DNA of 59,863 bases from an uncultured Candidatus Saccharibacteria bacterium. GTDB taxonomy: Bacteria; Patescibacteriota; Saccharimonadia; Saccharimonadales; Saccharimonadaceae. Positions 1 to 59,863 of this stretch are shown here, piece after piece. The stretch lies in the NCBI GenBank assembly GCA_947425245.1, contig CANDYU010000006.1:1-59863 (forward strand), in the 5' to 3' direction. Position 1 is the first letter of the stretch. Each line of letters starts with the position of its first letter. Under the pieces are notes generated by a model. That model did not search any database and was not told where the DNA came from. It saw only the letters and a list, made by a program, of their open reading frames with translations. The position numbers and the translations under genes are program-made.

Positions 1-122
1 TAGGGAGCGGAATTGATACTATTGGTGGTCTAGTAGATAGCTATAATCAATATGAAGTTGCTCGGTTGAACAGGCTGTGTACTGCGGAGGAGCTGAATTG
101 GCTACCGTACCGAGTCGTACGG

Positions 123-551
123 TCAGTGCCTAGAACCGTCGGCTTTGCCGGCGTTTCCTGTTTTCTGACCATATTTGGCAATACGGGCAGCAACGGCTTT
201 CTTGGCACGTTCGCGACGTTGCTCTGGGGTAAGTTTTGATGCAGAGGCCTTGCCGGCTGCTTTGCCGATTTTCGAACGATTCATCCAGTCGTGGAGACGA
301 ATAGAAATTAGACCAGCTAATTCAATAGCTGCATCCCACTCATCTTCAGGTAAGACTAAGGGATAATCAAAGTGCATTGTTGCATTCTTCAAGCGAAGAT
401 TCGTAGGTTCAACTAACTCGATGCTCCAGCCATCTTCTTGGTGAAATAATGCAATCTGACTTCCGCAACTCCTGAACATGTCAAATCCAAATCCTTTACA
501 CATTTTCACAAAGTGATTTGTGAGTACTTTAATTTGTTCGTCGTTTAACAT
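123..551 (-). CDS. Hypothetical protein, 142 aa, basic C-terminus
   Basis: I do not recognise the family. The N-terminal two thirds look like a small globular domain with aromatic and acidic residues. The tail (about residues 96-142) is rich in Lys, Arg and Ala, including the stretch EQRRERAKKAVAARIAKYG, a composition common in small nucleic-acid-binding proteins of mobile elements. The ATG overlaps the end of the upstream 67-aa gene by 7 nt, so the two are probably translated together. A DNA-linked role is inferred from charge only. Confidence 0.6.
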   Translation of the reverse strand: MLNDEQIKVLTNHFVKMCKGFGFDMFRSCGSQIALFHQEDGWSIELVEPTNLRLKNATMHFDYPLVLPEDEWDAAIELAGLISIRLHDWMNRSKIGKAAGKASASKLTPEQRRERAKKAVAARIAKYGQKTGNAGKADGSRH

Positions 552-748
552 GATATAAGCTCCTGAAACTTCTGTGGCTCATTCTCCTTTAGATATGCAA
601 TTACATCAAGCCAGTTGTTCCCGCAGCCTATCAAAGTTTGACTTACCTTGAGCTCACCTCCATCGTTTAGTGCAAGCCAAAGATGTTTTCTGCGTAGCTT
701 ATCCGCGAAATATTTGCTGTCAGATACGTTTAGAAATCTTAGTGACAT
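545..748 (-). CDS. Hypothetical protein, 67 aa
   Basis: Small unknown protein, first gene of a two-gene leftward unit with the 142-aa gene. Its ATG has a good Shine-Dalgarno just upstream (AGAAGGA on the minus strand, about 8 nt away), which is the main reason to believe it. It has no membrane segment or recognisable motif; the middle is amphipathic and the C-terminus charged. Confidence 0.55.
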   Translation of the reverse strand: MSLRFLNVSDSKYFADKLRRKHLWLALNDGGELKVSQTLIGCGNNWLDVIAYLKENEPQKFQELISC

Positions 749-790
749 ATTTTCCTTCTCTCTTGGGCAGGCTAGACGAGGGTTCGACTA

Positions 791-818
791 TTGACTTTCC
801 TTAATTATTTGCTATAAT
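791..818 (+). promoter_or_regulatory. Sigma70-like promoter
   Basis: TTGACT at 791-796 and TATAAT at 813-818, with a 16-bp spacer. It is one of the best consensus promoters in the window. Transcription would start near 825 and run straight into the hairpin terminator at 826-862. No gene of normal size follows on this strand. Confidence 0.55.
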
Positions 819-825
819 GCGAAGT

Positions 826-862
826 AGAAGATTACTTCTTGCTGGTGGTAGTCTTCTTTTTT
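826..862 (+). terminator. Intrinsic terminator right after a promoter
   Basis: AGAAGATTAC (826-835) pairs with GTAGTCTTCT (848-857), ten pairs including one G-T, followed by a T-run to 862. It begins at the predicted transcription start of the promoter at 791-818, so the predicted product is an RNA of about 38 nt that is little more than the hairpin. Confidence 0.6.
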
Positions 863-942
863 AGTTTGATGGTAATCTTTATTTTTGCTTGCTTAGTTTT
901 CTACAGTCGCCCATTGGCGATTCACAGTTCTGGTTGAACGAC

Positions 943-971
943 AAAAATTACGACTTAAATCGTGATTTTTT
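943..971. terminator. Bidirectional hairpin terminator
   Basis: AAAAATTACGA (943-953) and TCGTGATTTTTT (960-971) flank a 6-nt loop, with one G-T pair. The A-run before and T-run after allow it to work on both strands. It lies in the gene-poor gap upstream of the convergent ATPase-nuclease gene. Confidence 0.5.
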
Positions 972-985
972 GATGGTGGACCACA

Positions 986-1084
986 GTGCAGGAAGTTAGA
1001 ACTGCTATTGAAGATGAACTACTGAATGGTAATCCAATATATTTTGCTTATGATAGAAGTAGTTTTATTTATAGAATAAATTAG
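986..1084 (+). CDS. Possible 32-codon ORF or gene remnant
   Basis: A GTG-initiated frame of 32 codons ending in TAG. Its translation has protein-like composition: a mixed helix start (VRTAIEDELLNG) and an aromatic end (YDRSSFIYRIN). An in-frame TGA at 971 blocks a longer upstream reading. No clear Shine-Dalgarno is present, so a decayed gene fragment is as likely as a real small protein. Confidence 0.2.
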   Translation: MQEVRTAIEDELLNGNPIYFAYDRSSFIYRIN

Positions 1085-1160
1085 TGCAGAGTGAGAACCA
1101 TTATATTCCATCCTATGAAGTCTTCAGCACCAAAATGTTAAACAATGTTAAGTTTAGCTT

Positions 1161-3169
1161 CTAGACAATACCCAACTTTTCAAAAAATATCCTATGCCGT
1201 ATTTGTGCATCTTTTAGAAGTTTTTCCCAAGTAATAAATTCAATATGCAAGTTCATATTTATGCGATTATCAAACCAGCCCTGGTTGTCTGGTAATACTT
1301 TCATATCTTTCACGTCTAAAAGCCACTCGCGTATTTCTTTATTTGCATCAGCAATCACATACCCATAAAATGGTGTGTTTTCACTTACTGAAATTTCACG
1401 ACCCTCTGGCGTCTTGATTTTGCCATCACGAAATTGTTTTACATATCGCACGATTTGTTCAATTGGATCATCATCTGCCTTATGAATAAAATCTACTCTG
1501 CCTGGTCTTTTAAATTCGAAAATACTGACTGGATTTTGAGCTTCATTTGCACTACGGTATGATACTGGATAGTGAAAGGCCGCTATATCAGGTCTGTCTT
1601 TAGATTCTGTAAAGGCTCGCTTATCGGAACATAAGTATGATGTAAAATTCAATTTCTCATCGATAATCCAAAGATTATGTTCGGAATAGTCTGTATCAAA
1701 TGAATCTCTATTTTTTGGAAAAATAATATCGTGCAAAACGCCTTCCTTCTCATATTTCTCTTCCGTATCCCATTGTAGAGCCTTTTCAAAAGCTTTAATA
1801 CCATTTGGCGCGAGGCAATATATTCTGCAAGATTGCTTTTGTCTGTTTCTGCAAGTTTATCTACTAATTCTTCGACCTGATCTTTCATCGAAAAGTTCTT
1901 ATCTGGGAGATCGAAGTTAAAAAGATTATCGACACTTTCTCGTCTTGCTTTATCTTGCCTAAATTTAGCGAGATGTAATTCATTTTCGATTTCTTCATTC
2001 GACAGATTCATCTTCAGTTGGTCTATATCTAGATATTGAACATACGGCTTATACCAAACATTTTTTTCGGCATACGCTTCTATATTTTGTTTTTTTGCTT
2101 CAAGACGTGTTTTTACCTCGTGGTCTAATAGTCGTTTTGCTTCCATGGCCGTTCGTGCCTCAATCTCATTTTTTCCAATTTCAAACACCATGTCCGCTTC
2201 ATCACCAAAATTGAATTCCGTCCGTTCATTATTGACATTCCTATCAAGGTAGTCGCCGTAAACATAAAAGCGAACTATGTATTTAGAGTCTTGGCCACTA
2301 GAATTAGTAGATATAAAATCAGTAGCGAATTCTGGAATATAATTCTCTATCTTACTTCCTGTCACCACTTTGCTATTGGCTGTCAGCAGTATCTTGCTCT
2401 TTTGGGTATGCACTCTTCTAAGTTCAAACATTTGATAGTGAAATTTTTGACCTTTAATAACAAAATCGCCATTATCTTTTTTACATATATCGTAGAGATC
2501 ATCTTCACCAATTAGAGTGTCCAGACATACACTCTTGTCTTCATCATAGATGGTAATCTTAGGCATTTCTAAATCACTATTAACGTAGTAGTTCAGAATT
2601 TTTTCCAATATACGATGCGCAAAGATCCCTATCTCATCATTAAAAGCCGTTTTACCTACATAATTTGCTAATGTTAACGTTGTGCCAGTTAAATATAGAT
2701 CATCGCCTGCAATATGACCATTTTCTTCGTTCTCTATAATGTCGTATTTTCTTCCGAAACGAAAGTTTCTGCTATAATAGCTTCCCTCATCTGAATAGAT
2801 GCTTTCAATGGAAACGTCACGAAAATACTTAATATAAAACATACGACCAAGCCCCTTGCCGCCTTCCGAACTTTTGAATTGGCTATACAACGTGTTGAAA
2901 GAATTGCGATTATCTTCTGTGAACCCTATTCCATTATCCTCGATAACAATCTTTCTTATCGGAGCGTTTTGACCGTCAATTAACGTAACATCACGTTCTA
3001 TCCGCACGTCTATCTGACCAGTGATGCTACCGTCCAAGTTACGAACAGCATCTATTGCATTAGTTATCGCTTCAACTAAAGCGGTATAGACTGTGGACCT
3101 TTTTCCGAAGTCCTCAAGGTATTTCTCAAGATATATCCTAGGTGTCGGACTTTTGACTTTCTCGTTCAT
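1161..3169 (-). pseudogene. GHKL (Hsp90/MutL-like) ATPase with C-terminal nuclease domain, frameshifted
   Basis: The N-terminal part has the GHKL ATPase motifs: an N-box with Asn at about residue 37 (AITNAIDA), DNGIG at 78-82 and GGKGLG at 103-108. The C-terminal part, in another frame, carries a PD-(D/E)XK-like pattern (RPDIAAF, then IFEFKRP), a nuclease fold common in restriction enzymes. The two frames join near 1788-1791: adding one T to the coding run CTTTTG restores the continuous reading KLFEKALQW. So this is one gene of roughly 670 codons broken by a one-base deletion or a sequencing error. Such ATPases occur beside restriction-modification genes in the MutL/MORC-like families. Here it is divergent from a HaeIII-type system, so a defence role is inferred. 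Confidence 0.75.
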
Positions 3170-3305
3170 CTTATTCCTAGTATATCATAATATGTTGTCT
3201 CTTGGGCTTAGCTATAGTTTTGTTTTCAAACTAATACCCCCTCCCCCATATTTTGATGACCACCCTGGAACTCCTACTTTCAAACTATGCCGAAAGATTT
3301 AGCTT

Positions 3306-3332
3306 TTGCTAGGTCTTATTTTCTGATATAAT
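3306..3332 (+). promoter_or_regulatory. Promoter of the restriction-modification operon
   Basis: TTGCTA (3306-3311) and TATAAT (3327-3332), 15-bp spacer, about 30 nt before the methyltransferase ATG. A strong Shine-Dalgarno (AAGGAGG, 3348-3354) follows. The 11-mer TTTTGCTAGGT that includes this -35 recurs at 6013-6023, upstream of the HTH gene. Confidence 0.55.
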
Positions 3333-3362
3333 ATAAGTATTAACAACAAGGAGGTAAAAGCA

Positions 3363-4349
3363 ATGCCAGTGAAGATAGTCTCGCTATTTTCCGGTGCGGG
3401 AGGCTTAGACCTCGGATTTGAGAAAGCTGGTTTTTCCACGATTTGGGCAAACGAGTTTGATAAAAAAATCTGGGCAACCTTTGAGCATAATTTTCCGCAC
3501 ACTAAATTAGACCACAGAAGTATTACCGATGTATCGGTGGAAGAAATTCCAGACTGTGATGGAATGATTGGCGGACCACCGTGCCAAAGCTGGAGTGAGG
3601 CTGGCGCTGGTCGTGGGATTAAGGATAAACGTGGTCAACTTTTTTATGATTATATTCGCATTATCCAAACTAAGCAACCGAAGTTCTTTTTAGTAGAGAA
3701 CGTGTCAGGCATACTCAGTGCAAGGCATCGTGAAGCATTCACTGGCTTCCTGAAAGCATTTGAAGGCTGTGGCTACACAATCAATTGGAAATTAGTCAAC
3801 GCTAATGATTACGGAGTGCCAGAAGACCGTGAGCGCGTTATTATTATTGGTTATCGTAACGATTTAGGTAAGAAGTTTGAGTTTCCTAAACCGGAAGAGC
3901 ATAAACCGACTCTGCGTGAAGCGATTGGCGATTTGCCGGAAGCTTTACCGGCTCTTACTACAAACAAAACTAACGGTGAGACGACGCCATTAAATAACGA
4001 ATACCTAACTGGCGGATTCTCTTCGATTTATATGTCACGTAATCGTGTCCGTTCTTGGAATGAGCCATCGTTTACGATCCAAGCCGGCGGTCGGCAAGCC
4101 CCGATTCATCCAAAGGCTCCTCGTATGGTAAAGATTGAGCCAAACAAACAAATTTTTGCTCCTGGTCACGAAGACGAGTATCGTCGCTTAAGTGTGAGAG
4201 AATGTGCACGCATTCAAACTTTCCCCGATGATTTTAAATTTATTTATGTTGATGTTGCAGATGGGTATAAAATGATTGGCAATGCTGTTCCTGTGAATCT
4301 AGCAAAGGCGATAGCTCTAAAAATCAAGGAGGACTTATTCAGTGAATAA
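3363..4349 (+). CDS. DNA cytosine-5 methyltransferase, M.HaeIII-like
   Basis: Transfers a methyl group from SAM to C5 of cytosine in DNA. The conserved motifs are in order: FSGAGGLDLGF (I, residues 9-19), PCQ with the catalytic Cys near 74 (IV), ENV at 110-112 (VI), the SVRECARIQTFPD segment (IX) and the GNAVP segment (X). At 328 aa it matches small type II enzymes. The next gene is a HaeIII-family endonuclease, so GGCC is the expected target (family knowledge). It would protect the element and host from that enzyme and could act as an addiction unit. The ATG has AAGGAGG 9 nt upstream. Confidence 0.93.
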   Translation: MPVKIVSLFSGAGGLDLGFEKAGFSTIWANEFDKKIWATFEHNFPHTKLDHRSITDVSVEEIPDCDGMIGGPPCQSWSEAGAGRGIKDKRGQLFYDYIRIIQTKQPKFFLVENVSGILSARHREAFTGFLKAFEGCGYTINWKLVNANDYGVPEDRERVIIIGYRNDLGKKFEFPKPEEHKPTLREAIGDLPEALPALTTNKTNGETTPLNNEYLTGGFSSIYMSRNRVRSWNEPSFTIQAGGRQAPIHPKAPRMVKIEPNKQIFAPGHEDEYRRLSVRECARIQTFPDDFKFIYVDVADGYKMIGNAVPVNLAKAIALKIKEDLFSE

Positions 4350-5310
4350 TGCAAATAACAACACCTATGGTCGTGCCTACGAATATGCTTGTCTTACTCA
4401 ACTAGCAAAGTCGGTAGCCACGACGCACTCAGTTGAAATCCTTAAGGATAATCATTTTGCAGCGACAGAACGTTCGTGGAATGAGATTGATGACGAACTA
4501 CGTGACAAATTAACCAGAAGTGGTAAAGCTGCAGCAGAAACTATTTTAACCCTAGAAAAGATGATTATTGCTGATGGTGGTGATCCTACGATTTTGTCAA
4601 TACAGCCCGATCAAGCTGGTGGGAAGGGCGATGTTCGGGATATTCTAATCAGAAGAAAAGACCGACGTTGGGAAGTTGGTCTAAGTATAAAACATAATAA
4701 TTTTGCCGTGAAACATAGCAGGCTAGCAAAGACTTTAGATTTTGGTGATAAATGGTTCGGAGTGAAATGCTCGCAAGAATACTGGAGTGAAGTTAGCCCG
4801 ATTTTCTCTTATCTTGATGAGGAACATTATAAGAAAACTGAGTGGAAACATCTGCCAAACAAAGAGATGGACGTTTATGTCCCTCTACTAAAAGCCTTCT
4901 TAGCGGAGCTTGAGCGTGCCTACGCGCATGACCAGACTATACCGCAAAAACTTGTGGAGTATCTTCTGGGTCGATACGACTTCTATAAAGTAATTAGTCT
5001 AGATAGTGAACGATTGACAAGAATTCAACCAGTAAATCTACACGGCACGCTTAATAAACCAGATGGAGCAAATAAGCCGACTCTCGTAATACCAGTATCT
5101 GCTTTACCGACTCGCATCATTGCGGCGGGAATGCGTCCTGGGAGTAGTAACACTGCTGAACTCTTCTTAGACAAAGGTTGGCAATTTAGCTTCAGAATTC
5201 ATAATGCTTCAACTATTATAGAATCTAGCCTAAAGTTCGATATTAAATTTGAAGGATTGCCAGTCACAATTGTCTCTATCAATGCTCCGTGGGAGGAAGA
5301 TAAGTGCTAG
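4342..5310 (+). CDS. HaeIII-family type II restriction endonuclease
   Basis: 322 aa, close to the length of R.HaeIII. Recognised from family-like segments: YGRAYEYACL at the N-terminus, the ATERSW region, DQAGGKGDVRDI, and SIKHNNFAVKHSRL, which probably contains catalytic residues. It should cleave unmethylated GGCC. The GTG start overlaps the methyltransferase stop by 8 nt and has AAGGAGG upstream, so the nuclease is translated after the methyltransferase, as is usual for safe establishment. The assignment is by pattern memory, not a search. Confidence 0.85.
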   Translation: MNNANNNTYGRAYEYACLTQLAKSVATTHSVEILKDNHFAATERSWNEIDDELRDKLTRSGKAAAETILTLEKMIIADGGDPTILSIQPDQAGGKGDVRDILIRRKDRRWEVGLSIKHNNFAVKHSRLAKTLDFGDKWFGVKCSQEYWSEVSPIFSYLDEEHYKKTEWKHLPNKEMDVYVPLLKAFLAELERAYAHDQTIPQKLVEYLLGRYDFYKVISLDSERLTRIQPVNLHGTLNKPDGANKPTLVIPVSALPTRIIAAGMRPGSSNTAELFLDKGWQFSFRIHNASTIIESSLKFDIKFEGLPVTIVSINAPWEEDKC

Positions 5311-5900
5311 AAAGACTCCTAGACATTATCGGTAAAGTCTTAGATAAGTTCTTTGTTCCGACAATTATTTCTTTGGTAGTCTCGATAGGGATTTATTCAG
5401 TCACTCAGGACGACTTTTGGTTACTTATTAAATTGAGCAAAGAGCTTTATATCTGCTTGCTAACGCTAGTAATTCTACTTGCTATTTTGACGGCTAAAAC
5501 AGCCGGTAAAATGATTATGAGATTTTTGAATAATTTAGTCGAGCAGCAGGATAATGAAGACGCGACATTTGAGCGACTACTCGGTCTGATGGATGCGCTG
5601 GAGCCAAAGGATCAAACAAAAATTAGATATTTTGTTGAAAACAATAACAAACAACTCATTCTACTAGGAACATCTGCACAATATCGCTATTCTAATAGTT
5701 TTCTACTAAACTATTGTGACATGCAAGATTTTATTGCTAATGAAGAAACCAAAGGGAGACCTGTAAACGAATATGATTTATCGCCCTGCAAAGGAGATTT
5801 CTCTAATGGTTATGCTGGGGTCCGAGTTAAGCTGAAGGATAGCTACAACGGCTTTAAACGGCTTAAAGAAAAAACTGGTAAAATCAGTAGATTCGATTAA
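5304..5900 (+). CDS. Two-TM protein of the restriction-modification operon
   Basis: 198 aa. Two hydrophobic helices near residues 15-32 and 45-68, then a soluble domain of about 130 residues with acidic and Asn-rich parts. Family unknown to me; the layout recalls membrane proteins linked to phage exclusion (SieB-like), but I see no diagnostic motif. The GTG start overlaps the endonuclease stop by 7 nt and has GGAGGA before it, so the three genes form one translationally coupled operon, which suggests a role in the same defence unit. Confidence 0.75.
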   Translation: MLERLLDIIGKVLDKFFVPTIISLVVSIGIYSVTQDDFWLLIKLSKELYICLLTLVILLAILTAKTAGKMIMRFLNNLVEQQDNEDATFERLLGLMDALEPKDQTKIRYFVENNNKQLILLGTSAQYRYSNSFLLNYCDMQDFIANEETKGRPVNEYDLSPCKGDFSNGYAGVRVKLKDSYNGFKRLKEKTGKISRFD

Positions 5901-6089
5901 GAATATCTTGTAGTTTTCCCACATTTTCTTAAACATTCAGGGTTTCTGCCTAGGAAAACTCTTTTTGCTGATTTGCAGCATAAGTATAGGAAATGCTGGG
6001 GTTGAGTGTGGTTTTTGCTAGGTTGGCATTTGGTGAGTTTGGGTTTTGCCAAAAACACTTTCTGTCTTTGGTGATATAGTGTGAATATC

Positions 6090-6650
6090 ATGGCACGACC
6101 TAGCAAATACACTCCCGAACTCGTAAGACACATCAAGCAATACATCTCCGATGGACTGACCGTGCGTGATGCTTGCTATGGAGTTGGAATTAGTGAAGAT
6201 ACCTTTTGTCGTTGGCGTAGAGAAAAGCCTGAGTTTGCTAAGCTAGTGCAGGAAGCAACCGAAGCTCAATGTTGGAGTAGTGCTGGTTTGGCACGCACCA
6301 GCGAATACCGACGCTATCAGAGGCGACTAAAACACTCTCAGGCACAACTGGAAAACCAAAAAGGCTCAGATACCCGCCTCTGCACGGAAAGTGCCCTTAT
6401 AGCAGCTCTAAAAGCCCCACAGAGCAATTCTAACAATAGTGACTTAACTTCATCTGGTCTTGGTGCTAGGCTGGAAACTAGAACTAGCCCACCAACTAAT
6501 GATTTTGGTGAGCTAGTGTGTTGTAAGCCATACTATAATTCAGAGACTAACAAAGTAGAGTGGGTAGAGCGAGAGATGTATAGAAGGCCGATACTCCATC
6601 GTTGTAGCTTGGAGAAGTGGCAAGCGCTAGTGAGCCATGAGCGAGCATAA
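6090..6650 (+). CDS. HTH protein, phage terminase small-subunit-like N-terminus
   Basis: The first 55 residues have a helix-turn-helix pattern typical of terminase small subunits and transposase-like HTH proteins (RPSKYTPEL, then GLTVRDACYGVGISEDTFCRW). The rest is low-complexity and polar and matches nothing I know. I prefer ATG 6090 over GTG 6081. TATAGT at 6075-6080 is about 10 nt before the ATG, implying a leaderless or near-leaderless mRNA. The 3' end overlaps the convergent 88-aa gene by 24 nt. Packaging function is not proven; a regulator is equally possible. Confidence 0.7.
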   Translation: MARPSKYTPELVRHIKQYISDGLTVRDACYGVGISEDTFCRWRREKPEFAKLVQEATEAQCWSSAGLARTSEYRRYQRRLKHSQAQLENQKGSDTRLCTESALIAALKAPQSNSNNSDLTSSGLGARLETRTSPPTNDFGELVCCKPYYNSETNKVEWVEREMYRRPILHRCSLEKWQALVSHERA

Positions 6651-6893
6651 CCAAAACGAGAAGAACCCACAAATTACCAAACAAAGCCAAAAGTCTAAGC
6701 CACCGAAGATTGTAGCTATAACCCAAAGCACGATAGCAAGTGCAAATGTAGTAATTATCCAAAACACAGCCAATACAACCCACTTGCCTACCTTTTGCGA
6801 AGTTGTAGGCTTTTTGCGTGGGGTAGACGAGTGCTCGGCACTCATCCGTCCCATCTCGTAATACCACCAAGGGCTAAAAGGATTGCTCGACAT
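6627..6893 (-). CDS. Small membrane protein, 88 aa
   Basis: After a polar, Trp/Tyr-containing N-terminus (about 35 residues) come two strongly hydrophobic helices at about 37-60 and 65-84. No known family. The ATG lies 6 nt after the stop of the RecQ-like helicase gene with AAGG upstream, so it is probably the second gene of that transcript. The competing frames on both strands here are less protein-like. Confidence 0.55.
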   Translation of the reverse strand: MSSNPFSPWWYYEMGRMSAEHSSTPRKKPTTSQKVGKWVVLAVFWIITTFALAIVLWVIATIFGGLDFWLCLVICGFFSFWLCSLMAH

Positions 6894-6899
6894 ATTTTG

Positions 6900-9800
6900 T
6901 TAACCTTGTTGTGGTGGCTCGGAAGTCGTTAATTGTTCTAGCTGACCTAAGAAGTATTTCTCTATGAAATCCCATCTGCTCACATCGTCTTTTAGGGTTG
7001 CGAAGAAGTAGCTCATTAGCTCACACGATTCTTTATGCTTTTTGCCGACAACTGATACAGTTTTACTAACATAATTTGGATTATCGATGATTTTCTTGAT
7101 AGCTGATGGATCGTTCACGCGAATAAAGAACTCTGGATTGGTTCCCGCCATAACTTTACAATTTGCCATTTCCAGCAATTCCAATAATTGTGCAACAATA
7201 ATATCGGTGGATGCTGTGTTGCCGGCATATCTTACAGTATGATTTGATTCTGGATCACTCAAGAAGATATTAGCTACACCGCGCAACCTTTTGATTCGAG
7301 TTTCATAAGTAGAATTTTTGATGTAGTATTTTCCAGTATTTCCAAAGTAATTTGCAAAACCATAAGAGAGTGCGCCGGTCATATTGCGTAACTCCACTCT
7401 TTCTAATAATCTGATTACTGATCCTGCTACTGCTTCGGCTTGGTATTTCTTTTTAACACACCTCTTCTCGAGTATACGAGAGGATAGCTCTTCTACGCCA
7501 AAATGCTTATTTTCTTGATGTAGATCATCGAAAATCTCCTGAATGGCATCAAGAAAATCGAATAATTTCATTTTTGTTGCAACGAGATTAGTTGGGGTAT
7601 TTATGTCGATGACAACTCTTTGAATTAGCATCTCTCCAACTTTAAAATTGAAATCCAACTCATTTTCCATGAAGTTTCGCTTAAACATACCAAATGACAT
7701 ATCACGATAACGATGTTCCCAAAGTGCCTTAAAGTCTAGCTTATAAGTGTATCCCGGAGAACGCACAGTGATTTCAGGATCAAAACGCCGAGCGCCTGCT
7801 TGCTTGACTGTTAGTGGTAGATTTAACTTAGTAAAGTAACGCATTAGTCCTTTTTGTTGTAGCTCGGGCACAAAATCATCATTCACCATAAAATACCCAT
7901 TTGTGAACATGCTACGGGGCTTAAAGATTAGTGGTGGGTAATTTGATCTAGAACTAGCTTCAAAGTCCTTTTTGATCATAAGTAAGGTCGTTTTTAATCG
8001 ACTATCGATATCTTCTAATTCCAAGTCAGCAAAGATATAAGAGAATTCCTCTGGTGATACTAAGAAATTACGTTTACGATAGCGTAAATATAATTCGAAA
8101 ATCTTGCGTAATACACCCGTAACTTGATAATTCTTGATGCTCGACATACCATACAACTGGTTAATGTAACGGAAGTCTTCCTTATAATAATCAGTTACAG
8201 CAACGCCAGTCATTTCTGATCTACGCGCGACGCGACCTATCTCCTGTATGTAGTCGGTAATATTGCCAGTTGGAGCAAAATGATAAACATATTTGATGTC
8301 ATCGATATCAATCCCCATGCCAAATGCTTTTGTGGCCAAAACGACATTTTTTGTCCCATTACTAATTTGCTTCAATGTATCATTTTTCTCTGCTGCTGAT
8401 AGTCCACCATAGTATTTTCCAATCTTCTCAGGATTGTTGATATTTTCATATAACTCATCGATATGCTTGGTATATGGAGTGTAAACTAGCACTTTGTCAT
8501 TGGTTTGCATTAGCTCGTTGATGGAGTTAGATGCAACTTCAAGCTTTTCGGATTTATAATCTGCAGTCTCCTTGTTTTTACACCTAATGTCAAAATTAAT
8601 ATCATCCCTCCGAACATTACCAATATACTTATTAGGTGTCATCTTAAGCGATTCGATAATGTCTCGATACATATCGTCATCACTATTAAAAGTTGCTGTA
8701 GCTGTAAAAGTCACAATAGGAAAGGTGTAACTTATTCTCGAGCTATTCCGAAGGTTGTTAATAAAATCGCCCAAATACCAGTAGTCTGGACGGAAGCTTT
8801 TGCCCCAAGTCGCAACAATGTGTGCTTCATCGACAACTACTAAGCCAATTTGACGATCGCCAATTAGCCCACTGATATCAGTATTGGAGAGTAATGATTC
8901 TGGCGAAAGATACAGAATCGACTTTTCACCTTTTTTGATTTGCTCTAGTGTTTCTTCCTTTTGGTATGGCGTGTAGTCCGAATTGATGGTTGCCGCTTGG
9001 TTAGTCATACTTTGGATGTTGTGAACTTGATCATTCATCAAGCCGATCAAGGGCGATATCACAATCGTGACTAAATTATATGTTTCTGCAAGATAAATTG
9101 CTGGTATTTGGAACATCACAGATTTTCCAGCGCCAGTTGGCGCAGTTACAAACACATCACGAAAGGTTTGTGAATCCTTAGCACGAATGGCATTTTGAAC
9201 AATGTCGTCAATTATTCTTACTTGACTTATATCAACGAGTTCGTTGCTCTCGTAAGGGTTATTATAAATCTTTAGAGTGCGAAAGCCATATTCTGGATTC
9301 TTTCGATGCAAAATTTCTAAGTAATTTGACATCAAATCTGTAGTGACGTCCACTTCAGGCGCCTGATACTCACGATAATAAAAATTCACACCGAGTGGTT
9401 TTAATTTGTTTTTGATATATTCAATATTTAAGTCGGCACCGCTAGTAGATGATAGGGCGCTCAGACTCGAAATGTGATTTTCAAGGACTTCAGTTATTAA
9501 ACCCGAGAAGACTGCGGGGGTGTATTCTTCTGGTATTTCAAGATGATCTGTGCCACCAACCTTAAATCCACTTTGATTGAGCAATTCTGAAATGTCGATG
9601 TTTTCACACTTTGGCAAATCAAAACTGTTAAATGCAGTATAAACAGTATCGCCATTTTCCTGAACGTCGCCATAGAATAACTGCACTAAATTATCTTGTT
9701 CTGATTCATAATCTGACTTGATTCTTTGCGAACTCGCATGATCCTTTGGTCCAGGATAATACAACTCATAAAAATCGTTATTTAGAATTACAATTTCTTT

Positions 9801-10073
9801 GCCTACGGCAAGTAATGTTCCGATCATTTGCTGGTCTGATAGTGCAATTAAACTCTCATGAGTAATAAAACGACATTCTTCTGTAGCCAAGAGCAACTTG
9901 ATGATGCCTTGGTTCAGTGAAGCCTTTTCGGAAAACACCGTTTCTTGATTAAAAAGGAAATCTTGCTTGATATCGGCTAGATATCTATTAAAGCCCTTAA
10001 GCACGAAAATCGTGTTCGGTTGTGCAAGATTGTTGATAATATCGACAATCTTGTCTTTTAGAGTGTTACTCAT
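6900..10073 (-). CDS. Large RecQ-type DEAH helicase
   Basis: 1057 aa. The central helicase core has Walker A TAPTGAGKS (about 309-317), PLIGLMNDQ, DEAH (about 415) followed by an aromatic-rich FRPDYWYLG loop typical of RecQ, TATATF, the FGMGID segment and QEIGRVARR (motif VI, about 610). About 300 residues before the core and 400 after it match no domain I know; the usual RecQ zinc and HRDC signatures are not visible. It probably unwinds DNA with 3'-5' polarity. Large helicases of this shape occur in defence and mobile-element modules. It is preceded by an unusual 185-nt structured leader. Confidence 0.85.
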   Translation of the reverse strand: MSNTLKDKIVDIINNLAQPNTIFVLKGFNRYLADIKQDFLFNQETVFSEKASLNQGIIKLLLATEECRFITHESLIALSDQQMIGTLLAVGKEIVILNNDFYELYYPGPKDHASSQRIKSDYESEQDNLVQLFYGDVQENGDTVYTAFNSFDLPKCENIDISELLNQSGFKVGGTDHLEIPEEYTPAVFSGLITEVLENHISSLSALSSTSGADLNIEYIKNKLKPLGVNFYYREYQAPEVDVTTDLMSNYLEILHRKNPEYGFRTLKIYNNPYESNELVDISQVRIIDDIVQNAIRAKDSQTFRDVFVTAPTGAGKSVMFQIPAIYLAETYNLVTIVISPLIGLMNDQVHNIQSMTNQAATINSDYTPYQKEETLEQIKKGEKSILYLSPESLLSNTDISGLIGDRQIGLVVVDEAHIVATWGKSFRPDYWYLGDFINNLRNSSRISYTFPIVTFTATATFNSDDDMYRDIIESLKMTPNKYIGNVRRDDINFDIRCKNKETADYKSEKLEVASNSINELMQTNDKVLVYTPYTKHIDELYENINNPEKIGKYYGGLSAAEKNDTLKQISNGTKNVVLATKAFGMGIDIDDIKYVYHFAPTGNITDYIQEIGRVARRSEMTGVAVTDYYKEDFRYINQLYGMSSIKNYQVTGVLRKIFELYLRYRKRNFLVSPEEFSYIFADLELEDIDSRLKTTLLMIKKDFEASSRSNYPPLIFKPRSMFTNGYFMVNDDFVPELQQKGLMRYFTKLNLPLTVKQAGARRFDPEITVRSPGYTYKLDFKALWEHRYRDMSFGMFKRNFMENELDFNFKVGEMLIQRVVIDINTPTNLVATKMKLFDFLDAIQEIFDDLHQENKHFGVEELSSRILEKRCVKKKYQAEAVAGSVIRLLERVELRNMTGALSYGFANYFGNTGKYYIKNSTYETRIKRLRGVANIFLSDPESNHTVRYAGNTASTDIIVAQLLELLEMANCKVMAGTNPEFFIRVNDPSAIKKIIDNPNYVSKTVSVVGKKHKESCELMSYFFATLKDDVSRWDFIEKYFLGQLEQLTTSEPPQQG

Positions 10074-10258
10074 TTCTTGAAGCCTCGTTTAGTTTGAACA
10101 ACTCTGTAGAGGCCATAAAAAATACAGCCACATACAGGCTGTTCAAACTTTTCGTAGACAAGGCTTCAAACCCGAATACTAGTATGTGGCTGTATTCTGG
10201 ATTCGAATCGGAGCTACAGCTCCGTCCTTGTCTAAAATAATTTTTGAAAAGTTTGAAC
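10074..10258 (-). promoter_or_regulatory. Structured 5' leader of the RecQ-like gene
   Basis: Perfect inverted repeats interleave here: 10141-10153 with 10246-10258 (13 bp), 10155-10163 with 10226-10234 (9 bp), 10121-10135 with 10182-10196 (15 bp), 10140-10149 with 10091-10100 (10 bp), 10161-10169 with 10077-10085 (9 bp), plus a 6-bp hairpin at 10209-10224. In the leftward transcript, which would start near 10258, the first two and the last two pairings exclude each other, because arm 10141-10153 and arm 10155-10163 overlap partners of both sets. The 15-bp pairing is followed by six U (terminator-like). The 10077-10085 arm covers the likely Shine-Dalgarno. A cis-acting switch is inferred; iterons or an origin are the alternative, since TTTGAAC recurs four times. 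Confidence 0.6.
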
Positions 10259-10264
10259 AATATC

Positions 10265-10293
10265 ATTGTAACATATATCTCCCATTTTGAACA
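10265..10293 (-). promoter_or_regulatory. Leftward promoter of the RecQ-like gene
   Basis: On the minus strand TGTTCA (10293-10288) is 17 bp from TACAAT (10270-10265). The start would be near 10258, exactly where the first repeat arm of the leader begins. The -35 lies in the arm TTGAACAGA of the dyad at 10287-10322. Confidence 0.5.
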
Positions 10294-10322
10294 GACTGAC
10301 TTAAGTATTGCCATCTGTTCAA
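10287..10322. promoter_or_regulatory. Dyad shared by two divergent promoters (operator candidate)
   Basis: TTGAACAGA (10287-10295) and TCTGTTCAA (10314-10322) form a perfect 9-bp inverted repeat with an 18-bp centre. Each arm contains the -35 hexamer TGTTCA of one of the two divergent promoters, each 17 bp from its -10. A dimeric regulator binding here would control both directions at once. Confidence 0.5.
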
Positions 10323-10344
10323 GATTTAGAAATTATGATATAAT
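10316..10344 (+). promoter_or_regulatory. Rightward promoter of the 273-aa gene
   Basis: TGTTCA (10316-10321), 17-bp spacer, TATAAT (10339-10344). The ATG at 10352 begins 7 nt after the -10, so the mRNA is probably leaderless. Confidence 0.55.
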
Positions 10345-10351
10345 TACCAAA

Positions 10352-11173
10352 ATGATGGAGTATAACCCGCAATTCCTAAATCTCATACGACTTTTTCAGC
10401 AAATGTTAGAGCAGCTACACGCCGTATATGATGGCAGGCAACCAATTACTTTTGATGCCGAAGAGGATATTACTTTATGGAATAATGCAGTTGCAGAACT
10501 TGAGAACCTACACATTTGTCACATTGCGCTAACTGACATAGCGGGATGTAAGGTTCACCTCGACGACTTTAGAAAGATAACTAAGAATAAGCTATATTTT
10601 GAAATAATTGATTTCAAAATATCAAATTTTATAAAGGTTCGCAATACGCTTCTTGCTAAGAACTTAATTGAAAAAACGCAGATAGAGTCCATGATGGATA
10701 CCCTTTCAGATAGCATAATAAAATTTCCTAATGCGAACGAAGATGATCAATCGATATCGCAAATACTTAAACGACAACGACTCCGCAACCTATCTTATTA
10801 TGATTTAAATAACCCTGATTACGCAATCAAGGCAACAATGTCGTATGAAATATGCGCATCAGTTATTGCTAATGGTAAAACATATACTCTACCGGCTCAC
10901 CTTGGAACAACTGACGACATCTTGACTTACGTCAAGACAAATAACTTATGGGGTTGCCCAATTAAACGATCTGAGCTCGTGAAGAAAGGTATTATAGATG
11001 GTGGGAGAAATAAGCAATTTACTACAATATTGCGAAGCGGACTTTTAGGTAAAGGCAATCCTCTTGCTCCATTTGTTAATATGTCCAGCCATACGATCAT
11101 CATTCGTAAAGATACAACCATTACGAATTCCGATTTAGAAAAAATCAAGAAAACCGCTACAAAAGTGGAATAG
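10352..11173 (+). CDS. Hypothetical protein, 273 aa, divergent from the RecQ-like gene
   Basis: Family not recognised. Soluble and mixed alpha/beta, with no membrane segment or catalytic motif I can name; the C-terminal 100 residues contain Gly-rich turns. An upstream extension to 10244 exists but crosses the repeats and both promoter elements, so ATG 10352 (or 10355) just after TATAAT is far more likely. Because it is transcribed from a promoter sharing the dyad with the helicase gene, it is a reasonable candidate regulator of that module, but this is inference from position. Confidence 0.65.
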   Translation: MMEYNPQFLNLIRLFQQMLEQLHAVYDGRQPITFDAEEDITLWNNAVAELENLHICHIALTDIAGCKVHLDDFRKITKNKLYFEIIDFKISNFIKVRNTLLAKNLIEKTQIESMMDTLSDSIIKFPNANEDDQSISQILKRQRLRNLSYYDLNNPDYAIKATMSYEICASVIANGKTYTLPAHLGTTDDILTYVKTNNLWGCPIKRSELVKKGIIDGGRNKQFTTILRSGLLGKGNPLAPFVNMSSHTIIIRKDTTITNSDLEKIKKTATKVE

Positions 11174-11192
11174 CTTGTCGAATCAAATGGGG

Positions 11193-11212
11193 GCATGTTT
11201 TTGCATGTTTTT
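11193..11212 (+). repeat. Tandem 10-bp repeat before the replication genes
   Basis: GCATGTTTTT occurs twice in tandem, followed by related TGATGCCTTTTT and TGCGTCTTTTTGCGTGATG. It lies in the 185-nt gap upstream of the small gene and primase. It might belong to a replication origin of the excised element, or be part of a T-rich terminator after the 273-aa gene. Confidence 0.3.
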
Positions 11213-11358
11213 TGATGCCTTTTTATGATTGTGCGTCTTTTTGCGTGATGGAGTAAGCGCGTAAATGGCTTATAGGTTAGGCTAGATGGAGGAGGGGTAA
11301 TTATAGGATCTGAAATAATATCAAATCCCTCCGTCAGAAACTCTATAGGAGAACCCTT

Positions 11359-11553
11359 ATGCAATATTCGAGTGATTTAGTAACTCGATTTCAAAAACAA
11401 AGCATGAAGAGTTTTGGTGAAAAAGTTGATACTCAAGCAGCAAATGCTGAGCTAAGCAAATTAGCTCATCTTATCGAAGCTATTATGCTAAAAACAAGCT
11501 CAGAAAGGAGACAAGAATGCAAAAACGTCAAAGCCTATCCCAAGATGAAGTGA
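11359..11553 (+). CDS. Hypothetical small protein, 64 aa
   Basis: Small, mostly helical, no known family. The ATG has a good Shine-Dalgarno (AGGAGA, about 8 nt upstream). Its 3' end overlaps the primase start by 37 nt in another frame, so it is the first gene of the replication operon and translation may be coupled. The last dozen codons may be fortuitous. Confidence 0.5.
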   Translation: MQYSSDLVTRFQKQSMKSFGEKVDTQAANAELSKLAHLIEAIMLKTSSERRQECKNVKAYPKMK

Positions 11554-13700
11554 AGAACTATCTCGAGTGCAAAGAAGTTGAATATAAGGAGCATGGCAAT
11601 GAGCTAATGTTTGCGTGCCCGAATGGGTGCGACAACGATGATGTCGAATCGGAAAAATATCATTGTAGCATCAATGCTGAAACAGGTCTATGGCATTGTT
11701 TCAAATGTGAAGCGAAGGGTAATTTCTTCACACTCAAACAGCAATTTGGCGATGTCTCAATTGCAAATACCACAAAATCTGGCAGTAAAAAGGCTTTGGC
11801 GATGCCTAAGAAATTGCTAACAGTTGCTAGTAATTGTCATAAGGAATTAATGAAACCGGAGAATAAACTGCTCCTTGACTACTTACTGATAGAGCGTAAA
11901 ATCACGCTCTATAATGTCAATACATTAATGCTTGGATGCGGCGAGTTTTACGGCAAAAAATGGTTAACAATTCCAATTATCGAAAATAAGGATTGCAGGC
12001 TCATCAAGCTCCGTCGTCTTCCGAACGATACGGATGGGGCAAAATATATGACCTACCCTGAAGGCGCTGGTTCGGTAGTATTTGGCGCAGTCGAGCTTCA
12101 ACGTTCAAGCTCAAGTTCGGTGCTAATTTGTGGTGGTGAATTTGACCGCATAATCGCAAACCAGATGAAGTTCGGGATGCCAGTTGCTACAAGCACTGCA
12201 GGAGAAGGCACTTTCAAAAATGAATGGATCAATTCTTATCTTAATGGTCGGGATAAGATCTACATCTGTTTTGACAACGACGAAAAAGGTAGAGATGCTA
12301 CTGTCGCTCTAGCCAAAAAGATTGTCGATCAACTTCAAAATGTGAGTGTCTACACTATGCCAATACCCGAAGAACTTGGCGACAAGGCCGATCTAACCGA
12401 TGCTAATAGGGCAAACTTCACAGCAGAACAACTTTTGTCACACGCTAAGTTAATTGCTGGCGACGAGCCAGTTAATGCTGAAGATTTTAAAGAGATGTCA
12501 CTTGCTGGTCTACAAAAAGTGCTCAGCCTTACCATTAAATACGATGACATCAATAAAGTAGTTGTGTTCTTGGCTATGCTGTCAGCATACACTGAGGAAG
12601 ATCAACTTAACGTGTTCCTTAATGCTCGCTCATCAAGTGGCAAGACATACATTGCGAGTGAAACAGCAAAGCTCTTCCCAAAAAATGATGTCAGAAAGTA
12701 TATGCGTATTACGCCTACAGCATTTTATTACGATGACCAAGCGATGACGCAAAACGATTCAGGCGACATGGTGTTGGACCTGTCTCGTAAAATCTTACTT
12801 TTTATGGACCAAGTTGATACTAAATTACAGACCATGATTCGACCTCTATTGTCTCATGATGACAAGAAAACTGCTTTTAAGCTTACGAATCGTAGTAATA
12901 GCGGTAAGAATGCCACCGTGAATGGCTACATCCTTGGTTATCCCGCGACCGTCTTCTGTTCGGCGAATATGCAAATGGACGAGCAAGAACAGACTCGTGC
13001 AATTCTGCTTAGTCCAGAAATAACGCAAGAAAAAATTAGTGCAGGAATTGATTTATATCAGTTGCGAGCGAATGATAACGGTAACTTTCAAAATGAGCTT
13101 TCTTCTAATCAGGAGCGTAAGCAGCTAATACAACGTATTCGTTTTATCCGTAGCTTAGAGATTCGCTACATTATAATTCCAAAAGAGCTAGAAGTCGGGA
13201 AGACCTTTAAGTCTACAATCAAAGGCAACTTATTACCTCGTCATCAGCGAGATAGCCAACACTTTAATTCACTAGTAAAGGCTTGTGCTCTCTTGAATGC
13301 CCCAAAACGAGAAATACGAGGACAAGACTTGGTAGCAACGAAGGCGGATGTTGACGCGGCATTAATGATTTGGGGATTTTTGGGACGGAGCCAACAATAT
13401 GGTGTTCCGCCACAAATGTTGGACTTTTATGAACAAGTTATCGTTCCTGCGTATTTAGCAAAACATAGTAGTGCGAAAACCTTTGCTGGGATCACGATGG
13501 ATGATTTGTTTTCATATCATCATAGCCAAACTGGCGAAATGTTGAACCGTGACCAAGTTCGCAAACAATATTTGCCTGTAATTGAGCAAGCTGGCTTGAT
13601 TAGTTACGAGAAAGACCCTAATGATAATCGACGAATGGTGATCACTCCATTGATTGGTAATTTCAGGACTACTAATTCTCAGGAAGGAGAACAGAAATGA
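11517..13700 (+). CDS. Primase-helicase-like replication protein (Zn ribbon, toprim, ATPase)
   Basis: 727 aa. The N-terminus has a zinc-ribbon pattern (FACPNGC, then WHCFKC). A toprim domain follows, with GGEFD (about 205) and FDNDEKG (about 245), the acidic metal ligands of DnaG-like primases. A P-loop RSSSGKTY (about 370) and the LLFMDQVD segment suggest an ATPase/helicase of phage or plasmid type. It would start replication of the excised element. Start by AAAGGAG 7 nt upstream of ATG. Its stop overlaps the next ATG (ATGA). Confidence 0.8.
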   Translation: MQKRQSLSQDEVKNYLECKEVEYKEHGNELMFACPNGCDNDDVESEKYHCSINAETGLWHCFKCEAKGNFFTLKQQFGDVSIANTTKSGSKKALAMPKKLLTVASNCHKELMKPENKLLLDYLLIERKITLYNVNTLMLGCGEFYGKKWLTIPIIENKDCRLIKLRRLPNDTDGAKYMTYPEGAGSVVFGAVELQRSSSSSVLICGGEFDRIIANQMKFGMPVATSTAGEGTFKNEWINSYLNGRDKIYICFDNDEKGRDATVALAKKIVDQLQNVSVYTMPIPEELGDKADLTDANRANFTAEQLLSHAKLIAGDEPVNAEDFKEMSLAGLQKVLSLTIKYDDINKVVVFLAMLSAYTEEDQLNVFLNARSSSGKTYIASETAKLFPKNDVRKYMRITPTAFYYDDQAMTQNDSGDMVLDLSRKILLFMDQVDTKLQTMIRPLLSHDDKKTAFKLTNRSNSGKNATVNGYILGYPATVFCSANMQMDEQEQTRAILLSPEITQEKISAGIDLYQLRANDNGNFQNELSSNQERKQLIQRIRFIRSLEIRYIIIPKELEVGKTFKSTIKGNLLPRHQRDSQHFNSLVKACALLNAPKREIRGQDLVATKADVDAALMIWGFLGRSQQYGVPPQMLDFYEQVIVPAYLAKHSSAKTFAGITMDDLFSYHHSQTGEMLNRDQVRKQYLPVIEQAGLISYEKDPNDNRRMVITPLIGNFRTTNSQEGEQK

Positions 13701-14134
13701 AAAGCAATTATGATGTTGAGCAAATCTTTCATAAAATGCGCTCAGCGCAAGTCACCGCCAGTCTAGCAACAAAGGTTAAACGTGGAGAATTCCCCGGAAA
13801 GGCTCCGATTGGCTACATGAATAATAGCCAAACTAAGCAAATTGTGCCAGATCTAGAAACGTGGGAAATAATCAAAGAAGTGCTAGAGCAATATGCTACA
13901 GGTAAATTCTCGATTGAGTGGATTAGCCAATTTTTAAATGAAAACTTGCCTTCTATTCAGCATGGAGGACGAAAGCCACTCACAAAAGCTCGCGTAAAGG
14001 CTATCTTGAGTAATCCATTCTATCGTGGTGATTTTACCTTCCGAGGTAGAGTGTTCCACGGTAGACATAAACCAATGCTGACAGGAGAAATGTTCGATAA
14101 AATCCAAAAACAACTGAAAGGAGGCAAAATGTAG
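13697..14134 (+). CDS. Stand-alone 'Recombinase' DNA-binding domain, no catalytic domain
   Basis: 145 aa matching the middle domain of large serine recombinases: GKAPIGYMNN near residue 35, a helix region, then LTKARVKAILSNPFYRG and the HGRHKPMLTGEMFDKIQ segment. The N-terminal resolvase domain with the catalytic Ser is absent, and so is the Cys-rich zinc part. The ATG overlaps the primase stop (ATGA), so it is translated by coupling. It might bind att sites and modulate the adjacent full recombinase, or be the surviving piece of an older one; its intact start and stop favour retention. Confidence 0.75.
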   Translation: MKSNYDVEQIFHKMRSAQVTASLATKVKRGEFPGKAPIGYMNNSQTKQIVPDLETWEIIKEVLEQYATGKFSIEWISQFLNENLPSIQHGGRKPLTKARVKAILSNPFYRGDFTFRGRVFHGRHKPMLTGEMFDKIQKQLKGGKM

Positions 14135-14173
14135 AATACTGTAACAAAAACTATCCAAAATGACTAATAACAG

Positions 14174-14217
14174 GGGTAAAAGCGGTATAATTAGCTTAAG
14201 AAAATGCCATTTTACCC
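14174..14217 (+). promoter_or_regulatory. Recombinase promoter flanked by an inverted repeat
   Basis: TATAAT at 14186-14191 and a Shine-Dalgarno AAAAGGAG at 14223-14230 precede ATG 14240. GGGTAAAA (14174-14181) and TTTTACCC (14210-14217) flank the -10 and start site as a perfect 8-bp inverted repeat, a plausible operator for keeping the recombinase off. Confidence 0.4.
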
Positions 14218-14239
14218 TATCCAAAAGGAGAAATTTCTT

Positions 14240-15834
14240 ATGCAAAAAATCGATAAAAAGAATGTTAAGTATGTGCTTTATGCACGCAAAAGCACTGAAG
14301 CTTCCGATAAACAAGTCCAGTCTATAGATGATCAAATTCGGATCATGAAAGAACGCGCAAAACGAGAAGGCTTGCAAATTGTTAAAATTTTGTCAGAAGC
14401 TAAGTCTGGCGGTAAACCGGGCATGCGTCCAGAATTCGCTAAGATGATCGATATGATTGAAAATGGTGAAGCTAACGGTATTCTAGCCTGGAAACTTGAT
14501 CGCATTAGCCGTAACCCTCTTGATAGTGGCTATGTGCATCAGATGATGAATGATGGTAAGATCGCTTGGATTTTAACTGATGGGCGTGATTATTGTGAGG
14601 ATGATGATGTGATCTTCGATGTAGAATCCAGTATGGACGCCCGATATCGTAAGGATTTGATGAAGAACGTCCGACGCGGGATGTTTAGTAAGGCAGAGAA
14701 AGGCTGGAAACCAGGTGTGCCGCCAACAGGTTATCTAAATGACCGCGCTAATCGCACAATTATTCTAGATCCAGTTAACGGTCCACTCATGCGAAAGGTT
14801 TTTGATCGCTGGCTAACTGGCACAGCTTCACTTACTGATCTGACAAAATACGCCAAGGAACTAGGACTACGCACCCCTCAGCATCGTGAGCGTGGTGGTA
14901 ATCCCGTCAGTCTTAATGGTTTACGCCATTTGCTCCGTAATCCATTCTATACTGGTAAATTTAAATATGGAGGTCGATTATATAATGGTAATCACCCTGC
15001 ACTAATTTCTGATGAGGAATACGATCGAGTTCAGCGATTGCTTGGAGGACTACATAATACTCGTCCACAAAAAGATGAATTGTCGTTTGTTACAAAGGGG
15101 ATGCTGAGATGTGCAAAGTGTGGCTATGCTGTAGTTGTCGAGCGTGTCACAAAGAAATATAAAAACGGCACCAGCAAGAGTATGTGTATTGTCATTGTAG
15201 TGGTAAATGTAAAAAGTTTAAATGTGATCAGAAAAGCGTTAATACTCCAGAAAAAGAAATTCTGGATCAAGTTCGTAATGAACTGACAAAATACACTATC
15301 GATCCGAACTTTTATAAGTTAGCGATAGAAGCACTAGCCGAAGAGGAGCAACAACGTGTGAGCGAACGAGATATGCGACTCAAAGAGCTGAGGAAAGAAC
15401 AAGACAGAAAGCATAGCGAACTCGATGGCTTGCGCCGCATGCGTTATACTGGCGAATTAACCGATCAAGTTTGGTTTATGAATGAATCTGAGAAAATTCA
15501 GGCTAGGATTGATGAGCTGGAGAAAAATATCAACACCGTAGAAACTGCAGTCAAAGATTGGCGTAAATATGCCGACCAAGCTTTTATGTTCGCTCGTTAC
15601 GCTAAAGAGGATTTTGATAGTGGCGATCCTGAACGAATGCAATATGTAATGAAGGCTCTTGCGGAACTCAAACTTTTGGATCGAACTGTTTTGTTTACCC
15701 CTATTAAATACTTAATTCCAATCAAAAAAGCCGTTTCTGAAATGAAAAGCAAATCTGAAACGGATCCAACTCATATTTTACAGGGGTCAAATGACCTTTC
15801 CGGTTTTAATTCTAAACTGTGGTGGAGTATATGA
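14240..15834 (+). pseudogene. Large serine recombinase (integrase), one-base frameshift
   Basis: The N-terminal resolvase domain starts YVLYARKSTEASDKQ with the catalytic Ser in RKS, and contains ILAWKLDRISRN. Next come the Recombinase domain (GVPPTGYLND, then LRHLLRNPFYTGKF), a zinc ribbon (LRCAKCG, then CHCSGKC) and a coiled-coil region. The frame breaks near 15175-15178; one extra base after the Ser-Lys codons would restore reading into YCHCSGKC. So one gene of about 530 codons is split by a deletion or a read error. It should integrate and excise the element. Start at ATG 14240 by its Shine-Dalgarno rather than 14204. The last codons lie inside the tRNA-Ala gene. Confidence 0.85.
15820..15834. 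other. Putative attachment-site edge at the tRNA 3' end
   Basis: The last five codons of the recombinase frame (W W S I stop) overlap the 3' end of the opposite-strand tRNA-Ala. The tRNA 3' end points into the element, the usual geometry of integration into a tRNA 3' end. The matching copy at the left end would be outside this window. Confidence 0.4.
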
Positions 15835-15896
15835 GACTCGAACTCATGACCTCTTCAATGCCATTGAAGCGCTCTAGCCAACTGAGCTAATACCCC
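15820..15896 (-). tRNA. tRNA-Ala (GGC)
   Basis: On the minus strand the 77-nt gene folds as a full cloverleaf: acceptor GGGGTAT with ATACTCC (one G-T), D-arm GCTCAGTTGGCTAGAGC, anticodon stem CTTCA/TGAAG with loop ATGGCAT giving anticodon GGC, and a T-arm with GTTCGAGTC. The discriminator A and the CCA end are encoded. A minus-strand TATAAT at 15910-15905 supplies a promoter starting just before the mature 5' end. Confidence 0.93.
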
Positions 15897-15979
15897 ATAG
15901 CATGATTATATCATAAAGTATCTAACCTGTGTAGATTTTTAGTACATTAGGATTTAGTTTGATTGGCTTGAGCGGCTTT

Positions 15980-18900
15980 TTAGTACCTTGGGGCTAATTC
16001 CCTACTGTATGATTCAGTATAGCTAGAATCATAGCGGCCAGCTTGGGCATAAGCCCAGAGGTAAACATCGGCTCTTAAATTGAATACCTCAGCGGCATTA
16101 TATTTTTCGGCATTGGAAGAGCCAATCGATCCTAAGTAGTTAAATGTCCCAACACGGTCAGTGGTAATGATATCAGATCCGAATGAGCGATAGAGTTTGA
16201 GATCGTCAGCCATAACGGGAGCGTTGAAAATAAGTTGTTTTGTGCAGGTGTCACTCATGTAATTATTGTTTGCGTCAGAAGCGGTGACGCCGGAAACGAA
16301 TTCGTAACAACTATTAACTGTGCCGTTTGCGACAATCCAAGCATCGATTTCTGTAACGTCGCTGGATATCTCTACGTTACCATCGACAAACAGGACAGTT
16401 TGGGGTAAGTCATAGATGCTACTATAGGTATTTTCGTTGTTAAGGATGATGTTTTTTGTGATGCGGAGGTCGCCAGGAACTTTGACAATGGTGGTGCCAG
16501 ACATGTTGGATGTATCGATATTATTTAAAGTGTAGTAAAGACGCTCATTGTCGCCAACTTTGACTTTTATAGTATCTGAGGCACTAAGTGATTGGTCGGC
16601 ATGGTTTTCGAGATAAGTGCGGAGTCGGATGCGATAAGTTGAATTGTTGAAGATGCCGGAGTTCCCGAGGGTGGTACTGGACGGATTGGTAATGCTGCCG
16701 CATTCGGTATTAGCTATGGTAAGGGGAGAGTTTGTACGCGTTAGTTCGGCGGCACAAATGCGACTATTATCCCTCGTACTACCAATAGCACTGGTTGATC
16801 CGCTAGTAAATCCGGCGGAGCCAGTCGTACTGACTAGACCGTTGACGACGGCAAGATGTTCGACCCATGAAGTATATAGTGTTCGATTGCTTCTAATATT
16901 ACCCGTAGTTTTACCCATGAGATCGCTACTATCATAACGATAAGCTTTTGAGGTCTTTATGCCACCATTTGTAAGGAGACTACTGTTCCAGACTGCCGTG
17001 GTAGGTTTTTTGGCAATGGTGCGACAAGCAGAGTCATAAACGTTCCAATAATCGCGTCCAGGGATCTTGTGCCAGTCGCCGGGCTCGAGTGGATTATCGC
17101 TGCCATCATCCCATGGATTACCATCCCAGTCATCGTCATCTTCGTCCTCATCGTCTTCATTATCATCCATATCATCCTCTGGCTCTGTGTTGTATTCCTT
17201 ATCGCTAAAAACATAGGCATACCAGAACTCGTATTTATAGGCAAAGCTGTTGCAGTATTTTGCACCAACATTGTTGGGTACGACAATACTTTCTTCTTGT
17301 CCGCCGTCAGCATAGTCGAGATGCATGGCTTGCCGGGCTCCATAATTTAAGGTGCCTTGACGCCCCCCGATAACTTTACAGGTTCCACCAGCATAGAGAT
17401 TTTTGTAATAATCACAAGCTCCAGTACCACGGAAGCGATTATAAACATGGGCGGTGCCAATTAGGTTAACATCGTCATATTGTTTTTGGGGGGCTACTCT
17501 GTAAACGATGGCTTGCCAAGCTGAGAGGCGTCGAGTTGGATAGGAGGTTGCAAAGGCGTCCCAGCCAATAGAAGCGGTTTCGCCAGCAAACATAATCGTT
17601 CCGTTAGCGGTAGCGGTAGAGAATGGGCCGTCTCCGTCTGGCTCAGCTGGACGAGTAATCTGGGCACAGGCATAAGAGGAGCCAGAGCCGCCGGTTTTTT
17701 CGACTCCATACTTGGACGGGTCATATTTACACGCATCATTGCCGTCCTCACCACAAGAATAGGTTTTTTCATAGTAATCAACATATTTGGGCGAGTAATC
17801 GATACGCTGACAGACAGTCTTGGTTTGTCCTGGGTTGAGTTGGACTGTTACTGAGGTCTCATTGAGCTTGTCGCTGATACCTCCTCCCTTTCCTTTACCA
17901 GTCCAGGTGCCGGTCGATTTATTGGGTAGACAGGCCCCAATCGTTCCTTCGGGAAGCGTGCAATCTGATGTCCAACTGGCATCCTGATTGTCAGCTGATG
18001 ACTCGGAGCTAGTGCTAATATACCCGTCATAAGTAAGATTGTGCCAGAACTTAACTACTGTTTCGTATTGGTCGGTGCTAAACTTAATCATGGCATTACC
18101 GTCAACAGGGCTGGTTGCCTCAAGAGGTTTCCAATTGGATAAGTTGTCTGGTCCGGAAGGATCGTTTTTAGTATTTTTCCATGTTCCGGAACCGGCGTCA
18201 TAGTAGCTTTCGTGAATGTCCTCCGTGGCGTCAACATGCACAGTAGTTGTAGAAGTAAACTCCGCTTCGCCGCTGCCATCGCAAATTTCTTTGTTTGGGT
18301 CGCATGGGTCATCGTCTCCACCGCCACAATCTTCATTTTCGGGGTCGCATGGGTCATCGTCACCACAGTCTTCTTGGGTAGGATCGCAGGGGTCATCATC
18401 CCATCCTGGGTCAGAACAGAAATAACCGACATTATTCCAGGTTACGCCGCTGGGAACAACTCCATTTGCCACGGCGAGATCGAAGTCTTTTTTCGTTGTC
18501 TCGAAGTCTCTTGGTTCTCCATATCCTGGTCCTAAATCAGGCGTGTTAGGTGGTAACACTAATGGAGTTGCTCCACCTAAATTGGTTAGTGTGTTGTTGC
18601 TACGTATGCCAAACTGAATTCCAGTGCGGTACAAGTTCCCATCGGCAGCTTCGTACCCTAATTCGAGTCCAAGGAGATAGAATCCGCCAGTGTTTTTACA
18701 TTTTTCGACTGGACCACCAGCAAACTTTCCCTCAGTATGTACCATATAAATGTCGGCAGAGGGGTCATAATAATCAAATGTGGTATGTAGCGATTCTAAG
18801 TTAAGGCCATTGATAAGGTTAACTCCCTCTTCGATAGGGTTAATTAATCCTGTTTTAATAGGATTTTCTGGGTCAATAGCGTAAAATCGCCAGGTAGCTC

Positions 18901-19102
18901 CTAGGGTTTGGGCACAGATGCGAAATCCTACTGTTCCTTGTTTGCAATTTCCCCCACCCCCTACTGGTCCATTACCGGCACCGGCGTTACCGCTTGGCGG
19001 TTGATAAGCAAAGGAAGGAATAGTAATTAACGCAAGAGTCAATATGGACGCACTGATTAATACTACGGAGATAATTAAGTGCTTGATGTGTCGTTTTGTC
19101 AT
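15980..19102 (-). CDS. Large secreted surface protein with Cys/Asp repeats
   Basis: 1040 aa. A basic start and hydrophobic helix (about 8-32, ending PSFAY) form a Sec signal. Near residues 232-275 a unit of the form DDPCDPxxExC occurs three times, and a second acidic stretch (EDDMDDNEDDEDEDDDDW) lies near 650; both look like cation-binding linkers. Many Cys residues suggest disulfides. The C-terminus is Tyr-rich and ends ELAPRY, with no LPXTG motif or C-terminal TM helix. Family not named; I infer an adhesin or appendage protein. It starts 2 nt after the stop of the upstream membrane-protein gene, so the two are an operon. Confidence 0.8.
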   Translation of the reverse strand: MTKRHIKHLIISVVLISASILTLALITIPSFAYQPPSGNAGAGNGPVGGGGNCKQGTVGFRICAQTLGATWRFYAIDPENPIKTGLINPIEEGVNLINGLNLESLHTTFDYYDPSADIYMVHTEGKFAGGPVEKCKNTGGFYLLGLELGYEAADGNLYRTGIQFGIRSNNTLTNLGGATPLVLPPNTPDLGPGYGEPRDFETTKKDFDLAVANGVVPSGVTWNNVGYFCSDPGWDDDPCDPTQEDCGDDDPCDPENEDCGGGDDDPCDPNKEICDGSGEAEFTSTTTVHVDATEDIHESYYDAGSGTWKNTKNDPSGPDNLSNWKPLEATSPVDGNAMIKFSTDQYETVVKFWHNLTYDGYISTSSESSADNQDASWTSDCTLPEGTIGACLPNKSTGTWTGKGKGGGISDKLNETSVTVQLNPGQTKTVCQRIDYSPKYVDYYEKTYSCGEDGNDACKYDPSKYGVEKTGGSGSSYACAQITRPAEPDGDGPFSTATANGTIMFAGETASIGWDAFATSYPTRRLSAWQAIVYRVAPQKQYDDVNLIGTAHVYNRFRGTGACDYYKNLYAGGTCKVIGGRQGTLNYGARQAMHLDYADGGQEESIVVPNNVGAKYCNSFAYKYEFWYAYVFSDKEYNTEPEDDMDDNEDDEDEDDDDWDGNPWDDGSDNPLEPGDWHKIPGRDYWNVYDSACRTIAKKPTTAVWNSSLLTNGGIKTSKAYRYDSSDLMGKTTGNIRSNRTLYTSWVEHLAVVNGLVSTTGSAGFTSGSTSAIGSTRDNSRICAAELTRTNSPLTIANTECGSITNPSSTTLGNSGIFNNSTYRIRLRTYLENHADQSLSASDTIKVKVGDNERLYYTLNNIDTSNMSGTTIVKVPGDLRITKNIILNNENTYSSIYDLPQTVLFVDGNVEISSDVTEIDAWIVANGTVNSCYEFVSGVTASDANNNYMSDTCTKQLIFNAPVMADDLKLYRSFGSDIITTDRVGTFNYLGSIGSSNAEKYNAAEVFNLRADVYLWAYAQAGRYDSSYTESYSRELAPRY

Positions 19103-19104
19103 GA

Positions 19105-19923
19105 CTATTCTCCTATCTCCCCGTATATTTTGTCGCTAATTGTGGTAAACAAGTTGAAGTAACGCTCCTGAGCCTCCGAATCCCCTAATGCATAACTAGC
19201 TTGGTAGAGGAGATTGTAGTAAGAGAGTTTCTGGTAATCATCTAATAAATCGGGATTAATTTCTGGAGCTAGCTCCATAAGTTTTTCATTTTCAAGGTTT
19301 TCAGCGTAAAAGAGAAATTGTGTCCAGTAGACTTGGTTTATATGAGTCTGTTGTGTGCTATCATTAGTGGTGTTTTCGATAGCATCAATTGTGTTTTGAA
19401 AAAGTTGGTCAGCAGAGTCAAGATTACCGGTATCTTGATAGATTTTATCGGCTTCGTTTTTGAGGTCCTCCATGTTGCTGGGGAGAATTTCTGGATTGAC
19501 AAAAGTATTATCTGACTCAGGAATAAGAGTGATGATTAGCCAGATTATGAGGCCTAGTGCAACAAACCCAAGAATAATGCCAAGAATAATAGCGGCACGT
19601 TTCGAGCGTTTCCTGTTTTCCGCTTTTTTCGCGATACGTTTTTGATTTTGCTCAGCGAAGTGATCGGGTCGTTGAGCACTCTTGGGCGTGTTTTTCGTGG
19701 AGTCGAAGGTGAATGTGTTTGAGGCGGTATTCGAGTTACTGGTTTTTTCTGGTTGGGGTGTTTTATTGACGGTTGGTACGGCGTTTTGGGTATTGTGTAC
19801 TGGGTTATTTTGAGGACTTTGGGCTAAATTGGGCATAGCTGAGGCTGGTGGCGGGGTTGGACTGGGTGCCGGTTGTGGTGCACCAGAAATTGGGGATGTT
19901 TTGTTCACCTGCGTTTCACTCAT
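19105..19923 (-). CDS. Membrane-anchored protein with Pro-rich N-terminus and helical repeat domain
   Basis: 272 aa. Residues 1-90 are Pro/Asn/Thr-rich and disordered, then a basic segment (KRIAKKAENRKRSKR), one TM helix (about 110-134) and an extracytoplasmic all-helical domain rich in Tyr, Leu and Asn that resembles TPR-like repeats. Family unknown. Directly upstream of the large surface protein and probably co-transcribed; a role in its export or anchoring is inferred. A TAAAAT box lies about 8 nt before the ATG. Confidence 0.75.
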   Translation of the reverse strand: MSETQVNKTSPISGAPQPAPSPTPPPASAMPNLAQSPQNNPVHNTQNAVPTVNKTPQPEKTSNSNTASNTFTFDSTKNTPKSAQRPDHFAEQNQKRIAKKAENRKRSKRAAIILGIILGFVALGLIIWLIITLIPESDNTFVNPEILPSNMEDLKNEADKIYQDTGNLDSADQLFQNTIDAIENTTNDSTQQTHINQVYWTQFLFYAENLENEKLMELAPEINPDLLDDYQKLSYYNLLYQASYALGDSEAQERYFNLFTTISDKIYGEIGE

Positions 19924-19971
19924 ATGATATTATTTTAGCATAAGTTTTTTAAAATGACTATATAATTGGGA

Positions 19972-20727
19972 TTAAACTTGCGTTGCTCCGTCAACGGAAA
20001 TTATTGCTCCGGTAACATAGCTGGCAAGTTCGCTAGCAAGAAAGAGAAAGACATTGGCAACATCTTCTGGTGTGCCCATGCGACCAAGAGGAATATTGCT
20101 ACTAATTCTTTGGACCATTTCTTCGGGCAGGTTGGCCACCATGTCTGTGCTGATGACGCCAGGAGCGACGGCGTTCACGCGAATGTTGTCTCTTCCTAAT
20201 TCGCGAGCAAGGGATTTTGTTAGTCCATTAACGGCAAATTTAGAGGCGGGATAACCACATCCTGCAGGCTGTCCGTAAATGCTAACCATGGAGCTAGTGT
20301 TGATGATACAACCATGACCTTGTTGCTTCATGATAGGTGCGGCGGCACGAGAGCAGGTAAAGACAGCCTTTACATTGAGATCGATGATTTGATCGAAGTC
20401 TTTTTCGTCATAATTATATATAGAGTCGCGTGAAGAAATGCCGGCGTTATTGACAAGAATGTCGATTTTTTTATGTTGTTTTAAGATGTCTTGAAAAGCT
20501 TGGTTAACATCGTTGCTGTTAGTTAGATTGGGGGCAAGGCCAAAGATTGAGAAGCTTGGATTTTCTGCTTTAAGCTTGGCGACGGCAGCGTCAGCAGTTT
20601 CTGGGCGGGAGCCAAATAATATGACGGTTGCTCCTTGTTCAAGAAACTTGCGAACGATGGCTAAGCCAATACCTCTTGTACCACCTGTAACGATTGCTAC
20701 CTGATTCTTTAGTAGATCTATAATCAT
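19972..20727 (-). CDS. fabG: SDR-family oxidoreductase, FabG-like
   Basis: NAD(P)-dependent short-chain dehydrogenase. TGGTRGIG (about 14-21) is the Rossmann glycine motif, NNAG follows, and the active site is Ser then YPASK (YxxxK). The C-terminus VTGAIISVDGATQV is typical of 3-oxoacyl-ACP reductases. At 251 aa it has the family length. I chose ATG 20727 because it has AGGAGGT 5 nt upstream; the longer frame to 20805 has no such site. Fatty-acid elongation is uncertain in a CPR-type genome, so the substrate is open. Confidence 0.85.
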   Translation of the reverse strand: MIIDLLKNQVAIVTGGTRGIGLAIVRKFLEQGATVILFGSRPETADAAVAKLKAENPSFSIFGLAPNLTNSNDVNQAFQDILKQHKKIDILVNNAGISSRDSIYNYDEKDFDQIIDLNVKAVFTCSRAAAPIMKQQGHGCIINTSSMVSIYGQPAGCGYPASKFAVNGLTKSLARELGRDNIRVNAVAPGVISTDMVANLPEEMVQRISSNIPLGRMGTPEDVANVFLFLASELASYVTGAIISVDGATQV

Positions 20728-20898
20728 TTTACCTCCTGTATGTGTATATTGTAGCATGATTGCGGTATTATTTGAGAAAGTAAGGAAAAGATAGATATAT
20801 GACATTAAGATGACAGGTTGTAATTTTATGTAATTTTATGTACTTTTTGTTGATATGATGTAGTATAATTAAAATAAGCATAAAAATGATGTTGTGGT

Positions 20899-21588
20899 AT
20901 GAAAAGAGATAAGAGAGTCAACGAAAAGTTTGCCGAGGGTCTTTGTTTTAAAAAGTTGTTTTTTATCTTTTTAGTGGGTTCGGTGTTGGGCTCTTTATAC
21001 GAAGAGATTCTGTGTTGGTTTCAAAACTATGCAGCGAATGGAACATGGGTGTGGAGCTTGCGAAGAGGTGTGATTTACGGGTCGTTTAATGTGATTTATG
21101 GATTCGGTGCGGTGATTATTATATATTTTTTGTTACGAAAGGAGCGAAAGTGGTGGCAGACTTTTTTATATGCGGCGATTCTGGGTGGAGTGGTTGAGTA
21201 TGTTGTTGGTTGGTTGCAGGAGGTGGTAACGCATACGAAGTCATGGGATTATAGTGGATATTTTTTAAGTATTGGTGGACGTACGACGGTGCCTTTTATG
21301 GTAGTTTGGGGTTTTTTGGGTTTAGTATTAGTGAAATGGGTCTATCCGTTAGTCTCTAGCTGGATTGAGCGGATTCCGGTGCGGGTGGGTGATGCTTTGT
21401 TTGTGGGTTTGTTGGTTTTTATGGTGTGCGATATGATTATTTCTTGGGGTGCAATTGTGCGGCAAACTTTACGGCATAATGATGTTCCGCCTTTTACGCC
21501 GGTTGGAAGGTTTTTAGATGAGTGTTATCCGGATAGTTATTTAGTGAAATATTTTCCGAATATGGAGCATGAGGATTTGAAGAAATGA
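20899..21588 (+). CDS. Multi-TM protein, putative ABC-transporter type IV (CmpB-like)
   Basis: 229 aa with five or six hydrophobic helices. The pattern GSVLGSLYEE near the first helix, then RGVIYGSFNVIYGFGA, then VEYVVGW and SWDYSGY matches the CmpB-like family. The function of the family is poorly known. It overlaps the glycosyltransferase start by 4 nt (ATGA), suggesting that the pair makes or exports a surface polymer. A -10 TATAAT at 20864-20869 precedes it. A paralog lies at 57331-58059. Confidence 0.8.
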   Translation: MKRDKRVNEKFAEGLCFKKLFFIFLVGSVLGSLYEEILCWFQNYAANGTWVWSLRRGVIYGSFNVIYGFGAVIIIYFLLRKERKWWQTFLYAAILGGVVEYVVGWLQEVVTHTKSWDYSGYFLSIGGRTTVPFMVVWGFLGLVLVKWVYPLVSSWIERIPVRVGDALFVGLLVFMVCDMIISWGAIVRQTLRHNDVPPFTPVGRFLDECYPDSYLVKYFPNMEHEDLKK

Positions 21589-22790
21589 TTGTTTTAGGGG
21601 TTTTATGTTTGATTTTTGCGGTGATTCTATGGTGGCGAGGGATGGTGGTTGGAAAAAGGAATAAGCTTAACCTGCAAGAGCGAGTATTGAGGAAGCCAAA
21701 GATTGCGGTTTTAGTGCCAGCACGAGATGAGAGTGCGGTGATTGAGGCTTTACTGATTGATTTATTGGAGCAGACAGTTAGGATTAGGTCGCAGGATATT
21801 TATGTCATAGTTGAAGATTTAAACGATTCGACGGTAGAGATTTGTGCGAAGCATCGAACTAATCTTGTAGTGAGGAATGATTTGGCCGATAACCCAGAAA
21901 GACAACGCAAGGGTTATGCTTTAGATGTGGCGGTAAAAGAGATTTTGCAGAAGGATGCTACTTATGATTTGTTCTTTGTTTTTGATGCTGATAATGTATT
22001 AACGAAGAATTATATTGAAGAAATGGTGAAGTGCTATGAGGCGGGATATGATATGGCGGCGGGTTATCGTAATTCTAAGAATGGTAATCAAAATGTAATT
22101 GCGGCAGTGTCGAGTCTTACTTTCTCGATGATTAATGTGATTGGTAATCGAGGCAGGATTAAACATGATGCGAATATTATTTTTTCGGGGACAGGCTTCT
22201 TTGTGGATGGCGAGCTGGTGAAAGAGTGGGGTGGTTGGCCTTTTCATGGTTTGACTGAGGATTATGAAATGTCGCTTTATGCAACATTGCATGGGCTGAG
22301 CACATATTATAATGAGAATGCGATGTTCTATGATGAGCAGCCTTTAAAATATAGACAAACTGTAGCACAGCGGGTTCGATGGATACGGGGTTACTTTGAT
22401 GCCCGAAAGAAATATATACCTTTAATTAGGCAGGTAAGGCATGCAAATAACTATGGGAGTTTACAGAAGGAGATAATAGGTGTTTGGCCAATTATTTTTG
22501 CAATTATTGGCGTCTTATTGGTTTTGGTGGAGGTGATAGCACTGTTAGCTGTACATCAGATGTGGTTAGTGGTTGGTGCGGTGATTTTGGGTTTACTATT
22601 AGTGGTGTATTTAGTGCTGATGATTGTGACTGTAATGATTTTAAGGCAAGAAAAACTAAGCTTTGATCAAAAAACTAAAATTAAAACAGTGCTCTTTAAT
22701 CCAATTTATTTAGTAACTTATATTCCCTGTGCAATAAAAGCTTTATTAAGTAGAAACGTGCAGTGGATGAAAATTAAGCATGGTAAATAG
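21585..22790 (+). CDS. Family 2 glycosyltransferase, processive-synthase type
   Basis: 401 aa. The cytosolic GT-A domain has VLVPARDE, FDADN (DxD), the acceptor-site TEDYEM and QRVRWIRG (the Q/RxxRW product-binding motif of hyaluronan and cellulose synthase-like enzymes). One N-terminal TM helix and two or three C-terminal ones frame it. It should polymerise a sugar nucleotide into a surface glycan at the membrane. Coupled by ATGA overlap to the CmpB-like gene. Sugar and product cannot be told from sequence. Confidence 0.88.
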   Translation: MIVLGVLCLIFAVILWWRGMVVGKRNKLNLQERVLRKPKIAVLVPARDESAVIEALLIDLLEQTVRIRSQDIYVIVEDLNDSTVEICAKHRTNLVVRNDLADNPERQRKGYALDVAVKEILQKDATYDLFFVFDADNVLTKNYIEEMVKCYEAGYDMAAGYRNSKNGNQNVIAAVSSLTFSMINVIGNRGRIKHDANIIFSGTGFFVDGELVKEWGGWPFHGLTEDYEMSLYATLHGLSTYYNENAMFYDEQPLKYRQTVAQRVRWIRGYFDARKKYIPLIRQVRHANNYGSLQKEIIGVWPIIFAIIGVLLVLVEVIALLAVHQMWLVVGAVILGLLLVVYLVLMIVTVMILRQEKLSFDQKTKIKTVLFNPIYLVTYIPCAIKALLSRNVQWMKIKHGK

Positions 22791-22805
22791 TACGGTTTGT
22801 TAGTA

Positions 22806-23426
22806 CTATGATTTTGGACTGGCGATTGTCGTAGCAGGAGCTAGGGGCTTTTGGCGTAGATTTTGAGAAAGGATGTCGGGCACATCAGTGAATTTGATAG
22901 CTGGAAGCTGAAAATTAATGACGTCATTGTCGACATCGTAGTACAACTTATAAACTTCATCTACTGAGCCGATGATGGCATCTTGCATGTTGAAGTCAAG
23001 TAAATTAGCGGTTGATTCGACATCTTGTGTAGTTTTACCTTCAATCTCGACGTAGCTAGGAATCCAAGGCCAAGTATCAATGTCGATTTCGACATTATTA
23101 AGCAGCCACTCTTCGCGATAAGTGTCCTCTTCGGATTTGATTTTTAGCCCGCAAGCTTTGAGGATAGAGATAGTGTCTTCGTAATTACTAACTTCGACAT
23201 TGATTTCTTCGGTACCAGTAATATCTTGCGAGAAATGGTTCTTATAGGTGAGCGTAATGCGGTTGCCTTCATCGCGAACGCGGGCGAAGCTGGTATGACT
23301 GATGCCAAAAACTATTCTCCGCATGAGGATTTCGGGCTGGATGAGCTTTGCTCCAAGAGATTTTAATTTTGCTCGTAGTTTAGTCTTATCTATATCTACA
23401 AAGGTAGCTTCAATTTCTAAGTTCAT
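22806..23426 (-). CDS. CYTH-domain protein (adenylate cyclase class IV-like)
   Basis: 206 aa. The N-terminal EIEATF (ExExK-like signature, with F in place of K), alternating charged beta strands (FARVRDEG, LTYKNH, EINVEV) and the EIEG strand mark a CYTH/triphosphate tunnel fold. Family members hydrolyse triphosphates or make cAMP; here the activity is open. The last 35 residues are Pro/Ala-rich. A TATAAT lies about 6 nt before the ATG (leaderless). Confidence 0.8.
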   Translation of the reverse strand: MNLEIEATFVDIDKTKLRAKLKSLGAKLIQPEILMRRIVFGISHTSFARVRDEGNRITLTYKNHFSQDITGTEEINVEVSNYEDTISILKACGLKIKSEEDTYREEWLLNNVEIDIDTWPWIPSYVEIEGKTTQDVESTANLLDFNMQDAIIGSVDEVYKLYYDVDNDVINFQLPAIKFTDVPDILSQNLRQKPLAPATTIASPKS

Positions 23427-23461
23427 AAGTTAATTATATCATGAAATATGGGATGGATAGG

Positions 23462-24250
23462 TTATTCAAGGCCAACGGCAGGTTCGTTAGGGCAGGCATT
23501 AAGGATATTCTCGATAGCATCATGTTCGGCTTGGGTAACCCAAAGGCCGTATTTATACTTGACGGATACTTGACGAGCGACATATTGACAGCGGAAAGCT
23601 TTATTGGGTGGTAACCAGGTAGCGGCGTCGCCATCGGATTTACTTTGATTGGTTTTTGAGTCGACAGCAAGTAGATTGAGCGGGTCGGTAGCAATAGCGT
23701 ATCGAGTTTCTTTATTCATGTATTGAGCACCTTTTTGCCAGGCATCTGATAAAGCAACTACATGATCGATCTGAAGACCGGTCGTCAGATCGGATTTTTG
23801 ATAAAATGTGAGGTATGAGCCAGTGTATGGTTCAGTAAACTCTCCGCCAGTAACTGTACAGTTATCGTTGGCTAGTGTGGCGGTAGTTCCTAATTCGCGT
23901 TTTATGATGCGTTGTCGGAGATTGCATCCTTCAACGATTGGCCATCCAGAGTAGAACTCATCACGGCTGTATCCTGTTTTTGGTGCACGTCCTTTGATTT
24001 CGATTTGTGATAGCAATGCGAGAGCTGTGGTTGTGGATTGGTTGGAGGAAGAGCGCTGGTCGGAATCACTGTTTTGGCCATCGGGATCTGGTTGAGTTGT
24101 TGATCTACTTTCTGCACTGGTGTTTGGCTGATCGAAAAATTGCTTGTAGCTTGACGGGTTGGCGATTACGATACCTATAAGGGCAGCGACACTGAGGAAG
24201 ACGGCAATGATGCGACGATGGCGAAATTGAACTAAACGGCGTTGCGACAT
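23462..24250 (-). CDS. Membrane-anchored or secreted HNH nuclease (DUF1524-like)
   Basis: 262 aa. An N-terminal TM helix (about 13-30), a Ser/Thr/Gln-rich linker, then the domain with YSRDEF, CNLRQRI, EPYTG, QIDHVVALSDAW (the HNH core His), ATDPLNLLAVD and ATWLPP. Secreted members of this GmrSD-C-terminal-like family degrade DNA outside the cell, which suits a nucleotide scavenger. It starts 8 nt after the dTMP kinase stop, so nuclease and kinase are co-expressed, linking uptake of nucleic acid to salvage. Confidence 0.85.
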   Translation of the reverse strand: MSQRRLVQFRHRRIIAVFLSVAALIGIVIANPSSYKQFFDQPNTSAESRSTTQPDPDGQNSDSDQRSSSNQSTTTALALLSQIEIKGRAPKTGYSRDEFYSGWPIVEGCNLRQRIIKRELGTTATLANDNCTVTGGEFTEPYTGSYLTFYQKSDLTTGLQIDHVVALSDAWQKGAQYMNKETRYAIATDPLNLLAVDSKTNQSKSDGDAATWLPPNKAFRCQYVARQVSVKYKYGLWVTQAEHDAIENILNACPNEPAVGLE

Positions 24251-24258
24251 ATAGTTGC

Positions 24259-24939
24259 CTACCCTAAGTGAAGATTTTGATATATTTCAGCGTGAATATC
24301 TTCGGGAGTGCGAATGCCATTTTGAGAATTAGCACAATTGATCATAGTCCAATTAAAATATTTAGCCACAAAAATAGAATTAGCATAAACTTCCTTAAGA
24401 AGTTCTAAGTCTCGTTCATGGATATCATTGACAATGCCAGGATTACCCGTGCGTTGTTGGCGTAGTTGGTTAATGATTTCTAGTGGAGCGTAAAGAAAGA
24501 TGACTTGGTCAGGCTTTTTAATGCCAAGCTTGTTATATTCATAGTCAACTATATAATTAAGGAATGTGGTTTTTTCAGCCAGGTTCTCGATAAAGGTAGA
24601 TTGATAAATCAAGCTGGAAGTTGTGTAACGATCCAGGAGGAGGGTATGGCCTTTTTGGTATAGCGGCTGTAGCTTAGTATACCAGGTGATAGCACGGTCA
24701 TTTGCGTAGAGGTTATTAATGAAATATGGAGAGAGTTCGGACGGTTTACCATATTCACCAGCGAGGTACTTTTCAACACTTTTGCCTTGGTAGGAATAAT
24801 AAGTGGGAAAATGGTGGCTTGAAACATGGAAACCGTCAGACTTAAGTCGATCTTTAAGAAGGTTGAATTGCGTGGTTTTGCCGATACCGTCGCTCGCACC
24901 TTCAATAACGATGAATTTGCCTGACTTCGTTTGCTTCAC
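24259..24939 (-). CDS. tmk: Thymidylate (dTMP) kinase
   Basis: Phosphorylates dTMP to dTDP. P-loop EGASDGIGKTTQ (one residue longer than the usual EGxDGxGKTT), DRYTTSSLIYQ (DRY motif with the substrate-binding segment) and the LID region around QLRQQRTGN. 226 aa, normal length. Starts with GTG. With the thymidine kinase at 37129 it gives a full salvage route from thymidine to dTDP. Confidence 0.9.
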   Translation of the reverse strand: MKQTKSGKFIVIEGASDGIGKTTQFNLLKDRLKSDGFHVSSHHFPTYYSYQGKSVEKYLAGEYGKPSELSPYFINNLYANDRAITWYTKLQPLYQKGHTLLLDRYTTSSLIYQSTFIENLAEKTTFLNYIVDYEYNKLGIKKPDQVIFLYAPLEIINQLRQQRTGNPGIVNDIHERDLELLKEVYANSIFVAKYFNWTMINCANSQNGIRTPEDIHAEIYQNLHLG

Positions 24940-24960
24940 AATTTCCGTTTACTCCGATAT

Positions 24961-25710
24961 TTATTCTTTAGGTAATGCGGCTTTTGGATTAATCAGGTAG
25001 TATAGACCACAGACGGCATCAATAATTCCGATAACGATGATGCCAGTATAGACAGTGTAGGTTTCTCCAGGTTTTGCGTTATTGTATGAAATAAAGGAGA
25101 TGAGTGCTCCGACTGCAGCAATGGCTAGGCCGATCCCAAGGTTGATGAGTCCTTTTTTGCGGCCATCTTTGAGCGAGGCGGCTTTGGTGATTTTGGCTTT
25201 AGCGTCCAATTTTGCGAGTTCGATTTCGGAGTGGGTGCAGAAATATTTCATGTCAACGCAGTTGTAGGATTCAAGGACATTGTTTTGTTCACTGCCAACA
25301 AGTACTAAGTGTCCAGCTAGCTTGATTTCCTCTTTCGAATCAGCATTAGTGGCTTGCCAGGCACTAAGTCCGTCTTCTTCTTTGGAAGGTTCAAAATCTA
25401 GTTCGTCAAGGATTTTGTGTGCAGCAGATACGAGTTTAGTACGAGTCGGATAATAGCTGGTTTCAATCCGGTCGTCGTTTTTGTCGTAGATTAACTCGTA
25501 CTTAATGAGAGTATCGACTTCTTGAATGGCGACATTTAACTCTCGGTTATTAGGTAGACTGATAATGTATGATTTGCCAGTTTCGCTTTTAAGAGCTTTA
25601 GTTTTGGCGGCTTTGGCACAGGATTCGACATATTCAGTTAGTGATTCTTTTGAATCGAAGCCAATTGCGGTTTCGAAGTTATCTAGTTGGAAGATAGCAA
25701 GGTGTTTCAT
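24961..25710 (-). CDS. Hypothetical protein with two C-terminal TM helices
   Basis: 249 aa. A soluble, Lys/Glu-rich N-terminal part (about 1-180), then a basic RKKG segment and two TM helices (about 190-210 and 222-240) with a short Gly/Pro loop. Family not recognised; the tail recalls TM2-like or DUF4190-like double helices. The ATG has AAGGGA upstream, and the -10 is inside a 22-bp palindrome at 25740-25761. Confidence 0.65.
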   Translation of the reverse strand: MKHLAIFQLDNFETAIGFDSKESLTEYVESCAKAAKTKALKSETGKSYIISLPNNRELNVAIQEVDTLIKYELIYDKNDDRIETSYYPTRTKLVSAAHKILDELDFEPSKEEDGLSAWQATNADSKEEIKLAGHLVLVGSEQNNVLESYNCVDMKYFCTHSEIELAKLDAKAKITKAASLKDGRKKGLINLGIGLAIAAVGALISFISYNNAKPGETYTVYTGIIVIGIIDAVCGLYYLINPKAALPKE

Positions 25711-25739
25711 ATCTGGTATTTCCCTTATGTTTATACTCT

Positions 25740-25761
25740 ATTTAGTATAATTATACTAAAT
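25740..25761. promoter_or_regulatory. 22-bp perfect palindrome containing a -10 box
   Basis: ATTTAGTATAATTATACTAAAT is its own reverse complement. The minus-strand TATAAT (25755-25750) inside it suits the 249-aa gene starting at 25710. An operator for a dimeric repressor is one reading; an AT-rich terminator of the upstream beta-lactamase-like gene is another. Confidence 0.45.
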
Positions 25762-25784
25762 AATATAAAATGAGCAATGGCTGG

Positions 25785-26729
25785 CTACTTAGAGTTATTA
25801 AGGACGGATGCCTCTAGTGCTTTGCCAAAACGAGCGATATCTTCGGGATTGATGTTGCTAGTGAGGATTGCGATAGCGTAATGCCGATTATCTTCTGTAA
25901 AATCAATGATGGCAACATCGTTGTAGGTAGTCCAACGGTTATCTTGGGCATACCAGCCAACCTTGTCATAGACTTTAGCGGTAGTGAAACCAGACGGCAG
26001 ACCTTGGCGCCAGTCATAAGTGGTTGGTGGCTGGTTAAGCATCGAATCAAGGATTGCTTGCCAACTAGTATCGCTGAGGTCTGTATGTCGATAGTAGATT
26101 TTAAGTAATTCAACCATGTCGGTTGCAGTGGTTTGAAGACCGGCTTCTGTTGTTCCACTGAGATTGTATTGATGAATAAAAGTTTCGACGCGAGCATACT
26201 TGGCTGGATCGGCTCGCATGGGATCGGCACAGGGGTTATATGACTCCCTAATCATGAGATCCAAACATGCAGCGTAGGTGAGGTTGCCTTTGTCGTAGCT
26301 AAAGACGAAAAATTCGTCAGGGTTTTCGGAGCCTTTTTCAATTTGCGAATAGCCGTCATAGACGAAGAATAACTTATATAGCGAAGCAGCATAAAAGGTT
26401 TTGTTTGCATTATATTCGGCGGCAATGTGCGAATGGTCTAGGTCGTATATCATGATGCCTGCCTCGCCGTTGACAGTTTTTAACCAATCATCAACGACAG
26501 ATTGCAGGTTGAGGAATGCTGGTTCTGGGTTGACATTTGATGTGGGATTATCTGGTTTGGTATCTACGTTAGTAGATTGATAATCTGACGTTTCTGTCTT
26601 GGATGAATCTTCCTGAGTCTGTTCGGCGATAATGACATGGATGATGCGGGCACTGACTAAGGTGATACTGAAGGCAATAAAGAAAGTCAATAGTAGATAT
26701 AACCAATTTTTACTGATGATTCTTGGCAT
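25785..26729 (-). CDS. Class A beta-lactamase-related serine hydrolase
   Basis: 314 aa with an N-terminal TM helix (about 10-30) and a Thr/Asp/Asn linker. The domain has SLYK (catalytic SxxK, about 122), SYN (SxN analogue) and KVGW in place of KTG. Members of this family are penicillin-interactive or peptidoglycan-modifying enzymes; true antibiotic resistance is not implied. The ATG has AGGAG upstream and lies 5 nt after the CapA-like stop, making an operon of two extracytoplasmic enzymes. Confidence 0.85.
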   Translation of the reverse strand: MPRIISKNWLYLLLTFFIAFSITLVSARIIHVIIAEQTQEDSSKTETSDYQSTNVDTKPDNPTSNVNPEPAFLNLQSVVDDWLKTVNGEAGIMIYDLDHSHIAAEYNANKTFYAASLYKLFFVYDGYSQIEKGSENPDEFFVFSYDKGNLTYAACLDLMIRESYNPCADPMRADPAKYARVETFIHQYNLSGTTEAGLQTTATDMVELLKIYYRHTDLSDTSWQAILDSMLNQPPTTYDWRQGLPSGFTTAKVYDKVGWYAQDNRWTTYNDVAIIDFTEDNRHYAIAILTSNINPEDIARFGKALEASVLNNSK

Positions 26730-26734
26730 TGTGT

Positions 26735-28210
26735 TTACTCCTGGGGTCGGGCCCGATTAAGTCGATTAATAAACCATTCGGCAGTTTTGTTATCCATGAG
26801 TTTGGTTTGGTAGTTTTGATCGTATACTGTGGGCACAATACGGGTTTGGAGTAGTTCGTTGTTTTGAAAATAATGAACAAGAATGAGGCTGCGAGTTGTT
26901 CCTGGCCACCATGCTTGATCGAAGAAGAGATTGCCGAGGCCGTAATAGATATAGCCGTCTTTGTAACGTTCAAAAGTTTGTGGCTGATGAGCAGATGTGC
27001 CGATGACAATATTAGCTCCGAGATCGATGAGCTGGCGGAAGAAAGTAACTTGGTCGCCTTCGGAAGAATTGGCGTAATCACAAGTAGTATCTTCGGCGAT
27101 ATTATCATAGGCGTTACATTCGAAGAACTGAACGTCAACAATAGCAAAGTCGCCGCGTTCCTTAGCGATTTCAATGTCGGTTGTGGCTTTTTCTATAGTA
27201 AAGAAGTTTGCTCCAGGAGTTTGATCTAGGGTATATCCGCCAGTAGAGTAATTGTAGGCTAAGAGTGTGATATTCGTATTTTTTGCCTCAATTTCTAAGG
27301 GCTGGGCGGCCAGGTCGGCAGTAGCTCCGCCTCCAACGATTTGGATGTTTAAGTCTGCATAGGTAGCTAGAGTAGACAAGGCATCATTGTCACCACAGTC
27401 GAGATTGTGGTTTCCGGTTAGTTCAATAATATTGAAATCTAGACTTGTGATAACGTCAATCATAGTTGGAGCTGAGCAGATGTTGCTGGAATTAGCTAGG
27501 GTTGAGAAAGAGGCTTCGTTGCTGGTGTGTTTATAATCAAATTTGCTGAAAAAATCAACTAGATTTGTAGCGAAATAACTGGCATCTGTGACGTTCCGTA
27601 GCTTGGTATACATTCCCCTAGAAAGAGCGGTGACGCCGGTTTGGGCAAGAGTTAGAACTGTGTCTGAGGTTGGAAAATCTGGAAGATTTGGGGCTAGTGT
27701 CGCAACGATTTTTTCGATGTCTTCGGTCTCTCCTGAAAGATGAAGAAAATCAAAAAGTGCTCCAGAAGTAAAACTATCAAGATAATACTGATCATCAATG
27801 CTTAAAAGTCTAAGATTAGCTTCAAGTTCTTGGATAGGGATGATTTTAATATTTTTGTTAAAATTATACAAGTCGTTGCTACTAATATTAAGTATTGAAT
27901 TGTAATAGTCTGTAGCTGGGACGCGAATGTTGTAAAGTATATCTGAAGTATTTTGTATATTCTGCATATCGGTTGTTGTGTAGGTGGATATTTCTATGTC
28001 GTGTTTGATGCCGATTACTTCGGGGTCCAGAGGATCAAATAGGCTTAGGATGGTTTCGTTAGGCTCGTTTGTGTAGATGAGTTGACCAATTTGATAGCTT
28101 TCTCGGATTTGGTTGGAAAAAGTGATAATAATAGCAGCTAGACTAAAGCAGACTATTACAATAACACAAGCCAATATAATGATTAGTGTAGGGTGTTTCT
28201 TCTGCTGCAT
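26735..28210 (-). CDS. CapA-family metallophosphatase-like protein
   Basis: 491 aa with an N-terminal TM helix (about 8-30). The C-terminal half has ELTGNHNLDCGD, an IVGGGATADLA strand, NIVIGTSAHQPQ and YYGLGNLFFDQ, the metal-ligand and core motifs of PGA_cap (CapA) proteins. The first 220 residues are specific to this protein. Known CapA acts in polyglutamate capsule synthesis; other members are cell-wall enzymes. Its TATAAT is about 8 nt before the ATG. Confidence 0.85.
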   Translation of the reverse strand: MQQKKHPTLIIILACVIVIVCFSLAAIIITFSNQIRESYQIGQLIYTNEPNETILSLFDPLDPEVIGIKHDIEISTYTTTDMQNIQNTSDILYNIRVPATDYYNSILNISSNDLYNFNKNIKIIPIQELEANLRLLSIDDQYYLDSFTSGALFDFLHLSGETEDIEKIVATLAPNLPDFPTSDTVLTLAQTGVTALSRGMYTKLRNVTDASYFATNLVDFFSKFDYKHTSNEASFSTLANSSNICSAPTMIDVITSLDFNIIELTGNHNLDCGDNDALSTLATYADLNIQIVGGGATADLAAQPLEIEAKNTNITLLAYNYSTGGYTLDQTPGANFFTIEKATTDIEIAKERGDFAIVDVQFFECNAYDNIAEDTTCDYANSSEGDQVTFFRQLIDLGANIVIGTSAHQPQTFERYKDGYIYYGLGNLFFDQAWWPGTTRSLILVHYFQNNELLQTRIVPTVYDQNYQTKLMDNKTAEWFINRLNRARPQE

Positions 28211-28287
28211 GTAATTTTATTATAGCATGCAAGTGTGTTATAATGTGCCTAGAAAGCAAAAAATAAAGATTTGGAAATATATTGTTT

Positions 28288-29244
28288 ATGATTATTCTAA
28301 GTATTGTTTTACTAATAGTGGGGTTTATTCTTTTGATTAAGGGGGCAGACGTGTTTGTTGATGGAGCGTCGAGTGTTGCTGAGAATTTTAAAGTTTCAAA
28401 AATGCTAATTGGTTTAACGATTATTGCTTTTGGTACGAGTGCTCCTGAGCTTGCTGTGTCGATTTCGGCTTTGGCCTCCGGGAATACGGACATGGTTCTA
28501 GGGAATGTGATGGGGAGCTGCATCTTGAATATCCTATTGATTTTAGGCGTAGCGGCTTTGATTCATCCGATAAAGATCAAGGATAGCACTATTCGTAAAG
28601 AGTTGCCACTATGTATGCTGATTTCTGCTCTTTTGGCAGTTCTGTTTCTAGATGTATGGTTGGGTGGTGGAGAAACTAATCAGATTACGCGGGCAGATGC
28701 AATTGTAATACTTTTGTTCTTTAGTGTGTTTTTGTATTATTTAATTACGTTGGCGAAGCATAATAAAAAGAACGAAGAAAAAAATGAGCCTAAGTTTTCG
28801 TTGAGTAAGTCTTTCGTTCTTGTGTTTTTGGGGTTAGTGGGGATTGTGGTTGGTAGTGAGCTGGTGGTAAATAGTGCTTCCGACATAGCATCGGCTATAG
28901 GGATGAGTGAGAGGATTATTGCGATGACAGTGATTGCATTCGGTACTTCCCTACCGGAGCTAGTGACAACAGTAGTAGCTGCACGTAAAGGTGAGCAGGA
29001 CCTTGCAGTCGGCAATATTATTGGAAGTAATATTTTTAATATCTGCGTAGTATTAGGAGTGCCGGTAGCGATTTTTGGAACGATTACGCCAGTTGGATTT
29101 CAGATGATAGATGTATTTATGCTAGTTGCATCGGCAGTTTTACTGTTTGTGTTTTCAGTAATAACAAAGAAAATCAATCGTATTGAGGGCGTGATGATGT
29201 TAATTCTCTTCACGGCATATTACGGTTTTATGCTCTTGAATTAG
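28288..29244 (+). CDS. Calcium/sodium antiporter (CaCA family)
   Basis: About ten TM helices. The two alpha repeats are visible: IAFGTSAPELAVS and IAFGTSLPELVTT, each followed by GN-(V/I)-(M/I)-GS-x-(I/L)-(F/L)-N. It exchanges Na+ (or K+) for Ca2+ across the membrane. 318 aa, YrbG-like length. I prefer ATG 28288 over TTG 28282. The 3' end overlaps the convergent sortase gene by 4 nt. Confidence 0.92.
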   Translation: MIILSIVLLIVGFILLIKGADVFVDGASSVAENFKVSKMLIGLTIIAFGTSAPELAVSISALASGNTDMVLGNVMGSCILNILLILGVAALIHPIKIKDSTIRKELPLCMLISALLAVLFLDVWLGGGETNQITRADAIVILLFFSVFLYYLITLAKHNKKNEEKNEPKFSLSKSFVLVFLGLVGIVVGSELVVNSASDIASAIGMSERIIAMTVIAFGTSLPELVTTVVAARKGEQDLAVGNIIGSNIFNICVVLGVPVAIFGTITPVGFQMIDVFMLVASAVLLFVFSVITKKINRIEGVMMLILFTAYYGFMLLN

Positions 29245-29948
29245 AGGTCGAGGGCGTAGTTGAAAATAGTGTTTTGCTCGGTAGTTTCGATGTCGATTGC
29301 TGTAATAATTAGACGATGGGTGGCGTCTTGGTTGGGTAGCGGATTTCCGGCACAGGTCATGAGGACAAGAGTTGGGCTTTCGGTTGAATCAAGGATTTTA
29401 CGCATGTCGATATCGTTCTTCTCTAGGATAGTTATGTCAACAATTTTGTAGTTTGCACCATTGTAGCGTACGATATCCTCGATCTGGGCCTGATATAGAT
29501 TTTTAAAGACTGTTGAAGAGTGACCAATGAGAAAAGTCTTGTTGTCGGCCGAACTGTAAGATCCAGCGATGGAATCCGGAGCGATTAACTGTTTTTCTTG
29601 AAGGACTAGAGGTTTGACTATAGTATGAAGATGAATACTGTTGATTTGAAGAGTTGAATAGTCGTTGGGCTGATTTGTATTGGGGACTTCGAGTGATACG
29701 ACTGGTTGCATACCAAGGTAGGCATAAATTGGCACCATGATGGTGAAGAATCCGGTAGCAAAAACTCGAACTGCACGTCTTGACCAACGGAATGGATTAA
29801 GATTTTCCAGGTTGACGTACATGCGTTCTTGATGCCTGGAATGCTTTCTTGGTATTTGTTGAAACGCAAGAGTTTGTTTACGTTGTTTGCGGCTAAGTCG
29901 CCACAAGGCAATCCAATAGAACGGATTTATTTTCCACACACCTTCCAT
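29241..29948 (-). CDS. Sortase-like transpeptidase
   Basis: 235 aa. A cytosolic basic N-terminus, one TM helix (about 62-80), then the sortase barrel with catalytic His in FLIGHSST, Cys in LMTCAG and Arg in THRLIITA. Sortases join surface proteins to the envelope. Its substrates are not obvious here: the large surface protein at 15980 has no LPXTG-like tail. TATAAT is 9 nt before the ATG. Confidence 0.88.
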   Translation of the reverse strand: MEGVWKINPFYWIALWRLSRKQRKQTLAFQQIPRKHSRHQERMYVNLENLNPFRWSRRAVRVFATGFFTIMVPIYAYLGMQPVVSLEVPNTNQPNDYSTLQINSIHLHTIVKPLVLQEKQLIAPDSIAGSYSSADNKTFLIGHSSTVFKNLYQAQIEDIVRYNGANYKIVDITILEKNDIDMRKILDSTESPTLVLMTCAGNPLPNQDATHRLIITAIDIETTEQNTIFNYALDL

Positions 29949-29994
29949 AATGTTTCTATTATAGCATGAGCAGAATAAAAAGGAAGTGCTATTT

Positions 29995-30351
29995 TTAGCT
30001 ATTTTTAGTGAGATCTATAGAGACTGTGGTGCCAAAGCCGATACGCGAAGTAACCTGAATGCGTCCATGGCTGAGAAGGCGGCAAGCTGATTTAGATAGG
30101 ATTGTGCCATTATCCGTGATATCGAGACTTGTGCCAGACAAAGTTATAGTAATTTCGCCTCCGGAAGAGCGACGTAGGGCAGAATCAAGATGTTGGTCGA
30201 GATGTTGTTTTAACTCATCGGGTTGGTCGGTTAAAATAGCTTGGTTAGTGATGTCGAGGTTGAGGCTGATTTTGTGTTTTTCGGCAAAGGGGAGGTATTT
30301 TGTATATACTTCACCAATAATTAGAGCAATGCGATACATACGGTTATGCAA
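29995..30351 (-). CDS. Orphan histidine-kinase-like ATPase (HATPase) domain
   Basis: 118 aa consisting of a single HATPase_c-like fold with no dimerisation/His domain and no membrane segment. The N-box reads LDSALRRS, with Ser where Asn coordinates Mg in active kinases; the G1 box is DNG and the G2-like end is GFGTTVSIDL. ATP binding is therefore doubtful. Its start overlaps the uppP stop by 8 nt. Role unknown; possibly a degenerate regulator or scaffold. Confidence 0.7.
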   Translation of the reverse strand: MHNRMYRIALIIGEVYTKYLPFAEKHKISLNLDITNQAILTDQPDELKQHLDQHLDSALRRSSGGEITITLSGTSLDITDNGTILSKSACRLLSHGRIQVTSRIGFGTTVSIDLTKNS

Positions 30352-31150
30352 GAATTAACATTACGCCAATAACGAGGCTGGCTACGATGATACGGTAGCG
30401 TCCGAATGATTGTAATGACTTGGGTTTCTTGAGATATGTAAGGAGGAACTTGAGTGCGAGCATACCAACAACGAATGCTACAAGATTAGACATAAGCAGA
30501 GTATCTAAGTTTTCAACGAAATAAGTGCGGCTTGATTCGGAGAGAAACATTTTAAGGCAAACTCCACACATAATAGGGATTGAAGCAAGAAAAGAATATT
30601 CAGCGGAAGATTCAGAGTCAAGTCCTACTAAGCGACCGGCAATGATAGTTGTGCCTGAACGAGAAGCACCTGGTATAAGGGCGATAATTTGCATGAGACC
30701 AATGCCTAGAGCACGAGCCGGGGTGAGATGATTCTCGTTTTTAAGAGGTGAGAGATGTGGGAGATAATCAATAACAATCATGATAATACCAATAATGCCC
30801 ATGGCGGTACATACAGTGTAGAGCGAAGCGAAGAAATCGTTGTTCTCTATGAAATCGGATAGAATAAGCCCAGCAACTCCGGCCGGGATGCTAGTAATGA
30901 CAATATTTAATGCTAGCTTGTAATTACGATTAGTAAAGACATCTTTGATGATCCGCCAAAGGCGATGACGAAAGAAAATTAATAGTGCTATTAGTGTACC
31001 AAGGTTAACAAATTCCATAAATAGATGAAAGTTGTTGGTGGGAAAACTGAATATTTGTTGAACTAGTTCGAGATGGCCGGACGAAGAGACCGGGATGAAC
31101 TCGGTGATACCTTGGACAAAGCCAAGTAGAATTGCTTGAAGGATATCCAT
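30344..31150 (-). CDS. uppP: Undecaprenyl-diphosphatase
   Basis: 268 aa, seven or eight TM helices. EFIPVSSSGH (about 16-25) and PGASRSGTT are the catalytic motifs of the BacA/UppP family. It recycles undecaprenyl pyrophosphate to the monophosphate carrier needed for wall and glycan export, alongside MurJ (next gene upstream) and UppS (43564). TACAAT lies 7 nt before the ATG (leaderless). Confidence 0.95.
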   Translation of the reverse strand: MDILQAILLGFVQGITEFIPVSSSGHLELVQQIFSFPTNNFHLFMEFVNLGTLIALLIFFRHRLWRIIKDVFTNRNYKLALNIVITSIPAGVAGLILSDFIENNDFFASLYTVCTAMGIIGIIMIVIDYLPHLSPLKNENHLTPARALGIGLMQIIALIPGASRSGTTIIAGRLVGLDSESSAEYSFLASIPIMCGVCLKMFLSESSRTYFVENLDTLLMSNLVAFVVGMLALKFLLTYLKKPKSLQSFGRYRIIVASLVIGVMLILA

Positions 31151-31168
31151 AACCTATATTGTACCGTA

Positions 31169-32857
31169 TTATTTGATATTTTTAAACAGTGATCGCTTGA
31201 TACGTTTAGCTATTGGTCGTACCTGTTCGACGTCTAGAAAATATCCGGCGAGCAAATAGGTAATAAATGCACCGAGGGCAATAACGCAGAACTTTGGAAA
31301 GACCATGAAGATTGAGTCGTCGGTAGCGAGAAAAGGAAAAAACTTAGCTAAAGAGTAGGCTACGCAGCCAGCGATAACGGTAGAAAAAATGATTCGTGTA
31401 GTATTTCTCCAAAAGTCCTTATCAAGAAGCTTATGATCTGACTTTTTTTGTAGAATCCTCAATAGAACAATAACCTCAAAAAGAGTGCCGACGGATTGTG
31501 CCCAGCCTAACCCTTCGGGGCCACAACCGATTATAGATAGTATAACGGCGAAAGCGATGGTTAGGCCGATTGAGAAAATAGAAACAATGAATGGAGTGCG
31601 GGTGTCTTGGTGGGCATAAAAACCGCGGGCGGCAATATGGAAAATCGAATTAGCAAAAATGGAAATAATAAGTGTGGCAAGGATAGAAGAAATAAGTTGA
31701 TCGCCGCCATTCTTAATGAAACTAACAACATAACCTCGAGCGAAGAAGGCTACGACACCTACGGGGAGAGCAATCCAAATAATTGTGCTAAGTGCGGTGC
31801 GAAAAGTTTGGCGATATCTTGCTTCTTTTCCGTCTCCGATTTCTTCGGTAAGTTTAGGAAAGAAGGCGGTTGAGATGGCGACACCAATGAGGCTGACGGG
31901 CATTTGGGAGAGACTATAGGCTTGGTTGTATGACCTTAAGGCTCCAGCACCCATGCGGCTAGAGAGATTGGTGGTAACGATAGTGTTGACATAATCAATG
32001 GCCTGGTCGAGACTGCGGGCGGGAAGAAGTTTTAGAACGGTTCGGAAGCCTTGGTTTTTCCAGTTGATTTTGAAGTCATAATCAAAACCTAGCCCGAAGA
32101 GCCCAACAAGGCTAACAAGGACCTGCAAAATAGCTCCAAAGACGACGCCTAGTGCAACACCCATAATGCCACCTTCAAAGATTTGCCAGCCGAAGAGATT
32201 GATACCATTGGTAAACCAGATGATACCGATGAGGATGCCAACATTGTAAAGGGCTGGGGCGAGAGCATAAAAAATGAAACGACCGAGTGCTTGTTGAATG
32301 CTGGAAAGGATGGTGGAGATACTGAATAGGAAGGGGTTAATAGCAATAACACGCATCATATTAGTAGCAAGAATCATGCCTGATTCATCGAGACCCGGAC
32401 CAACCACATAGCGAACGAGCGGTTCTGCGAAAAGCATAATAAAAACGGAGGCAAGTAGTGTAATGATAGCCATGAGGTTAAGCAAACTAGAGCTGAGTTC
32501 CCAGGCTGATTTTTTATTGCCAGAGCTGAGTCTTTGGTTGAAAACGGGGATAAATGAGACGGCTAATGCTCCTGAGGTGAGTAAGAAAAAGAGGAAATCT
32601 GGAACAGTAAAAGCGGCGGTATAGGCATCGATACCAGTTGGGTACGTGTCGAGGTAATAAGAGTTGAGTAGGCGATCGCGAAAAATGCCGAGAATGGCGG
32701 AGAGAAAGGTCGAGCTGGCTAAGACGATTGCGGCTAGGCGAATGGGTAATTTTGTATTCGCCATAGCAACGACAGATCGAAAGCGAGGTCGACGTTTAGG
32801 CGAGTCCTGCGAGTTGCCTGGCGTGATTTCGATTTGTGGCGTTTCGGAGCTCGCCAT
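31169..32857 (-). CDS. murJ: Lipid II flippase MurJ
   Basis: 562 aa, about fourteen TM helices, MviN/MATE-like fold. Recognisable segments are SAILGIFRDRLL, GALAVSFIPVF and RGFYAHQDTRTPF. Flips lipid II to the outer face for peptidoglycan. The start codon is directly next to the serS stop, so it is read from the serS transcript. Confidence 0.95.
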   Translation of the reverse strand: MASSETPQIEITPGNSQDSPKRRPRFRSVVAMANTKLPIRLAAIVLASSTFLSAILGIFRDRLLNSYYLDTYPTGIDAYTAAFTVPDFLFFLLTSGALAVSFIPVFNQRLSSGNKKSAWELSSSLLNLMAIITLLASVFIMLFAEPLVRYVVGPGLDESGMILATNMMRVIAINPFLFSISTILSSIQQALGRFIFYALAPALYNVGILIGIIWFTNGINLFGWQIFEGGIMGVALGVVFGAILQVLVSLVGLFGLGFDYDFKINWKNQGFRTVLKLLPARSLDQAIDYVNTIVTTNLSSRMGAGALRSYNQAYSLSQMPVSLIGVAISTAFFPKLTEEIGDGKEARYRQTFRTALSTIIWIALPVGVVAFFARGYVVSFIKNGGDQLISSILATLIISIFANSIFHIAARGFYAHQDTRTPFIVSIFSIGLTIAFAVILSIIGCGPEGLGWAQSVGTLFEVIVLLRILQKKSDHKLLDKDFWRNTTRIIFSTVIAGCVAYSLAKFFPFLATDDSIFMVFPKFCVIALGAFITYLLAGYFLDVEQVRPIAKRIKRSLFKNIK

Positions 32858-34105
32858 TTAGATTTCAGATTCTCCATTTAGGTATGGCTTCAGGACCTCG
32901 GGGACACGAAGTTTACCATCCTTAACAGCATAATTTTCGATAATAGCAACCATGGTGCGAGCTAATGAGATGGCAGTACCGTTGAGGGTATGGAGGACTT
33001 CTACTGAGCCGTCGTTCCTGCGAACACGAATATTAAGACTGCGAGCCTGGAAGTCGGTGCAGTTTGAACAGCTGGTCAGTTCGCGGTATTTTTGATCTAC
33101 AGGCGACCAATATTCGATGTCGTATTTTTTTGCAGCAGGTGAGCCTAGGTCTCCAGCTGCATTATTTATAACATGGTAAGGGATGTCAAGTTCTTGCCAA
33201 ATCTCCTCTTCGATGGAGCGAATTTTCTCATGCATCTCGCGAGACTTTTCCGGTAGACAGAATACATACATTTCGAGCTTGTTGAATTGATGGACCCGGA
33301 AAAGACCACGGGTGTGTTTTCCGTAAGTTCCAGCTTCTTTGCGGAAGCAAGCACTATATCCTGCATAGCAAAGTGGTAAGTCTTTCTCGTCGATGATTTC
33401 GTTCATGTGGAATCCGGTGAGCGGCATTTCGGCAGTAGCAATCATGGCAAGATCTTCACCTTCAATGTAGTATTCATCGCTTTGTTGACTGCTGCGTGGA
33501 TTAAAGCCGCAGCCTTCAAGGATTTCGCTGGAGACCATGTCGGGTACGGTCATAAAATGAAAACCGTGCTCAAGGACTTTCTTGATTCCAAACTGTAAAA
33601 GTGCGTTTTCTAGCAAGGCAAGCTCATCGCGGAGATAATAAAACTTAGCACCAGCGACCTTAGCTCCGCGTTCAAAATCTACCCAATTTCTGCTAATGGC
33701 GTAGTCGAGATGATCAACACCATCGGTCCTATGTTCACCCCATTTGGCTACTTCGGCGTTACATTCTTCCCCACCAAGCGGAACGTCATCAAAGATGACA
33801 TTCGGCACCCGCTTGAGCTGATTGCGAATAGTAACTTCTAATTCAGACAATTCTGGCTCAATTTCGGCTAGTTGAGCCTTAATATCCTTCACCTGGGCGA
33901 TGAGCTCCGGATCAGGTTTGCCGTTTTTCATCTTGGCCGATAAGGAGTTTCGATCAGCTCGCAAGTCGTCTGCTTGTTTAGCAAGAACTTTTCGCCGGTC
34001 ATCAAGCTCGATTAATTTAGATATGTCTACATCATAGTAACCCTTTTCGTGGGCTGATTTTTCGACTAATGATTGATTGTTCCGGATGAAATTAATATCT
34101 AACAT
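32858..34105 (-). CDS. serS: Seryl-tRNA synthetase
   Basis: 415 aa. An N-terminal coiled-coil arm (about 30-100) that grips tRNA-Ser, then the class II core: FRKEAGTYGKHTRGLFRVHQF (motif 2) and NGTAISLARTMVAIIENY (motif 3). Family-standard length. TATACT lies 7 nt before the ATG, so the message is leaderless. First gene of a serS-murJ unit. Confidence 0.97.
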   Translation of the reverse strand: MLDINFIRNNQSLVEKSAHEKGYYDVDISKLIELDDRRKVLAKQADDLRADRNSLSAKMKNGKPDPELIAQVKDIKAQLAEIEPELSELEVTIRNQLKRVPNVIFDDVPLGGEECNAEVAKWGEHRTDGVDHLDYAISRNWVDFERGAKVAGAKFYYLRDELALLENALLQFGIKKVLEHGFHFMTVPDMVSSEILEGCGFNPRSSQQSDEYYIEGEDLAMIATAEMPLTGFHMNEIIDEKDLPLCYAGYSACFRKEAGTYGKHTRGLFRVHQFNKLEMYVFCLPEKSREMHEKIRSIEEEIWQELDIPYHVINNAAGDLGSPAAKKYDIEYWSPVDQKYRELTSCSNCTDFQARSLNIRVRRNDGSVEVLHTLNGTAISLARTMVAIIENYAVKDGKLRVPEVLKPYLNGESEI

Positions 34106-34170
34106 ATTATATAGTATAGCATATTCCGTAGGCTAGCTGGATATTTGATGGGCGAGATCGGTGGTTAGGC

Positions 34171-36147
34171 CTACCAACCGCCGCCGCCGCCACCACCACC
34201 GCCCCCGCCAGAGAATCCACCTCCTCCGCCGCCAGAAAAGCCAGAGCTGGAGTTGCTGATGCTAGAATGTGTAACAACAGTGTTAGCATGGCTACTAGCG
34301 GATGAAATTGCGTGTGCGAAGCTCTGAACAGAGAATGCTCCTACGCCGACATACCAGTTTGGTTGGGTGACATCGGAGTATTTATAATATTTGGCCATTT
34401 CGTTGAGCCAACTTTTTTCCATTTTGAAAAGTGCGGCATAGGGTAAAAGTTTTTCGTAAAGCTTGACAATGCCTTGATGGGAAGTGTCGGCTCCTTCGAC
34501 ACTTTGGAGAAGTTGAAGCCGCTCTTGTTCAGCCATTTTAATATATAGCTTCAAGCCATCAAGGTAGCGTGAATATTCAAGACCTTTTTCGGTATGGGTA
34601 TAGTAAGGACTGAGGCGGAGCGACAAGATAAATGTAGTTACGAGAATTAGAATGGCAATGGCTAGGTCTATGAGGAATAGTGGCCATCCGCCGGCAATAA
34701 TGAGGTAAGGAGGGATATCTTCAGAGAGGATAATGCAGGTAAAAAAACTTACGAAGAACCAAGCGACAGAAAATACAATTAAAGCGGTAGTGGGATTTTT
34801 TGCACTGGGTTCGTCGGTAGTGGATTTAATGGTTTTTGAATCGGTGTTCTTGGCGGGTTTTTTAGGATTGACCTCGAGAAGACCCTTTTTACGTAAGCTG
34901 TCACGTACTTCAACATCAAAGCTACCGGTTAATTTTGCGAGATGGTCGCTAGGGCCGTGATTTTTTAGGATAATTTCTTTACCGACATAAAGCGTCGTGT
35001 TACCGCCAGCGAGAACCTTAAGGAGTATGCTTTGCTCAGCAGTAAGGTTGAGTGTTTTAATGATAATACTCCATTTTTCTTTATGTTTCTTGCTATGAGA
35101 GTCTTTTTGCACGAGTTCAATTTTGTGGCTGGTAGCAAGTTCGAGGAGAGTAGCAGTCTTGGTTGAGCCGAACCTACCCTTCTGAAGATAATTTTCGCCC
35201 ATTTCAGCAACTGTATAGCCATGAGGTGGAGTATATTCTGGGGCAACAAAACGGTTTTTATAAAACTTGCGTTTTTGGGCAGTTTGACGGAAGAGGTTGA
35301 GGAAAATAATGGCTAGGATGATAACGACAGCGATCTCAATGACAAGTACGGCTATTTGACGATAGTCGAAGATTTTTTTGCCAAGCATGAAAGTTCCGGC
35401 AGCGAATTCTAAATCGAAGGTAAGATTTTCACGGGAGCTAAGCTTAGTGGCATTGAATTCTACGCCGTCTTCGGTAATAGTGATTTTGCAGCGGCCCTCG
35501 CCTTTTGCTCCATAACGTCCAACGTAGCAGGAGATATTGTCGGGGTTAAAATTGTTGGCGATTTCTTGATCTTCAAAATGAATGCGGGCGGTGACTGAGT
35601 CGAAACGTTGTTGCCAATCGTTGCCGTTGGTGTCCCAATAGAGCTCTTGCCAGGTTTTGTCGTCTTCGGTGAACTCGGTAATCACATTGCGAAATTCATA
35701 TTCTAGCTCGTAGGTTTGGGTGCCACGGACATAGCTATCGGGATCGCCGAGGTAGACGGTGAAATAACCGTCAGCTTGTTCAACTTGGTATGGACTGGAC
35801 TTTTTGCTATTATGTTTAACGTTGATGTTGAGATAGTCGTCAGTCTCCATGGTAAGATTCTGGCCGTCTTGATTTGTGTAAGGGATGACACGAGTGATGC
35901 CATGACTAACGCTGTTTTTAGGAAACTCAGCGACGAGAGTTTCTTCCACTCGAAGTCGACTAGTTCCATCCTCAGCCTTATAGAGATAATAATCGGCCGT
36001 AAACTCGGAAAAGTGAAAACTATTGACACTAGAAGCTGCTGAAGCGGTAGAAAATGGCCAAAAAGCTTGACAAATTAGCATTGCTGTGATACAATAGAAG
36101 GATAGGGCTAATTTTCTTAGTCTATGGGGTAGATTTTTGTGCTTCAT
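34171..36147 (-). CDS. DUF2207-type membrane protein with Gly-rich tail
   Basis: 658 aa. Signal peptide (about 15-37), an extracytoplasmic beta-rich DUF2207 domain (about 40-250), a TM helix (about 265-285), a cytosolic basic part, two more TM helices (about 450-510), and a tail of Ser then Gly runs ending GGGGW. Family function is unknown. The stop lies beyond the 4-nt overlap with ldh upstream, so both are on one message. Confidence 0.85.
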   Translation of the reverse strand: MKHKNLPHRLRKLALSFYCITAMLICQAFWPFSTASAASSVNSFHFSEFTADYYLYKAEDGTSRLRVEETLVAEFPKNSVSHGITRVIPYTNQDGQNLTMETDDYLNINVKHNSKKSSPYQVEQADGYFTVYLGDPDSYVRGTQTYELEYEFRNVITEFTEDDKTWQELYWDTNGNDWQQRFDSVTARIHFEDQEIANNFNPDNISCYVGRYGAKGEGRCKITITEDGVEFNATKLSSRENLTFDLEFAAGTFMLGKKIFDYRQIAVLVIEIAVVIILAIIFLNLFRQTAQKRKFYKNRFVAPEYTPPHGYTVAEMGENYLQKGRFGSTKTATLLELATSHKIELVQKDSHSKKHKEKWSIIIKTLNLTAEQSILLKVLAGGNTTLYVGKEIILKNHGPSDHLAKLTGSFDVEVRDSLRKKGLLEVNPKKPAKNTDSKTIKSTTDEPSAKNPTTALIVFSVAWFFVSFFTCIILSEDIPPYLIIAGGWPLFLIDLAIAILILVTTFILSLRLSPYYTHTEKGLEYSRYLDGLKLYIKMAEQERLQLLQSVEGADTSHQGIVKLYEKLLPYAALFKMEKSWLNEMAKYYKYSDVTQPNWYVGVGAFSVQSFAHAISSASSHANTVVTHSSISNSSSGFSGGGGGGFSGGGGGGGGGGGW

Positions 36148-37061
36148 AGTAACTCTTCAATCTGTTTAAGGTTGGATTTGATGACATTGATGGACTTTTG
36201 CAGCTTAATTCCTTCGGTCTCGGGAAGTTGAAGGTCGAGGCGGCGGATAATTCCCTCTCGCCCGACGATAGTTGGATAGCCATAGAAGGTGTCGGTGCAA
36301 TCGTCATAGGTAGAAACTGGTAGAATACGACGCTCGTCGTTGAGGATACAATTAATGATTTGGACTGTGCAGGCTCCGATACCGTAATGGGTGGCACCCT
36401 TCTTTTGGATGATTTGGTAGGCCTTGTTTTTTACATAGTCCTCGATTTTATGACGCTTGTTTTCGGAGAGGAGGCTGGAGATTTTTTCACCACCAACATT
36501 GGCGGACGACCAGACGGCGAACTCGCTGTCGCCATGCTCGCCGATTTGATAAGCATGGATAGACTTCGGATGGACTTCAAGCTCATGGGCGAGACTAAAC
36601 CGGAGGCGGGCGGTGTCAAGGATGGTGCCGCTACCGATGATACGCTCGGACGGGAAGTCGGAGACTCGCCAGGTGAGATAGCTCAAGACGTCCATGGGAT
36701 TCGCTACGACAATGAAAATACCGTGAAAGCCTGATTCGACAACGGAGCTGACAATGTCCTGAGTAATACGAGCATTCTTTTGGAGAAGGTCGGTGCGAGT
36801 TTCGCCAGGTTTTTGGTTCGCACCAGCGGTGAGGATGCAGATATCGCAGTCTTGAGCTGCGGAATAATCGCCGGAACGAATTTTGAGCCAGCTGGGCGAG
36901 ACGGCAAGGGCGTCAGACAAGTCAAGGACTTCGCCTTCGGCGTCATCTTGGTTAATATCAGTTAATATTAGTTCGTTGACTGAGGTGCGTTGGTTTAGGA
37001 GTGCAAAAGCGATGCTCGCACCAACATTACCAGTTCCAACAATCATGACTTTTCCACTCAT
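36144..37061 (-). CDS. ldh: L-lactate dehydrogenase
   Basis: 305 aa. GTGNVG (about 9-14) binds NAD; GANQKPGETR has the Gln that selects pyruvate (malate enzymes have Arg there); the catalytic His is in GEHGDSE. Converts pyruvate to lactate and regenerates NAD+, fitting a fermentative life. A TAAAAT box is 9 nt before the ATG. Divergent from tdk. Confidence 0.93.
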   Translation of the reverse strand: MSGKVMIVGTGNVGASIAFALLNQRTSVNELILTDINQDDAEGEVLDLSDALAVSPSWLKIRSGDYSAAQDCDICILTAGANQKPGETRTDLLQKNARITQDIVSSVVESGFHGIFIVVANPMDVLSYLTWRVSDFPSERIIGSGTILDTARLRFSLAHELEVHPKSIHAYQIGEHGDSEFAVWSSANVGGEKISSLLSENKRHKIEDYVKNKAYQIIQKKGATHYGIGACTVQIINCILNDERRILPVSTYDDCTDTFYGYPTIVGREGIIRRLDLQLPETEGIKLQKSINVIKSNLKQIEELL

Positions 37062-37128
37062 ACTACATTTATTTTAGCATAAAAGCAGCGAGTTCGGGCG
37101 AGATATTTTAGTGTGCTATACTGAAGGT

Positions 37129-37716
37129 ATGGGAAAATTATATTTTCGATACGGAGCAATGGGTTGCGGTAAGACGATACACTTACTACAGTCGGCTTTT
37201 AATTATGAGGAACGGGGACAGAAGGTTTGCGTGGCGAAGCCAGCGATTGATACGAAAAATGGTACGAAGCTGTTAACGAGAATTGGTTTAGAGCGGAAGA
37301 CGAATTTTGTATTCTCGAAAGAGGAAAATCTGTTCAAGAAGATTGAGGGAGAATATGGCGGAGTAGATTGTATTTTGATTGATGAGGCACAGTTTATGAC
37401 GCCGAAGCAGGTGGATCAGTTGATGATGGTGGTAGTGAAGTTGGGAATACCGGTGATGTGTTATGGTTTAAGGTTAAACTTTCGGTTGGAGGATGGCGGA
37501 TTTGAGGGGGCGACGCGGTTATTGCAAGTGGCACATGATATTTCAGAGATTAAGACGATCTGCGAGTGTGGACATAAGGCGATGCTGAATGCACGATTTT
37601 TGGATGGGAAATTGGTGGTAGATGGGCCAGATGTATTGATTGACGGGGAGTCGGAGGTTGAGTATCGGGCATTGTGTCCGAAGTGTTTTCAGGAATATCT
37701 TGAGAAGCAGGATTAG
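37129..37716 (+). CDS. tdk: Thymidine kinase
   Basis: Phosphorylates thymidine to dTMP. P-loop GAMGCGKT (about 8-15), DEAQF, and a zinc-binding lasso with CECGHKAMLN and LCPKC. 195 aa. I chose ATG 37129 over GTG 37111: TATACT (37117-37122) is 6 nt before it, giving a leaderless mRNA. Confidence 0.95.
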   Translation: MGKLYFRYGAMGCGKTIHLLQSAFNYEERGQKVCVAKPAIDTKNGTKLLTRIGLERKTNFVFSKEENLFKKIEGEYGGVDCILIDEAQFMTPKQVDQLMMVVVKLGIPVMCYGLRLNFRLEDGGFEGATRLLQVAHDISEIKTICECGHKAMLNARFLDGKLVVDGPDVLIDGESEVEYRALCPKCFQEYLEKQD

Positions 37717-37717
37717 T

Positions 37718-38089
37718 TTAGTTGGTTTTAGAGTCGCTTAGTAAGCTGGGGATGTTTTCAATTGAGGGTATCCTTAGGAGGATGCTGTCGTTTTTGGTGT
37801 CTAAGACATAAGGTTGAAGCTTAGAAAGAGCGGAAAAGTATTCGGTCGATAGTGGCTTTTCTGTATTATAGACAAGTTTCCATCCAGTGATAGTATGTTC
37901 ATCAACTTCGTAGTCGTCGCTAGGGTTAAGTGAGAAAATCTGCGTAAGGCCAGGTATGATTTCGAAGGATCCATAAACTTGGTTATCGAGAAGAAGAGGT
38001 TTTAATTCGGCAACGGGAGATTCTTGCCAGAGTCGGTCAAGGTCTTGGTTGGGATTGAGGGCTTTGAATTCGGACGCCATATATATCAT
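37718..38089 (-). CDS. Hypothetical protein, 123 aa
   Basis: Soluble, acidic, no recognised family, no membrane segment. It follows lysS by 20 nt on the same strand and ends 2 nt before the convergent tdk end, so it is probably the last gene of the lysS message. Start at 38089 or 38080 (both ATG). Confidence 0.6.
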   Translation of the reverse strand: MIYMASEFKALNPNQDLDRLWQESPVAELKPLLLDNQVYGSFEIIPGLTQIFSLNPSDDYEVDEHTITGWKLVYNTEKPLSTEYFSALSKLQPYVLDTKNDSILLRIPSIENIPSLLSDSKTN

Positions 38090-38109
38090 GTTGCAACTAC
38101 GGTTTTAGG

Positions 38110-39567
38110 CTAGCTATCGCCACGTTTTTTAATAATGGGAAATGGTACGGCTTCGCGTCCAGAGACGCCTTCAAGAAGCCAAAAGTTTCGTTCGCTGTTC
38201 CCCCAGCCGCAAGCAGGCGGCATGCCGTATTCAAGCATTTCGACGAAATCGAGATCAAGCATTTGGGCTTCGTCGTCACCAGCGTCACGCATAGCTTGTT
38301 GTTCCTTAAAACGCTCAAGCTGGTCGAGCGGGTCGTTTAGCTCGCTGTAGCCGTTACCCATTTCGGTGCCAGCGATGATAGGATGGAATCGCTGAGTGAC
38401 AAGCGGATTACTGTCAGATACTTTAGCGAGCGGGCTTAAACTTAGTGGTTCTTCGATTAGCCAATAAGGTCCAGCCGAAGTTTTACGGATGAGTTTCCAG
38501 AGATTGTCGATGAGACGACCGTTGGCGACGCTGGGATCGATTTGAACGTCATGAGATTTAAGAATATTGATGGCTTTTTCGCGGTCGAGAGTAAAAACAT
38601 CGATGTCAAATTTTTCTTTGAGCAGATCGGAATATTTGATGCGTGGCCATTCACAATTGAGGTCGATATCAAAATCCCCGACATGAAACTTCAGTGTCCC
38701 CCAGGTTTCACGAGCGACATATTTAATCATTTCTTCGTACAAGGCCATGCCGTCCTCATAATCTTCATAGGCTGCATAGCTTTCAAAGGCAATATGTTCG
38801 GGCAGATGCTCGTCATCAACACCTTCATTACGAAAGCGCGGTCCGATGTCATATACTTTTTCAAAGCCGCCACCGAGTAGCCGTTTTAAAGGTAGCTCTT
38901 GCGAGATGCGGAGAAAATAGTCTTCGTCAAGAGCGTCCATATGGGTAACAAAAGGGTTGGCGTCGGCACCGCCGGTGGTGTGCTCGAGAACTGGGGTGTT
39001 AATTTCGATGAAACCGTGGTTGTTCATGAAATCACGAGTAGCTTGCCAAAACTTAGAGCGGCGGACAAGGCGTTCACGGACCTCTGGGTTTACATTCATG
39101 TCGACATAACGACGACGATAACGTTCTTCCTTGTTGCTGAGGCCGTCGTATCCAGGTAGTGGACGCAGGCTTTTCGTTAATAAACGAATCCCGTTGGCTA
39201 AGACGGAGATTTCTCCTGTACTAGTTTTTCCGACTGTGCCACGAGCCTCGACGAAGTCGCCAGTGTCTAACAGCTTGAGGCGTTTAATATCGAAGAGACT
39301 CGAATCTTCTGGCTCAGACTTCTGCATAAAGATTTGGATTTCGCCAGTATAGTCGCGGATTTTCACAAAAGCGATTTTACCAAAACTTCGTAGGGCGACA
39401 ATACGACCAGCCACGCAGACTTCTTGACCATCTTTTTCGGAAAAATGATTGAGGATAGTTGAGATTTTAGTATTACGGTGCGACTTTGCTGGATATGGGT
39501 TAATGCCGAGTTTACGGATTTGATCGAGCTTACGCAGGCGTTCGTTACGATAGTCATCTAATGTCAT
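38110..39567 (-). CDS. lysS: Lysyl-tRNA synthetase, class II
   Basis: 485 aa. An N-terminal OB-fold for the anticodon (about 50-140), then the class II core: FLNN-like motif 1 region, RFRNEGVDDEHLPEH (motif 2) and a C-terminal motif 3 with GCGWG in place of the usual GLGxG arrangement. TACAAT 6 nt before the ATG indicates a leaderless mRNA. Confidence 0.96.
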   Translation of the reverse strand: MTLDDYRNERLRKLDQIRKLGINPYPAKSHRNTKISTILNHFSEKDGQEVCVAGRIVALRSFGKIAFVKIRDYTGEIQIFMQKSEPEDSSLFDIKRLKLLDTGDFVEARGTVGKTSTGEISVLANGIRLLTKSLRPLPGYDGLSNKEERYRRRYVDMNVNPEVRERLVRRSKFWQATRDFMNNHGFIEINTPVLEHTTGGADANPFVTHMDALDEDYFLRISQELPLKRLLGGGFEKVYDIGPRFRNEGVDDEHLPEHIAFESYAAYEDYEDGMALYEEMIKYVARETWGTLKFHVGDFDIDLNCEWPRIKYSDLLKEKFDIDVFTLDREKAINILKSHDVQIDPSVANGRLIDNLWKLIRKTSAGPYWLIEEPLSLSPLAKVSDSNPLVTQRFHPIIAGTEMGNGYSELNDPLDQLERFKEQQAMRDAGDDEAQMLDLDFVEMLEYGMPPACGWGNSERNFWLLEGVSGREAVPFPIIKKRGDS

Positions 39568-39620
39568 AGGATGATTGTAGCATATTTTTCGATCAACGCA
39601 AACTTTGTAACCTGATGAAT

Positions 39621-40064
39621 CTAAGAAACGCTCTTAATGATGACTTTTTTGCCGTTAAAATCAAACTCTTCGTTAACCTTACGTCCAAGAAGTTGCTTGC
39701 CGATTGGTGATTCGTTGGAGATTTTTCCTTCGAGCGGGTTAGCTTCGACGGGGCCGACGACTGTGTAAGTGAACTCTTTGCCGGCCATATCGATAACTAC
39801 GGTCGAACCAACCGATACTTTATCAGATTGTTTGGTTTGAATAATAGATGCGTTTTTTAAAATGTCTTCAATTTCAAGGATGCGATTTTCAACGGTTTTT
39901 TGCTCAGCACGAGCATCAGTGTATTCTTGGTTTTCCGAGAGATCGCCGAAAGCACGAGCCGTGGCGATTCGCTCGGCAATAGCTGGACGTTCAGCAATTA
40001 AGTTAGCTAGTTCTTGTTCGAGTTCGGCCTTGCCGGCCGCTGTGAGGTTAACTGTCTTTTTCAT
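39621..40064 (-). CDS. greA: Transcription elongation factor GreA
   Basis: 147 aa. An N-terminal coiled coil with the acidic tip (SENQEYTDARAEQ) that enters the RNA polymerase secondary channel, and a C-terminal FKBP-like domain ending with the SPIGKQLLGRKVNEEF segment. Rescues backtracked polymerase by RNA cleavage. Confidence 0.95.
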   Translation of the reverse strand: MKKTVNLTAAGKAELEQELANLIAERPAIAERIATARAFGDLSENQEYTDARAEQKTVENRILEIEDILKNASIIQTKQSDKVSVGSTVVIDMAGKEFTYTVVGPVEANPLEGKISNESPIGKQLLGRKVNEEFDFNGKKVIIKSVS

Positions 40065-40132
40065 AACTAAAGAGAGTTTATCATTGATTTTATGTAAAGT
40101 AAAGACCTTATGATTAGCAAATTAAGCAATAA

Positions 40133-41365
40133 TTAAGCCTTGGAGAGAACGAAGTCGTTGATTTTTTGGAGGGTAGTTTGACCGTCTCGGCGATTGGTAA
40201 CTTCAATGGTATCGTCGGCTAGAGTTTTATCACTAATAACTAGGCGGTATGGGATGCCGAGAAGATCGGAGTCGGCAAATTTTTCGCCAGGCCGAGCGTC
40301 ACGATCGTCCAGCAATACGATGTCTTCATTTCCGCGGTAGAGCTTTTCGGCGACCTCAGTGCCTCTCTCGCCAATTCCGATGAGGTAATATTTGTATGGG
40401 GCAATATTTTCGGGCCAGACTAAGCCTTTATCATCAGAGAACTTTTCGGCTATGACGCCCATGACGCGGGATACACCAATACCATAACAGCCCATGATAA
40501 CATCCTTGCGTTGGCCGTCCTGATCGGTGAAGAGCAGGCCGAGAGGATTGGAATACTTTGAGCCGAGAGTGAAAATGTTGCCAACTTCGGCGGCACGGGC
40601 AGATTGTAACTCCTCTCTTTTTACTCCGAGATCCTGCAGAACTTCGTCATTTAAGACTTCTTCGTTTAGGACTACTGATTTGTCAGCGTTAAAGTAAATT
40701 GTGTCTTCACCAACATCGGTAAGAGTCTGGAACTCATGGCTATATTTAGAAAAGACGCCGCCGCTCGCGAAGGTTTGAAAAGTATCCGCACCGACACCAA
40801 GTCGATTATAGATAGCTTTATAGGTCTGTTCGACTTGATGATAGAACCGGTTATGATCGGATTCGGTAGCAGCGAAACTGTACAGATCTTTCATGAGAAA
40901 TTCACGAGTACGCATGATACCGGATTTGGCTCGTAGCTCGTTGCGGAACTTGGTTTGGAATTGGTAGGCGGCGACGGGGAGATCTTTGTAGCTAGTGATA
41001 AAAGATCGCATGAGGTTAGTGATCGGCTCTTCATGGGTCGGGGCGAGACCGAGTTCTCCACCAGCGGCCAATTCAGTCTTAAACCAAATATCGACTTTAG
41101 AAGGGTCCCAGCGGTCAGTTTTCTGCCACAATTCGGGATTTTGGAGTGTGGTTAGTAGAACTTCTTGGCAGCCAATTTTATTAAGTTCTTCGCGAATAAT
41201 GCCTTTGATATTATCAAGGACGCGAAGACCAAGGGGTAGATAGTCATAGATCCCGGCCAGCTCTTTATAAACATAGCCAGCACGACTGAGATATTGAGCT
41301 CCGCGGGCGGTTTCGTCTTTAGGAGCGGTACGAGAGGTTTTTACAAAAGTTGTACTTAAACGCAT
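40133..41365 (-). CDS. proS: Prolyl-tRNA synthetase, short form without editing insert
   Basis: 410 aa. The class II motifs are clear (AGYVYKELAGIYDYLPLG, TKFRNELRAKSGIMRTREF, CYGIGVSRV) and the anticodon-binding domain is at the C-terminus. Bacterial enzymes of about 570 aa carry a roughly 180-residue editing domain between motifs 2 and 3; here that space is only a short linker. It should charge Pro but not clear Ala-tRNA-Pro. GGTATAAT lies 9 nt before the ATG. Confidence 0.94.
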   Translation of the reverse strand: MRLSTTFVKTSRTAPKDETARGAQYLSRAGYVYKELAGIYDYLPLGLRVLDNIKGIIREELNKIGCQEVLLTTLQNPELWQKTDRWDPSKVDIWFKTELAAGGELGLAPTHEEPITNLMRSFITSYKDLPVAAYQFQTKFRNELRAKSGIMRTREFLMKDLYSFAATESDHNRFYHQVEQTYKAIYNRLGVGADTFQTFASGGVFSKYSHEFQTLTDVGEDTIYFNADKSVVLNEEVLNDEVLQDLGVKREELQSARAAEVGNIFTLGSKYSNPLGLLFTDQDGQRKDVIMGCYGIGVSRVMGVIAEKFSDDKGLVWPENIAPYKYYLIGIGERGTEVAEKLYRGNEDIVLLDDRDARPGEKFADSDLLGIPYRLVISDKTLADDTIEVTNRRDGQTTLQKINDFVLSKA

Positions 41366-41411
41366 AATGTTGGTATTATACCACGGTTTTTACACTATCA
41401 TAATCTTTCAT

Positions 41412-42284
41412 CTAAACTCCTCCTATATACAATAAATAAAAGGCAATTCCGTTAGACAATATATGTAGAAGAATGCCGCTCCAGATAGTACCGGTGATTT
41501 CTCGCAAGCTACAAAGAACGAGGCTAAGGGCGAATACTCCGACGCCAACATTCCATTGACCGTGGAGAAAACCGAATAGAATAGAAGTTAGAACTATAGC
41601 AAGTGGAAGAGGGAGACGGCTACGAAGTTTGCCGTAAAGCCAGCCACGCATGATGATCTCTTCGGCGATAGGAGCTATAAAAACCAAGGCGATCATGGCA
41701 ATAATGCGGTTTGAACCGGTGAGATAGTAGCTAAAACCGACATCTTGAGCTTCGTTGGCGTTAAACCAAGTAAAGACACTCATGATGGTAGTAAATAGCA
41801 TAGAAAGGGCAATGTAAACGACATAGCCAATTGGAGCGAGGCCAATGTCGACAAAGGTTGGGGCATGTTGCATGCCGAGCTCTTCGGGATTGAGTTTTAG
41901 TGGGTTACTGTGGTTTGTCGTCTTGTTCTGTGTTTTTTTCTGCAAAAAGTGTTGCGTAAACAGACTATATAATCGAGGAGGGATATATAGAACGAGCAAC
42001 AGCGACACGACATAGGTTAGTCCGTAATAGATGAAGGTCCAAAATGGCTGATTGAAGTTATCTTGAAGCAAGGCAACCATGATGACGCCGATTACGAGCT
42101 GACTGGCAGTCATGGCAACAAGTACCCAGGCGAGTAGAAAAACAACGAAGCTAATAGTTTGGCGTTTGGCAGATTGAGACTGAGGCTGAGCTTTGATTTT
42201 AGCTTCGGAACTATTTAAAGACGCTTCGTCGGCGGTGGAAGCTGATTTTTTGGAATCTTTTACAGAGTGCTTTGGGGTGGCCAT
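41412..42284 (-). CDS. CPBP-family intramembrane metalloprotease
   Basis: 290 aa, about seven TM helices after a Lys/Ser/Ala-rich cytosolic N-terminus. EEIIMRGWLYGKL (EExxxR) and FGFLHGQW carry the Glu and His metal ligands of the CAAX protease/self-immunity family. It directly abuts the rseP stop, so it is co-expressed. Substrate unknown. Confidence 0.88.
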   Translation of the reverse strand: MATPKHSVKDSKKSASTADEASLNSSEAKIKAQPQSQSAKRQTISFVVFLLAWVLVAMTASQLVIGVIMVALLQDNFNQPFWTFIYYGLTYVVSLLLVLYIPPRLYSLFTQHFLQKKTQNKTTNHSNPLKLNPEELGMQHAPTFVDIGLAPIGYVVYIALSMLFTTIMSVFTWFNANEAQDVGFSYYLTGSNRIIAMIALVFIAPIAEEIIMRGWLYGKLRSRLPLPLAIVLTSILFGFLHGQWNVGVGVFALSLVLCSLREITGTIWSGILLHILSNGIAFYLLYIGGV

Positions 42285-43481
42285 TTAGAAAAACCTCGTG
42301 ATGTCAATGATAGAGATGACGATAATGAGGAGAAAGAGGACCATGAAGGCTCGAGAAACGATGCGTTCCTCGGTTTCTTTGGTAAGTTTTTTATGGCGGA
42401 GGCGATAGATAGCAATGAGGAGCCACCTGCCACCATCAAGGGCGGGAATTGGGAGGATATTCATACAGGCGAGTGAAACTGAGATGAGGGCGGCGAGAAA
42501 GGCAAGATTCGAGAGACCAGCATTAGCAAAGGCCGGGAAGATGACGCCGATGATGCCGACAGGGCCAGAAACGGAGTCGCCAGCGGCTTGGAGGGCAGAT
42601 TGCCCTTCTTCACGAACAGTACTATCGAAACTGAATTGACGAAAGACGCCAGAAATAAGATTCCAAACCATTTCGCCAAGGCCACGGAAGGTTTCGCCGG
42701 TGAGTTGGAGCGTAGTGCCAAGTCCGACAATAGGAGCAGACCAAGTCGAGCGAACGAATGTTTGTCCATAACTCATAGAGACGCCAAGAGTATATTCAGA
42801 TCCAGATGGGTTGAGGGTGGGGGTAAGTTCGAGGTCTTCTTCGCCTCGGTTAATCTTGTAGGCAATTTGTTGTCCGGCATGGCTATTACCGATTGAAGTG
42901 ACATCGCTAGGATAGGTAATGGGTTGGCCATCAATAGCGACGATTTGGTCGCCGGGCTGAAATCCGGCTGTGGCGGCAGGCGAATCGGACATGACTTCTT
43001 GGACGGTGACTCCTGCACCGATTCTTGTCGAGTCATTCTCGATAGTAAATTGATTGGGCAAGAATTGAGGCATGCCGGTAAAAGCCAAAATCGTGAAGAT
43101 GACAAAGGCAACTAGCCAGTTCATGGCAACCCCGCCAAAAAGAATCTTTGTCTTACCCCAGAAGCTGGCGGCTCCAAAGGTACCGGGCTTTGTATCGGCA
43201 TCGGATTCTCCGTCCATGGAACAGAATCCGCCGATAGGTAGGGCGTTAATACTGAAGACTAAGCTAGATTGAGGTTTTCCCCATTCGGATTTTGGTAAAC
43301 GCTGCCATTTACCGGTTTTGGGAGATTTTATCCAAGCGATGAGGCGAGGCGGGAAGCCAATACCAAATTCGTTAACCTTGACCCCGTTTTTTCGTGCCAT
43401 GATGAAATGCCCAAACTCATGAGCGACGACCAGTAGCATCAAAATTATTAAGCCGATAATAATCCCAAAAAATAGATTCAT
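42285..43481 (-). CDS. rseP: Site-2 protease (RseP-like, M50)
   Basis: 398 aa. HEFGH (zinc ligands, about 21-25) in the first TM helix, a PDZ domain (about 150-240; GFQPGDQIVAIDGQ), and the C-terminal LPIPALDGGRW with the third ligand. Cleaves membrane-embedded regulators. Its place between uppS and proS matches the usual bacterial order. TACAAT is 6 nt before the ATG. Confidence 0.93.
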   Translation of the reverse strand: MNLFFGIIIGLIILMLLVVAHEFGHFIMARKNGVKVNEFGIGFPPRLIAWIKSPKTGKWQRLPKSEWGKPQSSLVFSINALPIGGFCSMDGESDADTKPGTFGAASFWGKTKILFGGVAMNWLVAFVIFTILAFTGMPQFLPNQFTIENDSTRIGAGVTVQEVMSDSPAATAGFQPGDQIVAIDGQPITYPSDVTSIGNSHAGQQIAYKINRGEEDLELTPTLNPSGSEYTLGVSMSYGQTFVRSTWSAPIVGLGTTLQLTGETFRGLGEMVWNLISGVFRQFSFDSTVREEGQSALQAAGDSVSGPVGIIGVIFPAFANAGLSNLAFLAALISVSLACMNILPIPALDGGRWLLIAIYRLRHKKLTKETEERIVSRAFMVLFLLIIVISIIDITRFF

Positions 43482-43516
43482 ATTTTTATTGTATCATACT
43501 TAGTAGGTTCGGATGG

Positions 43517-43544
43517 AAAAAGCTAGCACTTAGGCTAGCTTTTT
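43517..43544. terminator. Strong bidirectional terminator between rseP and uppS
   Basis: AAAAAGCTAGC (43517-43527) and GCTAGCTTTTT (43534-43544) form a perfect 11-bp stem with a 6-nt loop. It ends the frr-uppS message and separates it from rseP. Confidence 0.85.
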
Positions 43545-43563
43545 GTCTAGTTTTAAGATAGAT

Positions 43564-44247
43564 TTATTTCCCAAAACGGCGGCTACGACTGCGAAACTCT
43601 TGGAGAATATTTTCGCAATCCTCTTCTTCGATTGCGGGAAAATATTTGTCCAGGAAAAGAAACTCGGAGTAGGCGGCTCGCCAGAGCTGGAAGCCCGAAA
43701 GACGTTGTTCGCCGGAGGTCCGAACGATCATGTCGCAGGACGGCACCTCAGGATGATAGAGATACTTTGCGAAAGTTGCAGGGGTCAGCTCAGTTTCCCC
43801 GGCGGCAATTGCTCGCGTGGCAGCATCAGCGATTTCCCAGTGTCCACCATAGTTAAAGCAGACGCATATAGTGAGACCAGTATTATCTTTCGTGTCTTCT
43901 TCGGCCTGGAGGATTTTTCGCCATAGCTTGGGGTTTACCGGCTCAGGGCGACCCATGACAGCGATGCGAATGTTGTTTTTTAGGCATTTTTTAACTAGGC
44001 TATCAAGGCGTTTGTCGACTAACTCCATGAGATATTTGATTTCCGCTTGAGAACGGTCCCAGTTTTCGGTGCTGAAGAGAAAAAAGGAGAGAAACTTCAC
44101 TTCGTCACTGTCTTTATAGAAGTCAATGACTGTGTCTAGTTTATCAAAACCTTTAGTATGCCCAACAAGGGTTGGTAAATTACGCTCCCTTGCCCATCGA
44201 CGATTACCGTCAACGATGAGGCCTAAATGTGTAAGCTGACCGGACAT
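43564..44247 (-). CDS. uppS: Isoprenyl (undecaprenyl) diphosphate synthase
   Basis: 227 aa cis-prenyltransferase. LIVDGNRRWAR (about 10-20) with catalytic Asp, SFFLFSTENWDRS, and C-terminal DMIVRTSGEQRLSGFQLW. Builds the C55 lipid carrier from imported or host-derived precursors, since dxr is absent from this cluster. ATG overlaps the frr stop by one base (TAATG). Confidence 0.95.
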   Translation of the reverse strand: MSGQLTHLGLIVDGNRRWARERNLPTLVGHTKGFDKLDTVIDFYKDSDEVKFLSFFLFSTENWDRSQAEIKYLMELVDKRLDSLVKKCLKNNIRIAVMGRPEPVNPKLWRKILQAEEDTKDNTGLTICVCFNYGGHWEIADAATRAIAAGETELTPATFAKYLYHPEVPSCDMIVRTSGEQRLSGFQLWRAAYSEFLFLDKYFPAIEEEDCENILQEFRSRSRRFGK

Positions 44248-44789
44248 TAGATGGACATAATCTCCGCGGTCTTGTCTTTAAATAAGGCGTCAATTTTGTC
44301 GGTAAAAGTTTTGGTTAACTCGTCAACGCTTTTTTCAGCCTTTTTAGTGGTGTCTTCGGGCAATTCGGCACCTTTAAGCTCCTTACGAGCGTCTTCACGA
44401 ACATTACGAATTGCAACCTTAGCATCTTCAACTTTTGAAGAAGCATGTTTGACGATCTCCTTACGACGTTCTTCAGTTAGAGCTGGAACTGGCACACGAA
44501 CAACATGGCCGTCATCGGCAGGATTAAGTCCAAGGCTAGGATCATCACGGATGGCTTTAGCGATATTTTGGATATTGGATGGGTCGTAAGGAGTAACAAG
44601 AAGCATCGTCCCACCAGAGGCGGTGATATTAGCGACTTGGTTTAACGGCATATATTCACCATAAGCTTCGACGCGAACATTAGCTAGCATGTCAGGGTGG
44701 GCTCGGCCGGTGCGGACTTTCTTCATTTCGTCTTGGAAGCGAGTGATCACATTCTCCATCGTTCGTTTATATTCGCTATCGTCAAACAT
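44247..44789 (-). CDS. frr: Ribosome recycling factor
   Basis: 180 aa, near the standard 185. Three-helix bundle with RTGRAHPDML near 31-41 and PALTEERRKEIVKHA near 115. Splits post-termination ribosomes with EF-G. The Shine-Dalgarno GAGAGG is upstream of ATG. pyrH, which usually precedes it, is missing. Confidence 0.96.
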   Translation of the reverse strand: MFDDSEYKRTMENVITRFQDEMKKVRTGRAHPDMLANVRVEAYGEYMPLNQVANITASGGTMLLVTPYDPSNIQNIAKAIRDDPSLGLNPADDGHVVRVPVPALTEERRKEIVKHASSKVEDAKVAIRNVREDARKELKGAELPEDTTKKAEKSVDELTKTFTDKIDALFKDKTAEIMSI

Positions 44790-44860
44790 ATTATCCTCTC
44801 GTTAGATAGTAATATTATATATTGTAACATATAGTTTATTATAATTGGGAGTCGATACCA

Positions 44861-44881
44861 AAAAGTGCCCGTTTGGGGCAC
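44861..44881 (-). terminator. Terminator after tsf
   Basis: On the minus strand GTGCCC (44881-44876) pairs with GGGCAC (44870-44865), followed by TTTTT. It ends the rpsB-tsf operon, about 20 nt after the tsf stop. Confidence 0.8.
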
Positions 44882-44901
44882 TTAAGGTGACCAGGTGTTG
44901 C

Positions 44902-45525
44902 CTATTCGGTAACACCAAGTTCGAGACGCTTAAATTGGCGTACAGTAATATTTTCGCCAGTTTTTGCAATAGCTTCCTTAATGAAAGCGGCAACGGTTTT
45001 GCTGTCGTCAAGGATGTATGGCTGCTCCAAGAGAACTTTATCGGAGAAAGCTTTCTTGATTTTGCCTTCGATGATTTGGTCTTTCATATTTTCTGGACCA
45101 GTGAAATCGGCTTCAAACTCTTTCTTTTTCTTGTTCATAACATCAGCTGGAATATCTTCGAGGCTAACATAAGCTGGATTCATGGATGCGATTTGCATAG
45201 CAAGTTTGTGGGCGAGATCCTTAAACTCTTCAGTCTTAGCAACGAAACTGGTTTCACAGTTAACTTCAACGATAGCTCCAAGGCGGCCGTCATGAACGTA
45301 AGTTTCGATAATTCCCTCGCGGGTTTCGCGATCGCCACGCTTTTCGGCTTTAGTCATACCTTTTTTACGCATAGCATCAAGAGCCTTATCGAAATCCCCT
45401 TTAGCTTCAACAAGAGCTTGCTTTGCGTCAGTGAGACCGACGCCGGACAGTTCTTTAAGTTTTTTGATTAGTTCGATAGAAATCGCTTTGACTTCATTTG
45501 CTTTTTCTTTGAGTTCTTCACTCAT
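44902..45525 (-). CDS. tsf: Elongation factor Ts
   Basis: 207 aa. The N-terminal UBA-like domain has KKLKELSGVGLTDAKQALVEA; the core has VNCETSFVAKTEEF. Exchanges GDP for GTP on EF-Tu. It is shorter than E. coli EF-Ts (283 aa), as in many bacteria with only one core subdomain. Shine-Dalgarno AAGGAGG precedes the ATG. Second gene after rpsB. Confidence 0.96.
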   Translation of the reverse strand: MSEELKEKANEVKAISIELIKKLKELSGVGLTDAKQALVEAKGDFDKALDAMRKKGMTKAEKRGDRETREGIIETYVHDGRLGAIVEVNCETSFVAKTEEFKDLAHKLAMQIASMNPAYVSLEDIPADVMNKKKKEFEADFTGPENMKDQIIEGKIKKAFSDKVLLEQPYILDDSKTVAAFIKEAIAKTGENITVRQFKRLELGVTE

Positions 45526-45569
45526 AGTTGCCTCCTTAGTGCGTTTAATTTTGAGAAACTGAAGATAAA

Positions 45570-46274
45570 TTAGGCCTTTTTGGCTTCACCAGCCTTAATG
45601 GCAGCGGTCATATAGTCAAGGATGAGCTGGACGGATTTAATAGCGTCGTCGTTGGCGGGGATAATATAGTCGATGTTGGTTGGATCGACATTGGTGTCAG
45701 TAATGGCGAAGACCGGCAGGCTTAAGGTGTGAGCTTCTTTGATGGCGTTTTTGTCTTGGATGGCATCAACGACAATAACGGCAGCTGGGCGTTCGTTGAG
45801 ATTCTTGATTCCGCCATATCGTTCGTTTAAGAGGTCGATTTCCTCTTGGTAGCGTTGGACTTCGAGCTTCGAATAACGAGCTTCAAGCTCACCGGAAGCC
45901 ATGCGACGCTCGAGGTCGTGGAGTTTTTTAATTTGTTTGTTAATAGTTTCAACATTGGTCAAGGTTCCACCTACCCAACGCATGGTAACATATGGCATCT
46001 CGACGGATTCGGCAGCGGCTTGAGTGATTTCCTTGAGTTGCTTCTTCGTGCCGACGAAGAGAATCTTTTTCCCACTAGCTGCGAGCTTGGTTAGCTCAGG
46101 CAAGGCTTTTTCGAGGGCCTCAACGGTTTTTTCTAGGTTAATGATATGGCCACCTTGGCGTTTGCTATGGATATACGGGGCCATTTTTGGGTGCCAGCGG
46201 CTAGTTTTATGGCCAAAATGTGCTCCTGCTTCGAGGAGGGCCTTAATATCGATGTTTTTTGGATCGACGGTCAT
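45570..46274 (-). CDS. rpsB: 30S ribosomal protein S2
   Basis: 234 aa. LLEAGAHFGHKTSRWHPKM, a FVGTKKQ segment, VTMRWVGGTLTN and the IPANDDAI end are S2 signatures. I chose ATG 46274 (AAAGGAA upstream) over the longer frame to 46361, which runs through the leader. First gene of rpsB-tsf. Confidence 0.96.
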   Translation of the reverse strand: MTVDPKNIDIKALLEAGAHFGHKTSRWHPKMAPYIHSKRQGGHIINLEKTVEALEKALPELTKLAASGKKILFVGTKKQLKEITQAAAESVEMPYVTMRWVGGTLTNVETINKQIKKLHDLERRMASGELEARYSKLEVQRYQEEIDLLNERYGGIKNLNERPAAVIVVDAIQDKNAIKEAHTLSLPVFAITDTNVDPTNIDYIIPANDDAIKSVQLILDYMTAAIKAGEAKKA

Positions 46275-46292
46275 TTGGTTTCCTTTCACTTC

Positions 46293-46325
46293 GCTACGAG
46301 TTTTATTCAGGAAATCTCCCGTAGC
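46293..46325 (-). promoter_or_regulatory. Candidate rpsB leader hairpin
   Basis: In the rpsB 5' leader GCTACG (46325-46320) can pair with CGTAGC (46298-46293), with an inner GGA/TCC pairing. It sits about 20 nt before the ATG. In other bacteria S2 represses its own operon through the leader, so this may be the S2 target; this is inference. Confidence 0.3.
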
Positions 46326-46351
46326 TGTTTCGTTAAATAGTATATATATCC

Positions 46352-46380
46352 ATTGTATCACAGATTCTTGAAAAAGTCAA
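46352..46380 (-). promoter_or_regulatory. rpsB-tsf promoter
   Basis: TTGACT (46380-46375) and TACAAT (46357-46352) on the minus strand with a 17-bp spacer. Unlike most genes here, it gives a leader of about 70 nt. Confidence 0.7.
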
Positions 46381-46404
46381 TATAGAATCCTGGGGTAAAC
46401 GGGG

Positions 46405-46433
46405 TTTACTTTTGGAAGGAACTTTGCTATAAT
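46405..46433 (+). promoter_or_regulatory. Promoter of the L31 gene
   Basis: TTTACT (46405-46410), 17-bp spacer, TATAAT (46428-46433). The ATG at 46444 leaves a leader of only a few bases. Confidence 0.6.
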
Positions 46434-46443
46434 TTAGTGAATT

Positions 46444-46779
46444 ATGAGTAATAAAGTTTCACATCCTAAGGAATATCGCTATGTAGTCTTCATGGACGAG
46501 GCGGCGAATTATTCGTTTTTGACTCGTTCGACTGCACAAAGCGAAGAGACTATCAAGTGGGAAGATGGTCAGGAATATCCATTAATTAAGGTTCAGATTT
46601 CGTCGGCATCGCATCCATTCTTCACTGGCGAAGAGAAGATTATCGATACCGAAGGTCGAGTCGATCGCTTTAAGGCTCGTGCGAAGCGAGCTGAGGCTCT
46701 GCGGGCTACTCTCGGTAATAAGGTCAAGAAAGCTGAGAAAGAAGCCGTTAAGAAGGCTGAGAAAGCTGAAGCGAAGTAG
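46444..46779 (+). CDS. rpmE2: 50S ribosomal protein L31 type B
   Basis: 111 aa. [25 protein letters not shown], the [19 protein letters not shown] segment and TEGRVDRF are typical of bL31 type B, which lacks the zinc Cys motif. The final 30 residues are a Lys/Ala/Glu helix extension, longer than usual (type B proteins are about 85 aa). Confidence 0.93.
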
Positions 46780-46799
46780 TTACTTACTGTTTTGCTACG

Positions 46800-46826
46800 A
46801 AAAAGTCCCCGAAAGGGGTCTTTTTT
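46800..46826 (+). terminator. Terminator after the L31 gene
   Basis: CCCC-GAAA-GGGG hairpin with flanking A-run and T6 run (AAAAAGTCCCC / GGGGTCTTTTTT). Lies 20 nt after the stop. Confidence 0.85.
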
Positions 46827-46854
46827 GTGGTGTTGGGTAGCCGAAATGAAAAGT

Positions 46855-46872
46855 GGCGGCCAAATGGCCGCC
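46855..46872 (-). terminator. GC-rich hairpin, probable end of the 59-aa gene
   Basis: GGCGGCC-AAAT-GGCCGCC, a perfect 7-bp stem with a tetraloop. Read on the minus strand it is followed by ACTTTTCATTT and lies about 50 nt after the stop of the small gene. Confidence 0.55.
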
Positions 46873-46920
46873 TGATGATGAATGGCTATTACTTCTTGTT
46901 TTTTGTGAATTCTGCCGATA

Positions 46921-47100
46921 TTACCAGCCGCGATGCTGTCGATCGTAGCGATCTTCAGCCATTGCTCGTTCGCTGGTGTAAACTTTCCCGGTTTCAGAAT
47001 CCGTGTACTGGCCAGCCAAACTACTGTAATGGCTCAAGTACGCTTCTTTTTCGTCTGTGTATGGTTTATTACCATACCCGGAATAGGTTTTGCTGAACAA
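46921..47100 (-). CDS. Tyr-rich small protein, 59 aa
   Basis: A TTG-initiated 59-codon frame preceded by AAGGGGGTGA, which is close to the full anti-Shine-Dalgarno complement. The peptide starts LFSKTYSGYGNKPYTDE and ends ERAMAEDRYDRQHRGW; it holds eight Tyr and many charged residues, and has no membrane helix. Upstream on this strand are two candidate -10 boxes (47202-47197, 47164-47159) and downstream a GC hairpin, so it looks like a complete monocistronic gene. Family unknown. Placed between uvrD-like and L31 genes. Confidence 0.6.
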   Translation of the reverse strand: MFSKTYSGYGNKPYTDEKEAYLSHYSSLAGQYTDSETGKVYTSERAMAEDRYDRQHRGW

Positions 47101-47221
47101 TCATCTCACCCCCTTTACTAAAAATAAGCTACAATTAGCCTAAGCTCAGGCCCGAACTATTGTAAAATAGTTGAACTTTGGCTAACTATGTTGTTCATTA
47201 TAACGAGACGACTTACTTATG

Positions 47222-50200
47222 TCAAGACTTTTGTGATAATTCGAGCAATTTAGCAATAAAGGCACGGATATCTTTCAGGGTGTGCGATTTATCGGCCGGA
47301 AGATTAAGGTCGGGGTTTTCGACAAAATCAAGAGTAGTGATTTGATGATAGACGGCCTTCATAAGGTCTTTTAGTCCCTGCTCCTCATCTTGGTCGTAGT
47401 CATATACCTTGTCGTAGACCCGCTCTTCGGCATCAGGGGTGACAAAGAGGATATGAGCCTTGGTAACTCGATAATTACGGTAGGTAGGAGATAGATTCAG
47501 GAGAAGCTTATAGAATCCAAGTTGCAATGAATATTTATAGAGGGTAGGATGGCTTTGCCACTTACAGTCGTGGTATTTGCCGGTTTTAAAGTCATAAACT
47601 TCAATGGTTTTGTCAGTTGGGTTAATATTAATGTGATCGATCTTACCGGTGAGCGGAATGCCGTCTAGAGTGGGATGCTCGGGCGAAAGGTTAACTTCGG
47701 CTTTGGCGTGTGGATGGCGGAGGATGTCGGAGAATTGCTGAAGGGAAATCTTGAGGCTGTAGAGCCCCTTTTCGCGGAGATTTTGGATTTCTTGCTCGGC
47801 GAGGGGTAACTCGGAAAGCAGATTATCATAAAGGGCGTAGGCATCCTGGTCGTTGATTCCCTGATTGCTGATTTGCTCGTAGACAGCATGGATGAGATTG
47901 CCATAGGCAAGCTGCTCGGTAAGGGGTTCGCTGGGAGCACAAAGGATGCGACTTCGATAAACTTGTTCGGGACCGGCATAGATAATGTCGATAAAGCTGG
48001 TGAGGTCGGTAGCCGTGAGACGATAGTTTTCGAGGCGGGAAGTCAAGAGGAGCTTAAGATCGGGAGTGAGTTTTTGGTAGTTGCTCGTCCAGCTGCAACG
48101 GGTGGTTTCAAGGTGAGTATCAAAGTCGTAGTCGTCGTAATGGGTGACAATCGCTTGAGATGGGGCGGGTAGGTAGGGCGAAAGTTGGATTTCGGCTTTT
48201 TCGTCGCGTTGCTCATTAAGATAGCTCAACCGGGCATTTTCCTTGTCAAAGAAATCACGGACGGAGCCAGTCATGATAAGATGCTCCTTGGCACGAGTAA
48301 TGGCCACAAAGAGAAGACGCAATCTTTCGTCATCAGTAGCACCCGTATGGCGGATTTGGATGAGGTTACTCGGGAGGACAAATTTATTATTGTTCCCTTT
48401 GGCTGGGCCCCAGGCGGCATTATCAACAGCGATCATGAAGACATATTTGAACTCGAGGCCCTTGCTTTTATGAGACGACATGATTTGGATGGCATGAGCC
48501 CCGTCTTGATAAGGGCTAGTATTCATGATGCTAACGCCGGCGAGCTGATAGTCACTAATTGTTTCTACGAAATCGGCAAGTTTCGGGGAAGTAGTTTTTG
48601 TATGAGACAGAACGGTATTGCGCAAGGCCGCAAGGTTTTCGTAGAGCTCAAAGATTTCATGCTTCGGACAGATTCTTTCGTAGTAGGTAAGATATGGTGA
48701 GCGATATGAACAGTTCGGAGTCTCAAGATTGCCGATAGCGTAGTCGATCCAGAGTTCGAGGGAAGCCTCGAAAGATAGTTTGGCAAGATTGGCGAGCCAA
48801 TCGGCGATAACGGAGAGTTGGGATGAATCGGACTGAGCGAGATAGTCGAGACAAGGGAGCTTTTGGTCGCGGGCGTGCTCGACGGCTCGCAAAGCTTCGA
48901 GGGCAGAGACTTCGAGGAACGGGAAGGAAAGAATCTCGAGGACGCGATGGGTAGGTTGATGGCCGATGGCGAGCTCAGAAACGAAGCTTGCCAAGGTGAT
49001 AATCTCTTTGATCTTAGGGTCTTCGAGCAGGTTGGACTTTTTTTCGTAGGAAATATTGATATTGTCATGTTGTTTCAAATAAGGCAGGATGGGTGCGATG
49101 TACTTATGTTTCGGAGCGATAATGGCAATATCTTCGGGCGACTCTCCGGCTTTGATAAGGCTCGAGATTTGGTCGGCGACCCAATAATATTCATCTTGGG
49201 CCGAGATGAACTCGTGGCGAGAAATACGAGATGGAAGTTTTTCATCCGCTGGGGCTTCTTGCCCAGGAGCTGCCGCTAGCTTTTGGTTTCTGAAGAAATC
49301 TTGCATGGAGCGGAGAATCTTGGCGACACCGTGTTGTTTAGCGAAGCTGTCTTTAACCTGTTCGGCAACTTGATGAGAAAAATCAAGAATTTCGCCAGTA
49401 CTGCGGTAATTATCCAGGAGAGTCACGACCTTAGCGTGATAGTAGTTTTGGAAATCAAGTAGGTTAGAAGCACTGGCCCCCTGAAACTCGAAGATGGCTT
49501 GATCATCATCGCCGACCGCCATCACGACGGGCTTTTCGTAGTCGGTGATGAGTTTAATGAGCTCAAATTGAGAAGGGTTTGTGTCTTGGAACTCATCGAG
49601 AAGGACGTACTGGAACAGCTCAGACATAGTTAGGCGAAAACCACGATCTTCTTTTAGGGCACGAATAGCCTCCTCGATCATATCGGCAAAATCGAAAAGC
49701 CCCTCACTACGCAAGGCTTCGTCATACTTCGCCATAATATACGCAAGAGAGGCAAGCTTCTTGTTTGCAATGTAATCTTTCAAGCGATAGCTGCCATCGG
49801 CCTGACATTCAAAACGCTTGGTTTTCCATTTCGAAAAGGGCGAAATACTAGGTTTTTCGGAGGATTCACTCTCCTTGATCAGATCTGCGAGTTCACGAGC
49901 AAGGATATTGGCTGTGCGTTCGATGTTCCCGGTAATAGGATCAGGGCTAGATTGATTGATTAAGGCTTCAAGTAAGGGCTGGTAGACTTCTTCGAGGGCT
50001 AGTGTGAGCTTTTGGCGAGGTTTAAGTTTTTGCAAGAGTGGAGTGACAAGATCGCTGAGTGTTTGGCTATCGGCAATGTTTTGTTTGGCGATCATGGCAA
50101 GGTCTTTGCTGCTGAGACGGGCGGATTTGGCATGACCAATAGTTTCGGTGAGATCGGAGATGTCGGCGGTTTTAAGGATATCAGTAGCGGGGAGCTGCTC

Positions 50201-50566
50201 AAGGATGTTTTTGATAATTTTATATTGAGTTACCGTGTCAATGACGGAGTCAAGGTTTCGATTAAATGTATCGGAGTAGTTTTTATAACGGTCGAGGATA
50301 TTGGAACCAAAAGCATGATAGGTATAGATATGTACATTGCTCGCTGCACGCCCCACCATACTACCGAGGCGCTCCCGCATATTGCTGGCTCCCGATTCAG
50401 TAAAAGTAAGACAGAGGATATTCTCGGGATTGGCGTCAGTATGCTCGAGGATGTAGGCGACTTTGGCAGAAAGAAGTTGGGTTTTTCCGGTACCGGGACC
50501 AGCAAGAACGAGTAATGGCCCTTCTAGATAAGAAACTGCTTCTTGTTGTTCTTTGTTTAAGCCCAT
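47222..50566 (-). CDS. UvrD/PcrA-type helicase with C-terminal PD-(D/E)XK nuclease
   Basis: 1114 aa. LAGPGTGKTQ (Walker A, about 21-30), LLDEFQDTN (motif II), GDDDQAIFEFQGA (III), LDNYRSTGEIL (IV), MSSHKSKGLEF (V) and RLLFVAITRAKEHL (VI) define SF1A. The last 200 residues hold GKIDHININ and VYDFKTGK, the RecB/AddB-type nuclease site. It should unwind and trim DNA ends in repair, perhaps as a one-protein substitute for AddAB. Shine-Dalgarno AAGGAGGT before ATG. Confidence 0.92.
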   Translation of the reverse strand: MGLNKEQQEAVSYLEGPLLVLAGPGTGKTQLLSAKVAYILEHTDANPENILCLTFTESGASNMRERLGSMVGRAASNVHIYTYHAFGSNILDRYKNYSDTFNRNLDSVIDTVTQYKIIKNILEQLPATDILKTADISDLTETIGHAKSARLSSKDLAMIAKQNIADSQTLSDLVTPLLQKLKPRQKLTLALEEVYQPLLEALINQSSPDPITGNIERTANILARELADLIKESESSEKPSISPFSKWKTKRFECQADGSYRLKDYIANKKLASLAYIMAKYDEALRSEGLFDFADMIEEAIRALKEDRGFRLTMSELFQYVLLDEFQDTNPSQFELIKLITDYEKPVVMAVGDDDQAIFEFQGASASNLLDFQNYYHAKVVTLLDNYRSTGEILDFSHQVAEQVKDSFAKQHGVAKILRSMQDFFRNQKLAAAPGQEAPADEKLPSRISRHEFISAQDEYYWVADQISSLIKAGESPEDIAIIAPKHKYIAPILPYLKQHDNINISYEKKSNLLEDPKIKEIITLASFVSELAIGHQPTHRVLEILSFPFLEVSALEALRAVEHARDQKLPCLDYLAQSDSSQLSVIADWLANLAKLSFEASLELWIDYAIGNLETPNCSYRSPYLTYYERICPKHEIFELYENLAALRNTVLSHTKTTSPKLADFVETISDYQLAGVSIMNTSPYQDGAHAIQIMSSHKSKGLEFKYVFMIAVDNAAWGPAKGNNNKFVLPSNLIQIRHTGATDDERLRLLFVAITRAKEHLIMTGSVRDFFDKENARLSYLNEQRDEKAEIQLSPYLPAPSQAIVTHYDDYDFDTHLETTRCSWTSNYQKLTPDLKLLLTSRLENYRLTATDLTSFIDIIYAGPEQVYRSRILCAPSEPLTEQLAYGNLIHAVYEQISNQGINDQDAYALYDNLLSELPLAEQEIQNLREKGLYSLKISLQQFSDILRHPHAKAEVNLSPEHPTLDGIPLTGKIDHININPTDKTIEVYDFKTGKYHDCKWQSHPTLYKYSLQLGFYKLLLNLSPTYRNYRVTKAHILFVTPDAEERVYDKVYDYDQDEEQGLKDLMKAVYHQITTLDFVENPDLNLPADKSHTLKDIRAFIAKLLELSQKS

Positions 50567-50575
50567 AGACCTCCT

Positions 50576-51799
50576 TTATTTTGGGGTAAGAATGATTAAG
50601 TTTTCGAGATGCGGGGTGCGTGGGAAGAAGTTGAATGGTTGGCAAATGTTAATCTGGTATTTTTCAGATAGAATCTTCACATCGCGGGCTTGAGTTGCAG
50701 GGTTACAGGAGAGGTAAACAATGGTCTGGGGATGAATCTCGATGAGCCTTTCGAGGAGCTGAGGCTGACAACCAGCACGAGGCGGATCGAGGATGACGGT
50801 TTGGTCTGGCGTAATATATTCTAAAGCCTCTTCAGACTTGGCAAGGATGGGTCGGGGAGGAGTCGACCAATTACGCATGGCTGACCGACAATTAGTCTCC
50901 ATTTCTTGGAAGGCGGACTTATCGCATTCGACTAGAGTTAAGCCATGACCGGATGCAACAGATAGACCGATAGTGCCAACGCCGGCATAAAGATCGAGGA
51001 CTTTTTGGGTTTTAATCCAAGGCTTTATAGTGCGAAGTGCCTCCTCATAAACCGGCAAGTTGATTTGGAAGAAGCCGTTGGGCGAGTATGAGTACTCTAC
51101 ACCTAAAATCGTATCCTGCAATCTGGGGAAAATTGGACGAGGCTGGAAGTTTTCAAACAGCCCACCGCTCACCTGGTCAGATTGGCTGGCTCGAAGTAGA
51201 AGAGATTGGAACTTGCGGGCGTCGGCATGTTCTTGATTTAGTTGGTCAACAACCGACTGGGCCCGGGAAAGGATAGCTGAGCGTTCTAGGCTGGACTGAG
51301 TAATGGGGACTTTACGGTGCGAGGCTCGTTCGTGAAAAGCGAGGTGGATTTTTGCGTCGGCATGATCATAATAAAGCGAGTACTCCATTTTATTACGATA
51401 GCCGAACTCGTGATTGTCGGTCCAGACCGGTTGTGCATCAAGGTCGATTTCCTGTTGACGGAAGTTTTCTTTGAGTAAGGCATGTTTTTCGGAAAGCTCG
51501 TATTGATAATCGAAAATTTGCCATGGGGAGGTCGAAAGGTAGCATGCATCGCGAGGGGCTATACGATTTTTCGAAAGATGCTCAAAATCCAAGGCGGTAG
51601 CTTCAAGGTAGTGACTTTTTTCTTTTGTAATAAGAGCCTTGGTGACGATTTCGCCCGGTAGGGCATTCCAGAGAAAGATTTTTTTGCCGTTTTTTAGTGT
51701 ACCTAGAGCTTGGCCTCCAGGAATAAGCTTCTCGACTTTTATTCGTTCTGTGATATATTCTTGTGGTTTTTGGTGAGTTTTTGAGGCTTTTTTAATCAT
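50576..51799 (-). CDS. TrmA/RlmD-family RNA m5U methyltransferase
   Basis: 407 aa. An N-terminal TRAM-like domain (about 20-75), central YSPNGFFQIN, LDLYAGVGTIGLS (SAM site), ILDPPRAGC and LSCNPATQARD with the catalytic Cys. Methylates uridine C5 in rRNA (RlmD/RlmC) or tRNA (TrmA); the order of domains fits the RlmD/RumA type, but the four-Cys iron-sulfur motif is not clear. Ends 9 nt before uvrD-like start. Confidence 0.88.
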   Translation of the reverse strand: MIKKASKTHQKPQEYITERIKVEKLIPGGQALGTLKNGKKIFLWNALPGEIVTKALITKEKSHYLEATALDFEHLSKNRIAPRDACYLSTSPWQIFDYQYELSEKHALLKENFRQQEIDLDAQPVWTDNHEFGYRNKMEYSLYYDHADAKIHLAFHERASHRKVPITQSSLERSAILSRAQSVVDQLNQEHADARKFQSLLLRASQSDQVSGGLFENFQPRPIFPRLQDTILGVEYSYSPNGFFQINLPVYEEALRTIKPWIKTQKVLDLYAGVGTIGLSVASGHGLTLVECDKSAFQEMETNCRSAMRNWSTPPRPILAKSEEALEYITPDQTVILDPPRAGCQPQLLERLIEIHPQTIVYLSCNPATQARDVKILSEKYQINICQPFNFFPRTPHLENLIILTPK

Positions 51800-51834
51800 T
51801 TTTCTAGATTTTAATTCGTGTGGTGATATATTTT

Positions 51835-53130
51835 TTATTCATAACGCAAGGCATCGATAGGATTCTTGTGGGCGGCTTTCCAGGCCGGAAGAGTACCAGC
51901 GATAAAGGCGATCAGCATGACCACGACAATGATTGGTAAAATATTGAACAGTCCAAACTCGAATAGATTGAAGGTCGGAAAGACTTCTAGGAAGCCACCG
52001 GGGGCATGCACGGCAGCGTTGGCGGTAGTACCAATCAAGAAGGCAACGGCTACACCGAATACGGATCCCCAAAAGCCGAGCAGAATAGCTTCAGTTGCAA
52101 ACTCAAGGAAGACCTTACCAGAAGACATACCAAGTGCCTTATCAAGACCAATCTCGCGAGTGCGTTCCTCAACGGACATGAATAGAGTGTTAACGATACC
52201 AATGGCCGCAGCGAGGAGAGCAATGCCACCAAAGACCATGAAGACAATCATAATCGCATCAAAGAAGGTACGGATTGTCCCCATCATATCGGAAACACCA
52301 ACCGCATAGAAACCATTATCCTGGAGGATTTGTTTGATTTCTTTTTCAGTGTAGCGATCGATGTCAAAACGAGCTTGGACGGTGTAGACTAGCTCGGATT
52401 GTTCGGCTGGGTAATTTTTGGTTCCGGCTTTATACATCGCATCTTCGAGCGAGCGATTGATAATCGAGCCATTAACTGCAACGACGCCTTGAGCCTGGAC
52501 ACCGACCACCTTAGCGTTAAACTTGATTGGCTCATGAGTTACTAGATCGAGAAAGACTAGCTCGACTTCCTTGCCGATAGCATCTTCGTCAGAGCTAAAA
52601 CCTAAAGCCTGAGGATAATCCGGTTCTAGCATAATCTGATATTCATCAGAATCGTTGTTAGGAAGTCCACCAGCGGTCGCAGCAATCTTGAAGTTGCCTG
52701 GCGGCATAGCCCCAACAGTAATAGTGTATTTTTTGTCGGTCTTATCACTAGTGATATACTCAATCGGTATGTTCTTGGCGATATAGATACTATCAGCATC
52801 AATACCGTCAATATTCTTAATCTTGTCGAGTTGCTCTTCGTTCATAGAGCTGATGGTTTTATTAGGGTCATATTCGGTAGGCCCATTGCCGCCGCTAGAC
52901 ATCATAGAGGCCACCAGATCGGCAGAACCTTCGCTCATGATCATAAGATAATCTTCGCCACCAAGACTAGCGGTTTGTTCGTCAATGAAGGAATTAACAC
53001 CAGCATTAATAGCGGCGTTCAAGATAATCGTAAAGCTACCGACAAAGATGGCAAGGATAGTCAGAGTAGTACGAACCTTATTGCGAAAGAGATTATGATT
53101 GGCGGTTTTGAGGGTATCAAAGAAATGCAT
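51835..53130 (-). CDS. ABC transporter permease, MacB/FtsX type
   Basis: 431 aa. One N-terminal TM helix (about 20-42), a periplasmic-type MacB domain (about 45-280), and three C-terminal TM helices with SVEERTREIGLDKALGMS between, the typical FtsX-like signature. It moves force, peptide or lipoprotein across the envelope rather than small solutes. ATG overlaps the ATPase stop by one base (TAATG), so the two form one complex. Confidence 0.92.
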   Translation of the reverse strand: MHFFDTLKTANHNLFRNKVRTTLTILAIFVGSFTIILNAAINAGVNSFIDEQTASLGGEDYLMIMSEGSADLVASMMSSGGNGPTEYDPNKTISSMNEEQLDKIKNIDGIDADSIYIAKNIPIEYITSDKTDKKYTITVGAMPPGNFKIAATAGGLPNNDSDEYQIMLEPDYPQALGFSSDEDAIGKEVELVFLDLVTHEPIKFNAKVVGVQAQGVVAVNGSIINRSLEDAMYKAGTKNYPAEQSELVYTVQARFDIDRYTEKEIKQILQDNGFYAVGVSDMMGTIRTFFDAIMIVFMVFGGIALLAAAIGIVNTLFMSVEERTREIGLDKALGMSSGKVFLEFATEAILLGFWGSVFGVAVAFLIGTTANAAVHAPGGFLEVFPTFNLFEFGLFNILPIIVVVMLIAFIAGTLPAWKAAHKNPIDALRYE

Positions 53131-54014
53131 TAGGCTACTCCTTTCGCATTTTTGGTTTTAGTGGTTTTCGAATTAGCTACTTTGGATTTCGCTACAACGG
53201 AGTGGCTCTTAGCTGAAGTAGTTGGAGTTTTCGCGTTCTTTGGGCTTTTTGTACTAGCGACCTGAGACTTGGACTTGCGTGTCTTTGTGGACTTGATTTT
53301 TTCGTCTTTGGTCTTTTTCTCTGCTGCTTTTTCTTGGCTATCTTCGATCATTTTGCCGTCCGAAATACGGATTTGGCGGTCGCAAAGAGCAGCTAGGTCA
53401 TCGTCGTGAGTAACAATAATAAGGGTAGCTCCTTTTTTCTTGTTGAAATCGAAGAGTAACTTAATAACCTTTTCGCCAGTAACTGAGTCGAGGTTACCGG
53501 TTGGTTCGTCAGCGAAGAGGATTTTGGGATTGTTGACAATAGCTCGAGCGATACAGACACGTTGTTTCTGACCACCAGACAAATCGTTGGCCTTGAACTT
53601 AGCACGGTCGGCCAGACCGACAGTCTTAAGGGCTTTTAGAGCGAGTTCGCGACGTTCCTTGCGTTTTTTGCCGGCAATCTTGAGCGGTAAAATTACATTT
53701 TCCAAAACCGAATCTTGAGGGTTCATGAAAAACTGCTGGAAGACGAAGCCGAAGCTACTATTACGGAGCTGGTTTAACTTGCGATTGCCAAGTTTCGTAG
53801 AGTCGATGCCATCAATTTTAATCGTGCCTTCAGTTGGTCGGTCGAGGAGAGCGATTAGATGCATAAGGGTAGATTTTCCGGAGCCAGATTTTCCAACGAT
53901 AGCGACAGATTCGCCTTTCATGATTTCTAAGTTAATCTTTTTTAGTGCAGTAAAAGCAGTGCGACGTTTGCCGTAAACTTTTACTAAATCTTTCACCTCA
54001 ATAACTGGTTTCAT
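53130..54014 (-). CDS. ABC transporter ATPase, MacB/LolD type, with low-complexity tail
   Basis: Walker A GKSGSGKST, Q-loop FQQFFM, signature LSGGQKQR and Walker B ILFADEPTGNLD are complete. The last 75 residues are a Lys/Ser/Thr/Ala-rich tail not found in standard LolD/MacB ATPases. I chose ATG 54014 (protein starts MKPVIEVKDLV) over 54053. Partner of the following permease. Confidence 0.93.
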   Translation of the reverse strand: MKPVIEVKDLVKVYGKRRTAFTALKKINLEIMKGESVAIVGKSGSGKSTLMHLIALLDRPTEGTIKIDGIDSTKLGNRKLNQLRNSSFGFVFQQFFMNPQDSVLENVILPLKIAGKKRKERRELALKALKTVGLADRAKFKANDLSGGQKQRVCIARAIVNNPKILFADEPTGNLDSVTGEKVIKLLFDFNKKKGATLIIVTHDDDLAALCDRQIRISDGKMIEDSQEKAAEKKTKDEKIKSTKTRKSKSQVASTKSPKNAKTPTTSAKSHSVVAKSKVANSKTTKTKNAKGVA

Positions 54015-54034
54015 AGATAGTATTGTATCATAGA

Positions 54035-55444
54035 TTATGATAAAAATTGCCAAATCTGTCCATGTGGGCTATCAAGTACAGTGAGATTATGCTCGGCAAG
54101 TTGATCGCGGAGCTGATCGGATTTTTGGTAGTCTTTTTCGGAGCGAGCAATTGCACGCTCTTCAAGAATGGGTAAGGCAAAATCTTGAGCGGCTTCGATA
54201 TCTGTGAAAAGATCAAGATCAAAAAGATCTTCTATACCCTGCCAGAAGTCAAGACTGACATGGTCGGCTTGGTCGATAATGGCAAAGGCGGCGGCGGAGT
54301 TTAGATCATCGTTAACGGCATACTTAACCTGTTCTAAACTTGTAGTAGGATCTTGAGAATTGGCTACTCCTGAATCTTTAGAGAATAATTGGGCCTGGTA
54401 GCAGGCGGCTAGGCGATTACGCCACTTCAAGCGGCGGATCTTGGCAGCTTCGAGATTGGCAAGACTGAAATCGCGTTCGGAACGATAGTGTCCCTGAAGA
54501 ACCCACATTTTAAAGTCGAGAGGCGAGAAGCCTTTTTGGGAAAGTTCGGCTAGTGTATAACCGTTGCCGAGGCTTTTGGAGATTTTTTGACCTTCACTAG
54601 TGAGATGATTGCAGTGGAGCCAGTATTTGGCGAGCTGGCGATCAAAAGCCGCTTCGCTTTGGGCGATTTCGTTAGTATGGTGGACTGGGATATGGTCAAT
54701 ACCGCCGGTATGGATATCGATAGTTTCGCCTAGTTCTGCATGGATGATGCTGGAACATTCAATGTGCCAGCCAGGATAGCCAGGACGGTCGAGATAATCC
54801 CATCGCATGGCATGCGTGTCACCGGGCTGGATGAACTTCCAAAGAGCAAAGTCAGAAGCGTGTCGTTTTTCGGTAGAAAACTCTACTCGAGCTCCAGCCT
54901 TAAGGCTCTCTAACTTGAGTCTAGCGAAATCTGGGTAAGCTGGAAATTTGCTAGTGTCGTAATAAATACCATCCCGAGTTTCATAGGTATACCCTTTGTC
55001 AGTGAGGACATTAATGAGCTTGATATCTTCAGCAATATAACCTGTAGCTTTCGCTAGCCGGTCGGGTGGAGTGAGGTGGAGAGATTCATAGCCAGAAAGA
55101 AACTCTTTGGTATAGTGTTCGGCAACCTCCCAGACAGAAAGTCCGGCTTGTTTAGCTCCTTTTTCCATCTTGTCCTCACCGTCGTCAGCGTCAGAGGTGA
55201 GATGACCGACATCTGTGAGATTAAGGATGCGGAAGGGGATATAACCGTTAGCTTTCAGTGTGCGGATGAGCAGGTCCCAATAGATGTAAGCGGTGAAATT
55301 GCCGATGTGGGGACTGCTATAAACGGTGGGCCCGCACGTATAGACCTTGACGCGTTGGGGGTAGAAGGGGCGAAAAACTTCTGTTTTACGAGATAAGGTG
55401 TTGTAGAGATGTAGTTTTAAGTAGCCTATAGGTTGTGTCGCCAT
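54035..55444 (-). CDS. cysS: Cysteinyl-tRNA synthetase
   Basis: 469 aa class I enzyme. TVYSSPHIGN (HIGH motif), zinc ligands in CGPTV, WHIECS and the GGIDHIPVHH segment, and KISKS (KMSKS). Starts next to the hydrolase stop, so it belongs to the DHH-hydrolase-cysS-ABC message. Confidence 0.97.
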   Translation of the reverse strand: MATQPIGYLKLHLYNTLSRKTEVFRPFYPQRVKVYTCGPTVYSSPHIGNFTAYIYWDLLIRTLKANGYIPFRILNLTDVGHLTSDADDGEDKMEKGAKQAGLSVWEVAEHYTKEFLSGYESLHLTPPDRLAKATGYIAEDIKLINVLTDKGYTYETRDGIYYDTSKFPAYPDFARLKLESLKAGARVEFSTEKRHASDFALWKFIQPGDTHAMRWDYLDRPGYPGWHIECSSIIHAELGETIDIHTGGIDHIPVHHTNEIAQSEAAFDRQLAKYWLHCNHLTSEGQKISKSLGNGYTLAELSQKGFSPLDFKMWVLQGHYRSERDFSLANLEAAKIRRLKWRNRLAACYQAQLFSKDSGVANSQDPTTSLEQVKYAVNDDLNSAAAFAIIDQADHVSLDFWQGIEDLFDLDLFTDIEAAQDFALPILEERAIARSEKDYQKSDQLRDQLAEHNLTVLDSPHGQIWQFLS

Positions 55445-56308
55445 TTAGTTTGATTCCCTTTCTTCGTGGAGGATGCGTTTTAGTTCGATGAGGATTTTGG
55501 TGCGTTTTTGAGATGAGACATCATGATGCCCCATGACACTAATAAAGCGAATGTGTTCTGGGTTAACCTCGGCTGCATGCTTAAGGTTAGAACGCATGAC
55601 AAGTGGGTCGAAGTGACCATGAATAATCAAGGTCGGAACTTTGAGGTTGGCGAAGGTTTGGAAATTGTGGTGGTTTAAGATAACTTGTTCCATAGAACGA
55701 CCAAAGGCTGGGGTTTTGATATATTTGCTACTAAAGCTACTGAAGCGTTGGATGAAATTAGCAATAACTTCCATGACTGGTTCATCGCGGGCGAGTCGGT
55801 GGAGAGAACTATAGGATTTCGTGTAAACCCGATCGGGAAGTTTAGCGAGCTCCTCAGACATCAGGACGGGTGGAGAAACTAGGATGAGGCCGACAAGATC
55901 AATAGATGGACGATAATCGGTAGCGTAGTGAGCGGCGATGAGTGAGCCCATTGAATGTCCAACTAAAACTACCGGGCCAGATATTTTGTATTTCTTCATG
56001 GATGCATCTAGAGCACTGTCGTAGTCGAGATAATCATAGTCGAGCCAGTTTGATTGTAAAGATTTACCGAACCCAAGCAAATCAAGAGCAATGAGTCTAA
56101 CATTCTTCAGGTCGCGATTTTTAGAGAAAGCATGAATAGTGGTTCGCCAAGTATCAGAAGTAGCGGAGATGCCGTGCAGGAATACGACGGTTAAGCGAGG
56201 TTTTTTAACCTTATTATCATAGGCGGCCTTAAGGAATATTGACATACGAAAAATCTGGTGCCAGAGTCGCGTGCGAAAGTTATACAGTTTATGAAAGGCA
56301 GCCGGCAT
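55445..56308 (-). CDS. Alpha/beta hydrolase
   Basis: 287 aa. VVFLHGISATSDTW (oxyanion loop), LDLLGFGKS, GHSMGS (nucleophile elbow, Ser about 118), IHGHFDPLV (acid) and VMGHHDVS (His). Substrate cannot be told. An internal ATG at residue 22 (MSIFLKAAYDN) might be the true start. 3 nt after the DHH gene stop. Confidence 0.85.
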   Translation of the reverse strand: MPAAFHKLYNFRTRLWHQIFRMSIFLKAAYDNKVKKPRLTVVFLHGISATSDTWRTTIHAFSKNRDLKNVRLIALDLLGFGKSLQSNWLDYDYLDYDSALDASMKKYKISGPVVLVGHSMGSLIAAHYATDYRPSIDLVGLILVSPPVLMSEELAKLPDRVYTKSYSSLHRLARDEPVMEVIANFIQRFSSFSSKYIKTPAFGRSMEQVILNHHNFQTFANLKVPTLIIHGHFDPLVMRSNLKHAAEVNPEHIRFISVMGHHDVSSQKRTKILIELKRILHEERESN

Positions 56309-56311
56309 ATT

Positions 56312-57322
56312 TTATTCCTTCGAGGAACCCTGTTCGAACTTATCGATAGTAGCTTGTTCAAGAATCCCGGGAAGGATCTTGACGAGATCGGCTACAACTT
56401 CATCATAGCTCATGTCGTAAGCACGGAAGCCAGCAGCAAATGGATGTCCACCGCCACCAAAGTATCCGGCAATTTGATCGGCAACTGGCTTACTGGTGCG
56501 GATTTTGCCAGTGATCTTGCCGTCTGGATAAGTTTTGACGGCAATGGCCACCTCAACTCCTTCGACAAGTCGCATTTCCTCAAGGATAAGAACATTTGGA
56601 TTATATTCGTCAGAATAGTGTTGGATATCCTCAAACGGAATATGAACGGTTGCTAGAATATTATCGAGAGAATAGTCAATGCGTTTAATCAAGTCGGCTT
56701 TATAGCTAAGAATACGAGGTGATTTCTTCATGAAGTCGCGACGTCGCTCTTCGAGTTTGGCGGGATTAGCACCTAAATCAATAAGATCTGCCATCATTCG
56801 CATAGTATCGGAAGTGACAGATGGACTAACTAGTCCTAAGGTGTCGGATGAGATGGCGGAATAAAGCGACTCAGCAGCGGCAGTATGGATTGGGAACTGG
56901 AGCTCAGTGGCGATTTTATAGATTAGTGAGGCACAGGCCGGTAATGGCTCGATGAAGCTTTCGTGTGGAAACTCGAGATCATCTTCGCTCTCATGGTGGT
57001 CTAAGACGAAGACCGGCTTGGAATATAAAGAATTACGAATCGCGGCGTCGTTTAGCAATTTCGAGAGCAGAATCGAAGCGGCAGTATCAACGATAATATA
57101 GCAGTCGGCTTTATAGTCAAAAGCATTACTAACACGTGACCAGTCAGGAAAATAATGGAGATAACGTGGAATGTCGACTGGACAATAGAGCGAATTGTTG
57201 CTGTTCGTCAAAATGTAGTCTAGGGCAATAGCACTACCTAATGAGTCGCCATCAGGATTCTCAGCCTGAATAATGCATGGGCATTGTTTGTCCTTAATAA
57301 ACTCCCGAAAACTATCATACAT
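56312..57322 (-). CDS. DHH-family phosphoesterase (NrnA-like)
   Basis: 336 aa. DGDSLGSAIAL (about 25-35), VDTA, DHHESEDD (the DHH motif) and the C-terminal DHHA1 motif GGGGHPFAAGF. Such enzymes degrade nanoRNA, pAp or cyclic dinucleotide products. TATAAT is 7 nt before the ATG (leaderless), making this the first gene of the run to the ABC permease. Confidence 0.92.
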   Translation of the reverse strand: MYDSFREFIKDKQCPCIIQAENPDGDSLGSAIALDYILTNSNNSLYCPVDIPRYLHYFPDWSRVSNAFDYKADCYIIVDTAASILLSKLLNDAAIRNSLYSKPVFVLDHHESEDDLEFPHESFIEPLPACASLIYKIATELQFPIHTAAAESLYSAISSDTLGLVSPSVTSDTMRMMADLIDLGANPAKLEERRRDFMKKSPRILSYKADLIKRIDYSLDNILATVHIPFEDIQHYSDEYNPNVLILEEMRLVEGVEVAIAVKTYPDGKITGKIRTSKPVADQIAGYFGGGGHPFAAGFRAYDMSYDEVVADLVKILPGILEQATIDKFEQGSSKE

Positions 57323-57330
57323 AATGTATA

Positions 57331-58059
57331 TTATACTACATTCTTGGATTTTGTCTTCTTTTGTGTACTGGAAACTTTAGGAGTTTTTCGGCGGGGAGTT
57401 TTCTTGCTAGGGGATTGATTAGGAAATGCACCGACCAAGCGGCGATTCAATTTTCCTTTCCCCATGAGGATTTCCCGAACCCGCTCGGAGATTTCATCAG
57501 TAGCATCGCGTTGAACAGTGCCAACTGTTACACGCACATCGACAATCAGCCACAAAGAAAGTGCAACATCACAAAGGAGGATTGTTAGCAAAATGACAGA
57601 AGCTAGATAGATAGCGAAGATCGGGAACGAATGGAAGAGACCGAAAAAGAAGGGCGTCGTAAACTTCACAATTAAGATACCAAGAACACCAAAACTAAAG
57701 GCTGCCTCGAGGCAGATGCGACCATTAAGATTAAAGGGCTTTTTCGAATAGTCCCACCAGCGAACACGGAAAACTTGTTCCATGACAAAACTGACAACAT
57801 ATTCAATGAGAGCACTGCCGACTACAGAAACGCAAAATATCACTAGTGGGCTATAGTCTGGACTAAGAAGGGCTGAGATTGTAAGGGCACCAACACCATA
57901 AATTGGGCAAATTGGACCGATAAGAAAACCTCGGTTGATGAGTTTTTTTCGTTGCAAGATACTAATTAGAACTTCCATAGCCCAACCGATGAAGGAGTAT
58001 ATTATAAATATAAGGAACCAAATAGCGATATCCTCAAGACTAAACATTGACTTCTCCAA
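57331..58059 (-). CDS. CmpB-like putative ABC-transporter type IV membrane protein
   Basis: 242 aa, five or six TM helices with YSFIGWAMEVLIS, NRGFLIGPICPIYGVGA, IEYVVSF and RWWDYSKKPFNLNGRICLE, the same layout as the 229-aa protein at 20899. The last 45 residues are basic and low-complexity (SKKTPRRKTPK). Function of the family unsettled. Overlaps the rmuC stop by 20 nt. Confidence 0.85.
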   Translation of the reverse strand: MEKSMFSLEDIAIWFLIFIIYSFIGWAMEVLISILQRKKLINRGFLIGPICPIYGVGALTISALLSPDYSPLVIFCVSVVGSALIEYVVSFVMEQVFRVRWWDYSKKPFNLNGRICLEAAFSFGVLGILIVKFTTPFFFGLFHSFPIFAIYLASVILLTILLCDVALSLWLIVDVRVTVGTVQRDATDEISERVREILMGKGKLNRRLVGAFPNQSPSKKTPRRKTPKVSSTQKKTKSKNVV

Positions 58060-59191
58060 TTAAATTGACACTTTCGGAGTCGGAAAGTGTTTCGACAGAC
58101 TTTAGTTTACGTTCGATTTGGCGAGAGGTCGTTTCGGCGTCGCCAATTTTATTGGCAGTTTCTTGAAGTTTTTTCTTGGTCGCAGCAAGTAGGTCGCCAA
58201 ATTTTGAGAACTGGGTTTTGACTGCACCCAGTGTCTGCCAAACTTCGGCAGAACGTTTTTCAATTGCTACAGTGCGGAAGCCCATAGTGAGACCGGAGAG
58301 GATGAGCGGGAGAGTTGAGGGAGAGGAGAGAACAACATTATGCTTCTGGCGGACCTGATCACTTAGTCCAGGAACGCGGAGAATCTCGGCATACAGACTC
58401 TCGGTCGGGATGAACATGATACCAAAGTCGGTAGTCTGGGGAGGGTCGAGGTATTTCGAGGAAATCTTTTTAGCCTGTTCTTTAACGTCTAGCGATAGAG
58501 CATGGCGAAACTCTTCGATTTGGTTCTTGTCACCACGGTCATAGGCGTCGAGCAATCGAGCATAATTTTCAATCGGGAACTTTGAGTCGATCGGTAAGTA
58601 GACTGCCTGGTCATGTTTACCTGGCATGCGAATAGCGAATTCGACACGGTCGTTGCTGCCGGTTTTAGTAATTGCATTTTCTTCGTATTGATCGCGAGCA
58701 AGACAGTCTTCGATTAGGTTGCCTAGCTGAACTTCACCATAGATACCACGCGTTTTGACACCTTCCATGACTTTTTTTAGATCGCCAACCCCGTGAGCGA
58801 GGTTTTTCATTTCGCCAAGACCTTGATAGACTTGAGTAAGTTGTCCAGAGATAGTCTTAAAGCTCTCATTAAAACGGCGATCGACGGATTTCTGGAGTTT
58901 TTCGTCGACTGTTAGACGCATTTCCTCGAGCCTTTTTGCATTATCATCTTGAAGGTCTCTCACACGAGTATCGAGAGTACGTTGGATACCTTGAAGATTA
59001 TCGGAGATTTCTTTGCGGTTATTGCGAAAGGCTTCTTCAACCTTCGGGGTTAAGCGATCCAATTCGCCTTCAATGCGAATTAGACGTTCTTCAAGACGAG
59101 AAAGGCCAATCGTGGAGGACGGTCGACGAAAAATCGAAGCAACCAAAAGCAGGATAATAATGATACACAAGATGACCAGGAGGATTTCCAT
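58040..59191 (-). CDS. rmuC: DNA recombination protein RmuC
   Basis: 383 aa. An N-terminal TM helix (about 3-22), a long coiled coil (about 30-130), then the RmuC nuclease-like domain with VEFAIRMPG, LPIDSKFP (with D and K of a PD-(D/E)XK-like site) and FIPTESLYAEIL. Limits inversions and recombination. TATAAT lies 6 nt before the ATG (leaderless). Confidence 0.94.
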   Translation of the reverse strand: MEILLVILCIIIILLLVASIFRRPSSTIGLSRLEERLIRIEGELDRLTPKVEEAFRNNRKEISDNLQGIQRTLDTRVRDLQDDNAKRLEEMRLTVDEKLQKSVDRRFNESFKTISGQLTQVYQGLGEMKNLAHGVGDLKKVMEGVKTRGIYGEVQLGNLIEDCLARDQYEENAITKTGSNDRVEFAIRMPGKHDQAVYLPIDSKFPIENYARLLDAYDRGDKNQIEEFRHALSLDVKEQAKKISSKYLDPPQTTDFGIMFIPTESLYAEILRVPGLSDQVRQKHNVVLSSPSTLPLILSGLTMGFRTVAIEKRSAEVWQTLGAVKTQFSKFGDLLAATKKKLQETANKIGDAETTSRQIERKLKSVETLSDSESVNLIGEVNV

Positions 59192-59293
59192 AAGCCTATT
59201 ATAACACTAAAAATATAAAAACCTTAAATGTTTAGCTTTACTAGATAGTAGTGACATGCTAAGATGTAGATATGGTTTCCCTGTTGAACGGGG

Positions 59294-59324
59294 TTGTGCG
59301 TCTTTATTCCGCTTATGCTAAAAT
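59294..59324 (+). promoter_or_regulatory. Possible promoter before the headless surface-protein segment
   Basis: TTGTGC (59294-59299) and an extended -10 TGCTAAAAT (TAAAAT at 59319-59324), 19-bp spacer. Transcription would begin inside the following inverted repeat. Confidence 0.35.
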
Positions 59325-59831
59325 CGCCCCTTCAAAATTAAATTAATTTTGAAGGGGAAGATAAACAGTACCCTTAACAACAATGACAATAATGGGTCAT
59401 TCTTTCAGCTTTTGAAGTGGTATGGGCTGACATCATCAGTTACTGGTAATGGTACTGGGGTTAATACTGGGAACTATGGTCTTAGTGTGGACTTCAACGG
59501 TAATGCACTTTCTGGTGGACAGATCTATACGGCTTCTGGTCAGGTGACTGGTGCGGGAACCGGAACTGGATTTACAGCTGCTGAGAATGCTTTGGTAAAC
59601 GGTAAGAGTTACAATATTGCAGGAGCTCCACTTCACTTCGTCCGTAGCGGATTTATAGATATTAACCGTGGCACACTGTGGCGATTTGGAGAAAGTCTAT
59701 ACGCACAAACCGGTACCAATTATGATCCTAAAGCCAGCTATTATCTATACATTCACGAGCTTCATCTAGTCGTCACTTCAGAATACAGTAATCACTGGCG
59801 TGCTTACTCCATCCGTTGTCTGGCGTACTAG
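59322..59831 (+). pseudogene. Headless C-terminal FISUMP/C-type-lectin-like segment
   Basis: The frame is open from just after a TAA (59319-59321) but has no ATG or GTG; the first possible start is TTG 59349 inside the hairpin, without a Shine-Dalgarno. The translation resembles the last third of Fibrobacter-major-paralogous-domain proteins: NNGSFFQLLKWYGLTS, then GNALSGGQ, LHFVRSGFIDI, and a variable-looking end with YYLYIHE and the closing SIRCLAY. Those proteins are secreted and much longer, with an N-terminal signal. So this is a gene end without its front: a silent cassette, a recombination product or a pseudogene. Confidence 0.55.
59327..59357. repeat. Perfect 13-bp inverted repeat
   Basis: CCCCTTCAAAATT (59327-59339) and AATTTTGAAGGGG (59345-59357) with a 5-nt loop. 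It sits exactly where the recognisable surface-protein reading begins. It may be a recombination site, a terminator-like hairpin, or a 5' RNA hairpin. Confidence 0.65.
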
Positions 59832-59863
59832 GTTAGATAAGAGTATGAGCATCGGAAATTGTC

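Follow-up and report, generated by a model that had tools for sequence, protein, structure and literature searches.

The window, the 60-kb stretch of DNA analyzed here (59,863 nt), belongs to a Saccharibacteria-type genome of 882 kb and carries on its minus strand a gene (6900-10073) for a 1057-aa RecQ-like DEAD/Helicase_C protein. The best PADLOC model for this protein is C3a193 ('poss. alt. Cas3'), and its long N-terminal region has no Pfam family. A pair consisting of a C5 methyltransferase and a HaeIII-type restriction enzyme (3363-5310) adjoins the gene. At 13697-15834, a serine recombinase is split across several ORFs beside a tRNA-Ala (15820-15896), and this region is probably a decayed integrated element.

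A preliminary description of the window reported six inverted repeats in 185 nt upstream of the RecQ-like gene. All of these pairs are present, including those at 10091-10100/10140-10149 (10 bp), 10155-10163/10226-10234 (9 bp) and 10121-10135/10182-10196 (15 bp), the last of which crosses the others as a pseudoknot and adjoins a U6 tract. The upstream pair 10141-10153/10246-10258, given as 13 bp, also exists and is actually 14 bp long (10140-10153/10246-10259). As reported, there are four occurrences of TTTGAAC, counting its complement. The leader holds two of the three perfect inverted repeats of at least 13 bp (arms at most 150 nt apart) in the 60-kb window, and the 146-nt leftward RNA folds at -56.1 kcal/mol, compared with -27.6 +/- 3.6 kcal/mol for shuffled sequences (z = -7.9). 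The repeats are confirmed as real and lie far above chance expectation.

On the minus strand, the window element shows a promoter-like site, a stem P1 at the 5' end, stems P2 and P4, a loop-tail pseudoknot, an overlapping terminator, a U-tract and the gene. The putative extended -10 promoter, TGTTACAAT (10266-10274), was assigned from its sequence and from family-wide spacing; it ends 6 nt upstream of P1, and the RNA is predicted to start at approximately 10259. P1 is composed of a 5' arm (A, 10246-10259), placed at the predicted RNA 5' end, and a 3' arm (A', 10140-10153), in which compensatory changes are seen in relatives. P2 pairs B (10226-10234) with B' (10155-10163), and it is followed by a side hairpin, P3 (CGGAGC-UGUA-GCUCCG, 10209-10224), which is also predicted in many relatives. 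Stem P4 (5' arm, 10192-10207; 3' arm, 10165-10179) had been overlooked in the preliminary description, as had a local intrinsic terminator, ACAGCC-UGUAUGU-GGCUGU-AUUUUUU (10142-10137/10129-10124), a sequence feature whose predicted hairpin has an energy of -8.7 kcal/mol and is followed by AU6. The loop segment C (10182-10196), the 5' strand of the pseudoknot, pairs with the tail strand C' (10121-10135), the 3' strand, which overlaps the loop and 3' strand of the terminator. The terminator 5' strand t5 (ACAGCC, 10137-10142) overlaps the 3' end of A', its 3' strand t3 (GGCUGU, 10124-10129) lies within C', and the U6 tract occupies 10117-10122. Further downstream are a copy of the start of A (10091-10100), which could capture A' after read-through, and a start-codon-proximal segment (10077-10085) that is complementary over 9 bp to 10161-10169. 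In the genome G109, a comparable stretch that can pair with A' sits at the start codon of a RecQ-like gene (L064).

A blastn search found one sequence homologue of the element, upstream of a NucS-like gene in the genome G060, and a weaker one before a glycosyltransferase gene. Both G060 homologues keep P1 and the loop-tail pairing despite changed bases. An 82-aa ORF that spans the window element is not kept in these two relatives (C2 and C1), where inspection by eye showed other frames and stops, and a coding-leader reading was therefore dropped. Leaders of unrelated sequence within the same genomes were uncovered by a pairing descriptor. Anchored to -10 boxes, it covered 16,839 promoter-like sites: the whole of the window's genome (G000), the greater part of G060 and a portion of G276. 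As the control, each downstream region was shuffled three times (approximately 50,000 shuffled regions in total). At scores of at least 52, there were 12 distinct members in the three genomes (six in the window's genome and six more in two relatives) versus none in the shuffled regions, and nearly all of the 12 have a TG-extended -10. No member turned up in the 400 kb sampled from G427, a genome of the same order, or in the 200 kb sampled from G378.

Because these first 12 members had been chosen for pairing, the evidential weight lies on members found by sequence, and we used sequence-only searches to avoid circularity. A 22-nt pattern from the loop of subfamily I led to further members, one genome being G126 and the other G228; their P1 arms differ yet are complementary. 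A 25-nt pattern from the terminator tail of subfamily II matched 28 of 295 genomes (17 of 61 genera), and the reversed pattern, used as a control, gave no match in the 295 genomes. The whole architecture, namely promoter, P1 and C:C' pseudoknot, was present at 27 of the 29 places found with the tail, and L228, L232, L210 and L218, judged by eye, have it too. Since the tail pattern already covers the end of A' and the greater part of C', the independent information sits in the P1 5' arm and in loop C. RNAalifold, applied to 21 aligned tail-found members, picked C:C' unaided, with compensatory changes from C-G to G-C and from A-U to G-C. In this alignment, 98.7% of the P1 and C:C' cells are paired, and changes on both sides were counted in eight pairs and 34 cells, as against 8.1 +/- 2.5 cells after shuffling and at most seven with slid partners. 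Individual folds in subfamily II show P1, P2, often the side hairpin, and P4 with its knotted loop. The absence of compensatory changes had been named beforehand as evidence against a structured leader; homologous leaders do show them, in conserved pairings.

To describe the distribution of the family, a covariance model (R1) was built with P1 pairs only. Of the 149 genomes searched within the order, 33 give a match; these fall into 23 of 104 genera, in many different families, and the best E-value is 2.6e-25. From two genome searches, 33 loci were examined, and 28 of them satisfy the descriptor. In 14 members from outside the window's family, their own C arms score 33.4 versus 17.6 for swapped arms, and their own P1 arms also fit far better than swapped ones. 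Matches outside the order are rare. There were three weak ones, of which one (L269 in G606) shows every part of the architecture, upstream of a gene whose product reads as restriction enzyme and methyltransferase in one; the other two are without this architecture. R1 gives no match to the window element. A second model (R2) was built from two sequences, the window element and the relative closest to it. It recovers the G060 glycosyltransferase leader, which is absent from the model, with an E-value of 9.7e-6; among five further matches, three satisfy the descriptor, and by eye the pairing can be made out in L275 but not in L279. Altogether, 72 members were checked, that is, 68 distinct ones, three R2 members and L269. 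The median member is 130 nt long. In 58 of the 68, P1 starts 5-6 nt past the -10 (3-12 nt were allowed), so that the RNA 5' end would be sealed in P1. Subfamilies I, II and III are united by architecture rather than by sequence, and it is by architecture that subfamily III, to which the window element belongs, connects with the large subfamily II. Across many genera, subfamily II retains nucleotides beyond those needed for pairing (an AAAnGGCACC...AAGC loop, and UUGUGAAUGG beside P1); such a candidate aptamer core is conserved inside subfamily II, not between subfamilies. A blastn search against a phage collection gave no match, and pattern scans of viral contigs gave none except L208, which lies inside a phage gene and was rejected as a chance match.

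The terminator and the pseudoknot share bases. Because C pairs with the terminator loop and 3' strand, the two structures are mutually exclusive. Although the t5:t3 hairpin was not demanded by the descriptor, it is strong and uninterrupted in 14 of the 17 members of the first set (82%, versus 30% with swapped tails). In 16 of these 17 members the knotted state lies 7-16 kcal/mol below the nested fold when no pseudoknot penalty is applied, the exception being a member in G109, for which the same penalty-free difference is just 1.7 kcal/mol. Pseudoknot penalties of the order of 7-16 kcal/mol are usual, and therefore both states would be within reach; according to these energy models, the pseudoknotted and nested states are both plausible. 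The terminator pairs show no covariation in subfamily II, where they are nearly invariant, and in many members of that subfamily the A residues preceding C are able to pair with the U-tract. The preliminary description had taken the 15-bp pair C:C' for a terminator. It does adjoin U6, but a better reading is that it competes with the shorter local terminator. Since C:C' ends at the U-tract in many other members too, the pseudoknot itself might act as the terminator, with the opposite polarity. An earlier suggestion that pairing hides the Shine-Dalgarno motif holds above chance only in the two RecQ-like leaders, those of the window (z = 3.6) and of G109 (z = 3.8). It is not a feature of the family, and general Shine-Dalgarno sequestration was dropped. 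In these two leaders, the complementarity of the start-codon segments to the leader suggests a possible second, translational layer.

The genes that follow the checked leaders are mixed and mostly accessory. They include a Tsp45I restriction enzyme (L209), N6/N4 methyltransferases (L212, L267), EcoRI-type and C5 methyltransferases (L276, L278; new members found with R2), RecQ-like helicases (window, G109), a gene with a weak NucS_C match (G060), Ltp exclusion-type lipoproteins (L221, L234), T4SS pilins (L094, L236), DUF4352 and DUF4190 proteins, OmpA-like proteins, Fib_succ_major surface proteins and a serine recombinase. In L100, L113, L142, L216 and L237, the leader stands upstream of a gene for a large secreted surface protein, and two of these proteins match Fib_succ_major. 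Some contigs carry more than one leader: in L064 of G109, two near-identical copies precede the RecQ-like gene (9836-10000) and a methyltransferase-like gene (approximately 13330-13500); in L226, tandem subfamily II leaders each precede a small gene; and in L092 (15780-17295), two divergent leaders flank a Rep-like gene and precede a DUF2726 gene and the start of a serine recombinase. The closest homologue of the RecQ-like protein (58% identical; L156, 9995-13177) is encoded on a phage-type contig with tail tape-measure and portal-like genes, and its gene has no structured leader, the ATG lying 7 nt past a TATAAT.

The window element is probably the RecQ-like gene's own 5' leader, and it would belong to a family of transcription attenuators that act in cis and are specific to this lineage. 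The preliminary description had proposed a switch that controls the helicase. A structured leader with mutually exclusive pseudoknot and terminator stands, most likely as a transcription switch; its specificity for the helicase is rejected, because many unrelated Saccharibacteria genes share the architecture and the phage-contig homologue is without a leader. In the mechanism that we propose, RNA polymerase would start at approximately 10259 and the RNA 5' end would be built into P1. P1, P2, the P3 side hairpin and P4 would fold first, exposing the loop segment C. As the tail emerges, the end of A' and the tail could form the t5:t3 terminator, and transcription would stop at the U-tract. Alternatively, loop C could capture the loop and 3' strand of the terminator together with some of the U-tract; the resulting pseudoknot would leave t5 to P1 and block the terminator, and read-through into the gene would follow. 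The order of folding and the shared bases suggest, in this model, a co-transcriptional choice between local terminator and loop capture, which some signal at the P4 loop or junction would set. We infer that such a signal exists. We also infer that the OFF state is the hairpin and the ON state the pseudoknot: it is the hairpin that is shaped like a terminator, and most members have it even though the pseudoknot could form without it.

What might set the choice can be considered from the loops and the targets. A trans-acting protein or small RNA may recognize the P4 loop or the helical core, a reading that we entertain as a fair possibility short of an even chance: geometry is steadier than sequence, loops are conserved inside subfamilies, and functionally mixed targets would suit a global regulator. 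However, the genomes contain no second match to their own C loops beyond 11-14 nt, apart from sister leaders and their own tails, and an antisense promoter-like site (TGnTAnnAT on the opposite strand; promoters of other types fall outside this pattern) occurs in just two of 68 members. The conserved subfamily II loop and the nucleotides beside P1, unexplained by pairing alone, could instead belong to a riboswitch proper, in which a small molecule at the P4 loop and junction stabilizes or blocks the pseudoknot, and a pseudoknot opposed to a terminator is normal riboswitch logic; yet the loops of the three subfamilies differ within one genome and the downstream genes have no common metabolic pathway, so that we consider this reading rather doubtful. 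Leader-peptide attenuation would need an internal Shine-Dalgarno motif and start, which only six of 68 members have. It is also conceivable, though unlikely, that there is no signal and that the element is a constant partial terminator or 5'-stabilizing cassette that keeps acquired genes low; the mostly accessory targets and the closeness of the two states in energy would fit, whereas the conserved loop sequence and two exclusive pairings exceed what a fixed terminator needs.

Other readings would separate the element from the gene. Its own promoter-like site and terminator would suit a free-standing small RNA that ends at the U-tract, but the start codon, where identified, usually lies 20-70 nt past the U-tract with a Shine-Dalgarno motif, which leaves little room for another promoter and makes this reading improbable. 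The preliminary description also offered a DNA-level element (iterons, an origin or a recombination site), with which the TTTGAAC repeats and the nearby serine-recombinase element would agree. We regard it as very nearly untenable, because the promoter-like site, the terminator polarity with its U-tract and the RNA-type, G-U-tolerant covariation are conserved in one orientation, and many chromosomal copies precede surface genes. A MITE-like repeat was likewise disfavored, since the stems of the copies are wholly different in sequence and a blastn search of the window's own genome gives a single copy. Returning to the attenuator, we speculate, with considerable reserve, that one switch architecture with a few loop classes controls restriction-modification, anti-phage and surface or secretion genes genome-wide in Saccharibacteria, all answering to one common signal in the cell, for example attachment to the host, starvation or the entry of a phage.

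The leader family is widespread in these tiny epibiotic bacteria and apparently undescribed. When the Rfam 15 covariance models were applied at their gathering scores, no family matched any stretch searched, tRNA genes alone reaching the threshold, and the best matches on the window element were sub-threshold snoRNA and miRNA models. In the literature searched, nothing of this kind turned up for Saccharibacteria or for Patescibacteria. According to a review, the mechanisms that govern the differentiation of Patescibacteria between cell states are completely unknown, and an inducible expression system for them is yet to be developed (PMC11665869). Gene regulation in Patescibacteria being nearly unknown, an order-wide, promoter-linked attenuator family that often precedes restriction-modification, exclusion-type lipoprotein, pilin and surface genes offers a concrete handle; it can be tested in vitro without culturing the organisms and may supply a natural expression switch.

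Among known systems, T-box leaders are alike in combining a terminator with an antiterminator, but no T-box model matched the new leaders and their targets are non-biosynthetic. In the antisense attenuators of plasmids pT181 and pIP501, a leader loop decides between a terminator and an alternative pairing, and the sequence varies by system. The new leaders share these properties; unlike them, they are chromosomal and multi-copy, and neither an antisense promoter nor a gene for a complementary RNA was found. The pIP501 antisense-RNA attenuator is cited in PMC7430163. For the fthC candidate and related motifs, it has been noted that the terminator stem-loop could pair with a preceding hairpin (PMC11109978); this proposed block of the terminator via a pseudoknot with an upstream hairpin is similar, although the fthC-type motifs (PMC11109978) differ from the new family in bacteria, size and sequence. 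Finally, the pseudoknot transcriptional riboswitches for fluoride, ZTP and preQ1 likewise set a pseudoknot in a 5' leader against an intrinsic terminator. The new family differs from these classes in being without a common aptamer sequence or an Rfam match, and in the target of its pseudoknot, which is the loop and 3' strand of the terminator itself together with some of the U-tract.
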